Of a stretch of 64,000 nucleotides of DNA, positions 1-64,000 are shown piece by piece (the stretch's first letter is position 1; the number at the start of each line of letters is the position of its first letter). Under the pieces are notes generated by a model that was given only the letters and a program-made list of their open reading frames with translations, was not told the origin of the DNA and did not search any database. The stretch comes from Candidatus Peregrinibacteria bacterium (lineage in GTDB: Bacteria; Patescibacteriota; Gracilibacteria; UBA1369; LOWO2-01-FULL-3): contig JABILX010000004.1 in the NCBI GenBank assembly GCA_018654255.1, forward strand, positions 202,083-266,082, given 5' to 3'. A program made the translations under genes and the position numbers.

Positions 1-561
1 CCAATGATTGATATAAACAAATACAACATATCAAGTAAAACAAAGGGATATTTCCTAGCAGTCGGACGCCTAATACCATACAAAAAATTTGACTTGATAA
101 TAGAAACTTTCAACAACCTAGGACTTCCATTGAAAATCGTAGGAAGCGGGATCATGGAAGACGACTTGAAGAAAAAAGCAAACGACAACATTCAATTCTT
201 AGGATTTGTTCCAGAAAATGAACTAGGAAAACTATACAGTGAATGCGAGGCATTGATATTCCCTCAACTAGAAGACTTCGGGATCATCCCATTAGAGGCA
301 ATGGCCTCTGGAAGACCGGTAATCGCATTCAACAAAGGCGGAGCCACGGAAACAGTCGTTGACAAAGAAACAGGCATTCTTTTTGCAAAACAAGACACTC
401 TTCACCTAAAAGCAGCAATAGAAAAATTCATCGAAGAAAAAAAGAAATTCGACTCAAAGAAAATAAGAGAACATGCGAAATTATTTGATGAAGAAGAATT
501 TGAAAAAAATCTTTCAAAATACCTTCAAAAAAAGTGGGCGCAATTCAAAGAAACTACCTAG
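1..561 (+). CDS. Glycosyltransferase family 4, C-terminal part (5' end outside window)
   Basis: This is the C-terminal Rossmann half of a GT-B glycosyltransferase that moves a sugar from a nucleotide-sugar donor, probably for cell-surface glycans. The reading frame is open to the window edge, so the ATG at position 4 is probably internal. Visible landmarks are AVGRLIPYKKFD (start of the donor domain), a glycine-rich IVGSG turn, FLGFVPENEL, and the donor-site EX7E motif in EDFGIIPLEAMASGRPVIA, followed by GGATETV. This arrangement is typical of GT4 mannosyl- or glucosyltransferases; acceptor and donor cannot be told from this part. Its stop codon overlaps the end of the convergent downstream gene by 8 nt. 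Confidence 0.85.
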   Translation, partial: PMIDINKYNISSKTKGYFLAVGRLIPYKKFDLIIETFNNLGLPLKIVGSGIMEDDLKKKANDNIQFLGFVPENELGKLYSECEALIFPQLEDFGIIPLEAMASGRPVIAFNKGGATETVVDKETGILFAKQDTLHLKAAIEKFIEEKKKFDSKKIREHAKLFDEEEFEKNLSKYLQKKWAQFKETT

Positions 562-1486
562 TTAGAATCATCATAACTATATTCACTATAGTCCAGGATA
601 GCATCGCAATTATGAACCCGACTATTCCATATATAATAGACCTTTTACCTTTATCCTTATCATCAGCAAAAGCTCCAAAAAGATAGAAGTACCCACCAAG
701 AACAACAGCTCCAACAGCAACCAATCCAGCCAAACTCAGGGCAAGTTGAATAAGATATTTTATATAAAAAGGAATCATCCAAAGTCTAATACGTCCTGTT
801 TTTATAGCACAACCAAGCACATCGAGAGGGGATATCATGTTAGCTTCAGTCAGATTTTTCAACTCCTCAGGAGCATCAACCTTCACCCCACCACGCACAA
901 CGCTTTTCAGGTAACCTATCTCATAAGCATCGTACTTGAAAAGTTTCTCACAATCAGTCTCCTGGATCTTGGTATTAGGAATGATAGTCGAAGGAGTAAC
1001 GTTTGGGTCGAAACAAGTCTTGGTAGTTTGATCAAAGGTTTCTCCGCTTGCACAGGGGACACACTTCGCATCTTCTTGATCGTATTCTTGTTTCTGAGTT
1101 GGGCAATATTCGGAAAGTGTCATACATTGATTTTCATGCCATTTCATACCAGTCGTTGCATCACATCTCTCTTGTACTGTAATACAGGCGCTTGCATTGA
1201 TGGAAGCATCATAAACCGAATAATTAGCATCATAAGAGGAAGCCCCTGGCGAATTATTCCCCGCACAAAAACCATCCCAAGAAGAACATATAGGTGGTGA
1301 ACCAACAGACTTGTACCCCATTGGACATTGACCGTTCTCCGGAGAGACCTCCTCGGGAGGCTCAGGGTTTGGACTTTCATAATCAGACACCATAGTCTGA
1401 TCAAGAGCAGGACCCGCCGCAAACCCAACACCACTAAAACTTCCCCAAACAAACAGAACTAATAAGAATAAGGAAAACTTTTTCAT
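554..1486 (-). CDS. Secreted Cys-rich protein with two C-terminal membrane helices (VirB2/pilin-like tail)
   Basis: 310 aa, family not recognised. An N-terminal signal peptide (about residues 1-23, ending GVGFAAG) is followed by a low-complexity Pro/Glu stretch, then an ectodomain of about 140 residues with roughly fourteen cysteines in spacings like small disulfide modules. Two hydrophobic helices follow near residues 240-272 and 284-308, separated by a charged loop (DDKDKGKR). Two helices around a short basic loop resemble VirB2/TrbC-type pilins, and other secretion-system-like genes occur at 35.6-38.1 and 62.1-63.4 kb, but this link is inference. A TAGAAT box lies six nt before the ATG, so the mRNA is probably leaderless. 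Confidence 0.7.
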   Translation of the reverse strand: MKKFSLFLLVLFVWGSFSGVGFAAGPALDQTMVSDYESPNPEPPEEVSPENGQCPMGYKSVGSPPICSSWDGFCAGNNSPGASSYDANYSVYDASINASACITVQERCDATTGMKWHENQCMTLSEYCPTQKQEYDQEDAKCVPCASGETFDQTTKTCFDPNVTPSTIIPNTKIQETDCEKLFKYDAYEIGYLKSVVRGGVKVDAPEELKNLTEANMISPLDVLGCAIKTGRIRLWMIPFYIKYLIQLALSLAGLVAVGAVVLGGYFYLFGAFADDKDKGKRSIIYGIVGFIIAMLSWTIVNIVMMILTR

Positions 1487-1492
1487 GACAAA

Positions 1493-1498
1493 ATTCTA
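1493..1498 (-). promoter_or_regulatory. -10 box of the Cys-rich membrane protein gene
   Basis: TAGAAT preceded by TGG (an extended -10 of the TGn type), six nt upstream of the ATG at 1486. No good -35 is visible. The spacing predicts transcription starting at or next to the start codon. Confidence 0.5.
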
Positions 1499-1510
1499 CC
1501 ACACATAAAC

Positions 1511-1539
1511 TTGCAAAAAAACACTTTTTAGATTATTAA
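1511..1539 (+). promoter_or_regulatory. Candidate sigma-70 promoter of der
   Basis: TTGCAA, 17-nt spacer, TATTAA; predicted leader of about 20 nt before the der ATG at 1567. Only four of six bases match the -10 consensus. Confidence 0.4.
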
Positions 1540-1566
1540 TAACGTCCGTAAAGAACAACCCAAAAA

Positions 1567-2937
1567 ATGGATTCAGAACCTTCGCCCACTAAACGCAAAG
1601 AAAACGCAACAATCGCGATAGTTGGCAGACCAAATGTAGGGAAATCAACACTATTCAACCGCCTCATAGGTAAACGTCTTGCCGTAATAGCAAAAGAAGC
1701 CGGCACCACAAGGGACCGCATCCAGCAGCCATTTTCGATAGAAGGCTATGACTTGGAACTAGTGGACACCGGCGGGCTTCAATCTGGATCAAAAAAAGAC
1801 ATCGAAGCAGACGTAGAGAAACAAGCCAAAATAGCTATAGAAAAAGCTGACGTTGTTTTGTTTGTCACGGATTCAATCCAGGACTTAACTTCAGACGATT
1901 TCGCTGTAGCAAGTATTCTTAGAAGAAAAAAAGAACACGTGATATTGGTCGCAAACAAATGTGACCACCCAAATATAGAAGAAAATATATACAACGTATA
2001 CGAATTAGGATTCAGCGAACCCGTCCAGGTATCAGCTATCCACAAAATAGGACTTGATACGCTTGAAGGAGCAATAAGAGACAAACTCAAAGAACTAGGA
2101 ATAAAATCCAAAAAGAAGTCCAAAAAAAAGATCGAAGACAAAGAAGAGTCTCTCAAGATATCAATATTAGGCAGACCAAACGCAGGAAAATCATCTTTGG
2201 TAAACAGCCTGCTTGGTGAAGAAAGAGTTATCGTTTCGGACATCCCGGGGACAACAAGAGATGCAACAGACATTGAAATAACTTACAAAGACAGTCATTT
2301 CACTATCATAGATACAGCCGGAATAAGAAAAAGGGGGAAGATAGAGAGAGGAATAGAGAAATTCAGCATCCTCAGGTGCAAAGATGCAATCCATAGATCA
2401 GACATATCAGTCATCCTGCTGGACGCCACGGAACCCATTACAAGCCAAGATCTTCATATAATAGAGTTCGCACTCAAAGAACGAAACGGAATAATATTGG
2501 CAATAAATAAGTTTGACCTAATAGACGGGGACGCGCGCGAAAAAATCCTTAGAAAGCTAAGGTATAAATGTGATTTCCTCCCGTGGGCTCCGGTAGTTTT
2601 CATCTCAGCCAAGAACAAGAAAAACATCTACAACCTGCTCGACGAAGCAGTCAAAATAAAAGAATCAAGACTCAAGGAAATTCCAACACCAAAGTTCAAC
2701 GCATTCCTCGAAAAAACAACAATGAAACATCTCCCTGCCTCAACTGGCAGATTCAGAGCAAAAGTACTATACGGTAACCAAGCAGGAATCAACCCACCTC
2801 GGTTTATAGTATTTACGAAAAAAGCATCATCGCTACATTTCTCGTATAAAAGATATGTTGAAAATGAACTCAGGAAAGAATTCGGATTCGAAGGAACACC
2901 AATCTCTATAACTTTTCGCGAAAACTCTTCAAGTTAG
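1567..2937 (+). CDS. der: Ribosome assembly GTPase Der (EngA)
   Basis: 456 aa, the usual length for Der, an essential GTPase of 50S subunit assembly. Two tandem G domains are visible. The first has GRPNVGKST, a TTRD switch, DTGG and NKCD. The second has GRPNAGKSS, TTRD, DTAGIRKRG and NKFDL. A KH-like C-terminal domain follows (GNQAGINPPRFIVFTKKASS). The two G domains are joined by a strongly basic linker rich in Lys (around residues 178-192). The start at MDSEPSPTK leaves a short extension before the first G1 motif. No Shine-Dalgarno sequence precedes it. The end overlaps the convergent neighbour by 32 nt. Confidence 0.97.
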   Translation: MDSEPSPTKRKENATIAIVGRPNVGKSTLFNRLIGKRLAVIAKEAGTTRDRIQQPFSIEGYDLELVDTGGLQSGSKKDIEADVEKQAKIAIEKADVVLFVTDSIQDLTSDDFAVASILRRKKEHVILVANKCDHPNIEENIYNVYELGFSEPVQVSAIHKIGLDTLEGAIRDKLKELGIKSKKKSKKKIEDKEESLKISILGRPNAGKSSLVNSLLGEERVIVSDIPGTTRDATDIEITYKDSHFTIIDTAGIRKRGKIERGIEKFSILRCKDAIHRSDISVILLDATEPITSQDLHIIEFALKERNGIILAINKFDLIDGDAREKILRKLRYKCDFLPWAPVVFISAKNKKNIYNLLDEAVKIKESRLKEIPTPKFNAFLEKTTMKHLPASTGRFRAKVLYGNQAGINPPRFIVFTKKASSLHFSYKRYVENELRKEFGFEGTPISITFRENSSS

Positions 2938-3598
2938 CCAAGAAAACCTCCTCATCAAATTCCTCACCTCGAGAAACCTTTTTCCTATACAGATTGCGGA
3001 ACAATTCCCTCCTGTCAGCCTTATGCAATTTGAGCATAACAGTCTTGCCTTTGAACCTCCGCCCAATAACTCTATTGAAAAAGTTCCCAATAAATCCAAA
3101 ATACAACAATTCAAAAAACTTTCTAACCAGAAACAATACATTTGCCCCCTTCACCATCTTCATAGAAACCTCAAATTTTTCCTTTCCAATCAAACTCAGC
3201 GCCCACTTATTCTTATTTAAAAACTTATACGTCCCTCCTCTATCAACAATAGGGACCAATCTAGAAATCCAATAAGCCAAATAAACATCATCTTTCATAG
3301 ATATTTTACTCAAATTCATAGATTTCTCCTCGACAAAAAAACTCAGACAAAATCTTCCAGCTACATGATCTTTATCCGTTCTTATTTTGAAAATTTTCAA
3401 CAACAAATTGGAAAAAGCCCAAGCAATAAAAATTCGATCCCTCCGAGTGATGATGAAAATATCGATATCACTTTTCTCATCAACTATCCCAAAAGAAAGA
3501 TTGTTACAAACCGCAACAGTCTTAACAAAAGGTATGATTTGAAAAAGCCAGACCCATTTTTTAACCTTGTCCCACAATTTGTCTTCGATTTTCTTCAT
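2906..3598 (-). CDS. Nucleotidyltransferase-fold protein (DNA polymerase beta superfamily-like)
   Basis: 230 aa from the chosen ATG. Residues about 25-52 read AVCNNLSFGIVDEKSDIDIFIIT, which resembles the GS-x10-DxD signature of the polymerase-beta nucleotidyltransferase superfamily; the usual Gly-Ser is replaced by Asn-Asn-Leu-Ser, so activity is uncertain. The rest is basic with hydrophobic helices and no domain I recognise. The frame is open upstream to 3676, but I start at 3598 because a TATATT box lies seven nt before that ATG and because the longer form would overlap uvrC. The neighbouring uvrC ATG is only 22 nt away in the divergent direction. Confidence 0.6.
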   Translation of the reverse strand: MKKIEDKLWDKVKKWVWLFQIIPFVKTVAVCNNLSFGIVDEKSDIDIFIITRRDRIFIAWAFSNLLLKIFKIRTDKDHVAGRFCLSFFVEEKSMNLSKISMKDDVYLAYWISRLVPIVDRGGTYKFLNKNKWALSLIGKEKFEVSMKMVKGANVLFLVRKFFELLYFGFIGNFFNRVIGRRFKGKTVMLKLHKADRRELFRNLYRKKVSRGEEFDEEVFLANLKSFREKL

Positions 3599-3605
3599 CA
3601 AATTA

Positions 3606-3613
3606 AATATACT
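3606..3613. promoter_or_regulatory. Overlapping divergent -10 boxes between the nucleotidyltransferase-like gene and uvrC
   Basis: On the minus strand TATATT (3606-3611) lies seven nt before the ATG at 3598. On the plus strand TATACT (3608-3613) lies seven nt before the uvrC ATG at 3621. Both -35 regions are weak. The two boxes share four bases, so the two genes cannot easily be transcribed from the same molecule at once, and both messages would be leaderless. Confidence 0.45.
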
Positions 3614-3620
3614 ACAAACA

Positions 3621-5672
3621 ATGAGTAATAATCCAAAGCAAAAGTTTTCGAAACTTTTAAAGTCCCTCCCCGGCAAACCAGGCGTCTACAAGATGCTAAA
3701 CAAAGGAGGAGACGTCATTTATGTTGGCAAAGCAAAAGGCCTCAAGAAAAGAGTAAACCAATATTTCCAAAAATCGAAAGACAAAACCACAAAGACACAA
3801 AAACTAGTAGAAAACATAGAAAACATAGACTACACAGTGGTCGATACGGAGTTAGAAGCATTAATATTGGAATTAAACCTGATAAAAGAGCTCAGACCAA
3901 AATACAACGTCTTACTGAAAGACGACAAGAATTACGTCTACATAAAAATCACAGAGTATGAAGACTTCCCTAGAATTCAAGTCGTCAGAAAAATCGACGA
4001 CAAAAAAGCCACATACTTCGGACCAAAAACAGCCAAACACAAAGTAGACAAGACATTCAAGACTCTGAAGAAAGTTCTTCCATTCAGGCACTGCAACCTA
4101 GACATTGAAGCAATCAGCGACAAAGAAGTGCACGTGACAAAAAAAACCATCAAATACCCTTGTTTGGACTACTATATAAAAAGATGCTGCGCTCCGTGCA
4201 TTTCAAATTGCAACAAAAAACAATACAGAGAAATTATTGATAACGTTAAAAGTTTCCTAGAAGGACGACACGAAGACTTGGTAAAGAACCTACGAAAACA
4301 AATGGCCACCCTGGCACAGAGCAGAGATTTCGAAAAAGCAGCAAAACTAAGAGATAGGATAAAAAATATAGAAGAAATCACTGAACGACAAAAAATATCT
4401 GACCCAAACAGAAAAGATACAGACATCTTCAATGCTACAACCACAAACGGCAAAGCATTCTTCAATCTATTCCAGATCAGAGACGGCAAATTAATAAACC
4501 AAGAAAATTTCATATCAAAAGCTCCTCAGGAAGATGAACAGGAGATCTTTTCATCATTCCTACTGCAATACTACGAAAAAACAACAAACATCCCAAAGGA
4601 AGTATTAATTCCAGTTGAGCTAGAAGACGCAAGCACATTAGGAAAATTCATATCTGATCAGAAGGGAAGTAAAGTAACAATCCTGAATCCGAAAAGAGGA
4701 GAGAAAAATAAACTTTTAAATCTAAGCCTAAAAAACGCAAAGATTTTTGCAGACAGAAACAAAACTTCTTGGCAAGAAGAGGGAGCGGACAAACAAAAAA
4801 CACTGAAAGAATTAAAGAAATTACTTAAATTAAAAGAAAAACCGCAAAGAATAGAATGTTACGACATATCTCATTTATCAGGAGAGGATACGGTTGGATC
4901 CATGATTGTATTCGAAAAAGGCGTGCCAGCGAAAGACATGTACAGAAAATTCAAGATTCGTACGGTTTCACATAAGCCCGACGACTACAAATCCCTAGAA
5001 GAAGTCATAACAAGAAGATTCAAGAAACTTAAATTAGAAATGAACTTGAAAGATTTCAAATTCAAAAAAGATAAAAAGCAAAATCAATATTATCTACAAG
5101 ACAAGAAGAAAAACATAGTCGGCACCATAAACGCGCTGGAAATAAATGAAAAGATTGCAGAAATCAGCAATCTTTTTGTAGATAAAGCTTATAGAGGAAA
5201 AAAACTTGGGTACGTACTAATTACAGAAGCAATTTCCAAGATCAAAGCCAAGAGAATATACATCGCGTGCAAAAAAGAACTAGCAACTTATTACGAAAAA
5301 ATCGGCTTTGAAGAAATAAAAACAATACCAAAAGAACTGGAGAAAAAGAGTAACGCTACCTGGTATGCAGCCGACAAATCAAAATTCAAAAAAGACAAAT
5401 CGTTCTCAAAAATCCCAGATCTAATAATCATAGACGGAGGGAAAGGTCAGCTCTCAAGCGCAATAAAAGCTTTGAAGAAACTCAACTTAAAACTCCCAAC
5501 CATATCAATAGCAAAAAAAGAAGAAGAAATCTTCACACCAGGCAGAACAACTTCAATAAAGCTAGATAAAACAAATGAAATATTGAAACTCATCCAAAGA
5601 AGCAGAGATGAAGCACACAGATTCGCAATCACGTACAACAAGAAGCTCAGACAAAAAAAGCTCAAAGCTTGA
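3621..5672 (+). CDS. uvrC: Excinuclease ABC subunit C with an inserted GNAT acetyltransferase domain
   Basis: 683 aa. UvrC makes the dual incisions around UvrB-marked DNA damage. In order: GIY-YIG nuclease (GVYKML...VIYVGKA, residues 20-100), Cys-rich region (YPCLDYYIKRCCAPCI), UvrB-binding UVR helices (near residue 240), and the RNase H-like 3'/5' nuclease with ECYDISH (about 409), IIIDGGKGQL (about 600) and RSRDEAHRF (about 660). Unusually, about 125 residues are inserted inside the nuclease between TRRFKKL and PDLIIIDGG. They carry a GNAT acetyl-CoA motif (RGKKLGYVL) and the GNAT-type YYEKIGFEEI. The protein also ends right after KKLRQKK, so the usual C-terminal helix-hairpin-helix DNA-binding domain is missing. 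Start chosen at 3621 because a TATACT box is seven nt upstream and the longer frame has only a TTG. Confidence 0.95.
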   Translation: MSNNPKQKFSKLLKSLPGKPGVYKMLNKGGDVIYVGKAKGLKKRVNQYFQKSKDKTTKTQKLVENIENIDYTVVDTELEALILELNLIKELRPKYNVLLKDDKNYVYIKITEYEDFPRIQVVRKIDDKKATYFGPKTAKHKVDKTFKTLKKVLPFRHCNLDIEAISDKEVHVTKKTIKYPCLDYYIKRCCAPCISNCNKKQYREIIDNVKSFLEGRHEDLVKNLRKQMATLAQSRDFEKAAKLRDRIKNIEEITERQKISDPNRKDTDIFNATTTNGKAFFNLFQIRDGKLINQENFISKAPQEDEQEIFSSFLLQYYEKTTNIPKEVLIPVELEDASTLGKFISDQKGSKVTILNPKRGEKNKLLNLSLKNAKIFADRNKTSWQEEGADKQKTLKELKKLLKLKEKPQRIECYDISHLSGEDTVGSMIVFEKGVPAKDMYRKFKIRTVSHKPDDYKSLEEVITRRFKKLKLEMNLKDFKFKKDKKQNQYYLQDKKKNIVGTINALEINEKIAEISNLFVDKAYRGKKLGYVLITEAISKIKAKRIYIACKKELATYYEKIGFEEIKTIPKELEKKSNATWYAADKSKFKKDKSFSKIPDLIIIDGGKGQLSSAIKALKKLNLKLPTISIAKKEEEIFTPGRTTSIKLDKTNEILKLIQRSRDEAHRFAITYNKKLRQKKLKA

Positions 5673-5726
5673 TTGTTTTCACGCCTAAGGTAATATAACC
5701 AACCTAAACAATTAACTCTTTTCAAT

Positions 5727-6089
5727 ATGGACAAAGCTAGCTTCCAAGAATTCTTAGGACTAAGACCGGTAGAAAAAAACACTATGAGAACGACTATGTT
5801 CAAAAATTTAGCAAAAGACCTAACAGCCGAGGAAAGAGTCGCTCTTGAAAAAGATCTCCTTGTAGTACTCGAAATGCAAGGAAATCCAGGACACGAAGAA
5901 TACACAGGTGGCCCCAGAGACAGATTGATTAAAATGTGTGAAAGACAGGGGCTGCAATTCGACAAACTACTGTTGAGTTTAGACCTGTGCAGGACAGAGG
6001 GAGGCATGATAAGCCAATTGTCACTAAACATCTCTCCAATTAGAGAAGAAATTACGAGAGTTTTTGCACATCCATCTGTCGATCAATAG
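5727..6089 (+). CDS. Hypothetical protein, 120 aa
   Basis: I do not recognise this protein. It is soluble, mostly helical in appearance (KNLAKDLTAEERVALEKDLLVVLE), with a charged GNPGHEEYTGGPRDR segment and two cysteines in the second half. There is no signal peptide or membrane segment. It follows uvrC after 54 nt and its end overlaps the convergent thiI gene by 38 nt. Confidence 0.55.
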   Translation: MDKASFQEFLGLRPVEKNTMRTTMFKNLAKDLTAEERVALEKDLLVVLEMQGNPGHEEYTGGPRDRLIKMCERQGLQFDKLLLSLDLCRTEGGMISQLSLNISPIREEITRVFAHPSVDQ

Positions 6090-7233
6090 ATTCCTGTATA
6101 ATCCCACCTATGTCGATATGTTTCTCGGCTTCCAGAACTTCTTCGAGCGAAGCTGCGACCTCAGGACTCTTAGGCATAAAAAGAGAGCACGTATCAGTAC
6201 ACGGTAAAGCCGATATATCGTGAGTACCAATCTTTCTAGACTCGTCGATTATCTCTCTCTTATCGAAACCTATCAACGGTCTGAAAACAGGAAAATCAAT
6301 GCTCCTATCTATAGCGACCATATTCTTGAGAGTTTGAGAAGCGACCTGCCCAAAACTCTCTCCAGTTATCAAAGCTTTTGCTCGAAATCTATACGCTGCT
6401 TTCTCAGCAATCTTTAACATCAGCCTTCTATACAGAACAACTAACAATTTCTTTGGAACACCGGTATTCATAGACAACTCCTTCTGAATCTTTCCAAAAG
6501 GAATAACTATCAATTTAGATTCTCCCTGGTATTTAGTCAGAATTTTTGCAATTTTTTGAACCTGATTCAATTCGTCTTTTTTAGAATAAGGTTGGCCAGA
6601 AAAATGAATAAAATCCACTCTAGCACCTCTTCTCATCATCTTGAAAGCAGCCACAGGGGAGTCAAACCCAGAAGACAACAAACAAAGTAATTTTCCACCA
6701 GTCCCAACTGGCAAGCCACCGAGACCAGGTTTCTTACCAAAAGCTATGTACGCCTTGTCAGCAAAACACTCTACAATAATAGGAAGATCTGGCTCCTTCA
6801 TCTTAACCTTCAGGTCAATCTCATTCACAAGCAACGCCGCGCCAAATTCTTTTTCCGATTTAAGTCTTTCAAAAGGAAGGGTCTCCTGAGATTTTTTGAT
6901 CCGAACATTGAAAGTTTCGTATTTCCCATCCTTTATGCGCGCAATAGAGTCGACCAAAGCTTTCGAAATCTTATCAAAATCTAATTCAACCATCTGGGCA
7001 ATCAAAAAATATTCAATTCCAGCAACCAGCCCAACCGCTTCACAAATAACCTTTTCATCAAACTCCGCAGGTATCCTCACTATAAACCTGCCCAAAATAT
7101 AATTAATCTGAGTCTTCACACCAATATCCCTCAAAACTCTCATTAGATTTCTTTTCAAAACATCTTCAAAATACCCCTTATTTCCTCCTTTCAGTCCAAG
7201 CTCCCCGTAATGTACAATCAGGTGTTTACCCAT
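6052..7233 (-). CDS. thiI: tRNA 4-thiouridine synthase ThiI
   Basis: 393 aa. ThiI adenylates U8 of tRNA and transfers sulfur to make 4-thiouridine; in some bacteria it also supplies sulfur for thiamine. Visible are the N-terminal ferredoxin-like domain (HYGELGLKGGNKGYF), a THUMP RNA-binding domain (about residues 60-165), and the PP-loop ATP site LLSSGFDSPVAAF. The later LPCTDTCSLFMP segment matches the region holding the catalytic Cys of the family. There is no C-terminal rhodanese domain, as in Gram-positive ThiI. The open frame continues upstream through the tRNA-Leu gene; I start at 7233 where the family begins. No thiamine genes are nearby, so a role in s4U8 is most likely. Confidence 0.93.
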   Translation of the reverse strand: MGKHLIVHYGELGLKGGNKGYFEDVLKRNLMRVLRDIGVKTQINYILGRFIVRIPAEFDEKVICEAVGLVAGIEYFLIAQMVELDFDKISKALVDSIARIKDGKYETFNVRIKKSQETLPFERLKSEKEFGAALLVNEIDLKVKMKEPDLPIIVECFADKAYIAFGKKPGLGGLPVGTGGKLLCLLSSGFDSPVAAFKMMRRGARVDFIHFSGQPYSKKDELNQVQKIAKILTKYQGESKLIVIPFGKIQKELSMNTGVPKKLLVVLYRRLMLKIAEKAAYRFRAKALITGESFGQVASQTLKNMVAIDRSIDFPVFRPLIGFDKREIIDESRKIGTHDISALPCTDTCSLFMPKSPEVAASLEEVLEAEKHIDIGGIIQESIDRQMDVQKLS

Positions 7234-7251
7234 AACGAGCTTGTTATTTTC

Positions 7252-7338
7252 TGGTGCCCAGGGAGGGAATTGAACCCTCACTCCCTTGCGAGAACGGGAT
7301 TTTGAATCCCGCGCGTCTACCAGTTCCGCCACCTGGGC
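7252..7338 (-). tRNA. tRNA-Leu (anticodon CAA)
   Basis: 87 nt including an encoded CCA. The acceptor stem pairs GCCCAGG with CCTGGGC, the anticodon loop TTCAAAA gives CAA, a long variable arm typical of class II tRNA is present, and the T arm contains GGTTCAATTCC. It lies 18 nt upstream of thiI on the same strand, so the two may be co-transcribed. Confidence 0.97.
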
Positions 7339-7364
7339 TTAATACAAAATGAATCTAGCAAAAA

Positions 7365-7400
7365 TTGACCCTTCCTAAAAGAGGAAATTTTATTTATGAT
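7365..7400 (+). promoter_or_regulatory. Promoter region of obgE
   Basis: TTGACC at 7365-7370 with TTTTAT 17 nt later (7388-7393). A second -10-like TATGAT at 7395-7400 is six nt before the ATG at 7407. Either choice gives no leader or one of a few nt. Confidence 0.45.
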
Positions 7401-7406
7401 AAGAAT

Positions 7407-8738
7407 ATGTTCTGTGATGAAACCAAAATTCAATTAATAGCTGGGAAAGGCGGAGATGGATCCGTCAGCTTTCTTAGAGCAAAATATATTTCCAAAGGCG
7501 GCCCCGACGGTGGTGATGGCGGAAAAGGTGGAAACGTAGTTCTCAAAACAAACGAGAACATAAACACTCTATCAAATATTAATTCAAAAAAACGCTACAA
7601 AGCTGATGACGGAGAAAATGGAAGGAAAAAAAACATGTCAGGAAAAATGGGGGAAGACCTAGTCTTGGAAGTGCCAATTGGTACAGTTATTTGGAATATA
7701 GACAAAACCAAGATATTGACAGACTTAAGTCATCCAAATCAAGAACACATCATCGCGAAAGGCGGCAAAGGCGGACTTGGTAATCAACATTTCGCATCTT
7801 CAACCAATCAAGTCCCAAGATTTGCAGAAGACGGAGAACCAGGAGAAGAACTCAGCGTATTACTTGAATTAAAACTAGTAGGAGACCTAGGACTAGTAGG
7901 ACTTCCGTCTGTGGGGAAATCAACTCTGATATCACACGTATCCAATGCAAGACCAAAGATAGCCGCATACGAGTTCACGACACTCATTCCAAACCTAGGA
8001 GTAGTAGATATGAGACGTTTTGGTGGATCGCCGGAGGACTCTTTTGTAATAGCAGATATCCCTGGAATAATAGAAGGTGCATCAGAAGGAAAAGGACTTG
8101 GTCACAAATTCTTGCGCCACATTTCAAGAAACAAAGTATTGATTCACATAATAGACCCTCTTCGCCCAAATCCAATTGAGAACTTCAAGAATATTCAGTA
8201 CGAACTCGAAACTTTCGATAAAGAATTGGCAAAAAAACCTCTAATAGTCGCGATAAACAAAGTAGACGCAGTCTCAGCCAAAGAGATAGAAAAGATTGAA
8301 ACAAAATTGAAAGAAAAAGCCATTCCGAAAAGCACAAAAGTTTTCAAGATATCAGCTGTATCAGGAGAAGGCCTCAAAGAAATGCTTTTCGAAGCCTTAA
8401 AGGTGATAAAAAAAGAAAACAAGAAGTCGGCAAAATTATCTCAAGAAAAAGCAGGACAAACAAAAGAAATACAAGTACTAAGACCACACGAAAAATTAGT
8501 TAAATTCAAAATAATCAGAATCAAAAAAAGGAAGACAAGAAGAGTTTTCGTCATCAAAGGCGAAAGGCTGGAACAGTTAGTAACTATGACAAACACAGAA
8601 AATCCGGAAGGGATAAAAAGAATCCATCACTTCTTGAATAAAATGGGAGTAATCAAAGCTTTGAAGAGAGAAAAAATTGAATTTGATGATATAATCGAAA
8701 TCGCAGACAAACAGATACCTTACCAAGATTCCAAATGA
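7407..8738 (+). CDS. obgE: Obg family GTPase
   Basis: 443 aa. Obg is a late 50S-assembly and stress-linked GTPase. The N-terminal Gly-rich Obg fold is clear (GKGGDGSVSFLRAKY, GGPDGGDGGKGG), followed by the G domain with GLPSVGKST, the TTL switch, DIPGIIEGA and NKVD. A C-terminal OCT-like domain of about 70 residues closes the protein (HHFLNKMGVIKALK). The ATG at 7407 opens directly into the conserved FCDETKIQLIAGKGG. It overlaps pth by ATGA, so the pair is translationally coupled. The open frame starts earlier at 7365, but that codon is a TTG inside the promoter. Confidence 0.97.
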   Translation: MFCDETKIQLIAGKGGDGSVSFLRAKYISKGGPDGGDGGKGGNVVLKTNENINTLSNINSKKRYKADDGENGRKKNMSGKMGEDLVLEVPIGTVIWNIDKTKILTDLSHPNQEHIIAKGGKGGLGNQHFASSTNQVPRFAEDGEPGEELSVLLELKLVGDLGLVGLPSVGKSTLISHVSNARPKIAAYEFTTLIPNLGVVDMRRFGGSPEDSFVIADIPGIIEGASEGKGLGHKFLRHISRNKVLIHIIDPLRPNPIENFKNIQYELETFDKELAKKPLIVAINKVDAVSAKEIEKIETKLKEKAIPKSTKVFKISAVSGEGLKEMLFEALKVIKKENKKSAKLSQEKAGQTKEIQVLRPHEKLVKFKIIRIKKRKTRRVFVIKGERLEQLVTMTNTENPEGIKRIHHFLNKMGVIKALKREKIEFDDIIEIADKQIPYQDSK

Positions 8739-9265
8739 AAATAATAGTAGGCCTAGGAAATATAGGGGATCAGTACATGAATAACCGACACAACGTTGGT
8801 TTCATGACCCTAGATCTATTATTCGAAAAACTAGGATGCGACAAATGGAAAGAAAACTCAAAACTAAAAGCTATCACAGCGGAAACAACTCTAAACGGAG
8901 AAAAAGTCTTCCTAGCAAAACCAACGACCTTTATGAATCTCTCAGGAGAAGCGATTAGCAAAATTCTGTCTTTTTACAAAGAAAGTCCTGAAGACCTAAC
9001 AGTTATATATGACGATTTAGACTTGCCACTGGGAACAATCCGCACGAGAGAGAAAGGATCTGCAGGAACACACAACGGAATGAAATCAGCAATCCAACAT
9101 CTCGGAACCGAGGAATTCACCAGAATCCGCCTCGGCATCGAATCTCGCGGAGAACTAGCCCCAGAGCAACAAGACACCTCTTCATACGTACTTTCAGACT
9201 TCACGAAGGAGGAGAAACCTCTGATCGAAAAAGCCATGAAAGAAGTAGTCGAGACTTTAATCTGA
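8735..9265 (+). CDS. pth: Peptidyl-tRNA hydrolase
   Basis: 176 aa, slightly short for the family. Pth cleaves peptidyl-tRNA released by stalled ribosomes. The sequence has GLGNIGDQYMNNRHNVGF (with the catalytic His), KPTTFMNLSGEA and DDLDLPLGTIRTREKGSAGTHNGMKS, all hallmark motifs. It overlaps obgE by 4 nt and is followed by rplU under its own predicted promoter. Confidence 0.97.
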   Translation: MKIIVGLGNIGDQYMNNRHNVGFMTLDLLFEKLGCDKWKENSKLKAITAETTLNGEKVFLAKPTTFMNLSGEAISKILSFYKESPEDLTVIYDDLDLPLGTIRTREKGSAGTHNGMKSAIQHLGTEEFTRIRLGIESRGELAPEQQDTSSYVLSDFTKEEKPLIEKAMKEVVETLI

Positions 9266-9273
9266 AAATAACC

Positions 9274-9302
9274 TTGACCTTCAGAGGCCTTTTCCATAAA
9301 GT
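9274..9302 (+). promoter_or_regulatory. Promoter of rplU
   Basis: TTGACC, 17-nt spacer, TAAAGT; predicted leader of about 20 nt before the ATG at 9329, with no Shine-Dalgarno sequence in it. Confidence 0.55.
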
Positions 9303-9328
9303 GTGTAAGCGAATTTAATCCAATACAA

Positions 9329-9640
9329 ATGTTTGCAGTAATAGAAACAGGAGGGAAACAATACAAGGTAGAGAAAGGAACTACACTCGAAATCGAAAAA
9401 TTACCTGAAGAAACGGGTAAAACAGTAACCTTCGAACAAGTTCTACTAACTTCAGACGGAAAGTCTACAAAAGTAGGCGCTCCATTCATAGAAGGCGCTA
9501 AGGTGACAGGCAAGATTTTGGACCAAACTAGAGCTGAAAAAATTATAGTTATCAAGAAAAAGCCCAAAAAGAGATACCAGCTCAAACAAGGTCACAGACA
9601 AGAGATTACAGTTGTGGAAATCACAGAAATTAAAGCTTAA
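9329..9640 (+). CDS. rplU: 50S ribosomal protein L21
   Basis: 103 aa, normal length. L21 binds 23S rRNA. MFAVIETGGKQYKVEKGTTLEIEKL and the C-terminal KRYQLKQGHRQEITVVEITEI are family hallmarks. In most bacteria rpmA (L27) follows rplU; here the next gene is an unrelated 74-aa unknown, so L27 must be elsewhere or missing. Confidence 0.97.
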   Translation: MFAVIETGGKQYKVEKGTTLEIEKLPEETGKTVTFEQVLLTSDGKSTKVGAPFIEGAKVTGKILDQTRAEKIIVIKKKPKKRYQLKQGHRQEITVVEITEIKA

Positions 9641-9651
9641 CTTTCTATATT

Positions 9652-9876
9652 ATGGCATCATTAGAAAGCACCTTTTTGCCCGAAGAACAAGTTCCCCAAG
9701 ACCTAACAGGATGTCAGGTTGAGATCAATAGATGGATAGGAACAGTAGTTGGAACAAGAGACTTCGACGGAGGACCGGGATGGGAGATAGACTACGGAAG
9801 AGGTTTTACAGGGATACGCCCAGACCCAGTAGTGAGAAAAAGGGTCTTGGCAATAACAGAAGAACTAGAAAATTAA
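9652..9876 (+). CDS. Small hypothetical protein, 74 aa
   Basis: Not recognised. The middle (GCQVEINRWIGTVVGTRDFDGGPGWEIDYGRGF) alternates hydrophobic and polar residues with glycines, as in small SH3/KOW-like beta barrels. It starts 11 nt after rplU, in the place where rpmA normally lies, so it may be co-expressed with L21. A barrel fold and any link to ribosomes are inference only. Confidence 0.55.
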   Translation: MASLESTFLPEEQVPQDLTGCQVEINRWIGTVVGTRDFDGGPGWEIDYGRGFTGIRPDPVVRKRVLAITEELEN

Positions 9877-9883
9877 TTTTTTA

Positions 9884-9913
9884 TTGACTTCAAGATAGCA
9901 GGCATTGTAGACT
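9884..9913 (+). promoter_or_regulatory. Weak candidate promoter before the 179-aa unknown
   Basis: TTGACT, 18-nt spacer, TAGACT, then a leader of about 20 nt to the ATG at 9941. The -10 matches only four of six bases. Confidence 0.3.
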
Positions 9914-9940
9914 CAGCGACCTGTTATTAACTTTACAAAA

Positions 9941-10480
9941 ATGGCACCAACTCCAGAGACAGAACTACAATTAGAAGAAAATCCGTCAGAATACTCTTAC
10001 CTCATAGGAGAAAAAGTAATGCCATTTCCTGGCTGGTTCGGAGAAGTAACTGGAGTTAAAGAAGAAGGAATGGTAGAAGTATCATTCTCTCCTGATGCAT
10101 GCGTAGGCACATACTCAGGAAAATTCATCGAAGAATCACTTACAGCACCGGTATCAAAACCTACCCCACTACCAGAACCTGTTGAAATAGCCGTAGGAAC
10201 AGAGGTTGAAATATGGGAAGGAGGAGATCCTGACAGAGCACGCGTAGGAACAGTCACAGAAAGAATAAGAGAAAGGACAAGAGCAAGCACAACACAAAAA
10301 AGGGGCGTGACAGCTTGGGACCGATACCATGAAGAATCAGCAGTAATATTAGACGCAACTTCACACAACATCTACAGAGTAGACTTCCCGTTCGATGAAG
10401 AGACAAAAAGATTCGACGGTCCTTGGGGAAGCCCGTTCTGGGAATACGGAGGGAAATTCCTACAAGACAAGCGCGTCTAA
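9941..10480 (+). CDS. Hypothetical protein, 179 aa, possibly two small beta-barrel domains
   Basis: Not recognised. Two segments look like SH3/KOW-type barrels: residues about 20-65 (IGEKVMPFPGWFGEVTGV) and about 85-175 (IAVGTEVEIWEGGDPDRARVGTVTE). They are joined by a Pro-rich linker (PVSKPTPLPEPVE). The style is similar to the 74-aa neighbour upstream. No signal peptide or membrane helix. The end overlaps the convergent pseudouridine synthase gene by 21 nt. Confidence 0.55.
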   Translation: MAPTPETELQLEENPSEYSYLIGEKVMPFPGWFGEVTGVKEEGMVEVSFSPDACVGTYSGKFIEESLTAPVSKPTPLPEPVEIAVGTEVEIWEGGDPDRARVGTVTERIRERTRASTTQKRGVTAWDRYHEESAVILDATSHNIYRVDFPFDEETKRFDGPWGSPFWEYGGKFLQDKRV

Positions 10481-11410
10481 AACAGACAGAAGATCTTTTG
10501 GCATCTTTGCCTCAAACTTAACTTTCTTCCCAGTTTTTGGATGAGTAATTTCCAATTCAGCCGCATGTAGAAATTGTCTTTTTAGACCATATTTCTCTAG
10601 AAAATGTGCGTTTAACTTCTTGTTACCATAAGTAATATCTCCAATAACCGGATGTTTAATGGCATTCATATGAACTCTGATTTGATGAGTTCGTCCAGTT
10701 TTGAGATCAATATCGAGCAAAGAATAATCTGAAAGACTATCTTGATAAAATTCATTCAAGCTATATTCAGTAACAGCATCTCTGCCAGCGCCATCAGAAG
10801 TTATAGCCATCTTCTTCCTATCTCGAAAGCTTCTCCCGACAGGGGAGTTAATCACAGCTTTCTCAGGAGAAACAGCTCCTTTCACCAAAGTAATATATTT
10901 TTTCCTAATCTTCCTGTCCTTAAACTGTTGCATCAAGCTCTGGTGAGCCAGATCAGTTTTGGCAACAACCAATACCCCAGAGGTATTTTTGTCCAACCTA
11001 TGGACTATTCCAGGCCTTAATTCTCCAGAAATACCACTCAAAGTATCACCACAATGATGAAGAATAGCGTTTACCAAAGTTCCAGACGTATGCCCACCGG
11101 TTGAAGAAGGATGTACCACCATAAAAGGTGGTTTGTTTATAATAATAATATCATCGTCTTCATGCAGAATATCCAAATCGATCTTTTCCGCCTTAGCTTC
11201 TATTTTTTTCAATTCTGGAAAAGTAACCTCTATATTCTGACCAGCCCTAGCCATAAAGCCAGACTTCGTAACCACATTTCCATCCACAGAAACACGCCCA
11301 TCCTTTATAAGCTTTTGAATAAAAGCTCTAGTCCGGTCGGTCATTAAAGAAGAAAGGGCCTTATCAAGCCTTTCTTTTTCTTTTTCGATCTTTATTTTTA
11401 CTTTCTCCAT
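10460..11410 (-). CDS. rluD: RluD-type 23S rRNA pseudouridine synthase
   Basis: 316 aa. An N-terminal S4 RNA-binding domain (ERLDKAL...IQKLIKDGRVSVDG) is followed by the RluA/RluD catalytic domain with GIVHRLDKNTSGVLVVAKTD, which contains the catalytic Asp, and LKTGRTHQIRVHM. S4 plus catalytic domain is the RluD/RluC layout; RluD modifies helix 69 of 23S rRNA, but the exact target cannot be read from sequence. I chose ATG 11410; an in-frame ATG at 11419 is equally possible. The start lies inside the end of the upstream trmB-like gene, suggesting coupled translation. Confidence 0.92.
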   Translation of the reverse strand: MEKVKIKIEKEKERLDKALSSLMTDRTRAFIQKLIKDGRVSVDGNVVTKSGFMARAGQNIEVTFPELKKIEAKAEKIDLDILHEDDDIIIINKPPFMVVHPSSTGGHTSGTLVNAILHHCGDTLSGISGELRPGIVHRLDKNTSGVLVVAKTDLAHQSLMQQFKDRKIRKKYITLVKGAVSPEKAVINSPVGRSFRDRKKMAITSDGAGRDAVTEYSLNEFYQDSLSDYSLLDIDLKTGRTHQIRVHMNAIKHPVIGDITYGNKKLNAHFLEKYGLKRQFLHAAELEITHPKTGKKVKFEAKMPKDLLSVLDALVL

Positions 11411-12167
11411 TCTGTACAAGAGCGCCTTTCCAGGCTAATTTAAATATACTTTTCTGAGTTTTTGCAAATTCTTCACTTTCGATGAGAACTCCAAATTCAT
11501 AATCCCTTTCCGGACAGACTATTGCAACCTTATTATCATAAATATTGGTAATATTATCAAACAAATCATCTACATCCTCAACAAACCTAAAAGACGTAAA
11601 AGGATTGTCCAGATTTAAAAAACGCCGAGCCTCCTCGGTGTCTTGTGCTATTCCTTGCAATGGGATTTTCTTATCAAAGAGTCGAATGTTCGTATAATTC
11701 TGCACAAACTCCTGTAAATCCGAATTCAACCACTTCTCAACAGAAGTTATGCAATAAATAGGACCACTGGAATCCAAACTATCATTCATAACATTCTCAA
11801 CCCCAGCCTTTCCCTCAAAAAAATGAACCCTGGGCTGCATAAACGACTTTCCTCTCAACAACTCCATCCTAGGCAGAATATCCAAAACAAAGTCCCTGTG
11901 ATGGTCAAGAAGCCTTCTCTTACGTTCTACGTACTCCAATAAGTTCTTCAGGTTATTAACAGAGACAAAAGTCACACCATCTTTAAGAAAAGAGCTTATC
12001 AAGCTCTTCTTTTCTAGGTTCTTTATGATGGGGTAGACCGTTGTTCTTTTTAGGCCCGTTTTTCTGGAGATAATATTCGCCGGCTGTGGGCCCAATTCTA
12101 CCAAGGCGATAAAAATTTTCGCCTCATTGTGAGTAAATCCTATCTGGTACAACGTTTCTTTCAACAT
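11364..12167 (-). CDS. TrmB-like transcriptional regulator
   Basis: 267 aa. The N-terminus is a winged helix of the TrmB/sugar-regulator type (QIGFTHNEAKIFIALVELGPQPANIISRKTGLKRTTVYPIIKNL). A basic coiled segment follows (ERKRRLLDHHRDF), then an effector domain of about 150 residues that resembles the PLD-like half of TrmB-family proteins. These are common in archaea and candidate-phyla bacteria. Its targets are unknown; divergent tyrS and the downstream pseudouridine synthase are the immediate neighbours. The C-terminus is very basic (KNKDRKRKRKA). It has a good promoter (12209-12236). Confidence 0.8.
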   Translation of the reverse strand: MLKETLYQIGFTHNEAKIFIALVELGPQPANIISRKTGLKRTTVYPIIKNLEKKSLISSFLKDGVTFVSVNNLKNLLEYVERKRRLLDHHRDFVLDILPRMELLRGKSFMQPRVHFFEGKAGVENVMNDSLDSSGPIYCITSVEKWLNSDLQEFVQNYTNIRLFDKKIPLQGIAQDTEEARRFLNLDNPFTSFRFVEDVDDLFDNITNIYDNKVAIVCPERDYEFGVLIESEEFAKTQKSIFKLAWKGALVQNGESKNKDRKRKRKA

Positions 12168-12208
12168 ATTTCTGACTTTCTAGCAAATTACTGGGACAGG
12201 AAACTAAC

Positions 12209-12236
12209 AATATAAGCATTTTACGTTTTTTGTCAA
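12209..12236 (-). promoter_or_regulatory. Promoter of the TrmB-like regulator
   Basis: Consensus TTGACA (12231-12236), 16-nt spacer, TATATT (12209-12214); leader about 35 nt. The -35 shares its bases with a candidate tyrS -35 on the other strand. Confidence 0.65.
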
Positions 12237-12258
12237 GTTTTTTATGTCACTTTACAAA
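12230..12258 (+). promoter_or_regulatory. Candidate promoter of tyrS-recG
   Basis: TTGTCA (12230-12235), 17-nt spacer, TACAAA (12253-12258). A TATATT at about 12293 is an alternative -10. Leader of 35-60 nt to the ATG at 12321. Confidence 0.35.
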
Positions 12259-12320
12259 GATACTTGTGGAAAAAAATAGCTTTTTTCTCTATATTTAACC
12301 CGTTCTTAAAAGCACGAATA

Positions 12321-13505
12321 ATGAAAATAGATCTAAATACCTTGCTCAACAGGGGAGTTGCTGACGTAATTGTCAGGGAGGAACTCGAAAAAAAACTAAA
12401 ATCCGGAAAGAAGCTAAGGGTCAAATTAGGGATAGACCCTTCTGGAGCCGACCTTCATTTGGGACACATGGTAGTTATTAAAAAACTCCGAGAATTTCAA
12501 GAAGCAGGACATCACATAATGCTTTTATTCGGCAACTTCACGGGACAAATAGGAGACCCCACTGACAAGTTAAACTCAAGACCACCAAAAACACAGAAAG
12601 AACTAGAAAAGAATGCGAAAACATACCTAGACCAGGTTAGCAAAGTTTTGGATATCAAGAAAATAGAAGTCATGTGGAATGCAGACTGGCTTGGTAAATT
12701 GAAATTTGCAGACGTAGTTAATTTGGCGCAGGTCTTCACCGTACACCAAATGCTCGAAAGAGATATGTACCAAGACAGAATAAAGAAAAACAATCCAATC
12801 TACATGCACGAATTCTTGTATCCACTAATGCAAGGATACGATTCAGTAGCCATGAAGGCAGATCTAGAATTAGGAGGAACCGACCAGACATTCAATCTAC
12901 TGGCCGGACGCCCAATACAAAAAGCATACGAACAAGAGCCACAAAACGTACTTACAGTTCCACTACTAATAGGAACTGACGGCAAAGACAAGATGGGGAA
13001 GAGTTTGGGAAATTACATTGGAATAAACGAATCTCCAAAAGACATGTTTGGCAAAACAATGTCTATCACAGACGATCTTATTCTCGACTATTTTGAACTA
13101 GCAACAGATGTCACAATGGAAGAATTGAAGAAAATAAAGAAAGAGCTGAGCTCAGGAAAAAACCCACGCGATCTAAAAGTCAGACTAGCAAAGGAAATCG
13201 TAACCTTCTATCACAGCAAAAAGGATGCAGATAATGCAGAACAAGAATTCATAAATATGTTTCAGAAAAAAGATTTGCCAGATGAGATCGATACGAAAAA
13301 AATGTCTAAAAAAACATGGAACATCGTAGACCTATTGGCAGAAACCAAGTTGGTAGGTTCAAAAAGCGAGGGGAGAAGAATGGTCGAACAAGGCGGAGTA
13401 AAAATAGATCAAGAAAAGGTAGAATCAATAGATGAAGAAATTTCTCTTTCTTCTGAAAAGTTAGTTCAAGTAGGTAAAAGAAAGTTTTTGAAGGTTAAAG
13501 CATAA
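12321..13505 (+). CDS. tyrS: Tyrosyl-tRNA synthetase
   Basis: 394 aa class I synthetase. The HIGH motif appears as HLGH in DPSGADLHLGHMVVIKKL and the KMSKS loop as KMGKS in DKMGKSLGNYIG. GGTDQTFNLLAGR and a C-terminal S4 domain (GRRMVEQGGVKID) follow. The DPSxADLHLGH form belongs to the second bacterial TyrRS group (TyrZ-like). The open frame begins at 12264, but the ATG at 12321 fits the family start. recG follows with a single nt between stop and start. Confidence 0.95.
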   Translation: MKIDLNTLLNRGVADVIVREELEKKLKSGKKLRVKLGIDPSGADLHLGHMVVIKKLREFQEAGHHIMLLFGNFTGQIGDPTDKLNSRPPKTQKELEKNAKTYLDQVSKVLDIKKIEVMWNADWLGKLKFADVVNLAQVFTVHQMLERDMYQDRIKKNNPIYMHEFLYPLMQGYDSVAMKADLELGGTDQTFNLLAGRPIQKAYEQEPQNVLTVPLLIGTDGKDKMGKSLGNYIGINESPKDMFGKTMSITDDLILDYFELATDVTMEELKKIKKELSSGKNPRDLKVRLAKEIVTFYHSKKDADNAEQEFINMFQKKDLPDEIDTKKMSKKTWNIVDLLAETKLVGSKSEGRRMVEQGGVKIDQEKVESIDEEISLSSEKLVQVGKRKFLKVKA

Positions 13506-13506
13506 A

Positions 13507-15555
13507 ATGTTATCAACAAAACTAGGCAGAGTCCTAAGAACAACAAGTAAGCACTTATCATTGCTTGAGTCTATTGGCGTCCAAACAGTAGATGATTTAT
13601 TGAAGTATTTTCCGAGAGCATACGCAGACACGTCCGAGTACACAAAAATCCTAGACATGAGGTTGGACGAGACCAATACCGTATTAGGAACTATAAAAAG
13701 CCTGCACACAATCAGAACCAGGACAGGTAAAAAGCTTACAAAAGCAATCTTCCAAGATGAAACAGGGTCAATAGAGGTCATATGGTTTAATCAACCACAC
13801 CTCCAACACTACCTCCCAAGAAACAAGGAAATAGTCCTAAGTGGCAAACTCAAGATGACGTCAGGCCAATTAGTTCTTCAATCACCCTCATACGAGATTC
13901 TCAACAAATACCAAGACCAAGTCCACACCGGAAGAATAGTCCCAGTTTATCCAGAAACCGAAGGGCTTAGTTCGAAATGGCTGAGAGAGAAAATAAAACC
14001 ACTAATGGACGAATGGGCAAAGTTGTATGAAGAATACATGCCAAAAGATATCTTGAAAAAAGAAAAACTAACAGACCTTCAAACAGCAATAAAAAACATT
14101 CACTTTCCAGAAAGCGACGAACAACTAAAGAAGGCTAGAGAAAGATTGAGCTTCGATGAACTATTCATGTTGCAATTAAAAGTCTTATCAAGAAAGAAGA
14201 AATGGCAAAAAGCAGCAAGCAAAGAAAAAAAAGCAATGGAAATAAAAAAAGATGAACTAAATAAATTAACAGACTCTCTATCTTTCGATTTAACAAACGC
14301 CCAAAAAAGAGTTGTCACAGAAATACTAGAAGACTTGGAAAAAGACTATCCAATGCATAGGCTACTCCAAGGAGACGTAGGTTCAGGAAAAACAATAGTA
14401 GCAGTAATAGCAGCCCTAAATGCCGTCCTGAATGGATACCAAGCAGTGATAATGGCTCCCACAGAAATTCTAGCAAAACAACATTACAAATCATTTTTAA
14501 AACTATTAAAAGAGAACTCTCTAAACATCCAATTCATTTCTGGAAGCACATCTACCTCACAAAAAGAAGAAATAATAAAACAACTCAAAACAGGAACCTG
14601 CGACATTGCGATAGGAACACACTCCTTGATACAGGATAAAGTTGGCTTCAAAAATCTTGGACTCGCCATAATCGACGAACAACACAGGTTTGGAGTAAAA
14701 CAAAGATCGAAACTAAAAGAAATAGGAAAAAGCCCCCATTTATTAAGCTTATCTGCAACTCCAATCCCAAGAACTCTAGCAATAACAGTATATGGAGATC
14801 AGGACCTATCAATCATCGATGAGATGCCACCTGGTAGACAAAAAATAATTACCAGAATAGTTCCAGAGAATAAAAGACAAGACGCATACAGATGGATCGA
14901 AGACCAAGTCTTGAAAGGCCGACAATCATTCGTAATATGCCCTCTAATAGACGAATCCGACTTCCTCGAGGTCAAATCAGTAATAAACGAATACGACCGC
15001 CTATCCCAACATATTTTCCCAAGCTTAGAGGTAGGATTGCTCCACGGCAGACTTAAGCAAGAAGAAAAAGACGAAATAATGAATCAATTCAAAGAAAACA
15101 ATACAAATATATTAGTATCCACTTCTGTTATAGAGGTAGGAATAGATGTTCCAAATGCAACAATAATGATAATAGAGGGCTCAGAACGCTTTGGTCTAGC
15201 CCAACTCCACCAGTTTAGAGGTAGGGTAGGTAGGGGAGAGCACCAGTCTTATTGCTTCCTATTCACACAAAATTCATCTCAAGAAAGTTTGAAAAGACTA
15301 AAATCAATGGAAAAACATCACAGTGGTTTCAAGTTGGCAGAAATCGATCTAGAAATAAGAGGTCCAGGCGAAGTCTACGGAGTTCGACAAAGTGGACTAC
15401 CTGACCTTCGGATGGCAAGCTTGACAGATTCCGAGCTTATTGCGAGAGCACGGTCAAACGCGGAGGAGTTATTGAAAAACGATCCAAACTTAGAAAATTC
15501 TAAAAAACTTTTACAAAAATTTGAGGAGATACCGGAAGTTTACGTGAAAGATTGA
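13507..15555 (+). CDS. recG: ATP-dependent DNA helicase RecG
   Basis: 682 aa, near the usual 690. RecG reverses stalled replication forks and remodels branched DNA. Visible are the N-terminal wedge/OB region (GTIKSLHTIRTRTGKKLTKAIFQDETG), Walker A GDVGSGKT (about residue 288), the DEQHRFGVKQR box, the LSATPIPRTLA motif, and RVGRGEHQSYCFLF in the second motor domain. It starts one nt after the tyrS stop, so the two are an operon. The end borders a 296-nt intergenic stretch. Confidence 0.97.
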   Translation: MLSTKLGRVLRTTSKHLSLLESIGVQTVDDLLKYFPRAYADTSEYTKILDMRLDETNTVLGTIKSLHTIRTRTGKKLTKAIFQDETGSIEVIWFNQPHLQHYLPRNKEIVLSGKLKMTSGQLVLQSPSYEILNKYQDQVHTGRIVPVYPETEGLSSKWLREKIKPLMDEWAKLYEEYMPKDILKKEKLTDLQTAIKNIHFPESDEQLKKARERLSFDELFMLQLKVLSRKKKWQKAASKEKKAMEIKKDELNKLTDSLSFDLTNAQKRVVTEILEDLEKDYPMHRLLQGDVGSGKTIVAVIAALNAVLNGYQAVIMAPTEILAKQHYKSFLKLLKENSLNIQFISGSTSTSQKEEIIKQLKTGTCDIAIGTHSLIQDKVGFKNLGLAIIDEQHRFGVKQRSKLKEIGKSPHLLSLSATPIPRTLAITVYGDQDLSIIDEMPPGRQKIITRIVPENKRQDAYRWIEDQVLKGRQSFVICPLIDESDFLEVKSVINEYDRLSQHIFPSLEVGLLHGRLKQEEKDEIMNQFKENNTNILVSTSVIEVGIDVPNATIMIIEGSERFGLAQLHQFRGRVGRGEHQSYCFLFTQNSSQESLKRLKSMEKHHSGFKLAEIDLEIRGPGEVYGVRQSGLPDLRMASLTDSELIARARSNAEELLKNDPNLENSKKLLQKFEEIPEVYVKD

Positions 15556-15851
15556 GAAATTGACAAAATCGAAATTTTCAGAAAAATAGTGTTACAAAGT
15601 CGATACTTAGACGACCTAAATATCAACTTTTTTATTAAAATGCGTTAGATCGAAAGTTTTGAATAAAGGGCTAGCGCAAGCCAAAAACAAGACCCAGGCC
15701 GAATGAGGAACATCGTGAACGATGAAATACCATGACGCACAACAATAAACACACTTAAACAAAAAGACAAAACACACCAAAAAGAACCGACGTCAAGCTT
15801 TCACATCAATTAGTTCGCACAAGATACATTGTGCAAACCACCACGTCTAAT
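15556..15851. other. 296-nt intergenic stretch with several predicted hairpins
   Basis: No open frame or known RNA was recognised. On the plus strand, TGCGTTA (15643-15649) can pair with TGACGCA about 90 nt later, enclosing two hairpins: GGCT/AGCC with an inner GCAA tetraloop, and CATCG-TGAA-CGATG. A T·G pair in the outer stem makes the plus strand the better fit. A separate hairpin at 15813-15838 has ten pairs only on the minus strand and could lie in the 3' end of the convergent gene. No T-run follows it. A small RNA is possible, but no promoter was clear. Confidence 0.3.
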
Positions 15852-17219
15852 CTACGATAGAACTTCTTTTACTCCTTCCCAATCGTTCTTAACAAACAGT
15901 CTTCTAATATTCTCAATTCCCTCGTCCTCCTCCATTACAGTATTTAGTTTTTTAAGTTTATCACTCATAGAGTTCAAATTTTCCAAATCCAATTCTACTA
16001 GTAAGGCGACTAATTTTGACAAAAGTCCCCTATCCTCTTCTCTTAATTTGTAATTTCTAGCAGAGTCTGGGCTTCCAATTAATTTCACCGCTAAACCTGA
16101 GACCAAATCATCAGGCAATTCACCAAATTCGGTTTGTTTAGAGCTCTCTTTAATTAGATTAGTCATGAAAGCATCTACCTGCCTACCATCAATGATGACC
16201 TGTAATTCGCTGGCATCTTTTATAGGACCATGACGACCAGTGTTAGAGAAACTATCCTCTACAAAATATACAAATTTATTAGTTCTTATATCTTTTTTAG
16301 CCTTAACAACCAATGAACAGTGATCTGTTTCTACATTAGCGACACCAATATTATTGAACTTTATGTCAAAGTTATAGCCCTCAGGAGATGTTTTTACAGC
16401 GGTAGTAACCTTTTCAACATCTTTCTCCTCTATCGGGACAAACCCAGCGACAATCCCCTCTTTAGCCTTCTCCTTTTCTACATAGGCAGCAAAGAGATCG
16501 ACTTCCTCTTGTTCCTTCCACATCTCTTTCAATTCCTCATCGTCAGAGTTTTTTATAGCTTCCGAATAAAACTTCCTAGAACGCTCCCTATATTCTTTGT
16601 CTGAAATAGATCCTTTCTTCCATTGTCTGTAAGAAGCTATTTGATTTTTAGTCATTCGGTTCCCCAACCTCTTATTAATAACCCTGGAAGTCCGTTTATT
16701 TTTTTGATTTACAAGCATGGTACCAACTTCAACATGTGAAGCCTCTGTGTACTTAGATAGAACCTTATTCATTCCTTCCAAGGCCTTTCGGACATCAGAT
16801 TCATTTTTATAGTCAGACTTTTTAGCTCTTAAATGCAAAAGGAATTTCTCCTTCAAAGAAGAATCCTCCATCATTTTATCTCTAACAGTCGGGGTCAAAC
16901 CCTTGCCTTTAACGAAACCATCTACAAAATCAGCATAAAAATCATCATCACTAAAGTCTTCATTTATTTGATCCAAAATCTCCTCGTCGGTATCACTAGC
17001 ATCTATACCAAGAGTCTCTAATGAAACAAATGAACGAATCCCTACCCCATTCAAGATTTCCCCAACAGGAAGCTTTTTGATCCTTGATGCTTGAGACACT
17101 TCTTTTGTAGCAGCTTTCTCACGATAAATATTCTGAACATTAACAACCGACAAGCCCTCTTGCGCTTGGACTTCTTGACTTTCAAGACCATCCTCATTTT
17201 GTTCTACATCATCTGCCAT
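15852..17219 (-). CDS. Hypothetical protein, 455 aa, paralogue of the next gene upstream
   Basis: Not recognised as a known family. Clear local similarity to the product of the gene at 17204-18625 shows they arose by tandem duplication. Examples are KGSISDKEYRE versus EGSISEEEYLD, DIRTNKFVYFVEDSFSNTG versus DLKTGEFIYFVNDEYINGG, and VIIDGRQVDAF versus SVIDARRIDAY. The N-terminus is acidic and probably unstructured; the middle is helical and basic; the C-terminal half appears alpha/beta. No signal peptide or membrane segment. It starts inside the end of its paralogue (16-nt overlap), so the two are co-translated. Confidence 0.6.
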   Translation of the reverse strand: MADDVEQNEDGLESQEVQAQEGLSVVNVQNIYREKAATKEVSQASRIKKLPVGEILNGVGIRSFVSLETLGIDASDTDEEILDQINEDFSDDDFYADFVDGFVKGKGLTPTVRDKMMEDSSLKEKFLLHLRAKKSDYKNESDVRKALEGMNKVLSKYTEASHVEVGTMLVNQKNKRTSRVINKRLGNRMTKNQIASYRQWKKGSISDKEYRERSRKFYSEAIKNSDDEELKEMWKEQEEVDLFAAYVEKEKAKEGIVAGFVPIEEKDVEKVTTAVKTSPEGYNFDIKFNNIGVANVETDHCSLVVKAKKDIRTNKFVYFVEDSFSNTGRHGPIKDASELQVIIDGRQVDAFMTNLIKESSKQTEFGELPDDLVSGLAVKLIGSPDSARNYKLREEDRGLLSKLVALLVELDLENLNSMSDKLKKLNTVMEEDEGIENIRRLFVKNDWEGVKEVLS

Positions 17220-18625
17220 ATATCTTTGTTATTTAACAGGGCTGTTCTTATAGTATCAAATCTCGCCTGTGTATTTAAATATCTACTCAACTCATCAATC
17301 TTAGCGCCAACATTAGTATATTTATCATTTTTTTGAAGTAAAGAAGCGGCCAAATTGTCCAAGACTACGAAGTCATCTGAACCAAAATCAAACCCTCTCC
17401 CCTGCCCCTCCCCTAACAGTTTCAAACCAATAGATTCAATCTTCCTGTCAGAAGCTTTTCTCATCGAAGAAAAATTCTCAGAGTCAGACATCTTCCCAAC
17501 CTTTTTTGTGACATAAGCATCTATCCTCCGTGCATCAATAACACTAGGCAGATTAATTGCACTGAAAGGTCCAAAATTTTCACCTCCATTGATATACTCA
17601 TCATTCACGAAATATATAAATTCACCTGTCTTTAAATCTTTTCTAACAATCAGATCCACAGAAAAATCTGCAATCTGGACCCTGGCTAGACCATCCCTAC
17701 CAAACTCAACAGAATAATTCCCATTAAATTGAGATTCAACCTCAGACTTTGCTGAAGATTGTTCTTTTGGAGATATTACTGTAGTAGCAATAAGTACAGC
17801 AGCAGTTTGAATAATAGTATTAATAAACGTTTCCTCTATCTTTTCATCAACATTAACAGACTCCCATAACGCCATCAATTCTTCATCACCAGACAATTCG
17901 ATATATCTTGCATACATCTCGTCCATTGCATCCAAATACTCTTCTTCGGAAATACTTCCTTCGAGGAATTTAGCATCAAGCTCTTTCCTTTCTCGGAAGA
18001 ATTCTTCTCCAAATTCATCAGAATTCATCAACATCATAGTAATCTTGGCCAATCTCCTTCCCCTCCTGATATTGAGAAATATTTCAGCAATACCATTGGC
18101 ATTTTTGGGGTCAAAATATTTAAATAATTCTAAGTTGAAGGCTTTTACCATTTCAGCATATTTTTTTTCCAAATCCCCCTCATCTTCAACACCAGTAAAA
18201 TCTACCAAAGCAATAAACCGATCCTGCAACTCCTTGTTGTCCAAAAGCTCTTTAACTACTTTCAAATCCAACTTTTGAGTCTTAGAAATACGATATATCA
18301 AGTTGCGATAAGCAGTATCTCTATCAAGAATCTTTTCAGAACCTATCAAAGCACCTTCTCTGTCCGAATCAAGAACGTTGATTGCGTAAAGATTTTCAAC
18401 ATTAAATTTTACAAGGTCTACACTATTTGCTACCGCTAAAGAACCAATAACATCTTTCGACATATTCCCCCTGTCTTCTTTAGCCTCTCCCTTAATTTTA
18501 TACTCCTTGATTCTATACTCCTCTATTCTAGAAACTTCAGTACCAAAAATTTGGTTTTTCACATCAAGACTCCTATTTTTGGTAGGATTTGTGGGACTAC
18601 TATTTAGAGGTATTCTTTCATTCAT
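17204..18625 (-). CDS. Hypothetical protein, 473 aa, paralogue of the next gene downstream
   Basis: Upstream member of the tandem pair. The shared core is the acidic helical region GSISEEEYLDAMDEMYARYIE plus the DLKTGEFIYFVNDEY and SVIDARRIDAYVTKK segments. A hydrophobic run near residues 275-292 (INTIIQTAAVLIATTVIS) could be a buried helix or a weak membrane segment and has no equivalent in the paralogue. Start chosen at ATG 18625: the open frame reaches 18643, but TATAAT overlaps those upstream codons. The 18625 ATG is six nt after that box, predicting a leaderless message. Confidence 0.6.
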   Translation of the reverse strand: MNERIPLNSSPTNPTKNRSLDVKNQIFGTEVSRIEEYRIKEYKIKGEAKEDRGNMSKDVIGSLAVANSVDLVKFNVENLYAINVLDSDREGALIGSEKILDRDTAYRNLIYRISKTQKLDLKVVKELLDNKELQDRFIALVDFTGVEDEGDLEKKYAEMVKAFNLELFKYFDPKNANGIAEIFLNIRRGRRLAKITMMLMNSDEFGEEFFRERKELDAKFLEGSISEEEYLDAMDEMYARYIELSGDEELMALWESVNVDEKIEETFINTIIQTAAVLIATTVISPKEQSSAKSEVESQFNGNYSVEFGRDGLARVQIADFSVDLIVRKDLKTGEFIYFVNDEYINGGENFGPFSAINLPSVIDARRIDAYVTKKVGKMSDSENFSSMRKASDRKIESIGLKLLGEGQGRGFDFGSDDFVVLDNLAASLLQKNDKYTNVGAKIDELSRYLNTQARFDTIRTALLNNKDIWQMM

Positions 18626-18631
18626 CATTAC

Positions 18632-18660
18632 ATTATACAACAAAAACTCCTACCAATCAA
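18632..18660 (-). promoter_or_regulatory. Promoter of the tandem paralogue operon
   Basis: TTGATT (18655-18660), 17-nt spacer, perfect TATAAT (18632-18637), then six nt to the ATG at 18625. The -35 overlaps the end of the upstream gene. Confidence 0.7.
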
Positions 18661-19069
18661 CCTGTAAGTCCATATCATTCATCACAGCCTCAACATCAGT
18701 ATGAGTCATATCTAATAGCCCACTGGTTAACCTGAAATCCCTCCCATCATCAGATAGATCATCCGCGATTTTCTCCTCCAAAATCCCACGCGCACACCAA
18801 GCCACTCCAACTTTTTTTCTAGCGTCCTCATCTGAAGAGAAAACATCTCCTAAACCATCAAATTCACAAGACTTTCCCCTATTGTCAGAACACGTCTTGA
18901 GACAAGCAGCAATAGCCTCTCTTTGTGGCTTTTTTAACCACTTCACAATCTCGATATGACCAACAACCAAGCACAGTGCCAGCGTACCAATATGCAAACA
19001 TCTAACAGCTGCACGAAAAACCTCCAACTCCCTCTTTTCATCATAATCTTGAAACTCCAAATTACCCAT
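18650..19069 (-). CDS. Hypothetical protein, 139 aa
   Basis: Not recognised. It contains six cysteines, including CLKTCSDNRGKSC near the middle and CLHIGTLALCLVVGH near residue 24. The N-terminal hydrophobic run is short and might be a buried helix, not a signal peptide. The C-terminus is acidic. The ATG lies two nt after the elp3 stop, so it is probably the second gene of the elp3 operon. Confidence 0.55.
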   Translation of the reverse strand: MGNLEFQDYDEKRELEVFRAAVRCLHIGTLALCLVVGHIEIVKWLKKPQREAIAACLKTCSDNRGKSCEFDGLGDVFSSDEDARKKVGVAWCARGILEEKIADDLSDDGRDFRLTSGLLDMTHTDVEAVMNDMDLQVDW

Positions 19070-19071
19070 TA

Positions 19072-20664
19072 CTACACATTTTTATACTGATACAATTCCC
19101 CATCATTGAAGCCCAATTTTTTATAATATTCACGGACCCCCACCCCACTGATCACAACGAGCTTAGACAAACCTTCTTGTTTTGTCAACAAAGCGACTTT
19201 CTCGATTAATTGTCTACCATAACCCTTGTGTTGGCTCGCTTTTTTGTCTTTTCCAGATATAGAAATGTGCTCACCGAAAACATGTAATTCACGGATAACC
19301 GCAGCATCACGAAGATCGGCCATCCAATGCTTTTCACCCGAGAAATGTTGGGACGGTACTCTTAGTCGAACATAACCTATCAATTTGTCGTTTTCAACAT
19401 CCTCAAAACTCACAAAAAACTCTTTCCCAGAAGAAGACTTGTATTCTCTTACAACTAACTCAGCTTTTTTAACAACATCGCTTTTAATCTCCCTACATCT
19501 TATACATTTACATTTTTTACCTTTTTTCTTCATTTCTTCTTGGACATATTGCCTGAGGTTAGAAACCTTACTTCCCCCAATAATACTCTCGGCCGGAATA
19601 TCTCGATATAACCGAGTTATCCTACAATACTCAGGAACTTTCTCTTTAAATTTAACAAGTAAATCAATCAACTCTTTGTCAGCATATGGTTTGTGCCCAC
19701 CATCTCGATAGATTTTCTCCAAAGGAGAATAAGGAACCACCACACAAGGATATATTTTCAACCAATCAGGCTTGTATAATTCGTTATCAAAAAGCTCAGA
19801 AAACATCTCAAGGTCCTTCTTCTTGTTGCTTCCATACATATTCGGCATGAAGTGAACGTTTATCTTGAAACCAGCATCCTTGAGAAGCTTCAGAGATTCC
19901 TGCACTTCCTTAACACCATGCCCTCTCTTGTTAAGCTTATATATATTGTCGTCCAAACACTGGACTCCCAGTTCAACCTTGGTAACCCCAAGTTTACGGA
20001 AAAATTTCAAAGACTCCTCGTCAATATAATCAGGCCTAGTCTCTATAGAAAGTCCAACGCACCTGTTATTGGCCTTCTCATTTTTTCTCTGAGCCTCATC
20101 GAGAGACCTTTCTTTCTTTCCATCACCATAATCATAATTCAACCCATTGTAGACTCCTTTTACAAAATTCCTCTGATAAGCTTTTGGGTAAAAATTAAAG
20201 GTTCCACCAGAGATAATCATCTCAATCTTGTCGGTACGATGTCCTGTTTTTTGAAGACCTTTCAATCTAGAAACCACCTGTCTGTACGGATCAAAATCAT
20301 TCAAAATAGCACGCATTACGGCGGGCTCATTGCTCAAATAGCTTTTGGGCATATCGGGTTCCTTTGGACAATAGATGCACTGACCAGGACAAGCATAATC
20401 CTTCGTTATAACAGTGATAGAAGCAATCCCCGAAGTACTCCGCACTCCCCTCTTTCTTATCAATTTCTCAAACCTCAAATCAGGTTCGAGAACACCTCCA
20501 TCAACAAGCTCGTTGTAAGCTCTTACAAGCTCAATACTTGTTAGAGACGAGATTTTGTATTCACTCGAGTAGACGTTCTTTAATTTCTGCAAAAATCTTC
20601 TGTCAGAAATTTCATCTCTAATAGCTTGTTTAACAAATTTTTTCGCTATATGATCTATCTGCAT
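19072..20664 (-). CDS. elp3: Elp3-type tRNA U34 carboxymethyl transferase (radical SAM + acetyltransferase)
   Basis: 530 aa. Elp3 makes 5-carboxymethyluridine (cm5U) at the wobble position of tRNAs, using a radical-SAM domain and an acetyl-CoA-binding domain. Visible are the 4Fe-4S motif CPGQCIYCPKE (about residues 92-102), IISGGTFNFYPKAYQ, GLSIETRPDYI, VELGVQCLDD and HFMPNMYG. A Cys pair KCKCIRCREI follows near residue 385, then the C-terminal GNAT domain (GYGRQLIEKVA, VREYYKKLGF). It is a single-gene Elp3 as in archaea and some bacteria; no other Elongator subunits are nearby. It is divergent from a Trm9-like methyltransferase with 31 nt between starts. Confidence 0.93.
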   Translation of the reverse strand: MQIDHIAKKFVKQAIRDEISDRRFLQKLKNVYSSEYKISSLTSIELVRAYNELVDGGVLEPDLRFEKLIRKRGVRSTSGIASITVITKDYACPGQCIYCPKEPDMPKSYLSNEPAVMRAILNDFDPYRQVVSRLKGLQKTGHRTDKIEMIISGGTFNFYPKAYQRNFVKGVYNGLNYDYGDGKKERSLDEAQRKNEKANNRCVGLSIETRPDYIDEESLKFFRKLGVTKVELGVQCLDDNIYKLNKRGHGVKEVQESLKLLKDAGFKINVHFMPNMYGSNKKKDLEMFSELFDNELYKPDWLKIYPCVVVPYSPLEKIYRDGGHKPYADKELIDLLVKFKEKVPEYCRITRLYRDIPAESIIGGSKVSNLRQYVQEEMKKKGKKCKCIRCREIKSDVVKKAELVVREYKSSSGKEFFVSFEDVENDKLIGYVRLRVPSQHFSGEKHWMADLRDAAVIRELHVFGEHISISGKDKKASQHKGYGRQLIEKVALLTKQEGLSKLVVISGVGVREYYKKLGFNDGELYQYKNV

Positions 20665-20695
20665 TTTTTATTATTAAAGCTTGGGGAATTCTATC

Positions 20696-21367
20696 ATGAG
20701 AGAGAATACAGCAAAAGCAATCCTTGAAAACGTAAAAAAAACATATAGCGACATAGCAAACGATTTTTCAAAAAGCAGAAACAACAAATGGAATGAATTC
20801 GATTCATTTCTCGAATTTATCGAAAACAAAGGCACTGTAGCTGACATTGGGTGTGGCAACGGAAGATTCTACAAATTCTTGAGAGAAAAACGAGACAGCA
20901 AGTACGTAGGAATAGACAACAACAAAGAACTTCTCAAAGAGGCGAAACGTCTAAACAAAGCAAATTTCATCGAAGGCGACATACTCAAAATCCCATTAAA
21001 AGAAGACTCTCAAGACGTGACAGTTTGTATAGCAGCTCTACACCACATTCCATCGAAAAAACTCAAGAATCAAGCCATCGAAGAACTAGCCAGAATAACA
21101 AAACCCAAAGGATACTTACTCCTGTCAGTATGGAACCTACTAGAGCAAAAAAAATACAAAAAATATGTTGTTAAAGCTTTTGTAAAATGGTTGTATACAA
21201 TGGGCAAATTCGAAAAAAGAGGACTTTTCATCCCATGGCAAAAAGAAAGAGACAGATACTACTACGCATTCAAAGAAAGTGAACTTAAAAAAATGCTAGA
21301 TAAAAAATTTAAAATCATAAAAAAAACTAAAGGAAATAACATTGTTCTAATATGCGAGAAAAAGTAA
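20696..21367 (+). CDS. Class I SAM methyltransferase, Trm9/ALKBH8-like
   Basis: 223 aa. The SAM-binding motif is VADIGCGNGRFY (about residue 48), followed by VGIDNN and GDILKIPLKEDSQDVTVCIAALHHI. The order resembles the Trm9/ALKBH8 methyltransferases, which convert cm5U34 to mcm5U34 in eukaryotic tRNA: CGNG, then ALHHIPSKK, then SVWNLLEQKKYKK, matching the family's HHF and W-x-x-EQ region. Its position, divergent from elp3, fits because Elp3 makes the cm5U substrate. Function remains inference; a generic UbiE-like methyltransferase is the alternative. ATG 20696 is preferred over a TTG at 20681. Confidence 0.65.
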   Translation: MRENTAKAILENVKKTYSDIANDFSKSRNNKWNEFDSFLEFIENKGTVADIGCGNGRFYKFLREKRDSKYVGIDNNKELLKEAKRLNKANFIEGDILKIPLKEDSQDVTVCIAALHHIPSKKLKNQAIEELARITKPKGYLLLSVWNLLEQKKYKKYVVKAFVKWLYTMGKFEKRGLFIPWQKERDRYYYAFKESELKKMLDKKFKIIKKTKGNNIVLICEKK

Positions 21368-22182
21368 AAATACTAGGAGTAAATTTCGACAAAATCACAT
21401 CTAAAGATGCTTTGGAAAAAATATCAGACTGGCTTTCTCCGGGGATACATTTGAAAAAAAGACACGTTGTAGTCACGCCAAATCCAGAAATACTACTTGA
21501 AGCCCAGAAAGACGATAAATACAGACGAATCTTGAACAAGGCAGACCTGAGCATTCCAGATGGGATAGGGGTATTATGGGCATCAAAATTCAGAAAAATC
21601 GCGAACACAAAAGACTCCAAGCTAAAAAAATGCTCAAAATGGTTCGTCAGCTTATCGATGATTCCAATCAGCAAAAGCTACATAAGAACCGAGTTGCCAG
21701 AAAGAGTGACTGGAGTGGACCTGATGGAAAAAATATGCAAACTGGCAGAGATAAAAGGAAGTAAAGTTTTTTTACTCGGAGCGGGGAAAGGAATAGCTAG
21801 ACGCACAGCTGAAAAACTAATGGAAAAATATCCAGAACTTCTAATAACTGGAGTCTATGCAGGAACCCCAAAGCAGAAACACGAAAAGAAAATACGTGAG
21901 CTAATCAACGCAAGTGAAGCCGAAGTATTATTTGTAGCATACGGAGCTCCAAACCAAGAAAAATGGATAGAAAGAAACATAAAACACATTCACACACTAA
22001 AAGTAGCTATGGGCGTTGGGGGCTCTTTTGATTTCATTTCAGGAGAAAAAAAGAGGGCACCAATCGTAATGCAAAAAACAGGACTTGAATGGCTGTACAG
22101 ATTGTCTAAACAACCATCAAGAGCAAAAAGAATACTCAACGCAACAGTGGTATTCCCTATTAGAGTCTTTAAAAGAAAATAA
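21352..22182 (+). CDS. WecG/TagA/CpsF family glycosyltransferase (GT26)
   Basis: 276 aa. This family transfers N-acetylmannosamine(-uronic acid) or related sugars to undecaprenyl-linked intermediates for wall or capsule polymers. Hallmarks are HVVVTPNPEILLEAQ, LSIPDGIGVLWAS, VTGVDLMEKICKLA, VFLLGAGKGIARRTAEKL, FVAYGAPNQEKWI and MGVGGSFDFISGEKKRAP. It overlaps the methyltransferase gene by 16 nt, so they are co-transcribed, although their functions are not obviously linked. Confidence 0.93.
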   Translation: MREKVKILGVNFDKITSKDALEKISDWLSPGIHLKKRHVVVTPNPEILLEAQKDDKYRRILNKADLSIPDGIGVLWASKFRKIANTKDSKLKKCSKWFVSLSMIPISKSYIRTELPERVTGVDLMEKICKLAEIKGSKVFLLGAGKGIARRTAEKLMEKYPELLITGVYAGTPKQKHEKKIRELINASEAEVLFVAYGAPNQEKWIERNIKHIHTLKVAMGVGGSFDFISGEKKRAPIVMQKTGLEWLYRLSKQPSRAKRILNATVVFPIRVFKRK

Positions 22183-22184
22183 AA

Positions 22185-22454
22185 CTACTTTTTCTTTTTG
22201 CCAGACTTTTTCTTGGCGTCCAATAGTTGATTTACTATCGGAGTAATCTTTTCAATCACAACATTCATTGCTTTCAGAGGACTAACCACTGAAACTTTGA
22301 CTTTATCAGTTACATCCTTAACATCATCCAAGATTTTCGATACATCTCTCAAGATAAAGATCACGTAAAGCAAAGCCATCGATAAAAAAATGACTAATAC
22401 AAGGAATCCAATCCCGAAAGACATGCGCATGATATCTGCAGAGGTTTCAAACAT
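22185..22454 (-). CDS. Small membrane protein, 89 aa
   Basis: One N-terminal membrane helix (FLVLVIFLSMALLYVIFIL, about residues 17-36) followed by an amphipathic helical stretch (DVSKILDDVKDVTDKVK) and a Lys-rich tail. The layout recalls DUF948-type proteins but I cannot assign a family. It lies 28 nt after gatB and could be the last gene of that operon. It converges on wecG with two nt between stops. Confidence 0.55.
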   Translation of the reverse strand: MFETSADIMRMSFGIGFLVLVIFLSMALLYVIFILRDVSKILDDVKDVTDKVKVSVVSPLKAMNVVIEKITPIVNQLLDAKKKSGKKKK

Positions 22455-22482
22455 AGGAATTTTGGTTTAATTTACTCTATTA

Positions 22483-23913
22483 TTATAGCATTTTTCGCAC
22501 CATTTCGTCCACTATCGATGGGTTGGCCTTTCCCTTCATCTCTTTCATGACTTGACCTATCAAGGCTCCTACAGCCTTGTCCTTGCCATTTTTTATATCT
22601 TCTACAATAGATGGGTTCGCCTTCACGACTTTTTTGCAAACTTCTTCGATTTCAGACGAATCACTGATCTGTTCAAGTCCCTTTTTCTTAACAATCTTCG
22701 CTGGATCATCTCCAGTCTTGTACATCTCTTCGAAAACATCACCTTTCGCAGCGTTGTTCGAGACTTTCCCATCCTTGATCATTTTGAGCAAAATACCCAT
22801 CATTTCAGAAGTAACTTTTTGTTCACCAACAGATATAAGTTCCTCCCTCAAATGCTTCATAAGGACGGTTAGTACAAAAGAAATTGCCAACTTAACATCC
22901 CCACAACCCTTGATAACTTCCTCGAAATAATTTGCCAAGGAAACATCTGCGACCAAAATCCTTACATCCTCATCGTTTAATCCATACTGTTCCTTAAACC
23001 TTTGTGCTTTTTGGGCCGGCAATTCCGGCAACTTCTTTTTCATTTCTTCAATTTGCTTCTTTGAAGTAATCACTGGAGGAATGTCTGGTTCAGGGAAATA
23101 TCTGTAATCATCACTCCCCTCCTTGGTTCTCATAATATATATTTCTTGCTTGTCATCATTCCAACCAACAGTCAGATCTTGAGTCTGAACCTCCCCTTGT
23201 TCCCACAAAGCTTTTTGTCTATCAATCTCAAAATCTATAGCATTTTCAAGAGACCTAAACGAATTCAAATTCTTGATCTCACTTCGAGCATTTAACCCCT
23301 TACTCCCCTTCTCACGAATAGAAACAGACGCGTCAAACCTCATCATCCCCTTCTCCATGTCAGCCTCACTTGAACCAATGTATCTCAATATTTTCTGAAC
23401 CTCCTTGGCATACAAAGAAGCCTCCTCAGAAGATCTCATGTCCGGCTCACTAACGATTTCCATCAAAGGAGTTCCGGCTCTATTGAAATCAACCAACGTC
23501 CCACCTTTTACATGAGTTAATTTTCCCGCATCGTCCTCCAGATGCAACCTAGTAATATTTATTTTTTTATTTCCGCCAGACGTTTTGATATCAATCCATC
23601 CTTTCTCAGAAATAGGTTCATCAAACTGAGATATTTGAAAACCTTTTGGTGAATCTGGATAGAAGTAATTTTTTCTATCGAATTTAGAGAACTCCTTTAT
23701 TTGACAATTCAAAGCCAAAGCAGCAAAAATTCCTTTTTGCAAAGCCTCATCATTCAACACGGGTAACATCCCTGGAAATCCAGTACAAACAGGGCAAGTA
23801 TTGATATTCGGAGATTTATCAAAAGAATCGTTGTCACACCTGCAAAACATCTTTGTTTTGGTTGAAATCTGCGCATGAATCTCCAATCCAATTACAACCT
23901 CAATATCTGTCAT
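22483..23913 (-). CDS. gatB: Aspartyl/glutamyl-tRNA amidotransferase subunit B
   Basis: 476 aa, full length. GatB is the tRNA-binding and kinase subunit of GatCAB, which converts Glu-tRNA(Gln) or Asp-tRNA(Asn) to the amide. MTDIEVVIGLEIHAQISTKTKMFC, CPVCTGFPGMLPVLN, LEDDAGKL and MMRFDASVSIR are diagnostic, and the C-terminal YqeY-like helical domain is present (VGALIGQVMKEMKGKANPSIV). gatA and gatC are not in this window. It follows coaE after 5 nt. Confidence 0.97.
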   Translation of the reverse strand: MTDIEVVIGLEIHAQISTKTKMFCRCDNDSFDKSPNINTCPVCTGFPGMLPVLNDEALQKGIFAALALNCQIKEFSKFDRKNYFYPDSPKGFQISQFDEPISEKGWIDIKTSGGNKKINITRLHLEDDAGKLTHVKGGTLVDFNRAGTPLMEIVSEPDMRSSEEASLYAKEVQKILRYIGSSEADMEKGMMRFDASVSIREKGSKGLNARSEIKNLNSFRSLENAIDFEIDRQKALWEQGEVQTQDLTVGWNDDKQEIYIMRTKEGSDDYRYFPEPDIPPVITSKKQIEEMKKKLPELPAQKAQRFKEQYGLNDEDVRILVADVSLANYFEEVIKGCGDVKLAISFVLTVLMKHLREELISVGEQKVTSEMMGILLKMIKDGKVSNNAAKGDVFEEMYKTGDDPAKIVKKKGLEQISDSSEIEEVCKKVVKANPSIVEDIKNGKDKAVGALIGQVMKEMKGKANPSIVDEMVRKML

Positions 23914-23918
23914 CTTAT

Positions 23919-24443
23919 TTAAGAAGTTAATTTTTCAACCTGGATTATAACCTGTTTTTCCAAGTCCTTCAAAGTAGAATTATTTAACACCTTCCCATCA
24001 ACCTTTTTGGGCAAGATATCAATAAATTCTTTTGTATTTACGTCAGGCCTCTCCACAACAAGAATCTTATCAACCAATTTATTCAAATATTTATCTTCAA
24101 AATAAACAGCCTCTATAGCGACCTTCTCCTCATCAAGCTTATATAATTCTTTGGAAATTTCATTGAAAACCAAAGGGTGTATTAGCACATTTAGTATTTT
24201 TAATTTCTTAAAGTCAGAAAAAACAACTTTTCTCAATTTAGACCTGTTAACAGAACCGTCTTTGGAAATAAATTCATCACCAAAAAAATCAACAACCTTT
24301 CTCTGCCCAGGCCGACCTTTCTCATACAATCTATGAACAACTTCATCAGCATCTATGACATACCAACCCTTACCTTGAAGAATCTTCAAAACCTCACTTT
24401 TGCCAGATCCTGGATGCCCACAAATACCCAATATAAAATTCAT
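23919..24443 (-). CDS. coaE: Dephospho-CoA kinase-like P-loop kinase
   Basis: 174 aa, a little short for CoaE (about 200), which phosphorylates dephospho-CoA in the last step of CoA synthesis. It has the P-loop GHPGSGKSE, DADEVVHRLYEKG, FFGDEFISKDGSVNRSKLRKVVF and NVLIHPLV, all in CoaE order. The LID/C-terminal helices are shortened. No other CoA genes are in the window. It lies in a tight operon between the HEPN-like gene and gatB. Confidence 0.8.
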   Translation of the reverse strand: MNFILGICGHPGSGKSEVLKILQGKGWYVIDADEVVHRLYEKGRPGQRKVVDFFGDEFISKDGSVNRSKLRKVVFSDFKKLKILNVLIHPLVFNEISKELYKLDEEKVAIEAVYFEDKYLNKLVDKILVVERPDVNTKEFIDILPKKVDGKVLNNSTLKDLEKQVIIQVEKLTS

Positions 24444-24445
24444 AA

Positions 24446-24868
24446 TTAAACATTAGCACCTAAATCATTCAAAGCTCTTTTGAAAGATGAAATTGCACTC
24501 TTTACTTCCGCATTACTCAACCTAACATCAACCTGATGGGCAATTCTATTTCTAAGTTTGTGAGCCCTCCAAACAGCATTTATATCAGAAAAATAAGCAT
24601 CACTCCTTTTCAACATTTCACCAAAAGACAACCCATCAAATTTCTTACCAGCCCTTTTGCCAAGAGTGTGATGAAGAAGCTTGTCAGCATTTATGATTGC
24701 AATAGACTGATTAGTATTCAACATCTCCGAGACCTTGGCCCAATGCTTTGAAATATACTTTTGGTCGCTATTACTAAGCTTGGCCCTATTCTTCCACTGC
24801 AACCAAGAAACAAAACCCATAACAAGAACTACCAGAAGAAAAAAGCCAACAACAAATACAAGAACCAT
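24446..24868 (-). CDS. Membrane-anchored HEPN-like domain protein
   Basis: 140 aa. An N-terminal membrane helix (VLVFVVGFFLLVVLVMGFV) is followed by a four-helix-bundle-like domain. KLRNRIAHQ near residue 112 matches the R-x4-H signature of HEPN domains, which occur in RNases, toxins and nucleotide-binding adaptors. Whether this one is catalytic is unknown. It lies between the PH-domain gene (4-nt gap) and coaE (2-nt gap). Confidence 0.6.
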   Translation of the reverse strand: MVLVFVVGFFLLVVLVMGFVSWLQWKNRAKLSNSDQKYISKHWAKVSEMLNTNQSIAIINADKLLHHTLGKRAGKKFDGLSFGEMLKRSDAYFSDINAVWRAHKLRNRIAHQVDVRLSNAEVKSAISSFKRALNDLGANV

Positions 24869-24872
24869 ATAA

Positions 24873-25466
24873 TTAACTGTTATCAGAATGAATTATTCCA
24901 TTTTCTTTCGCATGATTAGCTATCATTTCCGCAAGCATACCCTTGAGAGTTTCATGATCAGTAAAAGACTTGTCTTTAATAAATTTCTCCTGATACTTCA
25001 TTATTATTCTATCAACCTTTCTTGGATTAGCAGCATCAGCAAGATTGATCTGAACCCCCATCCCCATCTTATCAATAATTATGTCACCATAATTCAAAAC
25101 CGTAGGCAGAAACCCCTGTATTGTGTAGGAAATACCATCAATCATGTGATATTCAATCCTCTTGGAAGTATTGTCGAAAACCCCTCTCCTCTCTATATCT
25201 ATAACCCCAATATTAGTTATCAATAAACAATCATAGTGATACTCCATAAACTTAATAATAAAATTAGTAAGTCCAGCAATCAACCACACCAAACAAACAA
25301 TAAAGAACATAGGAAGGAAGTAAAACACCAATACCGGAGGAAGGATCCCAAATAAAACCGGCTTCCACGTTTTCTTTTTCAAAATAAACCAATGTCTATT
25401 AATCACGTGAAAAATTTCTTCTCCTTCGTCTAAATGTCTCCTATAAGAAAGATGTCTTAAACTCAT
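24873..25466 (-). CDS. Membrane protein with bacterial PH-like domain
   Basis: 197 aa. Two membrane helices near residues 37-72 form a hairpin (PVLFGILPPVLVFYFLPMFFIVCLVWLI). They are followed by a bacterial PH-type beta domain (CLLITNIGVIDIERRGVFDNTSKRIEYHMIDGISY), as in YdbT/YdbS-like proteins. The C-terminal 50 residues are helical. Function is unknown. It is the first gene of a five-gene operon. The promoter is excellent and puts TATAAT six nt before the ATG. Confidence 0.7.
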   Translation of the reverse strand: MSLRHLSYRRHLDEGEEIFHVINRHWFILKKKTWKPVLFGILPPVLVFYFLPMFFIVCLVWLIAGLTNFIIKFMEYHYDCLLITNIGVIDIERRGVFDNTSKRIEYHMIDGISYTIQGFLPTVLNYGDIIIDKMGMGVQINLADAANPRKVDRIIMKYQEKFIKDKSFTDHETLKGMLAEMIANHAKENGIIHSDNS

Positions 25467-25472
25467 GTTTAA

Positions 25473-25501
25473 ATTATAATATTTTATCTTTACTTTTGCA
25501 A
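25473..25501 (-). promoter_or_regulatory. Promoter of the PH-HEPN-coaE-gatB operon
   Basis: TTGCAA (25496-25501), 17-nt spacer, TATAAT (25473-25478), six nt to the ATG at 25466: a leaderless arrangement. Confidence 0.75.
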
Positions 25502-25514
25502 TGAAGCTATTAGT

Positions 25515-26192
25515 ATGCAGGGGATGAAAAAAGAAGATATGAAGAAAATTGGGCTTTGGCTACTAGACCTTGTGATAAATGTGGCCATCGTTTTTGGTAT
25601 AGTTTTGTTAGTCGAAAGGTTCCTAGTAACACCTTTTGAAATATACGGTCCCTCGATGTGCGACAACCTTAATTTGATAGACGGAGAATGTGTTGGAGAT
25701 TACGGAGAAAAAATAATCATCAACAAAGCCGGATACTACATCAACGATCCAGAAAGAGGAGATATCATAATCTTCAAGCCAAAAATTTCTGATGAAAAGT
25801 TTTTTGTAAAAAGAATTATTGGACTTCCCGGAGAAACAGTAGAAATATTAAACGGAGAAGTTTATGTCACAAACCAGGACAATCCAACAGGAACGAAAAT
25901 AGACGAAACATATCTCAATGCTTCGAACAAAAGAAATACAGTCACCTTTTCAAAAGGGTCTACAATCTTCCAGGTGCCAGAGAATGAATACTTTGTAATG
26001 GGAGACAATAGGAACTCAAGCACGGATTCAAGAAGCTGTTTCAGAAATCCAATATCAGAAGGATGCAGCAACGGCATGGCAGAAGCCTTTGTTCCAAAAG
26101 AGAACCTAGAAGGAAAAGCATGGGTAGTTTTCTGGCCAATAGGAAGCTGGAGAGTCGTAGACGATATGGAGTACTCAGAACTCCTCCCTTGA
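25515..26192 (+). CDS. lepB: Signal peptidase I
   Basis: 225 aa. LepB removes signal peptides at the outer face of the membrane. One N-terminal anchor (VINVAIVFGIVLLVERFLV) is followed by box B with the catalytic Ser in FEIYGPSMCDNL, the Lys in FFVKRIIGLPGE, and box E GDNRNSSTDSR. An insert with Cys residues (SRSCFRNPISEGCSNG) lies between box E and the C-terminal strand, possibly a disulfide. An in-frame ATG at 25524 is an alternative start. The end overlaps a convergent gene by 18 nt. Confidence 0.95.
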   Translation: MQGMKKEDMKKIGLWLLDLVINVAIVFGIVLLVERFLVTPFEIYGPSMCDNLNLIDGECVGDYGEKIIINKAGYYINDPERGDIIIFKPKISDEKFFVKRIIGLPGETVEILNGEVYVTNQDNPTGTKIDETYLNASNKRNTVTFSKGSTIFQVPENEYFVMGDNRNSSTDSRSCFRNPISEGCSNGMAEAFVPKENLEGKAWVVFWPIGSWRVVDDMEYSELLP

Positions 26193-26552
26193 GGCAAAGT
26201 AAAATTCCATCAAAACCGCAGCAGCTATCAAAAGACCTCCCGACCACCAGGTTAGAACATTTAACATAAGAAGAATTAAACAACTAACGGATATTAAACT
26301 CAAAATAACTCCCTGCCTCAATGAGATATTTATATGCAAATAAAAAATCTCATTTCTATAAAGCCAAATACGAAAAAAATATCCAAACAAAGTAAACGTA
26401 CAGCTCAAGGCAATAAGTAAGCTTAGATAGAAAAAAGCCAAAGCCACAGAAGTAGATTCATAAGGATTGAATTTGAATATAACCGTAATAAAAGCTATCC
26501 AAGCAAGAACACCAGCCAAAAGCAAAATCAATAAATAATTTTTATGCACCAT
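26175..26552 (-). CDS. Integral membrane protein, 125 aa
   Basis: Four predicted membrane helices fill almost the whole protein (near residues 6-26, 36-60, 80-98, 102-118), with little loop sequence. No family recognised. Its start overlaps the end of the uracil-DNA glycosylase gene by 11 nt, so it is the last gene of that operon. Confidence 0.6.
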   Translation of the reverse strand: MVHKNYLLILLLAGVLAWIAFITVIFKFNPYESTSVALAFFYLSLLIALSCTFTLFGYFFRIWLYRNEIFYLHINISLRQGVILSLISVSCLILLMLNVLTWWSGGLLIAAAVLMEFYFASREEF

Positions 26553-27126
26553 TTTTTTGTTGTGATAGTTTTTTTAAAACCTTAGGAATCACTTTGAAAT
26601 CCTCCAAAAGAACATCCCTTTTTCTTGGATCGTACAAAGCCGCCGCAGGATGATAGAGAGGAATATAAACTTGTTTTTCAGACCATATCCCTTTGTACAC
26701 TTTTGGACAACCGTGAGCCTCTGAAATCTTCAAGTCAGGAAGAAACCTACCCATAGAGTGTCTTCCCAGAGTAACAATAACCAAAGGCTTTATAGCTTTT
26801 ATTTGTCTCGTCAAATAAGACCAACACGTACTTATCTCTTCGGGGAAAGGATCTCTATTCTCGGGAGGTCTGCACTTAACAACATTAGTTATATAAACAT
26901 CCTCTCGAGTCAAACCAATACTTTCTATCAAAGTAGTCAAAAATTTGCCAGCCGCCCCAACAAAAGGCTTCCCTTGCAAGTCCTCGTCCTTACCGGGACC
27001 TTCCCCAATAAAAAGTATGCTAGCCTTCTCGTGCCCATAACCAGGAACCACGTTAGTACGACCAGTACAAAGCTGACACTTATTACACGCCCCTATTTCC
27101 TTATAAATCTTATCCAAATCACTCAT
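26542..27126 (-). CDS. udg: Uracil-DNA glycosylase, family 4 (iron-sulfur)
   Basis: 194 aa. Family-4 UDGs remove uracil from DNA and hold a 4Fe-4S cluster. N-terminal cysteines (ACNKCQLCTGRTNVVPG), the catalytic-region motif GEGPGKDEDLQGKPFVGAAGKFL, TNVVKCRPPENRDP (third Cys), CWSYL (fourth Cys) and the HPAAALYDPRKR segment are all present. The start overlaps the stop of the upstream membrane protein gene by 8 nt. Confidence 0.95.
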   Translation of the reverse strand: MSDLDKIYKEIGACNKCQLCTGRTNVVPGYGHEKASILFIGEGPGKDEDLQGKPFVGAAGKFLTTLIESIGLTREDVYITNVVKCRPPENRDPFPEEISTCWSYLTRQIKAIKPLVIVTLGRHSMGRFLPDLKISEAHGCPKVYKGIWSEKQVYIPLYHPAAALYDPRKRDVLLEDFKVIPKVLKKLSQQKNGA

Positions 27127-28096
27127 GTTCGTGATGTTTTAATAAAAGACCAAATACATAGATCGAAAGACCTATTATGAATATTACAGCGCTATACATC
27201 AACGCCTTAGTCGCCAATAAACCAAAGAAATCACTCAAGAAATACATAACAGACTGCACCTGCTCAGTATTAAAACCATCTCCAGCTTTTTCACTCGTCG
27301 CCATGCTACTAATAAATTTCGGAGCCTGATACAACGCCATAAAAATAAACCCAGTGAAAATAGCACTAGATATCAAAGGTTTTCCAATCCATCTAATAAC
27401 TCTATGCAAAGGTTTCAAAATAATCAGAGAAATAACAATAAGTAACAAAATTTGAACCATGAAAATTCCCCACCAAACGGTCCACAAAAAGTCTTTATTC
27501 AATTCATATCCAGCAAAGAGATGTAAATCCCCTTCGTGCAACTCAAGAACGGTCAACTTTGAAGGAATATCGTCCAAAATCTGAGTATTTAATACTTGAG
27601 TAACCTGGTTTTTAAAGTCCTCCTCTGGAACACCATCTGGAATACAGAAATTTTCTTCACTAGGAACAACCCCACCCTCACAAGGGGGAATAGTGTCAAA
27701 CAAATATGAAGAAAGAGTTCCAACAAAGTTCGGCAGTTTATCAACGACCCCAGAAAAATCCACCTCTATCACGGCAACACCATTTTCATCAAATTCAGGC
27801 TCAACCAAATTTTCAACAAAAGGAACCAAAATGCTCTCAAAATCTTCAGCAGTTATATTCTCTCTCAAAACTTTCTCGAAATCGGCCTCAGAGAATTTGA
27901 CTTCAATGTCTCCTTGAGAATCAACAACAGAAGTTGTAACCACGTCAACAGACGCTTCATACAAACTTTCAGACAAAGACCCCTCATAAAAGTCTACATT
28001 CAGCAGAGTATTTAACAACAAAAACAACACGAAAGAAGCGAAGAAAACTATACTAAAAATAATTGCAATCAAACCTGCAAAAATTGATCTCACCAT
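27119..28096 (-). CDS. Membrane protein with large extracytoplasmic domain, 325 aa
   Basis: One N-terminal membrane helix (residues about 7-31), an acidic extracytoplasmic domain of about 160 residues, then three C-terminal membrane helices (about 206-228, 240-260 and 293-317). The outer domain has a pair of cysteines (PPCEGGVVPSEENFC) that may form a disulfide. No family recognised. It is the first gene of the operon that continues with udg. Confidence 0.6.
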   Translation of the reverse strand: MVRSIFAGLIAIIFSIVFFASFVLFLLLNTLLNVDFYEGSLSESLYEASVDVVTTSVVDSQGDIEVKFSEADFEKVLRENITAEDFESILVPFVENLVEPEFDENGVAVIEVDFSGVVDKLPNFVGTLSSYLFDTIPPCEGGVVPSEENFCIPDGVPEEDFKNQVTQVLNTQILDDIPSKLTVLELHEGDLHLFAGYELNKDFLWTVWWGIFMVQILLLIVISLIILKPLHRVIRWIGKPLISSAIFTGFIFMALYQAPKFISSMATSEKAGDGFNTEQVQSVMYFLSDFFGLLATKALMYSAVIFIIGLSIYVFGLLLKHHEHE

Positions 28097-28142
28097 TAGG
28101 AGGAGGGTTAAAAAAACTCAAGCACAAATTTAACACAAGGTC

Positions 28143-29090
28143 TTACAAATTGAAAGAAGCTTTGTCCATTGTAAAACCAGCCGCCTTAGGATGGCCACCA
28201 CCGCCATATTTTTTGGCAATCTCCGATAAATCAACATTATCCTTTCTAGTTCTAAAAGATCCTTTCACGTTTTTCCGGTCCTCCTGAACAAGCAACGCAA
28301 AATCAACACCAGGCACCATATTTAGATAATCAACCGCACCAGAAAGTTGATCCACACGACCATCATCTCCCTTTGCCTCTTCCTCAGTAATGACCGAACA
28401 AATGAAGTTGTCTTTCGTAATTTCAGCTTTTGAAAAAGCCTTCCCAAGCAACTTCAATGAAGAAAGAGTATTAGTTTTGAAAAGTGCCTTAATAATTGGA
28501 GCAACTTTCGCACCCCTACGAAGTAATTCAGCCGCAACTTGATACACCTCCAAAGAAGTATTAGAATGCATGAAACTTCCAGTATCATTGTATATACCAG
28601 TCAACAAACAAGTAGCAATATCGGGAGTAATATTGGTATCAATATATGAGAAAATCTTAAAAATTATCATTGTTGCAGACGCACTCTCTGTCTCAACTAT
28701 ATTTAGATGTCCAAACATATCGTTCGAAGCATGATGATCTATATTTACAATAAAAGGTTTTTTGTTTGGATTATTGAAAGATAGTATTTCAGGATATTTT
28801 TCATGGAAATCAGTCATATAGTGAGCTCCACAATCCACAAGCATAACCAAATCATAGTTATTTGGATCAATATTTTTCTTAACATCCTCGACGTGAGGCA
28901 AGAAAGAATACTTTCTAGTTGGCTTATCAACACATCCAAGATCAGTCTTCTTCCCCATCTTGTCCAACCAAATTTTCACAGCACACATTGACCCAAGTGC
29001 ATCCCCATCTGGCTTCCTATGGCCAACAACAAGGATATCTTGCGCCTTTTTTACTTCTTTAAATAATTGTTCATACTCTAAATTTTGCAT
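28143..29090 (-). CDS. nrnA: DHH-family phosphoesterase (NrnA-like)
   Basis: 315 aa. NrnA-type DHH/DHHA1 proteins degrade 2-5 nt RNA fragments, pAp or cyclic dinucleotide products. Visible are HRKPDGDALGSM, VDCGAH, NIDHHASNDMFG (the DHH motif) and the DHHA1 C-terminal KGSFRTRKDNVDL...YGGGGHPKAAGF. Length and motif order match NrnA. TATAAT lies seven nt before the ATG. It is divergent from fmt. Confidence 0.9.
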   Translation of the reverse strand: MQNLEYEQLFKEVKKAQDILVVGHRKPDGDALGSMCAVKIWLDKMGKKTDLGCVDKPTRKYSFLPHVEDVKKNIDPNNYDLVMLVDCGAHYMTDFHEKYPEILSFNNPNKKPFIVNIDHHASNDMFGHLNIVETESASATMIIFKIFSYIDTNITPDIATCLLTGIYNDTGSFMHSNTSLEVYQVAAELLRRGAKVAPIIKALFKTNTLSSLKLLGKAFSKAEITKDNFICSVITEEEAKGDDGRVDQLSGAVDYLNMVPGVDFALLVQEDRKNVKGSFRTRKDNVDLSEIAKKYGGGGHPKAAGFTMDKASFNL

Positions 29091-29097
29091 AGGCGAT

Positions 29098-29125
29098 ATT
29101 ATACGTTATTCTAAGAATAAATCAA
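29098..29125 (-). promoter_or_regulatory. Promoter of the nrnA-like gene
   Basis: TTGATT (29120-29125), 16-nt spacer, TATAAT (29098-29103), seven nt to the ATG at 29090: leaderless arrangement. Confidence 0.65.
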
Positions 29126-29149
29126 GTGTTATTAACTCAAAGCTTGTTG

Positions 29150-29155
29150 TATATT
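29150..29155 (+). promoter_or_regulatory. -10 box of fmt
   Basis: TATATT six nt before the fmt ATG at 29162. The -35 is weak. A start site seven nt downstream would be the A of the ATG. Confidence 0.5.
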
Positions 29156-29161
29156 TCTTTC

Positions 29162-30076
29162 ATGAGAATTTCATACTTTGGAACACCATCATTTGCAGTC
29201 CCAATACTAGAGTCACTATACAATGACGATAGCATCAAAATCACCTCGGTTGTGACCCAGCCAGACAAACCTGGGAATAGGAATAAAATCACTCCTCCTC
29301 CAGTCAAAATAATGGCTCAAGAGTTGGGAGTAAAAATTCATCAACCAAACAAGATTGACGCTGATTTCATAGAAGAGCTCGAAGAAGAATCTCCTGACGC
29401 AATAGTGGTAGTGGCTTATGGTGAAATCATACCTGAAGAATTATTGGATTTGCCAACTTTTGGCTGCATAAACGTTCATCCATCACTACTCCCAAAATAC
29501 AGAGGAGCATCCCCTATTCAGGAAGCTATTTTGAATGGAGACACAGAAACAGGAGTCTCAATAATGAAACTAGATGAAGAGTTGGATCACGGACCTATTA
29601 TTTTGATAAAAAGAGTCGAAATTTCAGAAGACGAAAACACAGAGAAATTGTCAGCAAAGCTAGCAATAATAGCGGCCGAAATACTACCAATGGCCTTACA
29701 AGACATAGAAGATGAATTCCTAACACCAATTCCACAAGAACACAACAAGGCAACTTTCTGTTCTAAAATCACAAAACAAGACGGAGAAATAGACTGGAAG
29801 AAAACAGGAAAAGAAATATTAAACCAAGTAAGAGCATTAAACCCATGGCCATCAACCTACACAATTCTAAAAGACAAAAGAGTGAAAATATCAGAAATTG
29901 AAATCACAAAAGAAGAAGCATTAGAAAAGCCAGGAACAATAAAAAACTTAGACAAAGATAACTTTGGATTTTATTCTAAAGACTCACTGATAATCCCAAA
30001 AAAACTTCAAGTAGAAGGAAAATCGGAAATGACAACAAAAGAATTCCTAAACGGATACAAAAACCTTCTCGACTAA
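29162..30076 (+). CDS. fmt: Methionyl-tRNA formyltransferase
   Basis: 304 aa, normal length. Fmt formylates initiator Met-tRNA using 10-formyl-THF. ISYFGTPSFAVPILESL, VTQPDKPGNRNK, NVHPSLLPKYRGASPIQEAILNGD (catalytic Asn/His) and the LDHGPI segment are diagnostic, followed by the C-terminal OB domain (VRALNPWPSTYTIL). Start at ATG 29162 opens on the conserved MRISYFGTPSFA. Formyl donors link it to fthC and glyA at 53.5-55.3 kb. Confidence 0.97.
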   Translation: MRISYFGTPSFAVPILESLYNDDSIKITSVVTQPDKPGNRNKITPPPVKIMAQELGVKIHQPNKIDADFIEELEEESPDAIVVVAYGEIIPEELLDLPTFGCINVHPSLLPKYRGASPIQEAILNGDTETGVSIMKLDEELDHGPIILIKRVEISEDENTEKLSAKLAIIAAEILPMALQDIEDEFLTPIPQEHNKATFCSKITKQDGEIDWKKTGKEILNQVRALNPWPSTYTILKDKRVKISEIEITKEEALEKPGTIKNLDKDNFGFYSKDSLIIPKKLQVEGKSEMTTKEFLNGYKNLLD

Positions 30077-30079
30077 TAT

Positions 30080-31522
30080 TTATTCCTCCACACTCTCTAC
30101 GGGAGCAACATAGTCTGGATCAATAGGAACTATGACTCCGCCCTTTGGAAGTGAATCGGAAACCCTGTCTTCAACAGCATTCAAAGCACTACCGATAGGG
30201 GTGCCTGAATTTATAGAACTAATCGCTGCATCCATCATCTCTCTAAATAATAAATAATCAACAACAGGAAAGGTTTCTGCGTAACCAACTTGTTTAGCAA
30301 ACGTCCCATATAAAGGATCATTCGACTGGTCAGGTATCAGACTCCTAAGACTAGTTGGTCTGTGAGTAGCATCGAAATATGTGGTAGCGTTATTTGGAGT
30401 AGACAAAAATGTCAAAAATTTCCAAGCAGTATCCGGATACTCAGTATTTCTAGAAACACCAAACGCAAAATACTCAGCATAAGTATCCCTCTTCTCAGTA
30501 GAAACAGTTGGATCCTCAATCTGTGGCATTGGAGCCGAAGCTATTGCATCAATATCGATAACATCAACTTTGTCAGTCCTGAGATTGCCCCTTTCAGAAA
30601 GAATTTCTGCATACGTACTCGCATAACCAAAAATCATCGAAACTTCTCCAGCCACAAATGCAGAAATATCTCCTTTGTCATAATTTGCAGCTTGATCCTC
30701 ATTCCAAGAATAATATTTTTGAGAACTATCCGCGAAACTAGTAAACAAAGTAACAGCATCCGTAGAAGGCCTGCTACCACCAGAAGTATATGAAGAGAAA
30801 GTAGCCTTAGACATAGTCTCGTCGTAAAAAACATCTCCATATTGGATCATCATAGCAAACAACACATCCAACGCATTAGAAACGTTCTCAGTCACACCTA
30901 GAGCTATACCAGACACCTCAAACGAGTTAGATGAGTTACTCTCTTTGGTAAGCAAGTAAACATCGTTTTTTATACCATCCCAAGTAGACGAAGGTTTTCC
31001 TCTGGTAGGAATAGAGTCTTCAAAATGATCTTTGTTGTAATAAATTCCAAGAGTATCAACGTACAAAGGTAAACCATAAACCTGTTCAACTCCATCATTA
31101 TCAGGAGTTATCAGATCATTAGCAGCAGCCTCTACAAAAATAGTCCGAAAAGCCGTAGGATTTCCCTCGGAAGCTGGCATAGCAGATAATTTTTTCCTAT
31201 TTTTTATAAACCACGAATTAGGCATCGCAAATATATCTGGCCCCTCCCCTTCAGCAAGCTCATTCAAGATTCTTTTTTCATATTCTTCGAAATCATCAAA
31301 TCGATAATATTCAATCCTAACGTAAGGGTTTTCTTTGAAGTATTCTTGGATCATGGGCTCAAAAACATCTTCGGCATCATACATATTGTAGATAACGAGA
31401 CTCTTTTCAGTGTTGTCGACAGGAGGTGGCAATTCCTTTTTTCTAAGGAGAGAACACGATGTTGAAAATAAAAGAATCGACACGAGAGTAATAGTAAAGA
31501 AGGTTTTTTTGCTATTGAACAT
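30080..31522 (-). CDS. Extracellular solute-binding lipoprotein (sugar ABC type, SBP family 1)
   Basis: 480 aa. A lipoprotein signal (ILLFSTSC, lipidated Cys about residue 23) is followed by a family-1 solute-binding fold: YFKENPYVRIEYYRFD, GPDIFAMPNSWF, VYGLPLYVDTLGIYYNKDHF, VAGEVSMIFGYAS and DTAWKFLTFLSTPNNA. These proteins deliver sugars to ABC permeases, but no permease or ATPase gene is nearby. The frame is open to an ATG at 31552, but a TATAAT box overlaps that codon, so I start at 31522. It converges on fmt with three nt between stops. Confidence 0.88.
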   Translation of the reverse strand: MFNSKKTFFTITLVSILLFSTSCSLLRKKELPPPVDNTEKSLVIYNMYDAEDVFEPMIQEYFKENPYVRIEYYRFDDFEEYEKRILNELAEGEGPDIFAMPNSWFIKNRKKLSAMPASEGNPTAFRTIFVEAAANDLITPDNDGVEQVYGLPLYVDTLGIYYNKDHFEDSIPTRGKPSSTWDGIKNDVYLLTKESNSSNSFEVSGIALGVTENVSNALDVLFAMMIQYGDVFYDETMSKATFSSYTSGGSRPSTDAVTLFTSFADSSQKYYSWNEDQAANYDKGDISAFVAGEVSMIFGYASTYAEILSERGNLRTDKVDVIDIDAIASAPMPQIEDPTVSTEKRDTYAEYFAFGVSRNTEYPDTAWKFLTFLSTPNNATTYFDATHRPTSLRSLIPDQSNDPLYGTFAKQVGYAETFPVVDYLLFREMMDAAISSINSGTPIGSALNAVEDRVSDSLPKGGVIVPIDPDYVAPVESVEE

Positions 31523-31531
31523 AGGGCTTGA

Positions 31532-31556
31532 GGTTAAGAAAGTCTTAACCATTATA
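31532..31556 (-). promoter_or_regulatory. -10 box and inverted repeat before the sugar-binding lipoprotein gene
   Basis: A perfect TATAAT (31551-31556) is followed immediately by the inverted repeat GGTTAAG-ACTTT-CTTAACC (31532-31550), which covers the predicted start site. It could be an operator or a leader hairpin. No good -35 is seen. Confidence 0.5.
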
Positions 31557-31586
31557 GGAAAACCACCTCCTGTAGTCTAGAAGAAT

Positions 31587-31985
31587 CTATTTTTCTTTCT
31601 CATTTTTATCTTCAGAAACGTTTTTTATATTAACTTCAATTCCATCTTTTTTCCTCTTATAAACGAGAACATTAAGCTCATCCAGAACAATTTCTGTCCC
31701 GTAATGTTTTTTTCCATCCTTGTCTTCATACGAATTATTTTGTAGACGACCTTCGATATAAACCGGACTCCCTTTCACTAAATGTTGAGCACAAATATCC
31801 GCCAACTTCCTCCACGCAATAACTTTGTGGTAGTCGACAGATTCTTTTTTCTCACCATCGCTAGTTATCCAGTCACGATTTGTCGCCACCGGGAAATAAG
31901 CAACCGCAATACCAGAGGATGTTTTTTTCAACTCCGGATCAGCGGCCAGATGCCCAATTAGCATCGTTTTGTTCAGACTTCTCAT
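31587..31985 (-). CDS. ssb: Single-stranded DNA-binding protein
   Basis: 132 aa. OB-fold SSB with LNKTMLIGHLAADPELKKTSSG, FPVATNRDW, DYHKVIAWRKLADICAQHLVKGSPVYIEGRL and DKDGKKHYGTEIV, all family hallmarks. The C-terminal tail is short and ends SEDKNEKEK, without the acidic DDDIPF-like tip that recruits partner proteins in most bacteria. The frame extends upstream to 32021; I start at MRSLNKTML where the family begins. This may be one of several SSB paralogues. Confidence 0.92.
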   Translation of the reverse strand: MRSLNKTMLIGHLAADPELKKTSSGIAVAYFPVATNRDWITSDGEKKESVDYHKVIAWRKLADICAQHLVKGSPVYIEGRLQNNSYEDKDGKKHYGTEIVLDELNVLVYKRKKDGIEVNIKNVSEDKNEKEK

Positions 31986-32122
31986 CTTTTTTTGGTTAAA
32001 AATATTTACGCATATATTCATACATCACCAACCTTAAAGATTACTTAATTTTAATTTAAATTTTTCTTACAATTATCTAAAATTTAAGTTACAATTCTGC
32101 ACCAGCCCAATAATCAAAATAA

Positions 32123-32719
32123 ATGTTCACTGGAATCATCCAAACAATCGGAAAAATTAAAAAATTAGAAGATGACGGCAAAACAACGACATTGACTATC
32201 GAAGCCAAAGATATTTTCAAAAACAAACGCATTGGATCATCAATCGCAGTAGATGGAGTCTGTTTAACAATAGTAAAAAAAGACTCAGATTCAGCACAAT
32301 TCAACCTGATGAACACGACCCTTCAAGCAACAAAACTAAAAGATATCAAAGAAGGAAATACCGTCAATTTGGAACCGTCACTTACTTTTGGACAAGGATT
32401 GGATGGACATCTGGTTCAAGGTCACGTCGACACAACAGGAGAGGCAATAAATGTGAACAAATCAAGCAACCAAACCATTCTTCGCATCACTTATCCAAAA
32501 TCATTCCGACAACTACTTTCGAACAAAGGATCTGTAACATTAAATGGAGTTAGTTTGACGATAAGTAACCTTAGTTCTGACTTTTTTGAAGTCAGTCTAG
32601 TTGACCACACATTAGAAATAACAAACTTGTCAGAAATAAAGGTTGGAGATAAAGTTAACTTAGAGTTTGACGCTATTGCAAAATATTTAAAATCATTACT
32701 AGAAGCACGTGGAAATTAA
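32123..32719 (+). CDS. ribE: Riboflavin synthase
   Basis: 198 aa. The enzyme dismutates two lumazine molecules to riboflavin. Both lumazine-binding repeats are present: MFTGIIQTIGKIKKL...SSIAVDGVCLTI...LQGLDGHLVQGHVD-like in the first, and KGSVTLNGVSLTI...HTLEITNL in the second. The sequence here reads GQGLDGHLVQGHVD. It overlaps ribH by 11 nt. No ribBA or ribD is in the window, and no FMN riboswitch lies upstream. Confidence 0.95.
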   Translation: MFTGIIQTIGKIKKLEDDGKTTTLTIEAKDIFKNKRIGSSIAVDGVCLTIVKKDSDSAQFNLMNTTLQATKLKDIKEGNTVNLEPSLTFGQGLDGHLVQGHVDTTGEAINVNKSSNQTILRITYPKSFRQLLSNKGSVTLNGVSLTISNLSSDFFEVSLVDHTLEITNLSEIKVGDKVNLEFDAIAKYLKSLLEARGN

Positions 32720-33170
32720 AAGCAAAACAAAACCAAGTATTCCAGGAGGAGAAGACCTAAACATCCTCGTTATCCTCCCCTATTTCAATGAAACAATAGG
32801 GCTTGAGCTTTATCAAAACACAGAAGAAACACTCCTTCAAAATGGAGTGAAAAAGAAAAATATAAAACTTTTGCGCATACCAGGAGCATTCGAACTTCCG
32901 TACGCAGCACAGAATGAAATTAAAAGATCAAGTCCAGATGCAGTAATAGCACTAGGAGTTGTAATAAAAGGAGAAACCGACCACTACGACCAAGTCTGTG
33001 ACCAAACTTTCCGAGGACTCATGGATGTACAACTCAAACTAGAGACACCAATCATCTTCGGCATACTGACTTGCAACACAAAAAAACAAGCAGAAAACAG
33101 AGCCTCAAGCAAAGGACTCAATAAAGGAAAGTCATATGCACTAGCAGCATTGATTCAGGCAAATTTATAA
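32709..33170 (+). CDS. ribH: 6,7-dimethyl-8-ribityllumazine synthase
   Basis: 153 aa. It condenses the pyrimidine intermediate with dihydroxybutanone phosphate. The motifs IPGAFELPYAAQ, ALGVVIKGETDHYDQVCD (catalytic His region), FGILTCNTKKQAENR and KGKSYALAAL are diagnostic. The only suitable start is a GTG inside the end of ribE, so it is probably made by translational coupling. pgk follows after 14 nt. Confidence 0.95.
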   Translation: MEIKSKTKPSIPGGEDLNILVILPYFNETIGLELYQNTEETLLQNGVKKKNIKLLRIPGAFELPYAAQNEIKRSSPDAVIALGVVIKGETDHYDQVCDQTFRGLMDVQLKLETPIIFGILTCNTKKQAENRASSKGLNKGKSYALAALIQANL

Positions 33171-33184
33171 TAACCTCATAAATT

Positions 33185-34387
33185 ATGAATCTAAAAACAA
33201 TTAAAGACCTAGAAGACATCCAAGGTAAGCGCATCTTACTCCGAGTAGATTTCAACACACCACTTACAGAACCAGACGAAAATGGATACAGAGAAGTTGC
33301 TGACGACACTCGTATTCGAGAAGCTTTGCCAACAATCAATTACCTGTTGGAAAAAGAGGTCAAACTAATAATAATAAGCCACCTTGGTCGACCAAAAGGA
33401 AAAGTCGTCGATGAATTACGTCTCGACCCAGTAGCAAGAGCACTAGAAAGTCTTCTGGAAAAACCAGTCAAAAAGATTGACGCAATAACAAGTGACACGG
33501 TTCACAAAGAAGTTGAAGAGATGAAAGCCGGAGACATTTTGATGCTAGAAAATATAAGATTCCGAGAGGAAGAAGAAAACTGCGACATGCAATACACAAA
33601 AGAACTCTCTACGTTAGGAGATGTTTTTGTAAACGATGCATTTGGGACCGCTCACCGCAAACACGCATCAACAGCTGGATTAGCAGAATACATCCCAGCA
33701 TACGCAGGGCTATTGATGGAAAAAGAAATAGAAGAATTAAGCAAAGTTTTAGACAACCCGGGACATCCATTGACAATCATATTTGGTGGAGCAAAAATGG
33801 ACTCAAAGATAGGTGTAATAAAAAACTTCATAGGCAAAGCAGATCACATCCTAGTAGCAGGCGGAATTGGAAATACATTCCTAACAGCATCAGGTCACAA
33901 CTTAGGAGAATCTCTGGCTCAACACGATATGGTTGAACTCGCACAAGAAATAATGATGGACTGCCAAGAATATAAAACCAAAATCATTCTCCCTCATGAC
34001 CTCGTAGCTGCAGATGACTGCACAGATGACACGGAAACTGCAAACGTAGGAGTAGAAGATTTTGTTGGAGATATGAAAGCTTTTGATCTCGGAAAATGGA
34101 GCGCAGAAAAATTCTGCAACATGATAGTAGACTCAAAAACAGTAATCTGGAATGGTCCAGTAGGAGTATTTGAAAAGAAACCGTTCCAAGAAGGATCTCG
34201 TACGATAGCAGAATGTATCGCAAAAAGTGATGTTACCTCAATAATAGGAGGCGGAGACACTATAAATGCAATAAAATCATTCAACATACCAGCAGATTCA
34301 TTCACTCACATCTCTACCGGCGGAGGTGCATCCCTAGAATTCCTAGAAGGAAAAATGCTTCCAGGTATTAAGCCGTTATTAGATTAA
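33185..34387 (+). CDS. pgk: Phosphoglycerate kinase
   Basis: 400 aa. The glycolytic enzyme that makes ATP from 1,3-bisphosphoglycerate. LLRVDFNTPL, HLGRPKGK, LMLENIRFREEEENCD, FVNDAFGTAHRKHAST, FGGAKMDSKIGVI, NGPVGVFEKKPF and the C-terminal GGGDTINAIKSF...HISTGGGASLEFLEGK cover both lobes. It is the last gene of the ribE-ribH-pgk run. The stop overlaps the convergent PAP2-like gene by 4 nt. Confidence 0.98.
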   Translation: MNLKTIKDLEDIQGKRILLRVDFNTPLTEPDENGYREVADDTRIREALPTINYLLEKEVKLIIISHLGRPKGKVVDELRLDPVARALESLLEKPVKKIDAITSDTVHKEVEEMKAGDILMLENIRFREEEENCDMQYTKELSTLGDVFVNDAFGTAHRKHASTAGLAEYIPAYAGLLMEKEIEELSKVLDNPGHPLTIIFGGAKMDSKIGVIKNFIGKADHILVAGGIGNTFLTASGHNLGESLAQHDMVELAQEIMMDCQEYKTKIILPHDLVAADDCTDDTETANVGVEDFVGDMKAFDLGKWSAEKFCNMIVDSKTVIWNGPVGVFEKKPFQEGSRTIAECIAKSDVTSIIGGGDTINAIKSFNIPADSFTHISTGGGASLEFLEGKMLPGIKPLLD

Positions 34388-35097
34388 GCACCAATCTTAA
34401 CCTCACCATTTCTTTTCAAAATTCTTTTGAATCTGGTGTTCCACTTATGAAAAATTTTGTCAGACAAAGCATAGATACCATAAGTGATAAAGAAAGATGC
34501 AAAAACATCGATCGAATAATGAACATGCATAAGTAAGACGGTCACAGCCATAACTCCAGATCCAATCAAACAGAACCATCTAAACTTATAAGCCCTAAAG
34601 ATAAGAGCAGCCAAGAAGGTGTTTCCAACATGCCCTGAGAAGAAAAGATCATTATAAAAAGCATATCTATCAAAAAGCCCATCTCCTGTTAACAATTCAG
34701 GACTCTGAAGATATAACATTCCCTCAGGAGGCCCCAGGTGAGTCATAACTATAAAAGCAGCCCGAACCAAAGCAAACAAACCATAAGTCTTCAAAGCCCA
34801 AGGCGCCAATTCAGGTCTCACAGCAAGAGCATAAAACGCAACCGGAATCAAAAAGAACCAAACTCCCCAGGTAAACAAGAACGACAAATTATAAGTAGGA
34901 ATATTATCCAAAATGATATCCCCAACAGTTACAACCTGAAACATCTGATCATTATATTGAGCCGCAGATATCAAAACATATTGTCCAAAAAAGAAGAGAA
35001 CAACACTAAACAAAAATGAGATTCTAAAACTTCTGTCTTTAAACAAAACAGACCATTTCTCATTTAAATCATTTCTAAATTTTTTGATTTTATTCAT
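34384..35097 (-). CDS. PAP2-superfamily membrane phosphatase (PAP2_C/sphingomyelin synthase-like)
   Basis: 237 aa with about six membrane helices. The C-terminal half has the PAP2_C pattern: NDLFFSGHVGNTFLAALI (first catalytic His) and LMHVHYSIDVFASFFITYGIY (second His and Asp). Members act on lipid phosphates or swap phospholipid headgroups. Substrate is unknown. The start overlaps the end of the 155-aa gene by 8 nt. Confidence 0.75.
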   Translation of the reverse strand: MNKIKKFRNDLNEKWSVLFKDRSFRISFLFSVVLFFFGQYVLISAAQYNDQMFQVVTVGDIILDNIPTYNLSFLFTWGVWFFLIPVAFYALAVRPELAPWALKTYGLFALVRAAFIVMTHLGPPEGMLYLQSPELLTGDGLFDRYAFYNDLFFSGHVGNTFLAALIFRAYKFRWFCLIGSGVMAVTVLLMHVHYSIDVFASFFITYGIYALSDKIFHKWNTRFKRILKRNGEVKIGA

Positions 35098-35557
35098 ATT
35101 TTACGTCAGCCCCCCAAACAGTTTCATTAATTTGTCTCAAAGTTTCCAGAGTCAAAGCTTCAGGAATATAAATACCAGGAGTAGTTCCATCTGGAGATCG
35201 AGGAAATGCTCCCTCTGCGATAAAATCCTTGCAAATCATCCTGATACGAACATTGCGATAAACACGCCTCAACCTTTCTGATTCTGATCCAGCACGCATC
35301 CCAGGAACACCCTCAGGTGAATCACGAAGCTCCAGCCCCCCTTGATCAATAAGATCATTAATAGCACTAATAATCATATTCAAAAAATAAGGTTCCAGAT
35401 CAAATTCCATCAATTCCTCAACAGCCTTCAATCTCGCACTCAGAAGACGATTGGGATTCAAAAGTTGATCTAAAAGCTCGAAAACTTCCTCTCCTTCTTC
35501 GATAGAGGTAACGTCTTGGAAATTGTATTCGAAACGATTAGCAGTTAAAAAATCCAT
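35090..35557 (-). CDS. Hypothetical protein, 155 aa
   Basis: Not recognised. Acidic, soluble and mostly helical at the N-terminus (EEGEEVFELLDQLLNPNRLLSARLKAVEELMEF), with a basic RLRRVYRNVRIRMICKDFI stretch and a Pro/Gly-rich segment after it. It lies between the VirD4-like gene (22-nt gap) and the PAP2-like gene (overlap), so it is probably part of the same operon. Confidence 0.55.
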   Translation of the reverse strand: MDFLTANRFEYNFQDVTSIEEGEEVFELLDQLLNPNRLLSARLKAVEELMEFDLEPYFLNMIISAINDLIDQGGLELRDSPEGVPGMRAGSESERLRRVYRNVRIRMICKDFIAEGAFPRSPDGTTPGIYIPEALTLETLRQINETVWGADVKYE

Positions 35558-35579
35558 AGAAAATTTTTATCATCCTTTA

Positions 35580-38111
35580 TTAATCCTCCCCCACTCCACT
35601 CCATCGCATAATCTTATCTTCAACTTCTTTTCTATTAGCTGCGTATCTTTCTCTACTCACTTTCCTCACCTTTTCCGCACGCTCCAAATTTGGCTCATCA
35701 GCGATTGGCGGCAAAGTATCAAGAGAGAATGTCTTTGAAGGCATATTGTCGATAAGAAGACGTGTATAGGCTGTAAATTTGCTCATACCAACTAAGTCAG
35801 GTGGCAATACCTCCTCCCCAAACTGTTGAGAAATATATTCAGCATCATCAAACCCAACTTGCATAGACATCAAAGTCCCCACATTACCAAACACCGCATC
35901 TTTCACTTCGTCAGGCATCTGAGCAATATATTGGTTAGCCATCGTCAAACTCAGCTTATACTTACGAGCCTCGGACAAAATCGTAGCAAAAGCATCAGTA
36001 GCAAAATTCTGGAACTCATCCACATAAAGATAGAACTCTTTTCTATCTTTCTCAGGTGTATTTGCTCTACTCATCGCATCAAGCTGAAACTTCGTAATAA
36101 ACATCGAACCAAGAAGAGAAGAGTTATCCTCACCTATTTTCCCTTTTGAAAGGTTGATTATAACAATCTTTCCCTTATCCATCGCAAACCTCAAATCGAC
36201 TGCACTTTTCGGCTGACCAACTATATTTCTAATAATAGGGCTAGCCAAAAACTGTCCAACTTTATTCAGAATTGGTGAAATAGCCTCGATCTTCATTCTA
36301 TCCTGCATCTTATCAAACTCATTGACCCAAAAACTTTTTACGATAGGATCTGTTATTTTGGGAACCACTTTCTTTCTAAAAGCCTCGTCCTGAAGGATAC
36401 GAGTGATCCCCAACATGGTTGTGCCGGGATATTCAAGCAAAGAAAGAATTGTATTCCTCAAAATATGCTCCAACCTTGGACCCCAACTATCTGCATAAAT
36501 TTTCTTGAAAATCCCAACCAGTCCACTACAAACGATTGTATTGAAAGCCGGATCAATATTTTCAAGCATATTAAAAGCAACCGGGAAGTCTCTGTCCGAA
36601 GGCTCTATCAAAACAACATCATTCGTTCTGTTTGGCGGAATAAACCCAAGAACAGTATCTGCAAGATCACCATGTGGATCAATCAATCCAACCCCTTTCC
36701 CTTCTATCACATCAGAATAAATCATATTTTCAAGAAGAGTCGATTTACCCATACCAGTTTTACCAATCACATAAATATGTCTCCCCCTATCCTTATCCTT
36801 TATTCCAAACTCAGCCATATTTCCTCGAAAATTTGTTTTACCAATAAGAGTATATCCTTCTTCATCAGAAGTGTTAGATCGCAAAGGCAAATCAATAGGC
36901 GGTTCCAACTTTCTACTTCTCACCCAGGTAATATTCGGCGTTTTCACCGTCAAACTCGGCAGATGATAAACCGTTGCCAATTCCTCGTTACTCATGATAA
37001 ATCCACCCTCAACTTCCCTTCTCCTAAACTTAGAAACTACATGCAAACCTGTTTCAATTTTTTTAATCTTAAAACCATTTAAATGGGGTTGATTAAACTG
37101 TTTGAAACTACCAGCCATCTCTCTAATTTTTGAGTCAATCTTTTGTTTATTCGCATCATTAGGAACATAAACCAATCGAATATTCACATCATATAAAAGA
37201 CGTACAACCTTATCCATACACGCGTCTGATTCAGATTCTCTTTCATGCGATCTCATAGCCATTTGCTCCCCAACATCATCATCGTGATCCAGCATCATTC
37301 CCTCAGTCTTGAGAACATTTTTCACACCAGCGCGCACGAAAACTCCTCTAATCCAGAAGTAAACATAAAGTGGAAAAAACACAAATTTAGGCCACAACTT
37401 CCTGGTAACATACACTTTTGCATAAGCATTCTGAGACCAATCCATACTCATGAAAAATCCCTTATTGATAAGCTTCACACACTTAATCAAAACAATCTTC
37501 CATTTATCAGCCAAAGGAGTCGCAACTATTTGAATCCACGCCTGTTCAGATGGATGATTGAACTTTGTTAAAGTCGAAGTAATCCCCGACAATGGATCCA
37601 CTGCCACACGCGTCAATTTGTCCTCAAACTGCGTATACCTCTTGATAGGAAACACGTCAGCATCTGTGAACTCAAGCTCAGCTCCAATAGCATTTTGATA
37701 GACCTCTTTGTCCATAGTTTTCGTATAATCCTCAACTTCCAAAATCTCCGCATCTGGATATTGCGCATATATTTGCCCTTCAACTAAATTCCTCAATTTT
37801 TCAGGAAAAGCTACGTAAAAATTTATAGATTTATCAACAGTAGAGATCTCAAAACTAACAGAATCCTGTTTATCTCCAAACAACCTTTTGATAAAAGGGA
37901 TCTCCCTATAAACCCCGTGAATTGCAGAAAAAATCTGCTCCGCAACGATCGGACCTGCTTCCACTTCTTTAGGCACACTAATGTGCAAAACTGTCTTTTT
38001 TTCAGACACCCTTCTAAGACGACTTTTAAACCTAAAAAAAGCCGACAAAACAGCCGTCAATAACGCCGCTGAAACCAATATAATTCCTATTATTACAAGC
38101 AAATCTTTCAT
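35580..38111 (-). CDS. VirD4/TraG-like membrane ATPase of a type IV secretion-like system
   Basis: 843 aa. One N-terminal membrane helix (LLVIIGIILVSAALLTAVLSAFF) and a second weak one near residue 240 precede a hexameric-ATPase domain. Walker A is GKTGMGKST (about residue 447), followed by GLIDPHGDLADTVL. Walker B and the following box are YLYVDEFQNFATDAFATILSEARKY (about residue 694), and GNVGTLMSMQVG comes later. This is the TraD/VirD4/HerA group that pumps DNA or protein. Related pieces lie at 62.1-63.4 kb. TAGACT lies eight nt before the ATG. Confidence 0.88.
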   Translation of the reverse strand: MKDLLVIIGIILVSAALLTAVLSAFFRFKSRLRRVSEKKTVLHISVPKEVEAGPIVAEQIFSAIHGVYREIPFIKRLFGDKQDSVSFEISTVDKSINFYVAFPEKLRNLVEGQIYAQYPDAEILEVEDYTKTMDKEVYQNAIGAELEFTDADVFPIKRYTQFEDKLTRVAVDPLSGITSTLTKFNHPSEQAWIQIVATPLADKWKIVLIKCVKLINKGFFMSMDWSQNAYAKVYVTRKLWPKFVFFPLYVYFWIRGVFVRAGVKNVLKTEGMMLDHDDDVGEQMAMRSHERESESDACMDKVVRLLYDVNIRLVYVPNDANKQKIDSKIREMAGSFKQFNQPHLNGFKIKKIETGLHVVSKFRRREVEGGFIMSNEELATVYHLPSLTVKTPNITWVRSRKLEPPIDLPLRSNTSDEEGYTLIGKTNFRGNMAEFGIKDKDRGRHIYVIGKTGMGKSTLLENMIYSDVIEGKGVGLIDPHGDLADTVLGFIPPNRTNDVVLIEPSDRDFPVAFNMLENIDPAFNTIVCSGLVGIFKKIYADSWGPRLEHILRNTILSLLEYPGTTMLGITRILQDEAFRKKVVPKITDPIVKSFWVNEFDKMQDRMKIEAISPILNKVGQFLASPIIRNIVGQPKSAVDLRFAMDKGKIVIINLSKGKIGEDNSSLLGSMFITKFQLDAMSRANTPEKDRKEFYLYVDEFQNFATDAFATILSEARKYKLSLTMANQYIAQMPDEVKDAVFGNVGTLMSMQVGFDDAEYISQQFGEEVLPPDLVGMSKFTAYTRLLIDNMPSKTFSLDTLPPIADEPNLERAEKVRKVSRERYAANRKEVEDKIMRWSGVGED

Positions 38112-38119
38112 ACCAGAAT

Positions 38120-38148
38120 AGTCTAATTCAATTCATGATTTTCATCAA
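38120..38148 (-). promoter_or_regulatory. Promoter of the VirD4-like operon
   Basis: TTGATG (38143-38148), 17-nt spacer, TAGACT (38120-38125), eight nt to the ATG at 38111. Confidence 0.5.
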
Positions 38149-38222
38149 GGAATGATTATACTAAAAAGTGCTAAAAAGTCAACCCAATCCCGACCCCATA
38201 TCAAAACTCATAAACGCCAGTC

Positions 38223-38651
38223 TTACTCCTGTTCTTCAAACCATCTTTCCAATATAACCTTCGCAGCCAACATATCCCTATCCCCTTCTTTCATCCGCAC
38301 TTTTTTACCCTTAAAGTCATCCATCAACTGGTCAGCTTCAAAGCTAGAAAGTCGCTCATCAAGCAACTCAACTTCCAACCCCAATCCCCTTTCGACAGAA
38401 GCTTTTTCAAATTTCTTCACAAAACTAGCAACTTCCTTATAAATAGAACTTTCCTCATCATTCATATGAAAAGGCGCTCCAAAAATCACAACTCCATAAC
38501 CTTCGTCCTCGCATAAATTCAACAAATCAGAAAGCAACTGATCAGCATCTTTATTGGTCAAAACCTCCTTCGGAAAAGCAATTTTATTACTCAAATCACC
38601 AGAAGCAATCCCCACCCTCTTGCTCCCATAATCTACTCCTAAAACCTTCAT
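38223..38651 (-). CDS. ruvX: RuvX/YqgF family Holliday-junction resolvase-like nuclease
   Basis: 142 aa. RNase H-fold protein; YqgF matures pre-16S rRNA in E. coli, and relatives cleave junctions. KVLGVDYGSKRVGIA (first Asp), VVIFGAPFHMN, LLDERLSSFEAD and DMLAAKVILERWFEE match the family. I start at ATG 38651, one nt after the rplI stop; the frame is open to 38663. Confidence 0.9.
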   Translation of the reverse strand: MKVLGVDYGSKRVGIASGDLSNKIAFPKEVLTNKDADQLLSDLLNLCEDEGYGVVIFGAPFHMNDEESSIYKEVASFVKKFEKASVERGLGLEVELLDERLSSFEADQLMDDFKGKKVRMKEGDRDMLAAKVILERWFEEQE

Positions 38652-38652
38652 A

Positions 38653-39105
38653 TTATTCAGCAACTACGTTAACGGCAACTTCAACCTTGTTTTTTTCACC
38701 AAAATCAATAATCACCTTATGTTCACCGATAGTTTTGATTGGCTCTGAAATTTTAACATGTTTCTTTTCTACCTGAACGTTGCTCGCAGCTCTTATAGCA
38801 GCAATGATTGGATCTTCACCCAATGCAGCGTACAAAGTGTCCTTACCTTCGGCAGTAACCTTTGCAGCAAGCTCTAATTTCAAACCACCAATCTTATCCA
38901 TAACTTCTTTGACATTTTCAAGAAGACGTTCTTTCTCCATAACCATCTTTTCTCTTCTTTTTGCAGCCAAAGCTATCTTATCTTTTGTAGCAACAACTGC
39001 TAATTTCTTTGGAAATAGAAAATTTCTGAAATAACCATCTTTTACCTCAACAATGTCTCCTCTGTAACCAAGTTTTTGAACATTTTCATTTAATATTACT
39101 TTCAT
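38653..39105 (-). CDS. rplI: 50S ribosomal protein L9
   Basis: 150 aa, normal length. MKVILNENVQKLGYRGDIVEVKDGYFRNFLFPKKLAV is the N-terminal L9 RNA-binding domain, followed by the long connecting helix (AAKRREKMVMEKERLLENVKEVMDKI) and the C-terminal domain. It is followed closely by ruvX. Confidence 0.97.
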   Translation of the reverse strand: MKVILNENVQKLGYRGDIVEVKDGYFRNFLFPKKLAVVATKDKIALAAKRREKMVMEKERLLENVKEVMDKIGGLKLELAAKVTAEGKDTLYAALGEDPIIAAIRAASNVQVEKKHVKISEPIKTIGEHKVIIDFGEKNKVEVAVNVVAE

Positions 39106-39174
39106 TTTTTTTGTCTTTAAAAAATTTAGCCCTTAATAAATAGCGAAAATCCACCAAGAAGTAAAGGTGAAATA

Positions 39175-40875
39175 TCATTCTAATTCACTATTTTCTTCGT
39201 CATAAATAACGAAAGACCAATCTGAAATATACGAGAATCTGTCGGATGGAAATGCAACTCCGTCCATATTGATGCCTTCAACCTTTCCATCAGAAGCGTA
39301 ATAATAAATAGGTTTGTACAGGAATATTGCAGGAATATCTTCTGCTATCTGTTTACCAATCTTTTTTAGCTCTTCTTCACGCTTAGCAGCGTCAAAAGTC
39401 ATCCTTACATTTTCGATCAAACTATCAACCTGAAAACTCTTGTAATTAGAGAGATTCAAACCATTAGCTCCAACCTGTGTAGAGTGCCAATAACTATAAG
39501 TATCAAAATTGTGACCAAGCGTCTGTCCTATAAACAACAAGTCATAACTTCTATCCATAATTCTTTCATTCAACTTTCCCACAGGCAATAATTCGACCTC
39601 GATCTCTACACCAATATCCTCCCACTGCTTCTCCAAATAACTCACAACCACATCTGTTTCCTCAGCCTGCTGCGTTCCTTCAGGAAACTCCCTAGCGATC
39701 AAATTCAGAAGCAAAATAGATCCATTCTCATCAGTTCTATACTTAGAATCTATACTATTATAAGTATATCCAACATCAAATATAGCGCCATTAGCAACCT
39801 CCATACTTGGTTGATATATCCATTCATCCGAATCATCCAATTCAAGAAGAGGAGTGTCGACAGGAATCTTATCCGATAACTGAGCGATCAAATCGTCCTT
39901 GAATACAGATTTTTGTAGAGCAATTCGAACTTTGTCTTCCTGAACTTTTGGAGAATCCATGTTTATAAAAACACCCATATATTGAGGAAGTTCATAAGAT
40001 ATCAAAACAAAACCTCCAGCCTCCTTAACCTGCAAAGCATATTCTCCTGAAATTTTGACAATACCATTCACAGAATTCATCTCCCCAAGCAATTGTTCCT
40101 CAGAAGGATAAGAAATAAACCTGAAATGATCTAATTTTGGATTAGAGCCATAGTATTCTTTGTTCATCTCCAAAGTGACCTGCATTCTTCCATCTTTGAA
40201 AACCTGGATAGGCTCAGAAACTTTATAAGGACCACTTCCTATAGGTTGCTTGTTAAATTCATGTTGAAGAAGATCCATAACGGGTACGTCCTGCAATATA
40301 TGCTTTGGCAAAATTCCGATCGCCAAACTAGTAACAAAGAAAACATTAGGCTTATCCATCTTGAACTTTATTGTTTTTTCATCAATCACTTCTATTTCAA
40401 CACCATCAAAATTCGCCTTCAAAATTTCATTCGCAAAAGTAGGATCTTGCACAACCTCAGCAAAAGTAAAATACACATCCTCGGTAGTCAAAAGCTCACC
40501 ATCATGCCATCTAACTCCATCATGCAAGACAAACGTATACTCAGTCTTCGACTCATCTATAGTCAGATCAGCCATATCGCTAATAATAGCATTTGTTTTC
40601 GGATCGTATTTCATCAAACCAGAAAAAACCAACCTGGAAACCTCACGATCAGTGATGTTGTAATCAACAAAAAGAGGATTCAAATTCTGGAACCCATTTA
40701 CGCTCACAAGCCCTTCAGTATAGATATCAACTTTTCCAAAATTAAAAAGACCATAAGGAAAAACTATCATTTTTACAAACATCAAAACAATGATCCCTAA
40801 AGCTCCAAAACTTACAGCTTTATCAAAATCACTATAGGATCTAAAAACCTTCCCCAATTTGCGAAATAATTTCAT
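39175..40875 (-). CDS. Membrane-anchored family-5 solute-binding protein (OppA-like)
   Basis: 566 aa. A single N-terminal membrane helix (VSFGALGIIVLMFVKMIVF, about 22-40) replaces the usual lipoprotein signal. The SBP_bac_5 fold is clear: NLNPLFVDYNITDREVSRLVFSGLMKYD, LHDGVRWHDGELLTTEDVYFTF, IGSGPYKV, and DLLFIGQTLGHNFDTYSYWHSTQ near the C-terminus. Such proteins bind peptides or nickel for ABC importers; no permease is adjacent. A second protein of this type is at 57671-59182. It is followed by secG after two nt. Confidence 0.88.
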   Translation of the reverse strand: MKLFRKLGKVFRSYSDFDKAVSFGALGIIVLMFVKMIVFPYGLFNFGKVDIYTEGLVSVNGFQNLNPLFVDYNITDREVSRLVFSGLMKYDPKTNAIISDMADLTIDESKTEYTFVLHDGVRWHDGELLTTEDVYFTFAEVVQDPTFANEILKANFDGVEIEVIDEKTIKFKMDKPNVFFVTSLAIGILPKHILQDVPVMDLLQHEFNKQPIGSGPYKVSEPIQVFKDGRMQVTLEMNKEYYGSNPKLDHFRFISYPSEEQLLGEMNSVNGIVKISGEYALQVKEAGGFVLISYELPQYMGVFINMDSPKVQEDKVRIALQKSVFKDDLIAQLSDKIPVDTPLLELDDSDEWIYQPSMEVANGAIFDVGYTYNSIDSKYRTDENGSILLLNLIAREFPEGTQQAEETDVVVSYLEKQWEDIGVEIEVELLPVGKLNERIMDRSYDLLFIGQTLGHNFDTYSYWHSTQVGANGLNLSNYKSFQVDSLIENVRMTFDAAKREEELKKIGKQIAEDIPAIFLYKPIYYYASDGKVEGINMDGVAFPSDRFSYISDWSFVIYDEENSELE

Positions 40876-40877
40876 AT

Positions 40878-41096
40878 TTATTGGAAAAATAGGAAAGCGA
40901 CTGAGTTTAAAACAAACAAAGTTGCAAAAACAATCGTCGCAATATGTAATACTTTTTCAGCTCCTCTCTTGCTAGCATGGAAACTTCCTCCTCCTCCAAA
41001 AGTAGCAGAAAGTCCACCACCTCTCTGTTGAGACAATACAGAAAGAAGTAATAATAGAGAGAAAATGATTTGTGTTACAAAAAGTACAGTACGCAT
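40878..41096 (-). CDS. secG: Preprotein translocase subunit SecG
   Basis: 72 aa. Two membrane helices (FVTQIIFSLLLLLSVLS and HIATIVFATLFVLNSVAFLF) separated by the Gly-rich loop GGGLSATFGGGGSFHASKRGAEK, the typical SecG pattern. It supports SecYE-dependent export. It lies between the holin-like gene (1-nt gap) and the anchored binding protein. Confidence 0.9.
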   Translation of the reverse strand: MRTVLFVTQIIFSLLLLLSVLSQQRGGGLSATFGGGGSFHASKRGAEKVLHIATIVFATLFVLNSVAFLFFQ

Positions 41097-41097
41097 A

Positions 41098-41478
41098 TTA
41101 TTTTCGTTTTTTTAAGAATAAATTTTCAATAAAGTTTACTAAACCAAATACAACAGCTCCTATAGCATAACTACCTAAATTTGGGAATAGCAAACTCACA
41201 TCCCTAAATTCAATGACACCGAGGAAATAGCTCAAAAACCACAAAACCCCAGCATTAATAACAATCAAAAACAACCCACCGGTAATAAAAATAAAAGGAA
41301 GAGACAGAACCTTTATTACAGGTTTCGCAATAGCATTAATTAATCCAACCAAAATTCCTCCAATAATAAAGAACGTAATTCCTCCAGTGTAGGTAACTCC
41401 ATCAACAAATTCAGTAACAGCATACAGAGCTCCTGCATTCACCAGTATTCCTATGATTATACGATATATTGTCATCAT
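41098..41478 (-). CDS. Phage holin superfamily IV / YvlD-like membrane protein
   Basis: 126 aa with four membrane helices. GGILVGLINAIAKPVIKVLSLPFIFITGGLFLIVINAGVLWF is the conserved centre of the YvlD/phage_holin_4_2 family of housekeeping membrane proteins. Despite the name there is no phage context. It starts 11 nt after ileS. Confidence 0.82.
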   Translation of the reverse strand: MMTIYRIIIGILVNAGALYAVTEFVDGVTYTGGITFFIIGGILVGLINAIAKPVIKVLSLPFIFITGGLFLIVINAGVLWFLSYFLGVIEFRDVSLLFPNLGSYAIGAVVFGLVNFIENLFLKKRK

Positions 41479-41489
41479 ATATATTTTGG

Positions 41490-44400
41490 TTAAACTTTTC
41501 TTATAAGTATCTTAACAGGTTGTCCCTCTACTTCAACATCTTTCGCAATATCGTAGTCAAGTTCACCCGCCTGACTGATCTCTATAGCCAACGTTTCCTT
41601 TTCAATATAATCTGCAAATCCAGTCACGGCAACTTCTATTTCACCCTCCGCCCTGACAAGCAAATATATTCTATCAGACACATTGAAGTCAGCTTCTTTT
41701 CTCATTTCTTGAATATATCTCACAATCTCTCTAGCATATCCCTCGCGAACGAGACCTTTGGTCACATTAGTATCCAGGATGACCACAACGCCATCTTCAC
41801 TTTCAACGTCATAACCCTCCTTTCCTCTGAATCCAACCTCTACTTCATTAGCCTCAAGAACGTATTTTCCAACCTTAACTTTTCCACCCGCCTGAAGAGT
41901 GAATTTTCCACTTTTAGCTTGCTGGATAATCTGTTGAACCTCCTTACCATATTTAGGGCCAAGAACTCTCGCATTGGGCATAACAGTTTGTTCGATGATA
42001 TCCCCTACTTCATCGACAATTTCCAATTCTTTTACGTTTAATTCCTCGAGGATGACAGCTGTTTGATCTTTTATCCATTTCTTTTGAATTCCTCTAGGAA
42101 GAGCTATTTGAACTTTTTGAAGTGGCTGACGAACTTTTATCCTAGCTTTACCTCGGACACTATGACCAAGATTAACAATCTTCCTTACCGCAGCCATTTC
42201 CTTATTCAACTTTTCATCTATCCGAGAATCTTTTGGTTTTGGCCAATCCTCCATATGCACAGATTTCTTACCGGTAAGATTGATGAAAATTTCATCAGAT
42301 ACAAAAGGCATAAATGGTGCGAGAATTTTACAGAAAGTAGTCAAAACAATGTAAAGGGTCTGATAAGCCTGATCTTTATCCCCATCATTTTCACTCTTCC
42401 AAAACCTCCTCCTCGACCTCCTGACATACCAGTTAGATAAGTTTTCCAAGAAATCCTGCATTGGTCTAGTCGCCCAAGTAAGATTATATGCATCCATATT
42501 TTTTGTAACCTCTCCTATCAAAACGTTCAACTCTGACAAAATCCACTGATCAAGCTTATTTGATGGCTTGAAGCGAGCAGCTTTGGCTTCATCATAAGGC
42601 TTAAATTTATCAATATTCGCATAGGTAACAAAGAAACTATAAACATTCCAAAGTGTTAACGTAAATTTCTTCACCACCTCATCAACATGATCTTCCGAAA
42701 ACCTCACATCCTCCCCAAGTGGAGATGTTGAGCTGTACAAGAAGTACCGAAGACTATCAACACCTTTCGAATCAAACAAATACGTTGGATCAGGATAATT
42801 TTTCTTTCTCTTTGATAATTTTTCACCATCTTTGGCTAACAAAATTCCATTCACTACAACATTCTTGAAAGCCGGCTTATCAAACAAAATCGTAGACAAA
42901 ACGTGAAGCGTATAAAACCATCCACGAGTCTGGTCCAAGCCTTCCGCAATAAAATTAGCCGGGAAATTCTCTTCAAAATACTTCTTGTTTTCAAATGGAT
43001 AATGAAGCTGTGCATAAGGCATAGATCCACTTTCAAACCAACAATCCAAAACATCAGGGATCCTCGTCGCATTCTTACCGCATTTCTTACATTTAATCTT
43101 AACTTTATCAATATAAGGTTTATGAAGATCCAATTTACCTTTGCTTTTCGGCAGTTTACCACCCGACATTTTCTCCAGCTCCTTCACAGAACCAATACAA
43201 TAAGTCTCTCCACAGCTACATTCCCATAGAGGAATCGGAGCTCCCCAGAATCTATTTCTAGAAATAGCCCAATCACGAGCACCATCAAGCCAATTACCAA
43301 AACGACCATCCTTGATGTGATCTGGAACCCAATTAATCTTCTCATTGTTCTTCAAAAGTTTGTTTTTGACCTTGGTAACCTCTATAAAAAGAGACCTAGT
43401 AGAATAATTGAGTAACGGAGTATCACACCTCCAACAATGAGGATAAGAATGTCTAAAATTCTGTTTTTCAAAAAGCAATCCATTATCAAACAACCAAACA
43501 GCAACATCTATATCTTTTCCTTTCACAAATTCTCCAGCCCAAAGCTTAACGTCTTCCGTGAAACAACCATTCATTTCCACGTGTTGGATCATGGCGAGAT
43601 CATGTTTCAAACCAAATTGGTAATCATCCTCACCAAACATCGGAGCAATATGAACAATTCCAGTACCATCTTCATCCGTTACAAAATCGGCAAGCTGGAT
43701 CTCATAAACAGCTTTGTCCTCAGTTTTTCCCTCATAAAAATCAAATAGCGGTTCGTAGTGAGTTCCAACCAATTTTTTCGGATCGATTTTTTCCAAAATC
43801 GCATACTTCGGCATTTTTCCCTCCCCAACTTTGTCGTAATGTTCAAATTTTTCTTTATAAAAATTTTCAGCCGCAATATATGTCCCATCAGGATATTCAG
43901 AGAAATTTTTGATAGCAAACTTCACATATTTAACTTTTTGCCCAAAAGCCAAGGCCACATTTCCCGGAAGAGTCCAAGGAGTAGTCGTCCAAGCGAGGAC
44001 ATATACATCCTCATTCTTTTTAGCAGAAATGGCCTCTAAGGCATCCTCTTTCAACTTGAACTTACAAGTAACAGAAAGATCTGTAACATCCTTGTAACCC
44101 TGAGTAACTTCGAAATTTGACAAAGGAGTCTCGCATCTCGGACATATATGCATACTCTTGTATCCACTATAAATCATGTCCTTGTCCCAGATCTGTTTAA
44201 ATATCCACCATATTGACTCCATATAACTATTATCAAGCGTCGCATATGTGTCATCAAGATCGACCCATCTTCCAATCCTCTTGAACATTTCGGTCCATTC
44301 TCCCGTATATCGGAAAACACTATTTCTACAAGAGTCATTAAATTTATCCACTCCATAATCAACAATATCTTTTCTGCCAGACAATTTTAAATTTTTCTCA

Positions 44401-44687
44401 ATCTCATACTCAACAGGAAGCCCATGGCAATCCCAACCATTAGTACGAGGCACATAATATCCCTTCATCGTCCAGTAACGCGTAACTGCGTCCTTCAACG
44501 CATTCGCCAAGATATGCCCATAATGAGGCAATCCATTTGCAAACGGAGGTCCATCAAAAAACACATATTTTTTCCGATCCTTTCTAGCCTTCACCGATTT
44601 CTCGAAAATATCGTTATCTTCCCAGTACTTCATTATTCTGTGCTCCACATCAGGGAACGACTGCCTTGGGTCTACTTGTTTAAACAT
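41490..44687 (-). CDS. ileS: Isoleucyl-tRNA synthetase, type 2 (eukaryote-like)
   Basis: 1065 aa. Class I synthetase with HYGH as the HIGH motif in FANGLPHYGHILANALKDAVTRY and KLSKRKKNYPDP as the KMSKS loop. The KMSKRKKNYPDP form and the absence of the C-terminal zinc finger of E. coli IleRS point to the eukaryote-like IleRS2 group, which tends to be mupirocin-insensitive. The editing domain is present (WTTTPWTLPGNVALAF). A CxxC pair (ICPRCETPL) and others (CGETYC, CKKCGK) occur in the connective region. It has a T-box leader, so uncharged tRNA-Ile should raise expression. Confidence 0.97.
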   Translation of the reverse strand: MFKQVDPRQSFPDVEHRIMKYWEDNDIFEKSVKARKDRKKYVFFDGPPFANGLPHYGHILANALKDAVTRYWTMKGYYVPRTNGWDCHGLPVEYEIEKNLKLSGRKDIVDYGVDKFNDSCRNSVFRYTGEWTEMFKRIGRWVDLDDTYATLDNSYMESIWWIFKQIWDKDMIYSGYKSMHICPRCETPLSNFEVTQGYKDVTDLSVTCKFKLKEDALEAISAKKNEDVYVLAWTTTPWTLPGNVALAFGQKVKYVKFAIKNFSEYPDGTYIAAENFYKEKFEHYDKVGEGKMPKYAILEKIDPKKLVGTHYEPLFDFYEGKTEDKAVYEIQLADFVTDEDGTGIVHIAPMFGEDDYQFGLKHDLAMIQHVEMNGCFTEDVKLWAGEFVKGKDIDVAVWLFDNGLLFEKQNFRHSYPHCWRCDTPLLNYSTRSLFIEVTKVKNKLLKNNEKINWVPDHIKDGRFGNWLDGARDWAISRNRFWGAPIPLWECSCGETYCIGSVKELEKMSGGKLPKSKGKLDLHKPYIDKVKIKCKKCGKNATRIPDVLDCWFESGSMPYAQLHYPFENKKYFEENFPANFIAEGLDQTRGWFYTLHVLSTILFDKPAFKNVVVNGILLAKDGEKLSKRKKNYPDPTYLFDSKGVDSLRYFLYSSTSPLGEDVRFSEDHVDEVVKKFTLTLWNVYSFFVTYANIDKFKPYDEAKAARFKPSNKLDQWILSELNVLIGEVTKNMDAYNLTWATRPMQDFLENLSNWYVRRSRRRFWKSENDGDKDQAYQTLYIVLTTFCKILAPFMPFVSDEIFINLTGKKSVHMEDWPKPKDSRIDEKLNKEMAAVRKIVNLGHSVRGKARIKVRQPLQKVQIALPRGIQKKWIKDQTAVILEELNVKELEIVDEVGDIIEQTVMPNARVLGPKYGKEVQQIIQQAKSGKFTLQAGGKVKVGKYVLEANEVEVGFRGKEGYDVESEDGVVVILDTNVTKGLVREGYAREIVRYIQEMRKEADFNVSDRIYLLVRAEGEIEVAVTGFADYIEKETLAIEISQAGELDYDIAKDVEVEGQPVKILIRKV

Positions 44688-44701
44688 ATTTTTTTTAATT
44701 T

Positions 44702-44724
44702 AAAAAATCCTTGGTTTCCAAGGA
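44702..44724 (-). terminator. Intrinsic terminator of the ileS T-box leader
   Basis: TCCTTGG-AAA-CCAAGGA followed by TTTTTT on the minus strand. The 5' arm shares CCTT with the alternative antiterminator. Confidence 0.88.
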
Positions 44725-44898
44725 CCCATATTCTGGGCGGTACCACCTCGATTCTCCACCTTAAGAAGGCAGAGCACTTAATTACATTTGATAACGATGT
44801 TTCATCACCGAAAGGTTCTACTCGCCTCCCCCAACCTGGGTTGAAAGCTTTCTTCCTTCTGCATTCAGAGAGTGATCACTCCCCTACTTACGCATCTA
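44702..44898 (-). ncRNA. T-box riboswitch leader of ileS
   Basis: The leader on the minus strand contains the conserved T-box core GAGGTGGTACCGCC (about 44737-44750). It folds as a standard antiterminator: GAGG pairs with CCTT around the seven-nt bulge TGGTACC, and GCCCA pairs with TGGGT. TGGT in the bulge complements the ACCA 3' end of a tRNA with discriminator A, as tRNA-Ile has. The competing terminator lies just downstream. An ATC codon in GTGATCACT near the 5' end is a candidate specifier. The 5' part is short (under 160 nt before the core), so Stem I may be reduced. Confidence 0.88.
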
Positions 44899-44903
44899 AC
44901 CAA

Positions 44904-44932
44904 ATCATAACTTAAAATTGACTTACACTCAA
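44904..44932 (-). promoter_or_regulatory. Promoter of the T-box/ileS transcript
   Basis: TTGAGT (44927-44932), 17-nt spacer, TATGAT (44904-44909). Interleaved with the opposite promoter at 44918-44946. Confidence 0.7.
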
Positions 44933-44946
44933 GAAAAGAATAAATT
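44918..44946 (+). promoter_or_regulatory. Promoter of the 310-aa unknown gene
   Basis: TTGACT (44918-44923), 17-nt spacer, TAAATT (44941-44946); leader of about 15 nt to the ATG at 44969. It shares 15 bp with the ileS promoter, so only one can be occupied at a time. Confidence 0.5.
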
Positions 44947-44968
44947 TACTGCCAAATAAAACTAAACA

Positions 44969-45901
44969 ATGGAGACCAATAACGAAAATATCGACCAGGA
45001 GATGTTACTAGCACTACCTAAATTCCCAGGAGCAAAACCTAGCACATGCATTTCTGGTACAGAATTAGAAAGACTCATTTCACAACCACACTTGCAAATA
45101 TTAGACATGCCTGTAGTGGTAGAAGTAGAAACCGACGAAGGGCCAGCTCTCAGAAGATTATACTTAGAAACATTGCTTGAATTGCCAAAAGGTAGTTTGT
45201 TCGCAAAATCAGGAGACTTGGGGTGGCGATCAGGACACATAGATGTTGCAATAGGAATAGAACCAGAAAGAAGGTATTACCTAGATCACAGCGACCACAA
45301 GACTTTGACCGAGCCCCCTCAAGAAGAACGTAGATATAACCTGGGTACCTATATAGACGCAGATCGAAGACGTACGGCAGAAAAGGCAAGCGCTGCTGCA
45401 CAAGCCGCAAATAGACAACATGAAGAAAAACAACAAAAGCCAGAAGTAAAAACACTTCCACTAAGTCCAGAGAGAAGAGAACTCTCAATAATCGCAGAAG
45501 GAGCAAAGATAGCACAAAAAAGCGCACTACCATCAAGATTTTGCCTCGTAAGCGGCGGTCCAGATCAACTCACAATAACAAAGCCAGTAAACCTGACAAT
45601 GAGAGAATGGCAAGAAGAAATAGAACATAGAGTAAGAGGAGACTCAAAAGCTATGACCCTATTAAAAAAAATACTTGCAAACAGAGGAAACATATACCAA
45701 GTAGACGAAAGATGGCTCAGAAATTTACTTGGGATGCTAGAAATGGACAGGTCTCGAATGAACCAAAACATTGCCGATCAAATAATACAAAGATTCACGC
45801 CGCAACCAAACAAACAAATCTCTTTTGGATTCTCTTATCAAACACAAAGAAACCCGTCTCCATTTGACGAAGGACTAAAGATTGAACTTTTGAAGTTGTA
45901 A
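44969..45901 (+). CDS. Hypothetical protein, 310 aa
   Basis: Not recognised. The first half has a small beta-rich region (LQILDMPVVVEVETDEGPALRRLYLETLLEL). An Ala/Gln/Lys-rich coiled segment follows (TAEKASAAAQAANRQHEEKQQK). The C-terminal half (about 190-300) is helical with a Trp-containing NLTMREWQEEIEHRV segment. No signal peptide or membrane helix. It is divergent from ileS and converges on purB with two nt between stops. Confidence 0.6.
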   Translation: METNNENIDQEMLLALPKFPGAKPSTCISGTELERLISQPHLQILDMPVVVEVETDEGPALRRLYLETLLELPKGSLFAKSGDLGWRSGHIDVAIGIEPERRYYLDHSDHKTLTEPPQEERRYNLGTYIDADRRRTAEKASAAAQAANRQHEEKQQKPEVKTLPLSPERRELSIIAEGAKIAQKSALPSRFCLVSGGPDQLTITKPVNLTMREWQEEIEHRVRGDSKAMTLLKKILANRGNIYQVDERWLRNLLGMLEMDRSRMNQNIADQIIQRFTPQPNKQISFGFSYQTQRNPSPFDEGLKIELLKL

Positions 45902-45903
45902 AT

Positions 45904-47367
45904 CTAAGCACCACATCCACCACAACTTCCACAATCTCCTCCTCCTCCGCAACAACTTCCAGGATTTCCACATCCACCCATATTCAAGATATCTAATTCA
46001 TATTCATCAACCAACTTCTCAGCAAGACCAACGTAAGTTTCTGGCGTCAGCTTCAACAGTCGGTTCTTGTCAGCAGCAGGTATTTCCAAGCTTTTGATCA
46101 ATTTCGCTACAGCAGCTTTTGTGACGGTCTTGCCTCTAGTCAATTCTTTCAGCTTTTCATACGCTCCCTCTATCCCATGTTTCCTCATCACGACCTGAAC
46201 AGGTTCAGCAAGAAGCTCCCACCTGTCCTTCAGATCATCTTTCAAAGCCTGCTTGTTCACCTCCAACTTTGAAACACCTTTCATAAAACTCTTATAGGCA
46301 AGATATGAATAAGAAACAGCAGATCCAATATTACGCTCAACCGTAGAATCAGAAAGGTCACGCTGCATTCGAGATATCGGCAACTTCTCGCCCATGTGAA
46401 TCAGAAGAGCATTCGCAAGACCGAAATTTCCCTCAGCATTTTCGAAATCAATAGGATTTACTTTATGAGGCATGGTCGATGACCCAACCTCGCCTTTCTT
46501 CACCTTTTGTTTGAAATATCCAAGACTAATATAATTCCAAACATCACGACTCATGTCGATCAAAATAACATTTATACGTTTGATACCATCAAAAACATCA
46601 GCCATACAATCATGTGGTTCAATTTGAGTTGTATACAAGTTCGGAACAAGTCCAAGAGATGTAATAAACTTCTTACTAACACCTTGCCAATCTACTTTTG
46701 GATAAGCCACCAAGTGCGCGTTGTAATTTCCAACAGCACCATTGATTTTTCCCATTATAAAATTTCCTCCTTCAAGATTCTTAAGTTGTCTTTCAAGACG
46801 AGCCACGACGTTCAAAAACTCCTTTCCAACAGTAGTTGGTGTAGCAGTCTGTCCATGAGTCCGAGCCATCATTGGAATCTTTTTATACTTCACAGCCATC
46901 AGATATAATTCCTGGACCAAACCATACATCAAAGGATAATATTCCCTCTCCATAAAGTCTCGAAGCATACAAGAATATGCAAGATTATTGATATCTTCAG
47001 AAGTACAAGCAAAGTGCACAAACTCACCAAACTTTTCCAAACTCTTTCCTTTTAAATTTTCCTTGATGTAATACTCAACCGCTTTAACATCGTGATTCGT
47101 AGTTTTTTCAATTTCCTTCACTCGACGAGCAGCAATAACATCGAACTCCTCATAAATCGACCGCAAATCCCTCAATTCAATAGCCTTCAATCTTTTTGTA
47201 CCAGTCAGCTTAAGATCATTAAACAAAAAGATAAACCACTCTATCTCAATCAGAATTCTATATCTCATAAGAGCTGCCTCAGAAAAATATTGAGACAAAA
47301 CTCCCACCTTGTCAGCATATCTACCATCTAGCGGCGAAGTTGCCAATAACGAATGTGTGTCGTCCAT
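45904..47367 (-). CDS. purB: Adenylosuccinate lyase with a Cys/Gly-rich C-terminal tail
   Basis: 487 aa. PurB splits SAICAR and adenylosuccinate, two steps of purine synthesis. TSPLDGRYADKV, FVHFACTSEDINNLAY, ARTHGQTATPTTVGKEF and the signature SSTMPHKVNPIDFENAEGN show an intact enzyme. After the normal end (YVGLAEKLVDEYELDIL) there is an added tail of about 25 residues with six cysteines among glycines (GGCGNPGSCCGGGGDCG and SCGGCGA), which could bind metal. It is the third gene of purC-purE-purB, 10 nt after purE. Confidence 0.95.
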   Translation of the reverse strand: MDDTHSLLATSPLDGRYADKVGVLSQYFSEAALMRYRILIEIEWFIFLFNDLKLTGTKRLKAIELRDLRSIYEEFDVIAARRVKEIEKTTNHDVKAVEYYIKENLKGKSLEKFGEFVHFACTSEDINNLAYSCMLRDFMEREYYPLMYGLVQELYLMAVKYKKIPMMARTHGQTATPTTVGKEFLNVVARLERQLKNLEGGNFIMGKINGAVGNYNAHLVAYPKVDWQGVSKKFITSLGLVPNLYTTQIEPHDCMADVFDGIKRINVILIDMSRDVWNYISLGYFKQKVKKGEVGSSTMPHKVNPIDFENAEGNFGLANALLIHMGEKLPISRMQRDLSDSTVERNIGSAVSYSYLAYKSFMKGVSKLEVNKQALKDDLKDRWELLAEPVQVVMRKHGIEGAYEKLKELTRGKTVTKAAVAKLIKSLEIPAADKNRLLKLTPETYVGLAEKLVDEYELDILNMGGCGNPGSCCGGGGDCGSCGGCGA

Positions 47368-47377
47368 AATAAAAATA

Positions 47378-47830
47378 TTAATTAAATGATTGTTTTATTT
47401 CTGCAATTCTATCAGTAACTTTCTTTTTGAGATCAGCGTCTTTCAAACCAAGCATTCTTGCAGCAGCCGCCGCAGCATTTTTTGGATCAATAACTGTAAG
47501 AACTGGAGTATCTGATGGCATTTGAAGAGTCGAATTAATATTCAACATCATATCTTCTTTGCTTTTGAAAGGAGGACAAGCAATCACAGGATGCACAGCA
47601 TTTGCAGCCGTAACCCCAGACAAACCATTACTTCGTCCAGCAATCGTAATATAAACAAGATCATCTTCCCCCTCATTGTATCCTTTAACTAATTCAAAAA
47701 CTTTCTCAGGAACTTTGTGAGCAGACGCCACATGAAGCTTATGTTCAAGCCCCCAAGCCCCAAGCTCAGCTATGATTTTGTCAGCATGAGGTTGATCAAC
47801 TTCTGATCCTAAAATAAAAACAACTTTCAT
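47378..47830 (-). CDS. purE: N5-carboxyaminoimidazole ribonucleotide mutase
   Basis: 150 aa. PurE converts N5-CAIR to CAIR, or carboxylates AIR directly in some lineages. VFILGSEVDQPHADKIIAEL, VASAHKVPEKVFELV, AGRSNGLSGVTAANAVHPVIACPPF and MPSDTPVLTVIDPKNAAAAAARML fit the family. No purK partner is next to it. The SGVTAANAVHPVIACPP form is closer to the class II (CO2-using) PurE group, but the class is not settled here. Confidence 0.93.
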   Translation of the reverse strand: MKVVFILGSEVDQPHADKIIAELGAWGLEHKLHVASAHKVPEKVFELVKGYNEGEDDLVYITIAGRSNGLSGVTAANAVHPVIACPPFKSKEDMMLNINSTLQMPSDTPVLTVIDPKNAAAAAARMLGLKDADLKKKVTDRIAEIKQSFN

Positions 47831-47841
47831 ATTTGGTAAGG

Positions 47842-48825
47842 TTAAATCATGTATTTTTGCAAATTTGTCTCAAGCCTCTGTGCCACATCACCAACTTCAG
47901 CTTCAAACCCAACTCCAGTGATAAGCTCATAAGCCTCGATATAACGACGCGCTGTTTCCGCTTTGATCTCATCAGGAATCTCGGGAACATCTCCATCGCC
48001 AGTAAACCCTTGGTCAGCCAGCCATTTTCTCATATATTCTTTGTCGATCTTTTTCTGCTCATCACCAGCTTCAAATCGCGACTCATACTCATTCGCAAAC
48101 CAGAAACGAGATGAATCTGGCGTATGAATCTCATCGATCAAAACTATTTCTCCATCATCAGTAACTCCAAACTCATATTTTGTATCAACAAGAATCACTC
48201 CCTGTTTAGCAGCAATTTCAACACCTCTTGTGTACAACTTCATAGCAGCTTTTGCCATAGTCTCAAATTGCTCCTCAGTAATAACTCCCCTCTCAAGAAT
48301 TGCTTCCTTTGAAACAGACTCATCGTGCCCTCCGTGTGCAGCTTTCGTAGACGGAGTCAAAATCGGCTCTGCAAACTTCTGATCTTTTTTCATTCCATCA
48401 GGAAGTTGATTGCCACAAAAGTTTCTCACTCCTTTTTCATAATGCTTCCAAACACTAGTCGAAGTTACTCCAGTCAAATATCCACGCATCACCATCTCGA
48501 CAGGAAGAGCATTACACTCTCTTCCAACCACAACATTCGGATCTGGAAATTCAATCACATGATTTCCAATAATATCCTCAGTTTGCTCAAACCAGAATTT
48601 TGCCATCTGATTTAAAACCTGCCCCTTGAATGGGACAGTAGTAATAATTTTATCAAAAGCAGAAAGACGGTCCGTCACAACAATAATACGTTGCTTTCCT
48701 CCCTCAGATCTAGGCTGAGTGTAGTTATCTCTCACTTTGCCTTCATATCTCTCCCCCAAATTAGAAAAATTCGTGCCCTTCAAAGTTAATTGTACTTGTT
48801 GGGCGATTTGTTCGTCTGTTAACAT
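47842..48825 (-). CDS. purC: SAICAR synthetase
   Basis: 327 aa. PurC joins aspartate to CAIR. GERYEGKVRDNYTQ, VVTDRLSAFDKIITTVPFKGQVLNQMAKFWFEQT, VMRGYLTGVTSTSVWKHYEKG and IAAKQGVILVDTKYEFGVTDDGEIVLIDEIHTPDSSRFW are characteristic of the longer PurC form. The frame is open to 48933 but I start at ATG 48825 (MLTDEQIAQQ). It is the first gene of purC-purE-purB; purA is divergent, 114 bp away. A weak promoter (TTGCAG-17-TAATAT) may lie in that gap. Confidence 0.95.
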   Translation of the reverse strand: MLTDEQIAQQVQLTLKGTNFSNLGERYEGKVRDNYTQPRSEGGKQRIIVVTDRLSAFDKIITTVPFKGQVLNQMAKFWFEQTEDIIGNHVIEFPDPNVVVGRECNALPVEMVMRGYLTGVTSTSVWKHYEKGVRNFCGNQLPDGMKKDQKFAEPILTPSTKAAHGGHDESVSKEAILERGVITEEQFETMAKAAMKLYTRGVEIAAKQGVILVDTKYEFGVTDDGEIVLIDEIHTPDSSRFWFANEYESRFEAGDEQKKIDKEYMRKWLADQGFTGDGDVPEIPDEIKAETARRYIEAYELITGVGFEAEVGDVAQRLETNLQKYMI

Positions 48826-48939
48826 AGGTTTTAAGGTAAATGAAAAGTTTAGTTTCTTGCAATTCCATATTAACCAATTTAAAATCGGGCTGCAAGAGCT
48901 TAAAAACCCGCTCATTTTCAAATTTAAACCCAAATTTCT

Positions 48940-50247
48940 ATGTCAAAAACAACTGATAAGTTCGGAAATCTAACCTGTATTTTAGGAAGCCAATGGGGTG
49001 ACGAAGGTAAAGGCAAACTAGTCGATATTCTGGCCGAAGAATACGACATCGTAGCAAGAGCAACAGGAGGCGCTAACGCAGGACACACGATTTACATACC
49101 AAGCAAAGAAAATCCTGCAGAAACAAAAAAATACATTTTTCACCTAATTCCATCCGGAATGATGCACGAAAACAAAACCTGCGTCATAGGGAACGGAGTA
49201 GTAGTTCACATACCTACACTGCTTGAAGAATTGGACGTACTGGAAGAAAATGGAATTTCAACCTCAGGACGTCTTTTTATATCTGATCGCGCACACATCG
49301 TCCTCGACTACCACAAAGAAATCGACGGAATTGAAGAAGAATCTAGAGGAGACAGAAAAGTCGGCACCACAAAACGTGGAATCGGACCTGCGTACATGGA
49401 CAAGATGAAAAGAAGTGGTATTCGCATGCATCATCTAGTAGACGAAGAAGCTTTTGAAAAAAAAGTAATGGAGAACTTCAATTTCTACAAAACCATGTAT
49501 AGCTCACTTAAACACGACATAAAGGACGAACTTCAAAAATTCAAAGAATACGCAAAAAGAATAAAGCCAATGCTTGCAGACACAAGTCATTACTTGAATG
49601 AAGCAATAGAAAACGGACAAACAGTCTTGATAGAAGGAGCAAACGGAATGCTTCTCGACATCGACCACGGAACATACCCTTTTGTCACATCTTCAAACGC
49701 AACTATAGGAGGAGCCATAGCAGGAACCGGACTACCAGCCTTGAAACTAAAAAGCCTAATAGGAATAATCAAAGCCTACACCACTCGTGTCGGAGAAGGT
49801 CCATTCCCATCTGAGCTCAATAATGAACTCGGTGTCCAAATCAGAGAACAAGGTGGCGAATACGGTTCAACAACAGGGCGTCCACGAAGATGCGGATGGT
49901 TCGATGCAGTTGTTGCAAAATATTCATGCATGATCAACGGATATAGTCACCTCAACCTAACAAAACTAGACGTACTCACAGGACTTCCGTCTCTACAAAT
50001 AGCAACTTCTTACACGTACCAAGGAGAACTTCTCAAATCATTCCCCTCTTCGCTCAATATCGCGGAAAACGTAGAAGTAGGATATGAAGAAATGCCAGGA
50101 TGGAAAGAAGATATATCTAAAGTGAAAAACTTCGAAGATCTTCCTGAAAACGCAAAAAACTACGTACGCAGAATAGAAGAACTAACAGGTACAGAAGTAG
50201 CGTTTATCGGAGTTGGCCCAAAGAGAGAGGACATGATAAACAAATAA
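48940..50247 (+). CDS. purA: Adenylosuccinate synthetase
   Basis: 435 aa. PurA makes adenylosuccinate from IMP, GTP and aspartate. GSQWGDEGKGKLVDILAEEYDIVARATGGANAGHTI is the N-terminal phosphate loop. KVGTTKRGIGPAYMDK, EGANGMLLDIDHGTYPFVTSSNATIGG and TRVGEGPFPSEL follow, with GSTTGRPRRCGWFDAV after that. Together with divergent purB it completes the AMP branch. It is followed after one nt by a TfoX-C-like gene. Confidence 0.98.
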   Translation: MSKTTDKFGNLTCILGSQWGDEGKGKLVDILAEEYDIVARATGGANAGHTIYIPSKENPAETKKYIFHLIPSGMMHENKTCVIGNGVVVHIPTLLEELDVLEENGISTSGRLFISDRAHIVLDYHKEIDGIEEESRGDRKVGTTKRGIGPAYMDKMKRSGIRMHHLVDEEAFEKKVMENFNFYKTMYSSLKHDIKDELQKFKEYAKRIKPMLADTSHYLNEAIENGQTVLIEGANGMLLDIDHGTYPFVTSSNATIGGAIAGTGLPALKLKSLIGIIKAYTTRVGEGPFPSELNNELGVQIREQGGEYGSTTGRPRRCGWFDAVVAKYSCMINGYSHLNLTKLDVLTGLPSLQIATSYTYQGELLKSFPSSLNIAENVEVGYEEMPGWKEDISKVKNFEDLPENAKNYVRRIEELTGTEVAFIGVGPKREDMINK

Positions 50248-50248
50248 A

Positions 50249-50524
50249 ATGTCTCAAGAGCTAGAATCCCTCCCAAATATAGGAAAGAAAATAGCGGAGA
50301 AATTGCACAAAATCGGCATCAATGACGTCGATGAATTCATGGAAAACGATCCGTATGAGATGTTTATTAGATTGAAATTGAAAGTCGAACCAACCCTATG
50401 CAGATGCGCCTTGGCTTCAATCGTTGGAGCAAAGGAAGGGATAGTTTGGCACAAAATACACAAAAAATCTGCAGAAGAGCTCGAAAGAAGATATCCAGAG
50501 CTTAAGTGGAAAAATAAGTGTTAA
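50249..50524 (+). CDS. Stand-alone TfoX C-terminal domain-like protein
   Basis: 91 aa. LPNIGKKIAEKLHKIGINDVDEFMEN is a helix-hairpin-helix like the TfoX C-terminal domain, and the end CALASIVGAKEGIVWHKIHKKS fits that domain (ALxGAxxGxxW). The TfoX N-terminal domain is missing. TfoX regulates competence in gamma-proteobacteria, but single C-domains are of unknown role. It starts one nt after the purA stop. Confidence 0.7.
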   Translation: MSQELESLPNIGKKIAEKLHKIGINDVDEFMENDPYEMFIRLKLKVEPTLCRCALASIVGAKEGIVWHKIHKKSAEELERRYPELKWKNKC

Positions 50525-50537
50525 TTAATCACCACAT

Positions 50538-50551
50538 CCACCCACCCACCC
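50538..50551 (-). other. G-tract run abutting the helicase promoter
   Basis: On the minus strand three GGGT repeats end in GG, a near-complete G-quadruplex pattern. It ends at the base next to the -35 (50552). Formation in vivo is not known. Confidence 0.45.
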
Positions 50552-50580
50552 TTGACATACGGTTAGATTTATTATAGAAT
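50552..50580 (+). promoter_or_regulatory. Promoter of the DEAD-box helicase gene
   Basis: Consensus TTGACA (50552-50557), 17-nt spacer, TAGAAT (50575-50580). A leader of about 80 nt follows, long for this window. Confidence 0.78.
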
Positions 50581-50666
50581 GACGCCCTAGTCAAGATCAT
50601 TCCTTTCCTTCCATTACAGGAGACCGAATCGCTTGCTTGGAACAATTACATTAATTTAAACTTACA

Positions 50667-51920
50667 ATGACTTTCGAAAATCTGAACATAATCCAGCCAA
50701 TCCTTGAAGCGCTCAAGAGAGAAAATTACGTCGAACCGACGCCAATTCAAGCACAATCGATTCCTGCAATAATGCAAGGCAGAGACATATTTGGATGCGC
50801 ACAAACAGGTACTGGAAAAACAGCTGCTTTTGCTATCCCTATTCTGCAAAACATCAAACAAGCTCAGAATCCTGGACAAGGAAAAAGATCAATCTCAGCA
50901 TTGATACTAGCCCCAACTCGAGAACTAGCGATACAGATCAGTGAAAAATTCTCAGCATATGGAAAATCAACAGGTTTGAGACACGCCGTTATTTACGGTG
51001 GAGTCAGTCAATTCCATCAAGTGAAGAAACTGAAAGCAGGTGTAGACATAGTAATAGCTACTCCAGGAAGACTAATGGATCTTATGAATCAAGGATATGT
51101 AGACCTACGTCGATTAAAAATTCTTACACTAGATGAAGCTGACCGAATGCTCGACATGGGATTCATCAACGATATCAAGAAAATCATCGCAAAAGTGCCA
51201 GCAAAACGTCAGACACTATTTTTCTCAGCAACAATGCCAGCCGCAATCAAAAAGTTAAGTGAAACAATATTGACAGACCCTGTAAGAATATCGATTTCCC
51301 CAGTAAACCCCTCCGCAGAAAACATTACACAAGAATTATATTATGTAGAAAAAGGAAATAAGAAAAATCTTTTGATTCACGTATTAGAGAAAAAATCTAT
51401 TTCTTCAGCATTAATTTTCACACGTACAAAGCGTGGAGCCGACAAGATTACTAGACAAATAAAAATGTCCGGAATCAGAGCTGAAGCCATTCACGGAAAC
51501 AAATCACAAAATTACAGACAAAAAGCTCTAGCAAACTTCAAAGCTAAAAAAACTACAGTTCTTGTAGCCACAGACATAGCCTCGAGAGGAATTGACATCG
51601 ACGAGCTATCACACGTGATCAATTATGAAATCCCAAATGAAGCAGAAACATACGTTCATAGAATTGGACGAACAGGAAGAGCCGGAGCAAGCGGAATTGC
51701 ACTATCTTTTTGTGCCCGAGAAGAACAAGGTTTAGTAAGAGACATAAATAGACTCATAAACTCATCAATACCTATCGTCACAGACCATCCATTCCGAATG
51801 ACAGATTTACAAACATTTGGCGGAGGAGGAAACGGAAGACGACCAAGAAACCGATTCAACTCAAGAGGAGGAGGACAAGCAAGAGGAGGCCGAAATAACC
51901 ATTCAAGAAGACGCAGATAA
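50667..51920 (+). CDS. DEAD-box RNA helicase (RhlE/CsdA group)
   Basis: 417 aa. Q motif (FENLNIIQPILEALKRENYVEPTPIQAQSIP), Walker A AQTGTGKTAAF, PTRELA, TPGRLMDL, DEAD box as LDEADRMLDMGF, SAT, and the second domain VATDIASRGIDIDEL and HRIGRTGRAG are complete. A tail of about 35 residues rich in Arg and Gly (GGGGNGRR, RGGGQARGG) resembles RGG RNA-binding tails. The long leader, unusual here, recalls cold-induced helicase genes, but that is inference. Confidence 0.95.
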   Translation: MTFENLNIIQPILEALKRENYVEPTPIQAQSIPAIMQGRDIFGCAQTGTGKTAAFAIPILQNIKQAQNPGQGKRSISALILAPTRELAIQISEKFSAYGKSTGLRHAVIYGGVSQFHQVKKLKAGVDIVIATPGRLMDLMNQGYVDLRRLKILTLDEADRMLDMGFINDIKKIIAKVPAKRQTLFFSATMPAAIKKLSETILTDPVRISISPVNPSAENITQELYYVEKGNKKNLLIHVLEKKSISSALIFTRTKRGADKITRQIKMSGIRAEAIHGNKSQNYRQKALANFKAKKTTVLVATDIASRGIDIDELSHVINYEIPNEAETYVHRIGRTGRAGASGIALSFCAREEQGLVRDINRLINSSIPIVTDHPFRMTDLQTFGGGGNGRRPRNRFNSRGGGQARGGRNNHSRRRR

Positions 51921-52157
51921 ATGAAAACACTAGCAGAAATACAAAAAGGATTCGAAGACACAGAATGCGAAACTTGCCCAATACCAAACGGCGCAGACCT
52001 CACGGCATCAGCACAGTGCAAGATGATGAGACTTGCGACCGAACAACTAGCCCTTGCAGTCATAATGAAAGATCGTCCAGAAGCCCTGAGATGGAAACGC
52101 ATCCAACAAGACAATGCAATGGAACTAAATTGCGAACCAGGAATGAGGAGGTTTTAA
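51921..52157 (+). CDS. Hypothetical protein, 78 aa
   Basis: Not recognised. Soluble, with four cysteines including a CETC pair (TECETCPIPNGADL) and an NCEPG near the end. The ATG touches the stop of the helicase gene, so it is probably co-translated. It converges on the lipoprotein gene downstream. Confidence 0.5.
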   Translation: MKTLAEIQKGFEDTECETCPIPNGADLTASAQCKMMRLATEQLALAVIMKDRPEALRWKRIQQDNAMELNCEPGMRRF

Positions 52158-52180
52158 GAGAGCGTGATTTTCAGACAGTC

Positions 52181-52909
52181 CTATTCCCAAAAAGTGAAGC
52201 TATCAAGCATCAATAGATCAAGATTCTCCATACCAGCGTCAGTCTTTAGAAGGAACGTACCATACCACTTAGGGTTATCCTCCTGAACAATAAAGCTATA
52301 AGCTCTTTCAGCAGCTTCGTTATACTTCATTACCTTGATGTCTTTGTTGTTAAGGAAACAACCACTGTCAAAATTGAAAGTATCAACATAAACATCTCCA
52401 TCTTCATCAACATGGCCAATAGTACAATCCTCACCATACATTTCCTTAACAAATAACTCTAAATCTTCCATATTTTTCACAACACTCGCAACAATTTTCC
52501 AAGGAACCTTTTTATCATTAGGAATTTTCGTCACTTCAAGCTCCGAGCAATCCTCGAACAAATAAGTCCCATAAAAAAATCTAGTTTCAGAGGTCACAAA
52601 CGCAACATTCCCGTCCCTAAGAACAGTGACAGGAAAATCAACATCATCAGCAACGTTACAATCATAAACACTGTCAACTTTCGGGATTTTCAAAGAATAA
52701 TGATTCTCAACATCACGATACACATTCCAATCATCATCGTAAGACTCAATATAAGCGTCATCAACATCGTAAACAGAAAGATCATTGTTAATCTCTTCTT
52801 CCTCAACAATCTCAACCTCAGCCAAAACCTCCTCATCTTCTCCGAAAGAGAAATTACAGCCCGAAAACAACAGCACCATCACTAGTAACATAGTATTTTC
52901 TCTCACCAT
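52181..52909 (-). CDS. Lipoprotein of unknown function, 242 aa
   Basis: A lipoprotein signal (MLLVMVLLFSGC, Cys about residue 18) is followed by an acidic linker (EDEEVLAEVEIVEEEE) and a domain with four further cysteines (VYDCNV, EDCSEL, GEDCTI, GCFLNN). It is probably anchored outside the membrane. No family recognised. The frame runs upstream into tRNA-Val; I start at 52909, 16 nt after that tRNA's CCA. Confidence 0.65.
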   Translation of the reverse strand: MVRENTMLLVMVLLFSGCNFSFGEDEEVLAEVEIVEEEEINNDLSVYDVDDAYIESYDDDWNVYRDVENHYSLKIPKVDSVYDCNVADDVDFPVTVLRDGNVAFVTSETRFFYGTYLFEDCSELEVTKIPNDKKVPWKIVASVVKNMEDLELFVKEMYGEDCTIGHVDEDGDVYVDTFNFDSGCFLNNKDIKVMKYNEAAERAYSFIVQEDNPKWYGTFLLKTDAGMENLDLLMLDSFTFWE

Positions 52910-52925
52910 ATAAACGGGGTTAAAA

Positions 52926-53002
52926 TGGTGGGCGATAATGGATTCGAACCATTGGCCTTCTGGGTGTAAACCAGACGCTCTAACCAACTGAGCTAATCGC
53001 CC
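52926..53002 (-). tRNA. tRNA-Val (anticodon UAC)
   Basis: 77 nt with encoded CCA. Acceptor GGGCGAT pairs with ATCGCCC, the anticodon loop TTTACAC gives TAC, and the T arm has GGTTCGAATCC. Confidence 0.97.
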
Positions 53003-53057
53003 GAAAAGATTTCAAGGACAGAGAATTTTTATCATACACTCACTCGATTTACAACCT

Positions 53058-53294
53058 TTATTTCTTGTACCCAATAACACCTCCAAAAATTCCACCTACA
53101 ACTGAACCAACTCCCATTCCAAGGAAAACACCAATCGCCACATTAGGACCATCACCAATAGCAGTAAGCAATTCAGTCACATAACCTATGAATCCTCCGA
53201 AAACAAAACCTAGGACTGATCCAGCAAGAATACCAATAAAAGCCAGAATGAAAACATGACCGAAAATAGCAATTTTATCTTTCACGTTGTTCAA
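53058..53294 (-). CDS. Small Gly-rich membrane protein
   Basis: 78 aa from a TTG start. Two membrane helices rich in glycine (FILAFIGILAGSVLGFVFGGFIGYV and VAIGVFLGMGVGSVVGGIFGGVIGY) recall glycine-zipper proteins. The frame is open into the upstream tRNA-Leu, so the ATG at 53342 is not credible. TATATT lies six nt before the TTG at 53294; a GTG at 53285 is the alternative start. Confidence 0.55.
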   Translation of the reverse strand: MNNVKDKIAIFGHVFILAFIGILAGSVLGFVFGGFIGYVTELLTAIGDGPNVAIGVFLGMGVGSVVGGIFGGVIGYKK

Positions 53295-53300
53295 GTTAGT

Positions 53301-53306
53301 AATATA
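53301..53306 (-). promoter_or_regulatory. Possible -10 box of the Gly-rich membrane protein gene
   Basis: TATATT six nt before the TTG at 53294, directly after the tRNA-Leu gene. Read-through from the tRNA is the alternative. Confidence 0.35.
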
Positions 53307-53312
53307 TAACTC

Positions 53313-53399
53313 TGGTGCCCAGGAGAAGACTTGAACTTCCACCCCGTTGCCAGGACTACCCCCTCAAGGTAGCGCGTCTACCAATTCCGCCACCTGGGC
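53313..53399 (-). tRNA. tRNA-Leu (anticodon GAG)
   Basis: 87 nt with encoded CCA. Acceptor GCCCAGG pairs with CCTGGGC, the anticodon loop TTGAGGG gives GAG, and a long variable arm marks class II. Its acceptor stem is identical to that of tRNA-Leu(CAA) at 7252-7338. Confidence 0.97.
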
Positions 53400-53470
53400 A
53401 CGAGCACAAGGATTCTAATAAAAAGCCTAGAAAAGCACAACCTATTTACATTTTTCATCCACATGCTTAA

Positions 53471-54070
53471 ATGAAATTGATGCCAAAAACCACACAAACA
53501 AAACAATCCATCCGAACCGAACTCAAAAAAAAGCGCCTCAAACTAACAGAAAAAGAGATCGCAACTCTTAGTAAACATCTCCTCTCCCGTCTCACAAATA
53601 CCCCCGAATACAAACAAGCAAAAATAATTCTCCTTTATCACCCAATCCAAAACGAAGCAGATCCAACCCCACTCTTCTCCCCCACTACAAAGAAAACCTT
53701 CTGCCTCCCAAGAATTTGCAAAAAAACAAACCGACTTCACCTTCACCAAATCACAGATCCACACGCCCTACAAACCGGCCGCTTCAACATAAAAGAACCC
53801 AACTCCGCGCATCCAATCATAGCCCGCAAAAACATAGACCTAGTAATAACTCCAGGTTTAGCCTTCGACCAGCAAGGAAACCGAATCGGATACGGAAAAG
53901 GTTATTTCGACAGACTATTTAAAAACTTGTCTACCAAAGCTTTCAAAATTGCACTTGCCTACGACTTCCAAATCATTGAGAATATCGATGTCGAAAAACA
54001 CGACCAAAAGGTCGACCTGATCATTACCGAGAAACGCACGATTCGTACAAAACAACAAAAAAACACTTAA
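53471..54070 (+). CDS. 5-formyltetrahydrofolate cyclo-ligase
   Basis: 199 aa. The enzyme returns 5-formyl-THF to the one-carbon pool. The N-terminal [17 protein letters not shown] helix, [42 protein letters not shown] and the end [11 protein letters not shown] are diagnostic. The gene looks richer in C than its neighbours. glyA follows after 11 nt, forming a folate pair that would feed fmt. Confidence 0.93.
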
Positions 54071-54081
54071 CTTATTTCAAC

Positions 54082-55326
54082 ATGAGCGACCTCAAAACAT
54101 CCGACCCAAAAGTGGCGGAAATTCTTGAAGCTGAAATGAAAAGACAAGCAGAAGGAATCGAACTTATCCCATCTGAAAACTATGTGTCACAAGCAGTACT
54201 AGAAGCAAATGGATCAATTTTTACAAACAAATATTCTGAAGGCTATCCAGGCAAACGCTACTACGGCGGACAAGAAAATACAGATCGCGTTGAGAATCTA
54301 GCAATCGAACGTGCAAAAGAACTTTTTGGAGCTGAACACGCAAACGTCCAGCCATACTCAGGCTCTCCGGCTAACACAGCTATTTACTTCGCCCTTCTAG
54401 AGTTCGGAGATACTGTGATGGGGTTGAAGCTCGATCACGGAGGACACATCACACACGGCCTTCCTATCGCTTTTTCAGGCAAGGCCTATAACTTCGTCCA
54501 ATATGAAGTAGATAAAGAAACTGGCGCACTCGACTACGATGAAATCGAAAAACTCGCAGTAGAACACAAACCAAAAATGATCGTTGCAGGATTCACGGCA
54601 TACCCACGCGACATCGACTGGAAAAGATTTAAAGAAATCGCAGACAAAGTCGGAGCCATTTCATTTGCCGACATCTCTCACACAGCAGGTTTGATCGCAG
54701 GTAAAGCCCTCGAATCCCCTGTCCCATATTTTGACATCATAATGACTACAACGCACAAGACCTTGAGAGGACCTCGTGGAGCAATAATTCTGTGCAAAGA
54801 AAAATACGCAAAAGCAATCAATCGGGCGGTATTCCCAGGACTTCAAGGCGGACCACACGAACACATCATCGCAGCAAAAGCTGTTGCATTCGGAGAAGCC
54901 CTAAAGCCTGAATTCCAAGAATACGCCGCACAAGTAATAACAAACGCAAGACACCTAGCTGAAAAACTCACAGAACACGGATTTGAGCTCGTTTCAGGCG
55001 GAACAGACACTCATTTGATTCTAGTAGATCTCACAAACAAGAACGTCCCAGGAAAACAAGCACAAGTCGCTCTCGACAAAGTTGGAATCACTCTAAACAA
55101 AAACACGGTTCCGTTTGACCAAAGATCACCATTCGACCCATCTGGCATCCGCCTCGGCACACCAGCCGTCACAACCCGCGGAATGAAAGAACCAGAAATG
55201 GAAAAAATTGCAGGATGGATCAAGGAAGTAATCGATAATATCGAAGACGAAGACACACTCACACGCATCAAAAAAGAAGTCGAAGAAATGTGTGCAGGAT
55301 TTCCAGTGCCAGGGATAAAGGTCTAG
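54082..55326 (+). CDS. glyA: Serine hydroxymethyltransferase
   Basis: 414 aa. PLP enzyme that makes glycine and 5,10-methylene-THF from serine. [66 protein letters not shown] and the PLP-lysine motif [13 protein letters not shown] are complete. It forms an operon with fthC. Confidence 0.98.
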
Positions 55327-56057
55327 AACACGTCCTCTTCAATCCCTTTATCAAGAAAGGCTATTTTAATATGATTCTTAATTTTACTCACAACCTCGTC
55401 CAAAGTTGAGGCATTCTCAAGAAAACCAAAATCATAACTTCCATTCCCACCAAAATAGATGTTACAAGCCATTCTAATTCCTCCCCCTCCAGGTACAACC
55501 TTGAAATCACCCTTAACACCAGCCTTAAGTGAAAAACTGTAAGTAATGAGTCCGTCACTCTCATCTTTCCCATCAAACTTAACGTCTTGAAAGCCCTCCT
55601 TCTCCATCAACTCCAAAGGATAGTTAGGGTCTCTTTCATTAACAGATTTTTTTACTTTCATAATCAAACTAGATAAATCAGACGCCCTAATCATAGACGA
55701 AGTATCGGCTCCCTCAACATTGACCGCGCCCCTCAAAACATTCCCCTCAGTAAAAGGAATGTAGTCACACTTAAGCCCACGATATTCAAAAGTATAAAAT
55801 GTGCGACCTACAAACTTTGTCTCTTTCTCAGGGTGTCCATCAGGCAAATACTCCCTCTCATCCATTGAACGAATAGACTCGTTCTTATAAATTTCAACCC
55901 TCCTTGTATCAACCTTAACACTATCAAACCCTGCTCTCTCCATTTCAGAAACAACCTTCTCATTCAAAGCTTCTGAATCTTCTTTCACCTCCCCCCTCTT
56001 ACCAACCTCTTCTCTCCCCTCAGAGACCTCACGACGATTTGAAAATTGTTCATTCAT
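55323..56057 (-). CDS. Hypothetical protein, 244 aa, two similar halves
   Basis: Not recognised. After a charged N-terminus ([19 protein letters not shown]) there may be two related modules: residues about 30-130 ([21 protein letters not shown]) and about 145-240 ([19 protein letters not shown]). Both begin with ME-x-x-GF-x-V and contain a strand-rich segment. No membrane helix or signal peptide. The stop overlaps glyA by 4 nt. Confidence 0.55.
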
Positions 56058-56090
56058 ATGTTTTTGTTTAAATTATTTATTTAATAAAAT

Positions 56091-57674
56091 CTAACCTCTC
56101 TTCAAAACCAGAATAGTTTGATCATCTTTTTGCTCAAAACCACCTGTAAATTTGGCAACATCTGCCAAAATAGAGCTTTGTATCTCATCAGCTGAAGCTT
56201 TTCCACCTTTCAATTTAGAAGCAGCCAAAACAGAAGCCTTCAATCTTTCCATACCATAATGTTCTTTCTCGTTTTTCCAAGCTTCAAGAAGACCATCACT
56301 ATAAGTAACAAGAACATCTCCAACTTGCATTCCAGGATCAACTTCATTCACAGGACATTGGGCACCTTTTACCATACCTATAGCCATGCCATCTTTCTTG
56401 CCTTCAACTACATCGCCAGAAGAAGCTCGATAATGTAAAACCGGTTCGTGACCCGCGTTAACATAAGTCAATTTGTTGGCCACAGAATCCCATTTCAACA
56501 TACAAAGAGTCATAAACATCGTAGCCATCGTTTTCTCTTTCAGAACATCGTTCACGCTACAAACAATCTTTTTCAAGTCACCAGAACCCGAATAGCTATA
56601 GAAAAGTGAATTGGCAATCGCTCCAACTATACAAGCCGGAATACCATGCCCAGTTACATCTCCCAAATAAATCAAAAAACCATCTTTGGTCGGAATAAAA
56701 TCATACATATCTCCTCCAACCTCAGTTGCCGAAACCAATCCAGCCGCAACATCCAACCCTCCCAGCTTAGGCAACTTAGCAGGAATAATTTCTTTTTGAA
56801 CCTGTCTCGCAAGCTCAACTTCACGCCCAAGTCTTTCTTTATACACACGCGCCTCCAAAGATTTCTCCAAATCCTGTGCCATCTGATTAAAGGAAGCCCC
56901 AAGAGAACCAAGTTCATCTTTGGAATCAATAATCACCTGATATTGGAAACTTCCTTTTGAAATAGCAGCCGCACCTTCAGCCAATTTTCGAACCGGTCTA
57001 GTAACTCGAGTCGCCATATAAAGAGCAAGCAAAATCCCAAGAATCAAACCAAATCCAGCAGTCGCTAAAATCCGCGAAATCATCCTAGAGACACGAACCT
57101 CCATATTTTCATACGTCACCCCATAAACAACAGAGTACTTGTCACTAGCAGGTTGGACAAAATGGTCAAACTTGAATCCACTTTCAGGACTGTTGATCAA
57201 ATTTTCTTCATAATCCACATAGTCACCATTCTTCAAATAATATATATTCACACCACCTTTCGTTCCGTCAGACATCACTATGGATGGATTCTCAGATTTA
57301 ATCTGATTGATTTTTGCAAAAATAGTTTTTCGTCCAGTACCATCGTATTTCTTATCAGCATCAAAATCAGAGTCGTACAAAACATTCCCTTCATAATCAA
57401 CTACAGATACATATCTAACATCCAAATTCTGCTCAAACATCCGATGAATCTCCCTATTAAAATACACAAAACCCTCCTCCAACAAATACAAATCAGTCAG
57501 CTCAGCCACATCAGGTGCAGTCAACTCAGCAAATGCCTTAACTCCAACAAAAACATCATCCGCCAACTCAACCTTTTTCTCACTTATAAACAAGAATGAA
57601 ATCATCAAGAAAACAGATACCATCAAGGCTGTTATCGCCAGAATCATCTTAGTTTTTATTGAGTAGAGCTTCAT
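56091..57674 (-). CDS. Membrane sensor with HAMP and SpoIIE-type PP2C phosphatase domains
   Basis: 527 aa. Two membrane helices (about 9-30 and 200-222) flank an extracytoplasmic sensor region with a Cache-like look (VRYVSVVDYEGNVLYDSDFD). A HAMP domain (TRPVRKLAEGAAAISKGSF), a coiled linker, and a SpoIIE/RsbU-type phosphatase follow: SATEVGGDMYDFIP, YLGDVTGHGIPACIVGA, YVNAGHEPVLHY, TYSDGLLEA and KDDQTILVLKR. Such enzymes dephosphorylate anti-sigma antagonists, but no sigma/anti-sigma genes are near. The start overlaps the stop of the binding-protein gene by 4 nt. Confidence 0.92.
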   Translation of the reverse strand: MKLYSIKTKMILAITALMVSVFLMISFLFISEKKVELADDVFVGVKAFAELTAPDVAELTDLYLLEEGFVYFNREIHRMFEQNLDVRYVSVVDYEGNVLYDSDFDADKKYDGTGRKTIFAKINQIKSENPSIVMSDGTKGGVNIYYLKNGDYVDYEENLINSPESGFKFDHFVQPASDKYSVVYGVTYENMEVRVSRMISRILATAGFGLILGILLALYMATRVTRPVRKLAEGAAAISKGSFQYQVIIDSKDELGSLGASFNQMAQDLEKSLEARVYKERLGREVELARQVQKEIIPAKLPKLGGLDVAAGLVSATEVGGDMYDFIPTKDGFLIYLGDVTGHGIPACIVGAIANSLFYSYSGSGDLKKIVCSVNDVLKEKTMATMFMTLCMLKWDSVANKLTYVNAGHEPVLHYRASSGDVVEGKKDGMAIGMVKGAQCPVNEVDPGMQVGDVLVTYSDGLLEAWKNEKEHYGMERLKASVLAASKLKGGKASADEIQSSILADVAKFTGGFEQKDDQTILVLKRG

Positions 57675-59182
57675 AGTTCGTTTATATAAATAAATCCATC
57701 AATTCTAGGTTCAAAATCAACCCATTTCGCTGATGCAAAAAGAGTATCATATTCAAACAAAGGAATTCCGTAAACATCATCTTCAACCAGAACAGACATA
57801 GCTTCTTGCAACAGGTCCAATCTATTTCCAACATTCATTTCCAATTCCGCCTCTCCAATCAAAGAATCAACCTGCTCGTTAGAATAATTCGCAAAATTGA
57901 ACTGACCATATTCCTCACCAGATGTATGCGCCAAAGATTTCAAGAAATCACTCGAATCTCCAAGCTCACTTTTGAATCCAAGAAACGCAATATCAAAATC
58001 CGCCTTAGTCAAAGTTTCAACCAGATATTCGCTCTTCACATACTGGATATAAACACCAAGACCAACCTCATCAAAACTATCTGTCAAAAACTCACCCAAA
58101 ACATCAAGTCCCTCAGGCAAAATCACATTTACTTCATATCCATTCAATTCCTCAACTTCACCAACCAAAGAAGAATCATAAACAGGATCTTCTATATCAG
58201 GGTTGTATCCAAAAACACCACTTGAAACAAATTGTTTGACCGGATGCGCATATTCGCCAATATAACCTGTAAATTCATCAGTATCCAAAACAGATTTCAA
58301 AGCTCGTCTAGCCTCAACATCATCGAAAACTTCACTTTCAAAATTAAAAATCAAAAACTGAACTTCCAGACTCGGCACAGAAACCAAATCAAATTCAGCC
58401 AAATCAATCTGATCAGCCAAATCATACGGAACATAACTCAAAACATCGGCTCCACCATTGTTCAAAACATCAAATCTCTTATATTTATCAGTTTCCACTC
58501 TGATATTCGCAATTTTAAAAGACGAACCCCCTCCCCAATAATCATCAAACCTACTTAGCGAAATATTTTTATCACTAGAATCTTTCCCCCAAACAAAAGG
58601 TCCAGTCCCTACATATCCAGCCGTTTCATCATTCATTTTGTAAACATAGACAGTAGATAACCTCTGCAAAAGCAAAGGATCAGGCTTAATCGTCTCTATT
58701 TCGATTTTATATGGCTCAACCCTCCTAATTTCCTTAATAGTAGATAAAAACTCTGAAAGCTCGGATTTTTCATCAAATCTGGCCTTATCTATACTGTCTA
58801 TAACATCAAGCTCATCCATTTCAGAACCATCGTGAAATTTTACGTTCTTTCTAATATTGAATTCCCAAGTAGTGTCATTAATCAAACCCCAAGAAAGAGC
58901 CAACGCCGATTCCATATTCAAATCCATATCAGGCCTAATCAAAGATTCATAAACCTGATTCAATCTCTGTCTCGAAAACGGATTGAATTGAAGAGGATCA
59001 TATCCAAGACTAGGGTATGGTTCAAGCAACGTAATCTCTTCAATTTCAGATCTCTCATCAACAGGAGTAAAAACATCCACCACCTCATCAAATTGCTTTT
59101 CAAAAAACAAATACATACCCAGAAGCAGGAACACGACGATCCCAACCAACAGTCCAATTGTTTTCAAAATTTTATTTAACAT
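57671..59182 (-). CDS. Membrane-anchored family-5 solute-binding protein (OppA-like)
   Basis: 503 aa. One N-terminal helix (TIGLLVGIVVFLLLGMYLFF) anchors an SBP_bac_5 domain: NPFSRQRLNQVYESLIRPDMDLN, FNIRKNVKFHDGSEMDELDVIDSI, YVGTGPFVWG and DIAFLGFKSELGDSSDFL. No transport genes are adjacent; the next gene is a sensor phosphatase with which it overlaps by ATGA. A frame from a TTG at 59215 is open, but it lies upstream of the predicted start site, so I use ATG 59182. Confidence 0.85.
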   Translation of the reverse strand: MLNKILKTIGLLVGIVVFLLLGMYLFFEKQFDEVVDVFTPVDERSEIEEITLLEPYPSLGYDPLQFNPFSRQRLNQVYESLIRPDMDLNMESALALSWGLINDTTWEFNIRKNVKFHDGSEMDELDVIDSIDKARFDEKSELSEFLSTIKEIRRVEPYKIEIETIKPDPLLLQRLSTVYVYKMNDETAGYVGTGPFVWGKDSSDKNISLSRFDDYWGGGSSFKIANIRVETDKYKRFDVLNNGGADVLSYVPYDLADQIDLAEFDLVSVPSLEVQFLIFNFESEVFDDVEARRALKSVLDTDEFTGYIGEYAHPVKQFVSSGVFGYNPDIEDPVYDSSLVGEVEELNGYEVNVILPEGLDVLGEFLTDSFDEVGLGVYIQYVKSEYLVETLTKADFDIAFLGFKSELGDSSDFLKSLAHTSGEEYGQFNFANYSNEQVDSLIGEAELEMNVGNRLDLLQEAMSVLVEDDVYGIPLFEYDTLFASAKWVDFEPRIDGFIYINEL

Positions 59183-59217
59183 ATTTTTAGGTGCAATTTG
59201 CGCAATTTTATCCAAGT

Positions 59218-59246
59218 ATTATACCACAAAAAGAGGGCGACCACAA
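59218..59246 (-). promoter_or_regulatory. Promoter of the anchored binding protein/phosphatase operon
   Basis: TTGTGG (59241-59246), 17-nt spacer, perfect TATAAT (59218-59223). It overlaps the terminator of the upstream lipoprotein cassette. Confidence 0.7.
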
Positions 59247-59260
59247 CAGGCCGCTCTCTT
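59228..59260 (-). terminator. Intrinsic terminator of the lipoprotein cassette
   Basis: AAGAG-A-GCGGCC, loop TGTTGT, GGTCGC-C-CTCTT, then a short T-run. Eleven pairs with one mismatch and one wobble. Confidence 0.78.
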
Positions 59261-59266
59261 ATAAAT

Positions 59267-59301
59267 TGTTTGAAACTAAGGTGGATAGTGGTGCTCAAGA
59301 A
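59267..59301 (-). repeat. 3' arm of the long inverted repeat around the lipoprotein gene
   Basis: Complementary to 59753-59785 on the same (minus-strand) transcript. 18 contiguous pairs including one G·U and one U·G, a three-nt bulge, 11 more pairs, then three after a one-nt bulge. It lies in the predicted 3' untranslated region, before the terminator. Confidence 0.82.
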
Positions 59302-59362
59302 AACAAGAACGCAACCTACTATCCATCAATCAGACCTAAAGATCAGCCGAAACTGCCCTAGG

Positions 59363-59725
59363 TCAATAACAGTGAACTTCAATTGGTTCCGATGCCTCCA
59401 TCAGAACGCAGAGACCTTCTTCAAAGAAGTAATACTTAGTAGCGCCAACTAGTGGATTCGCCTGAAATTTAGTAGAATCCTTGCTGCATTTCTCCTGAGC
59501 AAGAATTCTAACCATATCCTGGCGAGCAAGGTCGGTAGCAAAATTCAACTGACTACTACGAAATCCGGGAAAGCATTGAGCATAGGACTTACCATCCGCA
59601 CTCCAACCTTCCTGAAACTTCTGGATACGCTCAGTGGGATTCTGAGCCTCGATCGTTGTTGTCGTCGCACATCCCAAACTTGCGACGATACAAACTAAGC
59701 ATACTGCGGCCATCAAATATTTCAT
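59363..59725 (-). CDS. Small lipoprotein in a self-contained cassette, 120 aa
   Basis: A lipoprotein signal (MAAVCLVCIVASLGC, Cys about residue 19) precedes about 100 residues with four cysteines (AQCFPGF, AQEKCSKD, EGLCVLM, EVHCY). No family recognised. It is the only gene in this window with a perfect AGGAGG (five nt from the ATG), and its G+C is visibly higher than its neighbours (near 46% by hand count over most of the gene). It has its own consensus promoter and terminator, and its leader and trailer are complementary over about 32 bp. The frame is open upstream to 60079 but the Shine-Dalgarno site fixes the start at 59725. It may be acquired DNA. Confidence 0.75.
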   Translation of the reverse strand: MKYLMAAVCLVCIVASLGCATTTTIEAQNPTERIQKFQEGWSADGKSYAQCFPGFRSSQLNFATDLARQDMVRILAQEKCSKDSTKFQANPLVGATKYYFFEEGLCVLMEASEPIEVHCY

Positions 59726-59730
59726 AATGG

Positions 59731-59736
59731 CCTCCT
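59731..59736 (-). promoter_or_regulatory. Perfect Shine-Dalgarno site of the small lipoprotein gene
   Basis: AGGAGG, five nt before the ATG at 59725. Other genes in this window lack such sites. Confidence 0.85.
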
Positions 59737-59752
59737 GAGAATGTGGCAACTC

Positions 59753-59785
59753 TTCATTGAGCACCACCCACCTTAACTTCAAACA
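59753..59785 (-). repeat. 5' arm of the long inverted repeat around the lipoprotein gene
   Basis: Lies in the leader, 16 nt upstream of the Shine-Dalgarno site, and pairs with 59267-59301. The two non-identical bases form G·U and U·G pairs on the minus-strand RNA but A/C mismatches on the other strand. Confidence 0.82.
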
Positions 59786-59823
59786 TACAAAATTTTCAAA
59801 GAACAATCGAAACAGGGCTTGGC

Positions 59824-59851
59824 ATAATAACACAACCATCATGAATGTCAA
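59824..59851 (-). promoter_or_regulatory. Promoter of the small lipoprotein cassette
   Basis: TTGACA (59846-59851), 16-nt spacer, TATTAT (59824-59829); leader of about 90 nt. Confidence 0.72.
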
Positions 59852-59868
59852 GCGTTCAAAAAAATAAA

Positions 59869-59897
59869 TTGACATTAAGCAGTTCAAAATATAGAAT
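59869..59897 (+). promoter_or_regulatory. Promoter of the 63-aa protein gene
   Basis: TTGACA (59869-59874), 17-nt spacer, TAGAAT (59892-59897); nine nt to the ATG at 59907, so nearly leaderless. Back to back with the lipoprotein promoter. Confidence 0.7.
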
Positions 59898-59906
59898 CCC
59901 GAACCA

Positions 59907-60098
59907 ATGACAAAAACAACCCCCAAACAACCAGATACTGATACGGACAACTTGTTCGATTTTGAAGAACACGAGTTTCCTGTGCCAACAGATAGAGAAA
60001 ACTCATCAACAAGACCAAACCCAGCAGTAATAACAAAAAGAAGAAGAGCCATAAGAAAGGGAGCAGCAAGAGCCTTCAAGAAAGGACTCAGGAACTAG
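59907..60098 (+). CDS. Small charged protein, 63 aa
   Basis: Not recognised. The N-terminal half is acidic and Thr/Pro-rich (TDTDNLFDFEEHEFPVP) and the C-terminal half strongly basic (TKRRRAIRKGAARAFKKGL), as in small nucleic-acid-binding or ribosome-associated proteins. I accept it as real because a near-consensus promoter lies at the right distance. It is divergent from the lipoprotein cassette and its stop overlaps lepA by 4 nt. Confidence 0.6.
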   Translation: MTKTTPKQPDTDTDNLFDFEEHEFPVPTDRENSSTRPNPAVITKRRRAIRKGAARAFKKGLRN

Positions 60099-61897
60099 TT
60101 GTCTTTCTTTAAAACAGCCAAGAAGGCCTCTTGAGGAATATTCACATTCCCAACCATTTTCATCCTCTTTTTACCAGCTTTCTGCTTCTTAAGAAGTTTA
60201 TTTTTACGAGTTACATCACCTCCATACAGTTTTGCAGTAACGTCCTTTCTATAAGCAGGAATAGTTTCCCTAGCAATAACCTTCCCTCCGATGGCAGCCT
60301 GGACAGCTATCTCAAAATTCGCACGAGGAATCAATTTTTTAAGCCTTTTAGTCATATCACGCCCAACATACGCAGCCTCACTCTTGTGAACAATAGATGA
60401 AAAAGCATCGACAACCTTTCCAGCAATCCACATATCCAATTTCACCAGGTTAGATTGACGATATTCAATAAATTCATAATTCATCGAACCATACCCACTA
60501 GTCACCGACTTCAATGCGTCGTAAAAATCGACAACAATAGAAGCAAGTGGCATTTCAAACTTCAAAATAACCCTATTCTGATCAAGATATTGAATATCTT
60601 TGTTTATACCTCGTTTCTTTTGGCACATCTCCATCACAGAACCCACATAATCTTTTGGCACCAAAACCTCCAATGAAACAAAAGGCTCCTTCGTCGCCTC
60701 AACAGATGCGGGATCCGGATAAGCAGCAGGCGAAGAAATCATCAACTCTTCCCCACCCTTTTGAATGATAATATAAGAAACCGACGGAGCAGTAACAACA
60801 AGGTCCAAATCATACTCTCTCTCAAGACGCTCCTGAACAATCTCCAAATGAAGCAAACCCAAAAAACCACATCTAAAACCAGACCCAAGAGCAGAACTAT
60901 GCTCCGGATCATAAGAAAGACTAGCATCATTTAGTCTCAATTTCTCCAAAGCATCACGCAAAAGATTGTAATCATCACCCTCACTACAAAAAACAGATGC
61001 AAAAACAAAAGGTTTCACAATGCTATAACCAGGAAGTGGTTTGGCCGACTCCATCATAATCATAGAAGAACCTTTTTGCCAGATAGTATCCCCCACTCTC
61101 GCATCAGCAACCTCTTTCAAACCAGTCACAACATATCCAATCTGACCTGTTTCTAATTTTGGACAAGGAACATATGTTGGCTTGAAATAGCCCACTTCAA
61201 GAGCTTCAATCTTGGTCCCATTATTTAACATATAAATTTCATCCCCCTTCTTAATTTCACCAGACACAACCCGAACATAAGCCACAACACCCTTATAAGT
61301 ATCATAAACAGAATCGAAAATAAGAGCTTTCACGTCCTTCTCCTCCCTTAATTTAGGAGGCGGAACTTTCTCTATAATCGTCTCCAAAAGCTTATCAACA
61401 TTCGTTCCTTCCTTCGCAGAAACACAAATTATCTCCGCCTTAGGAATACCAAAAGTATCCTCAATCTCTTGAGACCGTCTTTCCACCTCAGCATTCGGTA
61501 GATCAATTTTGTTCAAAACAGGAATGATTTCCAAATCATGATCCATCGCCATATAAATATTCGACAATGTTTGTGCCTCTATTCCCTGAGTTGCATCCAC
61601 AATCAAAACAGCTCCTTCAACAGCAGCCAAACTTCGACTAACTTCATACGAAAAATCCACGTGACCTGGAGTATCAATCAAATTCAAAGTATGTTCCTGA
61701 TATTGCATCCTAACAGGTTGCAATTTGATAGTAATCCCCCTTTCTTGTTCAAGATCCATCGTATCAAGAATCTGACCATGTTTCATGTCACGCTTATCCA
61801 GCGTTCCAGTCAGCTCAATCATTCGATCAGCAAGCGTCGACTTCCCATGATCGATGTGAGCTATAATGCAGAAATTTCTGATTTTATTTAAATCCAT
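60095..61897 (-). CDS. lepA: Elongation factor 4 (LepA)
   Basis: 600 aa, normal length. LepA is a ribosomal GTPase linked to back-translocation and 30S assembly. G motifs IIAHIDHGKSTLADR, the ERGITI switch, DTPGHVDF and NKIDLPNA are present, as are the EF-G-like domains and the LepA-specific C-terminal end (GNVNIPQEAFLAVLKKD). The start at MDLNKIRNFCIIAHIDHGKST is supported by a promoter whose TAAAAT is eight nt upstream. Confidence 0.98.
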   Translation of the reverse strand: MDLNKIRNFCIIAHIDHGKSTLADRMIELTGTLDKRDMKHGQILDTMDLEQERGITIKLQPVRMQYQEHTLNLIDTPGHVDFSYEVSRSLAAVEGAVLIVDATQGIEAQTLSNIYMAMDHDLEIIPVLNKIDLPNAEVERRSQEIEDTFGIPKAEIICVSAKEGTNVDKLLETIIEKVPPPKLREEKDVKALIFDSVYDTYKGVVAYVRVVSGEIKKGDEIYMLNNGTKIEALEVGYFKPTYVPCPKLETGQIGYVVTGLKEVADARVGDTIWQKGSSMIMMESAKPLPGYSIVKPFVFASVFCSEGDDYNLLRDALEKLRLNDASLSYDPEHSSALGSGFRCGFLGLLHLEIVQERLEREYDLDLVVTAPSVSYIIIQKGGEELMISSPAAYPDPASVEATKEPFVSLEVLVPKDYVGSVMEMCQKKRGINKDIQYLDQNRVILKFEMPLASIVVDFYDALKSVTSGYGSMNYEFIEYRQSNLVKLDMWIAGKVVDAFSSIVHKSEAAYVGRDMTKRLKKLIPRANFEIAVQAAIGGKVIARETIPAYRKDVTAKLYGGDVTRKNKLLKKQKAGKKRMKMVGNVNIPQEAFLAVLKKDN

Positions 61898-61905
61898 ACG
61901 AGGAA

Positions 61906-61934
61906 ATTTTACAGATAAGGCAAAAAACAGGCAA
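61906..61934 (-). promoter_or_regulatory. Promoter of lepA
   Basis: TTGCCT (61929-61934), 17-nt spacer, TAAAAT (61906-61911), eight nt to the ATG at 61897. Confidence 0.6.
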
Positions 61935-62006
61935 GGAGAAAGAGCCAGCCACATTACATCCCAATTGAGGTCCACAAAAAAACACCCATTTCGCCTCCCA
62001 AACCCA

Positions 62007-62035
62007 TTGCCTCGAGAGCCCTTTTCTGATATAAT
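62007..62035 (+). promoter_or_regulatory. Promoter of the PrgI-like/VirB4-N operon
   Basis: TTGCCT, 17-nt spacer ending TGA, perfect TATAAT (62030-62035), an extended -10. Leader about 30 nt. Confidence 0.72.
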
Positions 62036-62072
62036 ATGTTGATGTCTTAGAACCCAAAAACCGAAACAAAAA

Positions 62073-62600
62073 ATGAGATTTAAAGTCCCACAAGACGTAC
62101 AAAGAGCCGACAGAATAGTCGGACCACTAACATGGAAACAACTAATAATTCTAGGAGTTGGTGGCGGAATATGTTATGGAATATACGTATCATTGGCACA
62201 AAAATATTTCATCGAAATATGGTTACCACCATTAGTAATAGTAGGAGGAATAACAGTTGCCCTAGCATTCCTAAAAATCCACGGACTTACATTCGAACAT
62301 TGGATCCTCGCATTCATTGAATACCACGTCCTCCCAAAAAAAAGATTTTGGAAAAAAGGACAGGCGGAACCATTCATTTCATCTCTACAAAAAAAGCCAA
62401 AAAAAGACAAAAAACTAAAAAACGCTCAAGATAAAAAAAAGGAAAAGAAAGAAGGAAAATCGATCAAAGAATTAAGCAAAGTTCTCGACTCATATGGAGG
62501 ACTTGATAAGAAAAAGAAAAACGATCCCGATTTAGCAGAAATCGAGGATGAAAAAAGAAAGAAAAAAGAAGCTTTAAAAAAATTAATTAATCATAAATAA
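62073..62600 (+). CDS. PrgI family membrane protein
   Basis: 175 aa. RFKVPQDVQRADRIVGPLTWKQLIILGVGGG matches the start of PrgI proteins of type IV secretion-like systems. Two membrane helices (about 24-46 and 52-70) are followed by FEHWILAFIEYHVLPKKRFW and a Lys/Glu-rich cytoplasmic tail of about 80 residues. PrgI is the small membrane component next to VirB4 in Gram-positive and candidate-phyla systems. The next gene starts one nt after its stop. Confidence 0.88.
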   Translation: MRFKVPQDVQRADRIVGPLTWKQLIILGVGGGICYGIYVSLAQKYFIEIWLPPLVIVGGITVALAFLKIHGLTFEHWILAFIEYHVLPKKRFWKKGQAEPFISSLQKKPKKDKKLKNAQDKKKEKKEGKSIKELSKVLDSYGGLDKKKKNDPDLAEIEDEKRKKKEALKKLINHK

Positions 62601-62601
62601 A

Positions 62602-63396
62602 ATGGGACTACTAGACGGCCTATTTGGAACAAAGAAAAAAGACTCAAAAGCAAGTACTACAAATACAAGCAAAGCTTCACGAAAAAGCTCAGCTTCTACT
62701 ATGGCTGCAACTCAAATACACCTGAAATTCGGTGAAATCAGAGACAATATACTCGTACTAAAAAACGGTGGAGTAAGAGCTGTTTTGAAAGCAACCTCCA
62801 TAAATTTTAATCTTAAATCAGAAGAAGAAAGAAATGCAATCACAATGTCATATCAAGGATTTATAAATTCACTAGAATTCCCTGTCCAAATAATGGTCAG
62901 ATCAAAAAAACTAGATATAGATAACTACATCGAGAAAATCAAGAAAATGGGAGAAAAACAAGAAAACAAACTTTTGAAAGACCAAACAATAGAATACGCA
63001 GACTTCGTCAAAAAACTAGTCGAATACACAGACATAATGCAAAAGGAATTTTATGTAGTCATCCCATACAACCCAGTCCGAGCACGAAACGTTCCCCTAT
63101 TCCAAAAATTCTTCCAAAACTTGAGACCAAAAGACTCATACGCAGAAATCAAAAAGCGTCACAAAGAATTTGCAAATCTAAAAAAGCAACTTGCTCAAAG
63201 ATTAAACATAGTAGAGTCAGGTCTAGCGAATTGTGGAATAAAAACAGACCAACTCACAACAGAACAAATTATCGAGCTTTTGTACAACACATACAACCCT
63301 CAAATTTCCAGAACAGAAAAGGTGAAAAACGTAAGCGATTTCACGATCCAAACTGATGAAGAGTCTAAAGAAGAAGAAGAATCTGAAGTAAAATAA
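62602..63396 (+). CDS. VirB4/TraC N-terminal-domain protein without an ATPase domain
   Basis: 264 aa. After a Ser/Thr/Lys-rich leader, residues about 38-210 look like the N-terminal domain of VirB4/TraC ATPases: IRDNILVLKNGGVRAVLKATSINFNLKSEEE, YQGFINSLEFPVQIMVRSKKLD, and KEFYVVIPYNPVR. The protein ends with an acidic tail (DEESKEEEESEVK) and has no Walker motifs. Separate N-domain and ATPase genes occur in candidate-phyla clusters, but here rRNA genes follow, so the ATPase gene must be elsewhere. Confidence 0.75.
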   Translation: MGLLDGLFGTKKKDSKASTTNTSKASRKSSASTMAATQIHLKFGEIRDNILVLKNGGVRAVLKATSINFNLKSEEERNAITMSYQGFINSLEFPVQIMVRSKKLDIDNYIEKIKKMGEKQENKLLKDQTIEYADFVKKLVEYTDIMQKEFYVVIPYNPVRARNVPLFQKFFQNLRPKDSYAEIKKRHKEFANLKKQLAQRLNIVESGLANCGIKTDQLTTEQIIELLYNTYNPQISRTEKVKNVSDFTIQTDEESKEEEESEVK

Positions 63397-63403
63397 AAGG
63401 CAC

Positions 63404-63524
63404 TATCTTGGCAACGATCTACTTTCCCACGGGTCAACCCCGCAGTATCATAGACGAGGGAAGGCTTAACTTCTGTGTTCGAGATGGGAACAGGTGTACC
63501 CCTTTCTCTATAGCTGCCAAGACA
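63404..63524 (-). rRNA. rrf: 5S ribosomal RNA
   Basis: About 121 nt. Terminal stem TCTTGGCA with TGCCAAGA, the conserved CCCATCTCGAACACAGAAGTTAAGC, and the late GGGAAAGTAGATCG segment are all clear. It is downstream of 23S on the same strand. Confidence 0.97.
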
Positions 63525-63549
63525 CTACCTTTTATTTAAACGATCTTAT

Positions 63550-63580
63550 CCGGTGATGGTTTTTTACCACCAATCACCGG
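63550..63580 (-). other. Hairpin in the 23S-5S spacer
   Basis: CCGGTGAT and ATCACCGG form an eight-pair perfect stem around a T/A-rich loop. It is probably an rRNA processing stem. Confidence 0.5.
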
Positions 63581-63629
63581 TCAAAGTAAAGGTTCTCTAT
63601 AACAGTCAACATTCGACTGAAACTAAAAA

Positions 63630-64000
<371 letters not shown>

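What the first reader, a model, noticed from the sequence alone, without database searches (positions are those of the whole stretch)
59218..59851. Lipoprotein cassette whose mRNA leader and trailer are complementary over about 32 bp
Seen: the leader (59753-59785) and trailer (59267-59301) of one 120-aa lipoprotein transcript pair as 18 contiguous bp, a three-nt bulge, 11 bp, a one-nt bulge and 3 bp, and the arm is 16 nt from a perfect AGGAGG. The two positions where the arms differ give G·U and U·G pairs on the mRNA strand but A/C mismatches on the other, which favours pairing in RNA over a plain DNA inverted repeat. The trailer also has a local TGGATAGT/ACTATCCA hairpin sharing bases with the arm, so two states could compete. 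The cassette has its own consensus promoter, the only perfect Shine-Dalgarno site in the window, its own terminator and higher G+C. Inference: a 5'-3' closed mRNA that limits ribosome entry, similar in principle to the fold-back of hok-type mRNAs, or the terminal repeats of a small mobile cassette.
Basis: partly seen in the sequence, partly recalled or inferred. Interest (0 to 1): 0.8.

Follow-up and report, generated by a model that had tools for sequence, protein, structure and literature searches.

The report
Lipoprotein message with self-locking ends
In a small bacterial genome, the stretches before and after one predicted lipoprotein gene, for which no relatives were found, are complementary over about 29 base pairs, so the two ends of its messenger RNA are predicted to zip together, which would likely control how long the message lasts rather than whether ribosomes can start on it.

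Summary
The complementarity is real and not chance: leader arm 59757-59785 and trailer arm 59267-59298 form 18 bp (two of them wobbles), a 3-nt bulge and 11 bp. No score as high arose in 4219 mismatched leader/trailer pairs or in six shuffled 1.08-Mb genomes. Among arms 150-1800 nt apart it is the strongest pair outside one integron-like array in 1.08 of 1.24 Mb. Promoter-like and terminator-like sites lie outside the arms, so one transcript would hold both, in untranslated regions that translation would not melt. A separate start-codon hairpin (-10.3) already covers the RBS. I favour an end-locking or RNase III stem governing mRNA lifetime (inferred). A mobile-element reading finds little support: single copy, no flanking repeat, no attC detected. 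No homologue was found, so covariation could not be tested. On the way, integron-like cassettes of this bacterial order were found to carry gene-specific complementary arms that would extend attC; most mismatches there differ in type from the window's, but a link is not excluded.

The parts
59824..59851 (-). predicted sigma-70-type promoter TTGACA-16-TATTAT, upstream of and outside the leader arm
   Evidence: 11 of 12 consensus positions, TG before the second hexamer; consensus match only, start site not mapped
59757..59785 (-). leader arm (5' half of the end-closing stem), TGTTTGAAGTTAAGGTGG + GTGGTGCTCAA
59708..59736 (-). Shine-Dalgarno AGGAGG (59736-59731) and start-codon hairpin GGCCATTATGAAATATTTGATGGCC (59732-59708)
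   Evidence: -10.3 kcal/mol; RBS opening cost 12.3 against mean 5.6, sd 2.4 for 58 first-ATG ORFs of at least 100 aa in the window (some starts may be wrong), one of which is higher
59363..59725 (-). 120-aa predicted lipoprotein ORF (signal peptide and Cys at residue 19 read by eye), no homologue found
   Evidence: codon score best of six frames only narrowly (0.026 against 0.008) and about 1.2 sd below known ORFs
59267..59298 (-). trailer arm (3' half of the stem), with 3-nt bulge UAU
   Evidence: begins 64 nt after the stop codon
59282..59325 (-). competing local trailer hairpin TGGATAGT / ACTATCCA that uses part of the trailer arm
   Evidence: read; present in the trailer-only fold
59237..59254 (-). 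predicted intrinsic terminator stem followed by CCTCTTTTTG, just outside the trailer arm
   Evidence: consensus match
59907..60098 (+). 63-aa divergent ORF with its own consensus promoter-like site (59869-59897); neighbour, not part of the stem
   Evidence: the protein search listed only its own copy

Best explanation
The leader and trailer of this predicted lipoprotein gene are complementary over 29 bp plus a bulge, and the transcript is predicted to fold with its two ends locked together, likely to set how long the mRNA lasts rather than to block ribosomes. Shown: the complementarity, its rarity, and a promoter-like site outside one arm and a terminator-like site outside the other. Predicted: the fold, and that one transcript spans both arms. 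Inferred: the long helix sits near both RNA ends, so it would shield them from end-dependent RNases or be a substrate for RNase III, whose gene is in this genome, much as leader/trailer stalks of rRNA precursors are (that comparison is from general knowledge). Because both arms would be untranslated, translating ribosomes would not melt the stem. Translation itself is probably gated by the separate start-codon hairpin that overlaps the Shine-Dalgarno.
For: Pairing far beyond chance: 0 of 3000 shuffles and best of 5074 placements; leader/trailer score 20.0 against a maximum of 16.5 in 4219 mismatched pairs; none of six Markov-shuffled 1.08-Mb genomes reached 20. Fold closed by the stem, z -5.9. 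Both arms inside promoter-like and terminator-like sites. Both imperfect positions are wobble pairs on the mRNA strand, and the opposite strand pairs less well, -54.1 against -70.8. Mismatches in integron-type arms of this order lean the other way: 39 of bottom-strand wobble type against 3 of sense type, but mostly from one conserved column; beyond position 12 it is 6 against 2, with 13 of other types (26 of the 30 rows listed typed). RNase III gene present, 253.7 bits, cut-off 166.25. Closure does not raise the RBS opening cost.
Against: No homologue of the gene was found, so no covariation test was possible. Only two wobble positions carry the RNA-against-DNA argument, and the comparison sample beyond position 12 is small. 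No expression data; promoter-like and terminator-like sites are not clearly above the shuffle expectation for the region. The ORF's own protein was absent from the protein search, although its 63-aa neighbour was present, so public gene calling may have missed or mis-started it, and its codon score is only narrowly the best frame. The outer ends of the arms read GTT/AAC, as in integron cassettes, and the window scores 19 on that test, a level reached by about 0.1% of mismatched pairs, which leaves a DNA origin open.
Confidence: 0.45

Rival explanations
1. The arms are the ends of a DNA-level gene cassette, akin to the integron cassettes in the same genome, that landed between lepA and the solute-binding-protein gene and has lost its attC site; any RNA pairing is a by-product.
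For: Integron-type cassettes of this genome and order carry gene-specific complementary arms at both ends (39 of 232 array-side ORFs score at least 16; 0.23% of 888 mismatched pairs do), and the window scores 19 with the same GTT/AAC outer anchor. One array gene (L124 13928) has a GTTTGGG end that resembles the window's GTTTGAA. The gene is an orphan of higher G+C at a place where relatives have lepA next to the solute-binding gene or a 420-aa TPR gene there. In G045 a different orphan lipoprotein sits in the same gap with a 17-nt perfect inverted repeat around it.
Against: No attC-like hairpin within 58900-60200 (the finder recovers only part of the array sites and also sites in the whole 64 kb). 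The GAAAT/ACATC signature next to most cassette ends is absent. Promoter-like and terminator-like sites lie outside the arms, whereas several array cassettes show promoter-like sites inside or at the arms by eye. Wobble positions favour the mRNA strand, opposite to the integron arms. The G045 repeat alone is at chance level genome-wide.
Confidence: 0.25
2. The trailer folds back to block ribosome entry, as in icaR or hok mRNAs.
For: The arm ends 16-20 nt before AGGAGG; the SD hexamer is slightly costlier to open with the trailer than without it, 7.7 against 6.6 kcal/mol, and its first four bases are more paired.
Against: The trailer does not pair with the SD or start codon; the whole RBS is cheaper to open when closed, 10.9 against 13.1; a local hairpin already occludes it.
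Confidence: 0.1
3. The pair of arms is a neutral remnant of a recent inverted duplication with no function.
For: Arms differ by only two transitions and a 3-nt indel; no homologues show that the pairing is maintained.
Confidence: 0.15
4. The gene is an invertible DNA segment: recombination between the arms would flip it relative to the fixed promoter and terminator and switch it off.
For: Promoter-like and terminator-like sites are outside, the gene inside, an inverted repeat.
Against: Arms carry a 3-nt length difference and two mismatches. No recombinase was noticed among the ORFs listed for 52-64 kb, though they were not all scanned. Nothing shows the other orientation.
Confidence: 0.05

Closest known systems
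icaR mRNA 5'-3' UTR pairing, Staphylococcus aureus (PMC3868564; passages seen)
   Same: 3' UTR of one mRNA pairs with its own 5' UTR; the duplex is a substrate for RNase III there
   Different: There a short UCCCCUG motif covers the Shine-Dalgarno; here about 29 bp pair upstream of the SD and the model predicts no RBS block
hok mRNA fold-back (R1 plasmid; as described in the PMC3868564 passages)
   Same: 3' end folds back on the 5' part of the same mRNA
   Different: In hok the 3' end folds onto the translation start region and silences translation; here the stem stays clear of it, the product is 120 aa, and an antisense RNA was not looked for beyond promoter-like sites
rRNA precursor processing stalks cut by RNase III (general knowledge)
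   Same: Leader and trailer form one long closing stem just inside the transcript ends
   Different: Encloses a predicted protein-coding gene; no Rfam match at E up to 1 in 59100-60000; processing untested
Integron gene cassettes with attC (PMC2727003 passages; array in this genome)
   Same: Orphan gene with gene-specific complementary ends beginning GTT and ending AAC
   Different: No attC detected, not in the array, promoter-like site outside the arms, opposite wobble type

Membership tests
icaR/hok-type fold-back mRNA | long-range complementarity of 3' UTR with 5' UTR of the same mRNA | tested here: met
   (complementarity and predicted fold; pairing in the cell not shown)
icaR/hok-type fold-back mRNA | pairing covers the SD or start region and hinders ribosome loading | tested here: not met
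   RBS opening 10.9 closed, 13.1 without trailer; arm ends 16-20 nt upstream of the SD (a model result)
icaR/hok-type fold-back mRNA | expression changes when pairing is broken and returns when it is restored | not testable with these tools
   needs reporter mutants
RNase III processing stalk | long leader-trailer helix enclosing the product | tested here: met
   18 bp, 3-nt bulge, then 16 further pairs with a 1-nt bulge, in the predicted fold
RNase III processing stalk | RNase III encoded by the genome | tested here: met
RNase III processing stalk | cleavage within the stem | not testable with these tools
   needs RNA end mapping
Integron gene cassette | attC hairpin at the 3' end with AAC...GTT core | tested here: not met
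   0 in 58900-60200; the same finder gave 3 calls in L078 3700-9300 and 5 in L123 3700-9500, not all of them attC, so its sensitivity is limited
Integron gene cassette | lies in an array beside an integron-type integrase | tested here: not met
   the only integrase match at E 1e-40 is G000:C3:62893-63771, the window is on C1
Integron gene cassette | order-specific end signature GTTRNRYGAAAT / ACATCRGYYAAC | tested here: not met
   A/G mismatch at position 11 in 24 of 26 typed cassettes, absent in the window; 4 of the 30 listed rows with atypical ends were left out of that count
Transposable element with terminal inverted repeats | further copies of the ends | tested here: not met
Transposable element with terminal inverted repeats | target-site duplication flanking the ends | tested here: not met
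   best shared flank word 4 nt in 20 + 20 bases
Bacterial lipoprotein | signal peptide with lipobox cysteine | tested here: inconclusive
   MKYLMAAVCLVCIVASLGC read by eye; no predictor run; no family match

The most novel reading that the evidence does not exclude
Recently acquired orphan genes in this bacterial order travel as units whose two ends carry gene-specific complementary arms. In integron arrays the arms extend the attC hairpin of the excised circle. In solitary units such as this lipoprotein, and perhaps the G045 lipoprotein in the same lepA gap, the same kind of arms has been turned into an end-locking stem of the mRNA.
Probability: 0.15. Interest if true: 0.8.

Novelty: new variant of a known kind. 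Interest (0 to 1): 0.5.

Why it matters
If the stem works as inferred, it would be a bacterial protein-coding mRNA closed end to end by a long helix kept clear of the ribosome site, separating control of mRNA lifetime from control of translation. It would give a concrete, testable case. The complementary arms found on integron-type cassettes of the same order bear on a separate question, how cassette ends are recognised.

Tried and rejected
rRNA-type antitermination: the leader holds TCTTTGAAAATTTTG and the G045 leader TCTTTGAAAACTTG, which recalled boxA (from memory). The pattern's 3 other matches in the own genome looked coding by eye, and none lay at the 16S gene, so it was dropped.

A third solitary case, G000:C3:169511-170113 (arms scoring 17.5, 71-aa ORF, fold z -6.8), looked similar, but scores of 17.5 or more arise by chance about once per shuffled genome (1,0,2,1,1,3 in six). 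It is reported only as noticed. The G045 arms (17 exact) are likewise at chance level genome-wide (17 or more: 3,2,3,2,1,4).

Rfam found nothing credible (one search gave five weak matches, best E 0.098, in families of other organisms). The structure prediction of the lipoprotein from a single sequence was poor (mean pLDDT 45) and was not searched. PHROG 6187 at E 0.045 and two chitinase chains at E 0.06 and 0.098 were taken as noise. Forbidding arm-arm pairs gave a gain of 42.7 kcal/mol (40.6 for the other strand), but the constraint left the arms unpaired, so the 18 kcal/mol is quoted instead; note that the two strands hardly differ. The exact-repeat scan of 43 lepA-SBP loci would not have seen the window's own arms (longest exact run 11), and several loci lacked lepA, so it is weak evidence. 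The first attC finder was too strict and was relaxed. The 420-aa TPR gene of relatives was not found in the 1.08 Mb of G000 held.

Full report
What is there. On the minus strand of 59218-59851 lies a predicted transcript: promoter-like site 59851-59824, leader, AGGAGG, a 120-aa ORF (59725-59363), trailer and a terminator-like stem at 59254-59237. The leader arm (59785-59757) and the trailer arm (59298-59267) are complementary over 18 bp, a 3-nt bulge and 11 bp; the 18 bp include one G-U and one U-G wobble. The minimum-free-energy fold of the transcript is closed by this stem. The promoter-like and terminator-like sites are consensus matches; the scan found 4 and 2 in that 1 kb against 2.0 and 0.9 in shuffles.

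Chance. Duplex energy of the leader and trailer is -70.8 kcal/mol; 3000 dinucleotide shuffles gave a mean of -45.7 (sd 5.1) and none as low; of 5074 equally spaced placements in the window it is the lowest, the next being -65.4. In a DNA comparison of each ORF's leader with its own trailer (704 ORFs in 788 kb of G000 and G045) this gene scored 20.0, against a maximum of 16.5 in 4219 mismatched pairs. Only three genes scored higher, and all three lie in one integron-like array. An ORF-independent scan (arms 150-1800 nt apart, low complexity left out) of 1.526 Mb, of 280 kb more of G000 and the 11 loci, and a Markov-shuffle control on 1,081,625 of the 1,237,234 bases of G000 gave the same picture: no shuffled genome of six reached 20. 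In one search one pair in G004 scored 19.5, but one of its arms is itself a palindrome.

The gene. No relative was found: 0 of 59 other related genomes at E 0.001; at E up to 1, one match at E 0.08 with an internal stop in 29 family genomes; no candidate among 5.8 billion proteins at that search's sensitivity; no Pfam or NCBIfam family; one PHROG at E 0.045; none in viral contigs. The ORF's own protein did not appear, although its 63-aa divergent neighbour did. It may have been missed by gene callers, or called with the longer 238-aa frame, which would fall outside that search's length limits; this was not settled. Its codon score is the best of six frames (0.026 against 0.008 for the next) but about 1.2 sd below known ORFs. 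The signal peptide and cysteine are read by eye.

Mechanism. If the fold-back limited ribosome entry, closing should raise the cost of opening the RBS. The model says otherwise: 10.9 kcal/mol in the full-length RNA, 13.1 without the trailer, 12.5 without the leader arm; for the SD hexamer alone 7.7, 6.6 and 8.4. Pairing of the first four SD bases is higher with the trailer than without it, but for three of the four it is also high in the first 400 nt alone. The RBS is occluded by a local 8-bp hairpin around the start codon (-10.3 kcal/mol), and its opening cost of 12.3 is exceeded by only one of 58 first-ATG window ORFs. Closing is favoured by about 18 kcal/mol over folding the leader plus ORF and the trailer apart. 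Since both arms would be untranslated, elongating ribosomes would leave the stem intact. I therefore infer a role in mRNA stability or processing. An RNase III gene is present, and icaR shows that a 5'-3' UTR duplex can be an RNase III substrate (PMC3868564, passages seen).

DNA-level readings. Arms elsewhere: only this pair in the own genome, 0 in viral contigs, 11 single matches in genome contigs, about what chance gives by my estimate, none part of an inverted pair in the fetched stretches. No flanking direct repeat beyond 4 nt. The gene nevertheless looks inserted. A 420-aa gene with TPR matches lies upstream of the solute-binding gene in 17 of the 18 other family loci given, with lepA on its far side in the 5 where the stretch reaches that far; it was not found in the held 1.08 Mb of G000. 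In loci of other families such as L024, L030, L032 and L033 lepA and the solute-binding gene are adjacent. G045, of another family, carries a different orphan lipoprotein there, itself flanked by a 17-nt perfect inverted repeat, although 17 is a chance-level score genome-wide.

The integron comparison. G000:C3 holds a tyrosine recombinase (integron-integrase model TIGR02249 at 214.6 bits, below its cut-off of 265) beside an array of genes with palindromic sites seen by eye. Its relatives were found in 45 of 89 genomes of the order, own included, at E 1e-40. In 19 such loci (17 gave array-side ORFs), 39 of 232 array-side ORFs, in 11 loci, have a stretch beginning GTT before the gene that is complementary to a stretch ending AAC after it at a score of at least 16; 2 of 888 mismatched pairs do, one of them at 31. 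In the cases printed (16 array genes) most of these ends border an attC-like palindrome by eye. In the excised circle such arms would extend the attC hairpin (inference). Mismatches in 26 of the 30 listed cases (4 with atypical ends left out, which favours the signature) are 39 of bottom-strand wobble type, 3 of sense type and 33 others, with a conserved mismatch at positions 10-11; beyond position 12 the wobble counts are 6 and 2. Published attC sites are described as similar at two heptanucleotide boxes at their boundaries (PMC2727003, passages). The window's arms share the GTT/AAC outer ends and score 19 on the same test, but no attC was detected, the signature is absent, promoter-like and terminator-like sites are outside, and the two mismatches are sense-type wobbles. 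I therefore do not file the gene as a cassette, but a common origin is not excluded.

Verdict. The host was not identified; small genome size and gene content suggest a Patescibacteria-type bacterium, which is an inference.

Noticed in passing
G000:C3:62893-67720 (L078 2893-7720) and 18 related loci, e.g. L122, L123, L126, L128: Integron-like arrays in this order: cassette 5' starts (typically GTTRNRYGAAAT + 10-60 nt) are complementary to a stretch after the gene (...ACATCRGYYAAC) that borders an attC-like site, so the excised circle would carry an extended attC stem; 39 of 232 array-side ORFs in 11 of 17 loci, 2 of 888 mismatched pairs. Paper searches pairing integron terms with Patescibacteria, Candidate Phyla Radiation, CPR, Gracilibacteria or Peregrinibacteria listed no paper on it (listings only, 12 of 19 and 8 of 494 shown).
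   Followed up: partly
L015:480-1500 (G045:C7): Different orphan Cys-rich lipoprotein plus a 48-aa ORF in the same lepA/solute-binding gap, inside a 17-nt perfect inverted repeat; fold z -4.95 on 20 shuffles. Repeat length alone is at chance level genome-wide.
   Followed up: partly
L083:9511-10113 minus (G000:C3:169511-170113): About 600-nt intergenic unit closed by a 17-bp predicted stem, with a long leader hairpin covering an AGGAGG site and a 71-aa ORF; fold z -6.8 on 20 shuffles; no credible Rfam and no PHROG match. Its repeat score is at chance level.
   Followed up: partly
window 59907-60098 (+): 63-aa ORF, divergent from the lipoprotein, with a consensus promoter-like site at 59869-59897 whose -35 faces the lipoprotein's -35, and a 3' end overlapping that of lepA; the protein search listed only its own copy.
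   Followed up: partly
window 57671-60100, relatives L006-L034 and L133-L152: A 420-aa TPR-type gene precedes the solute-binding gene in 17 of 18 other family loci given; it is missing here and was not found in the held 1.08 Mb of G000.
   Followed up: partly
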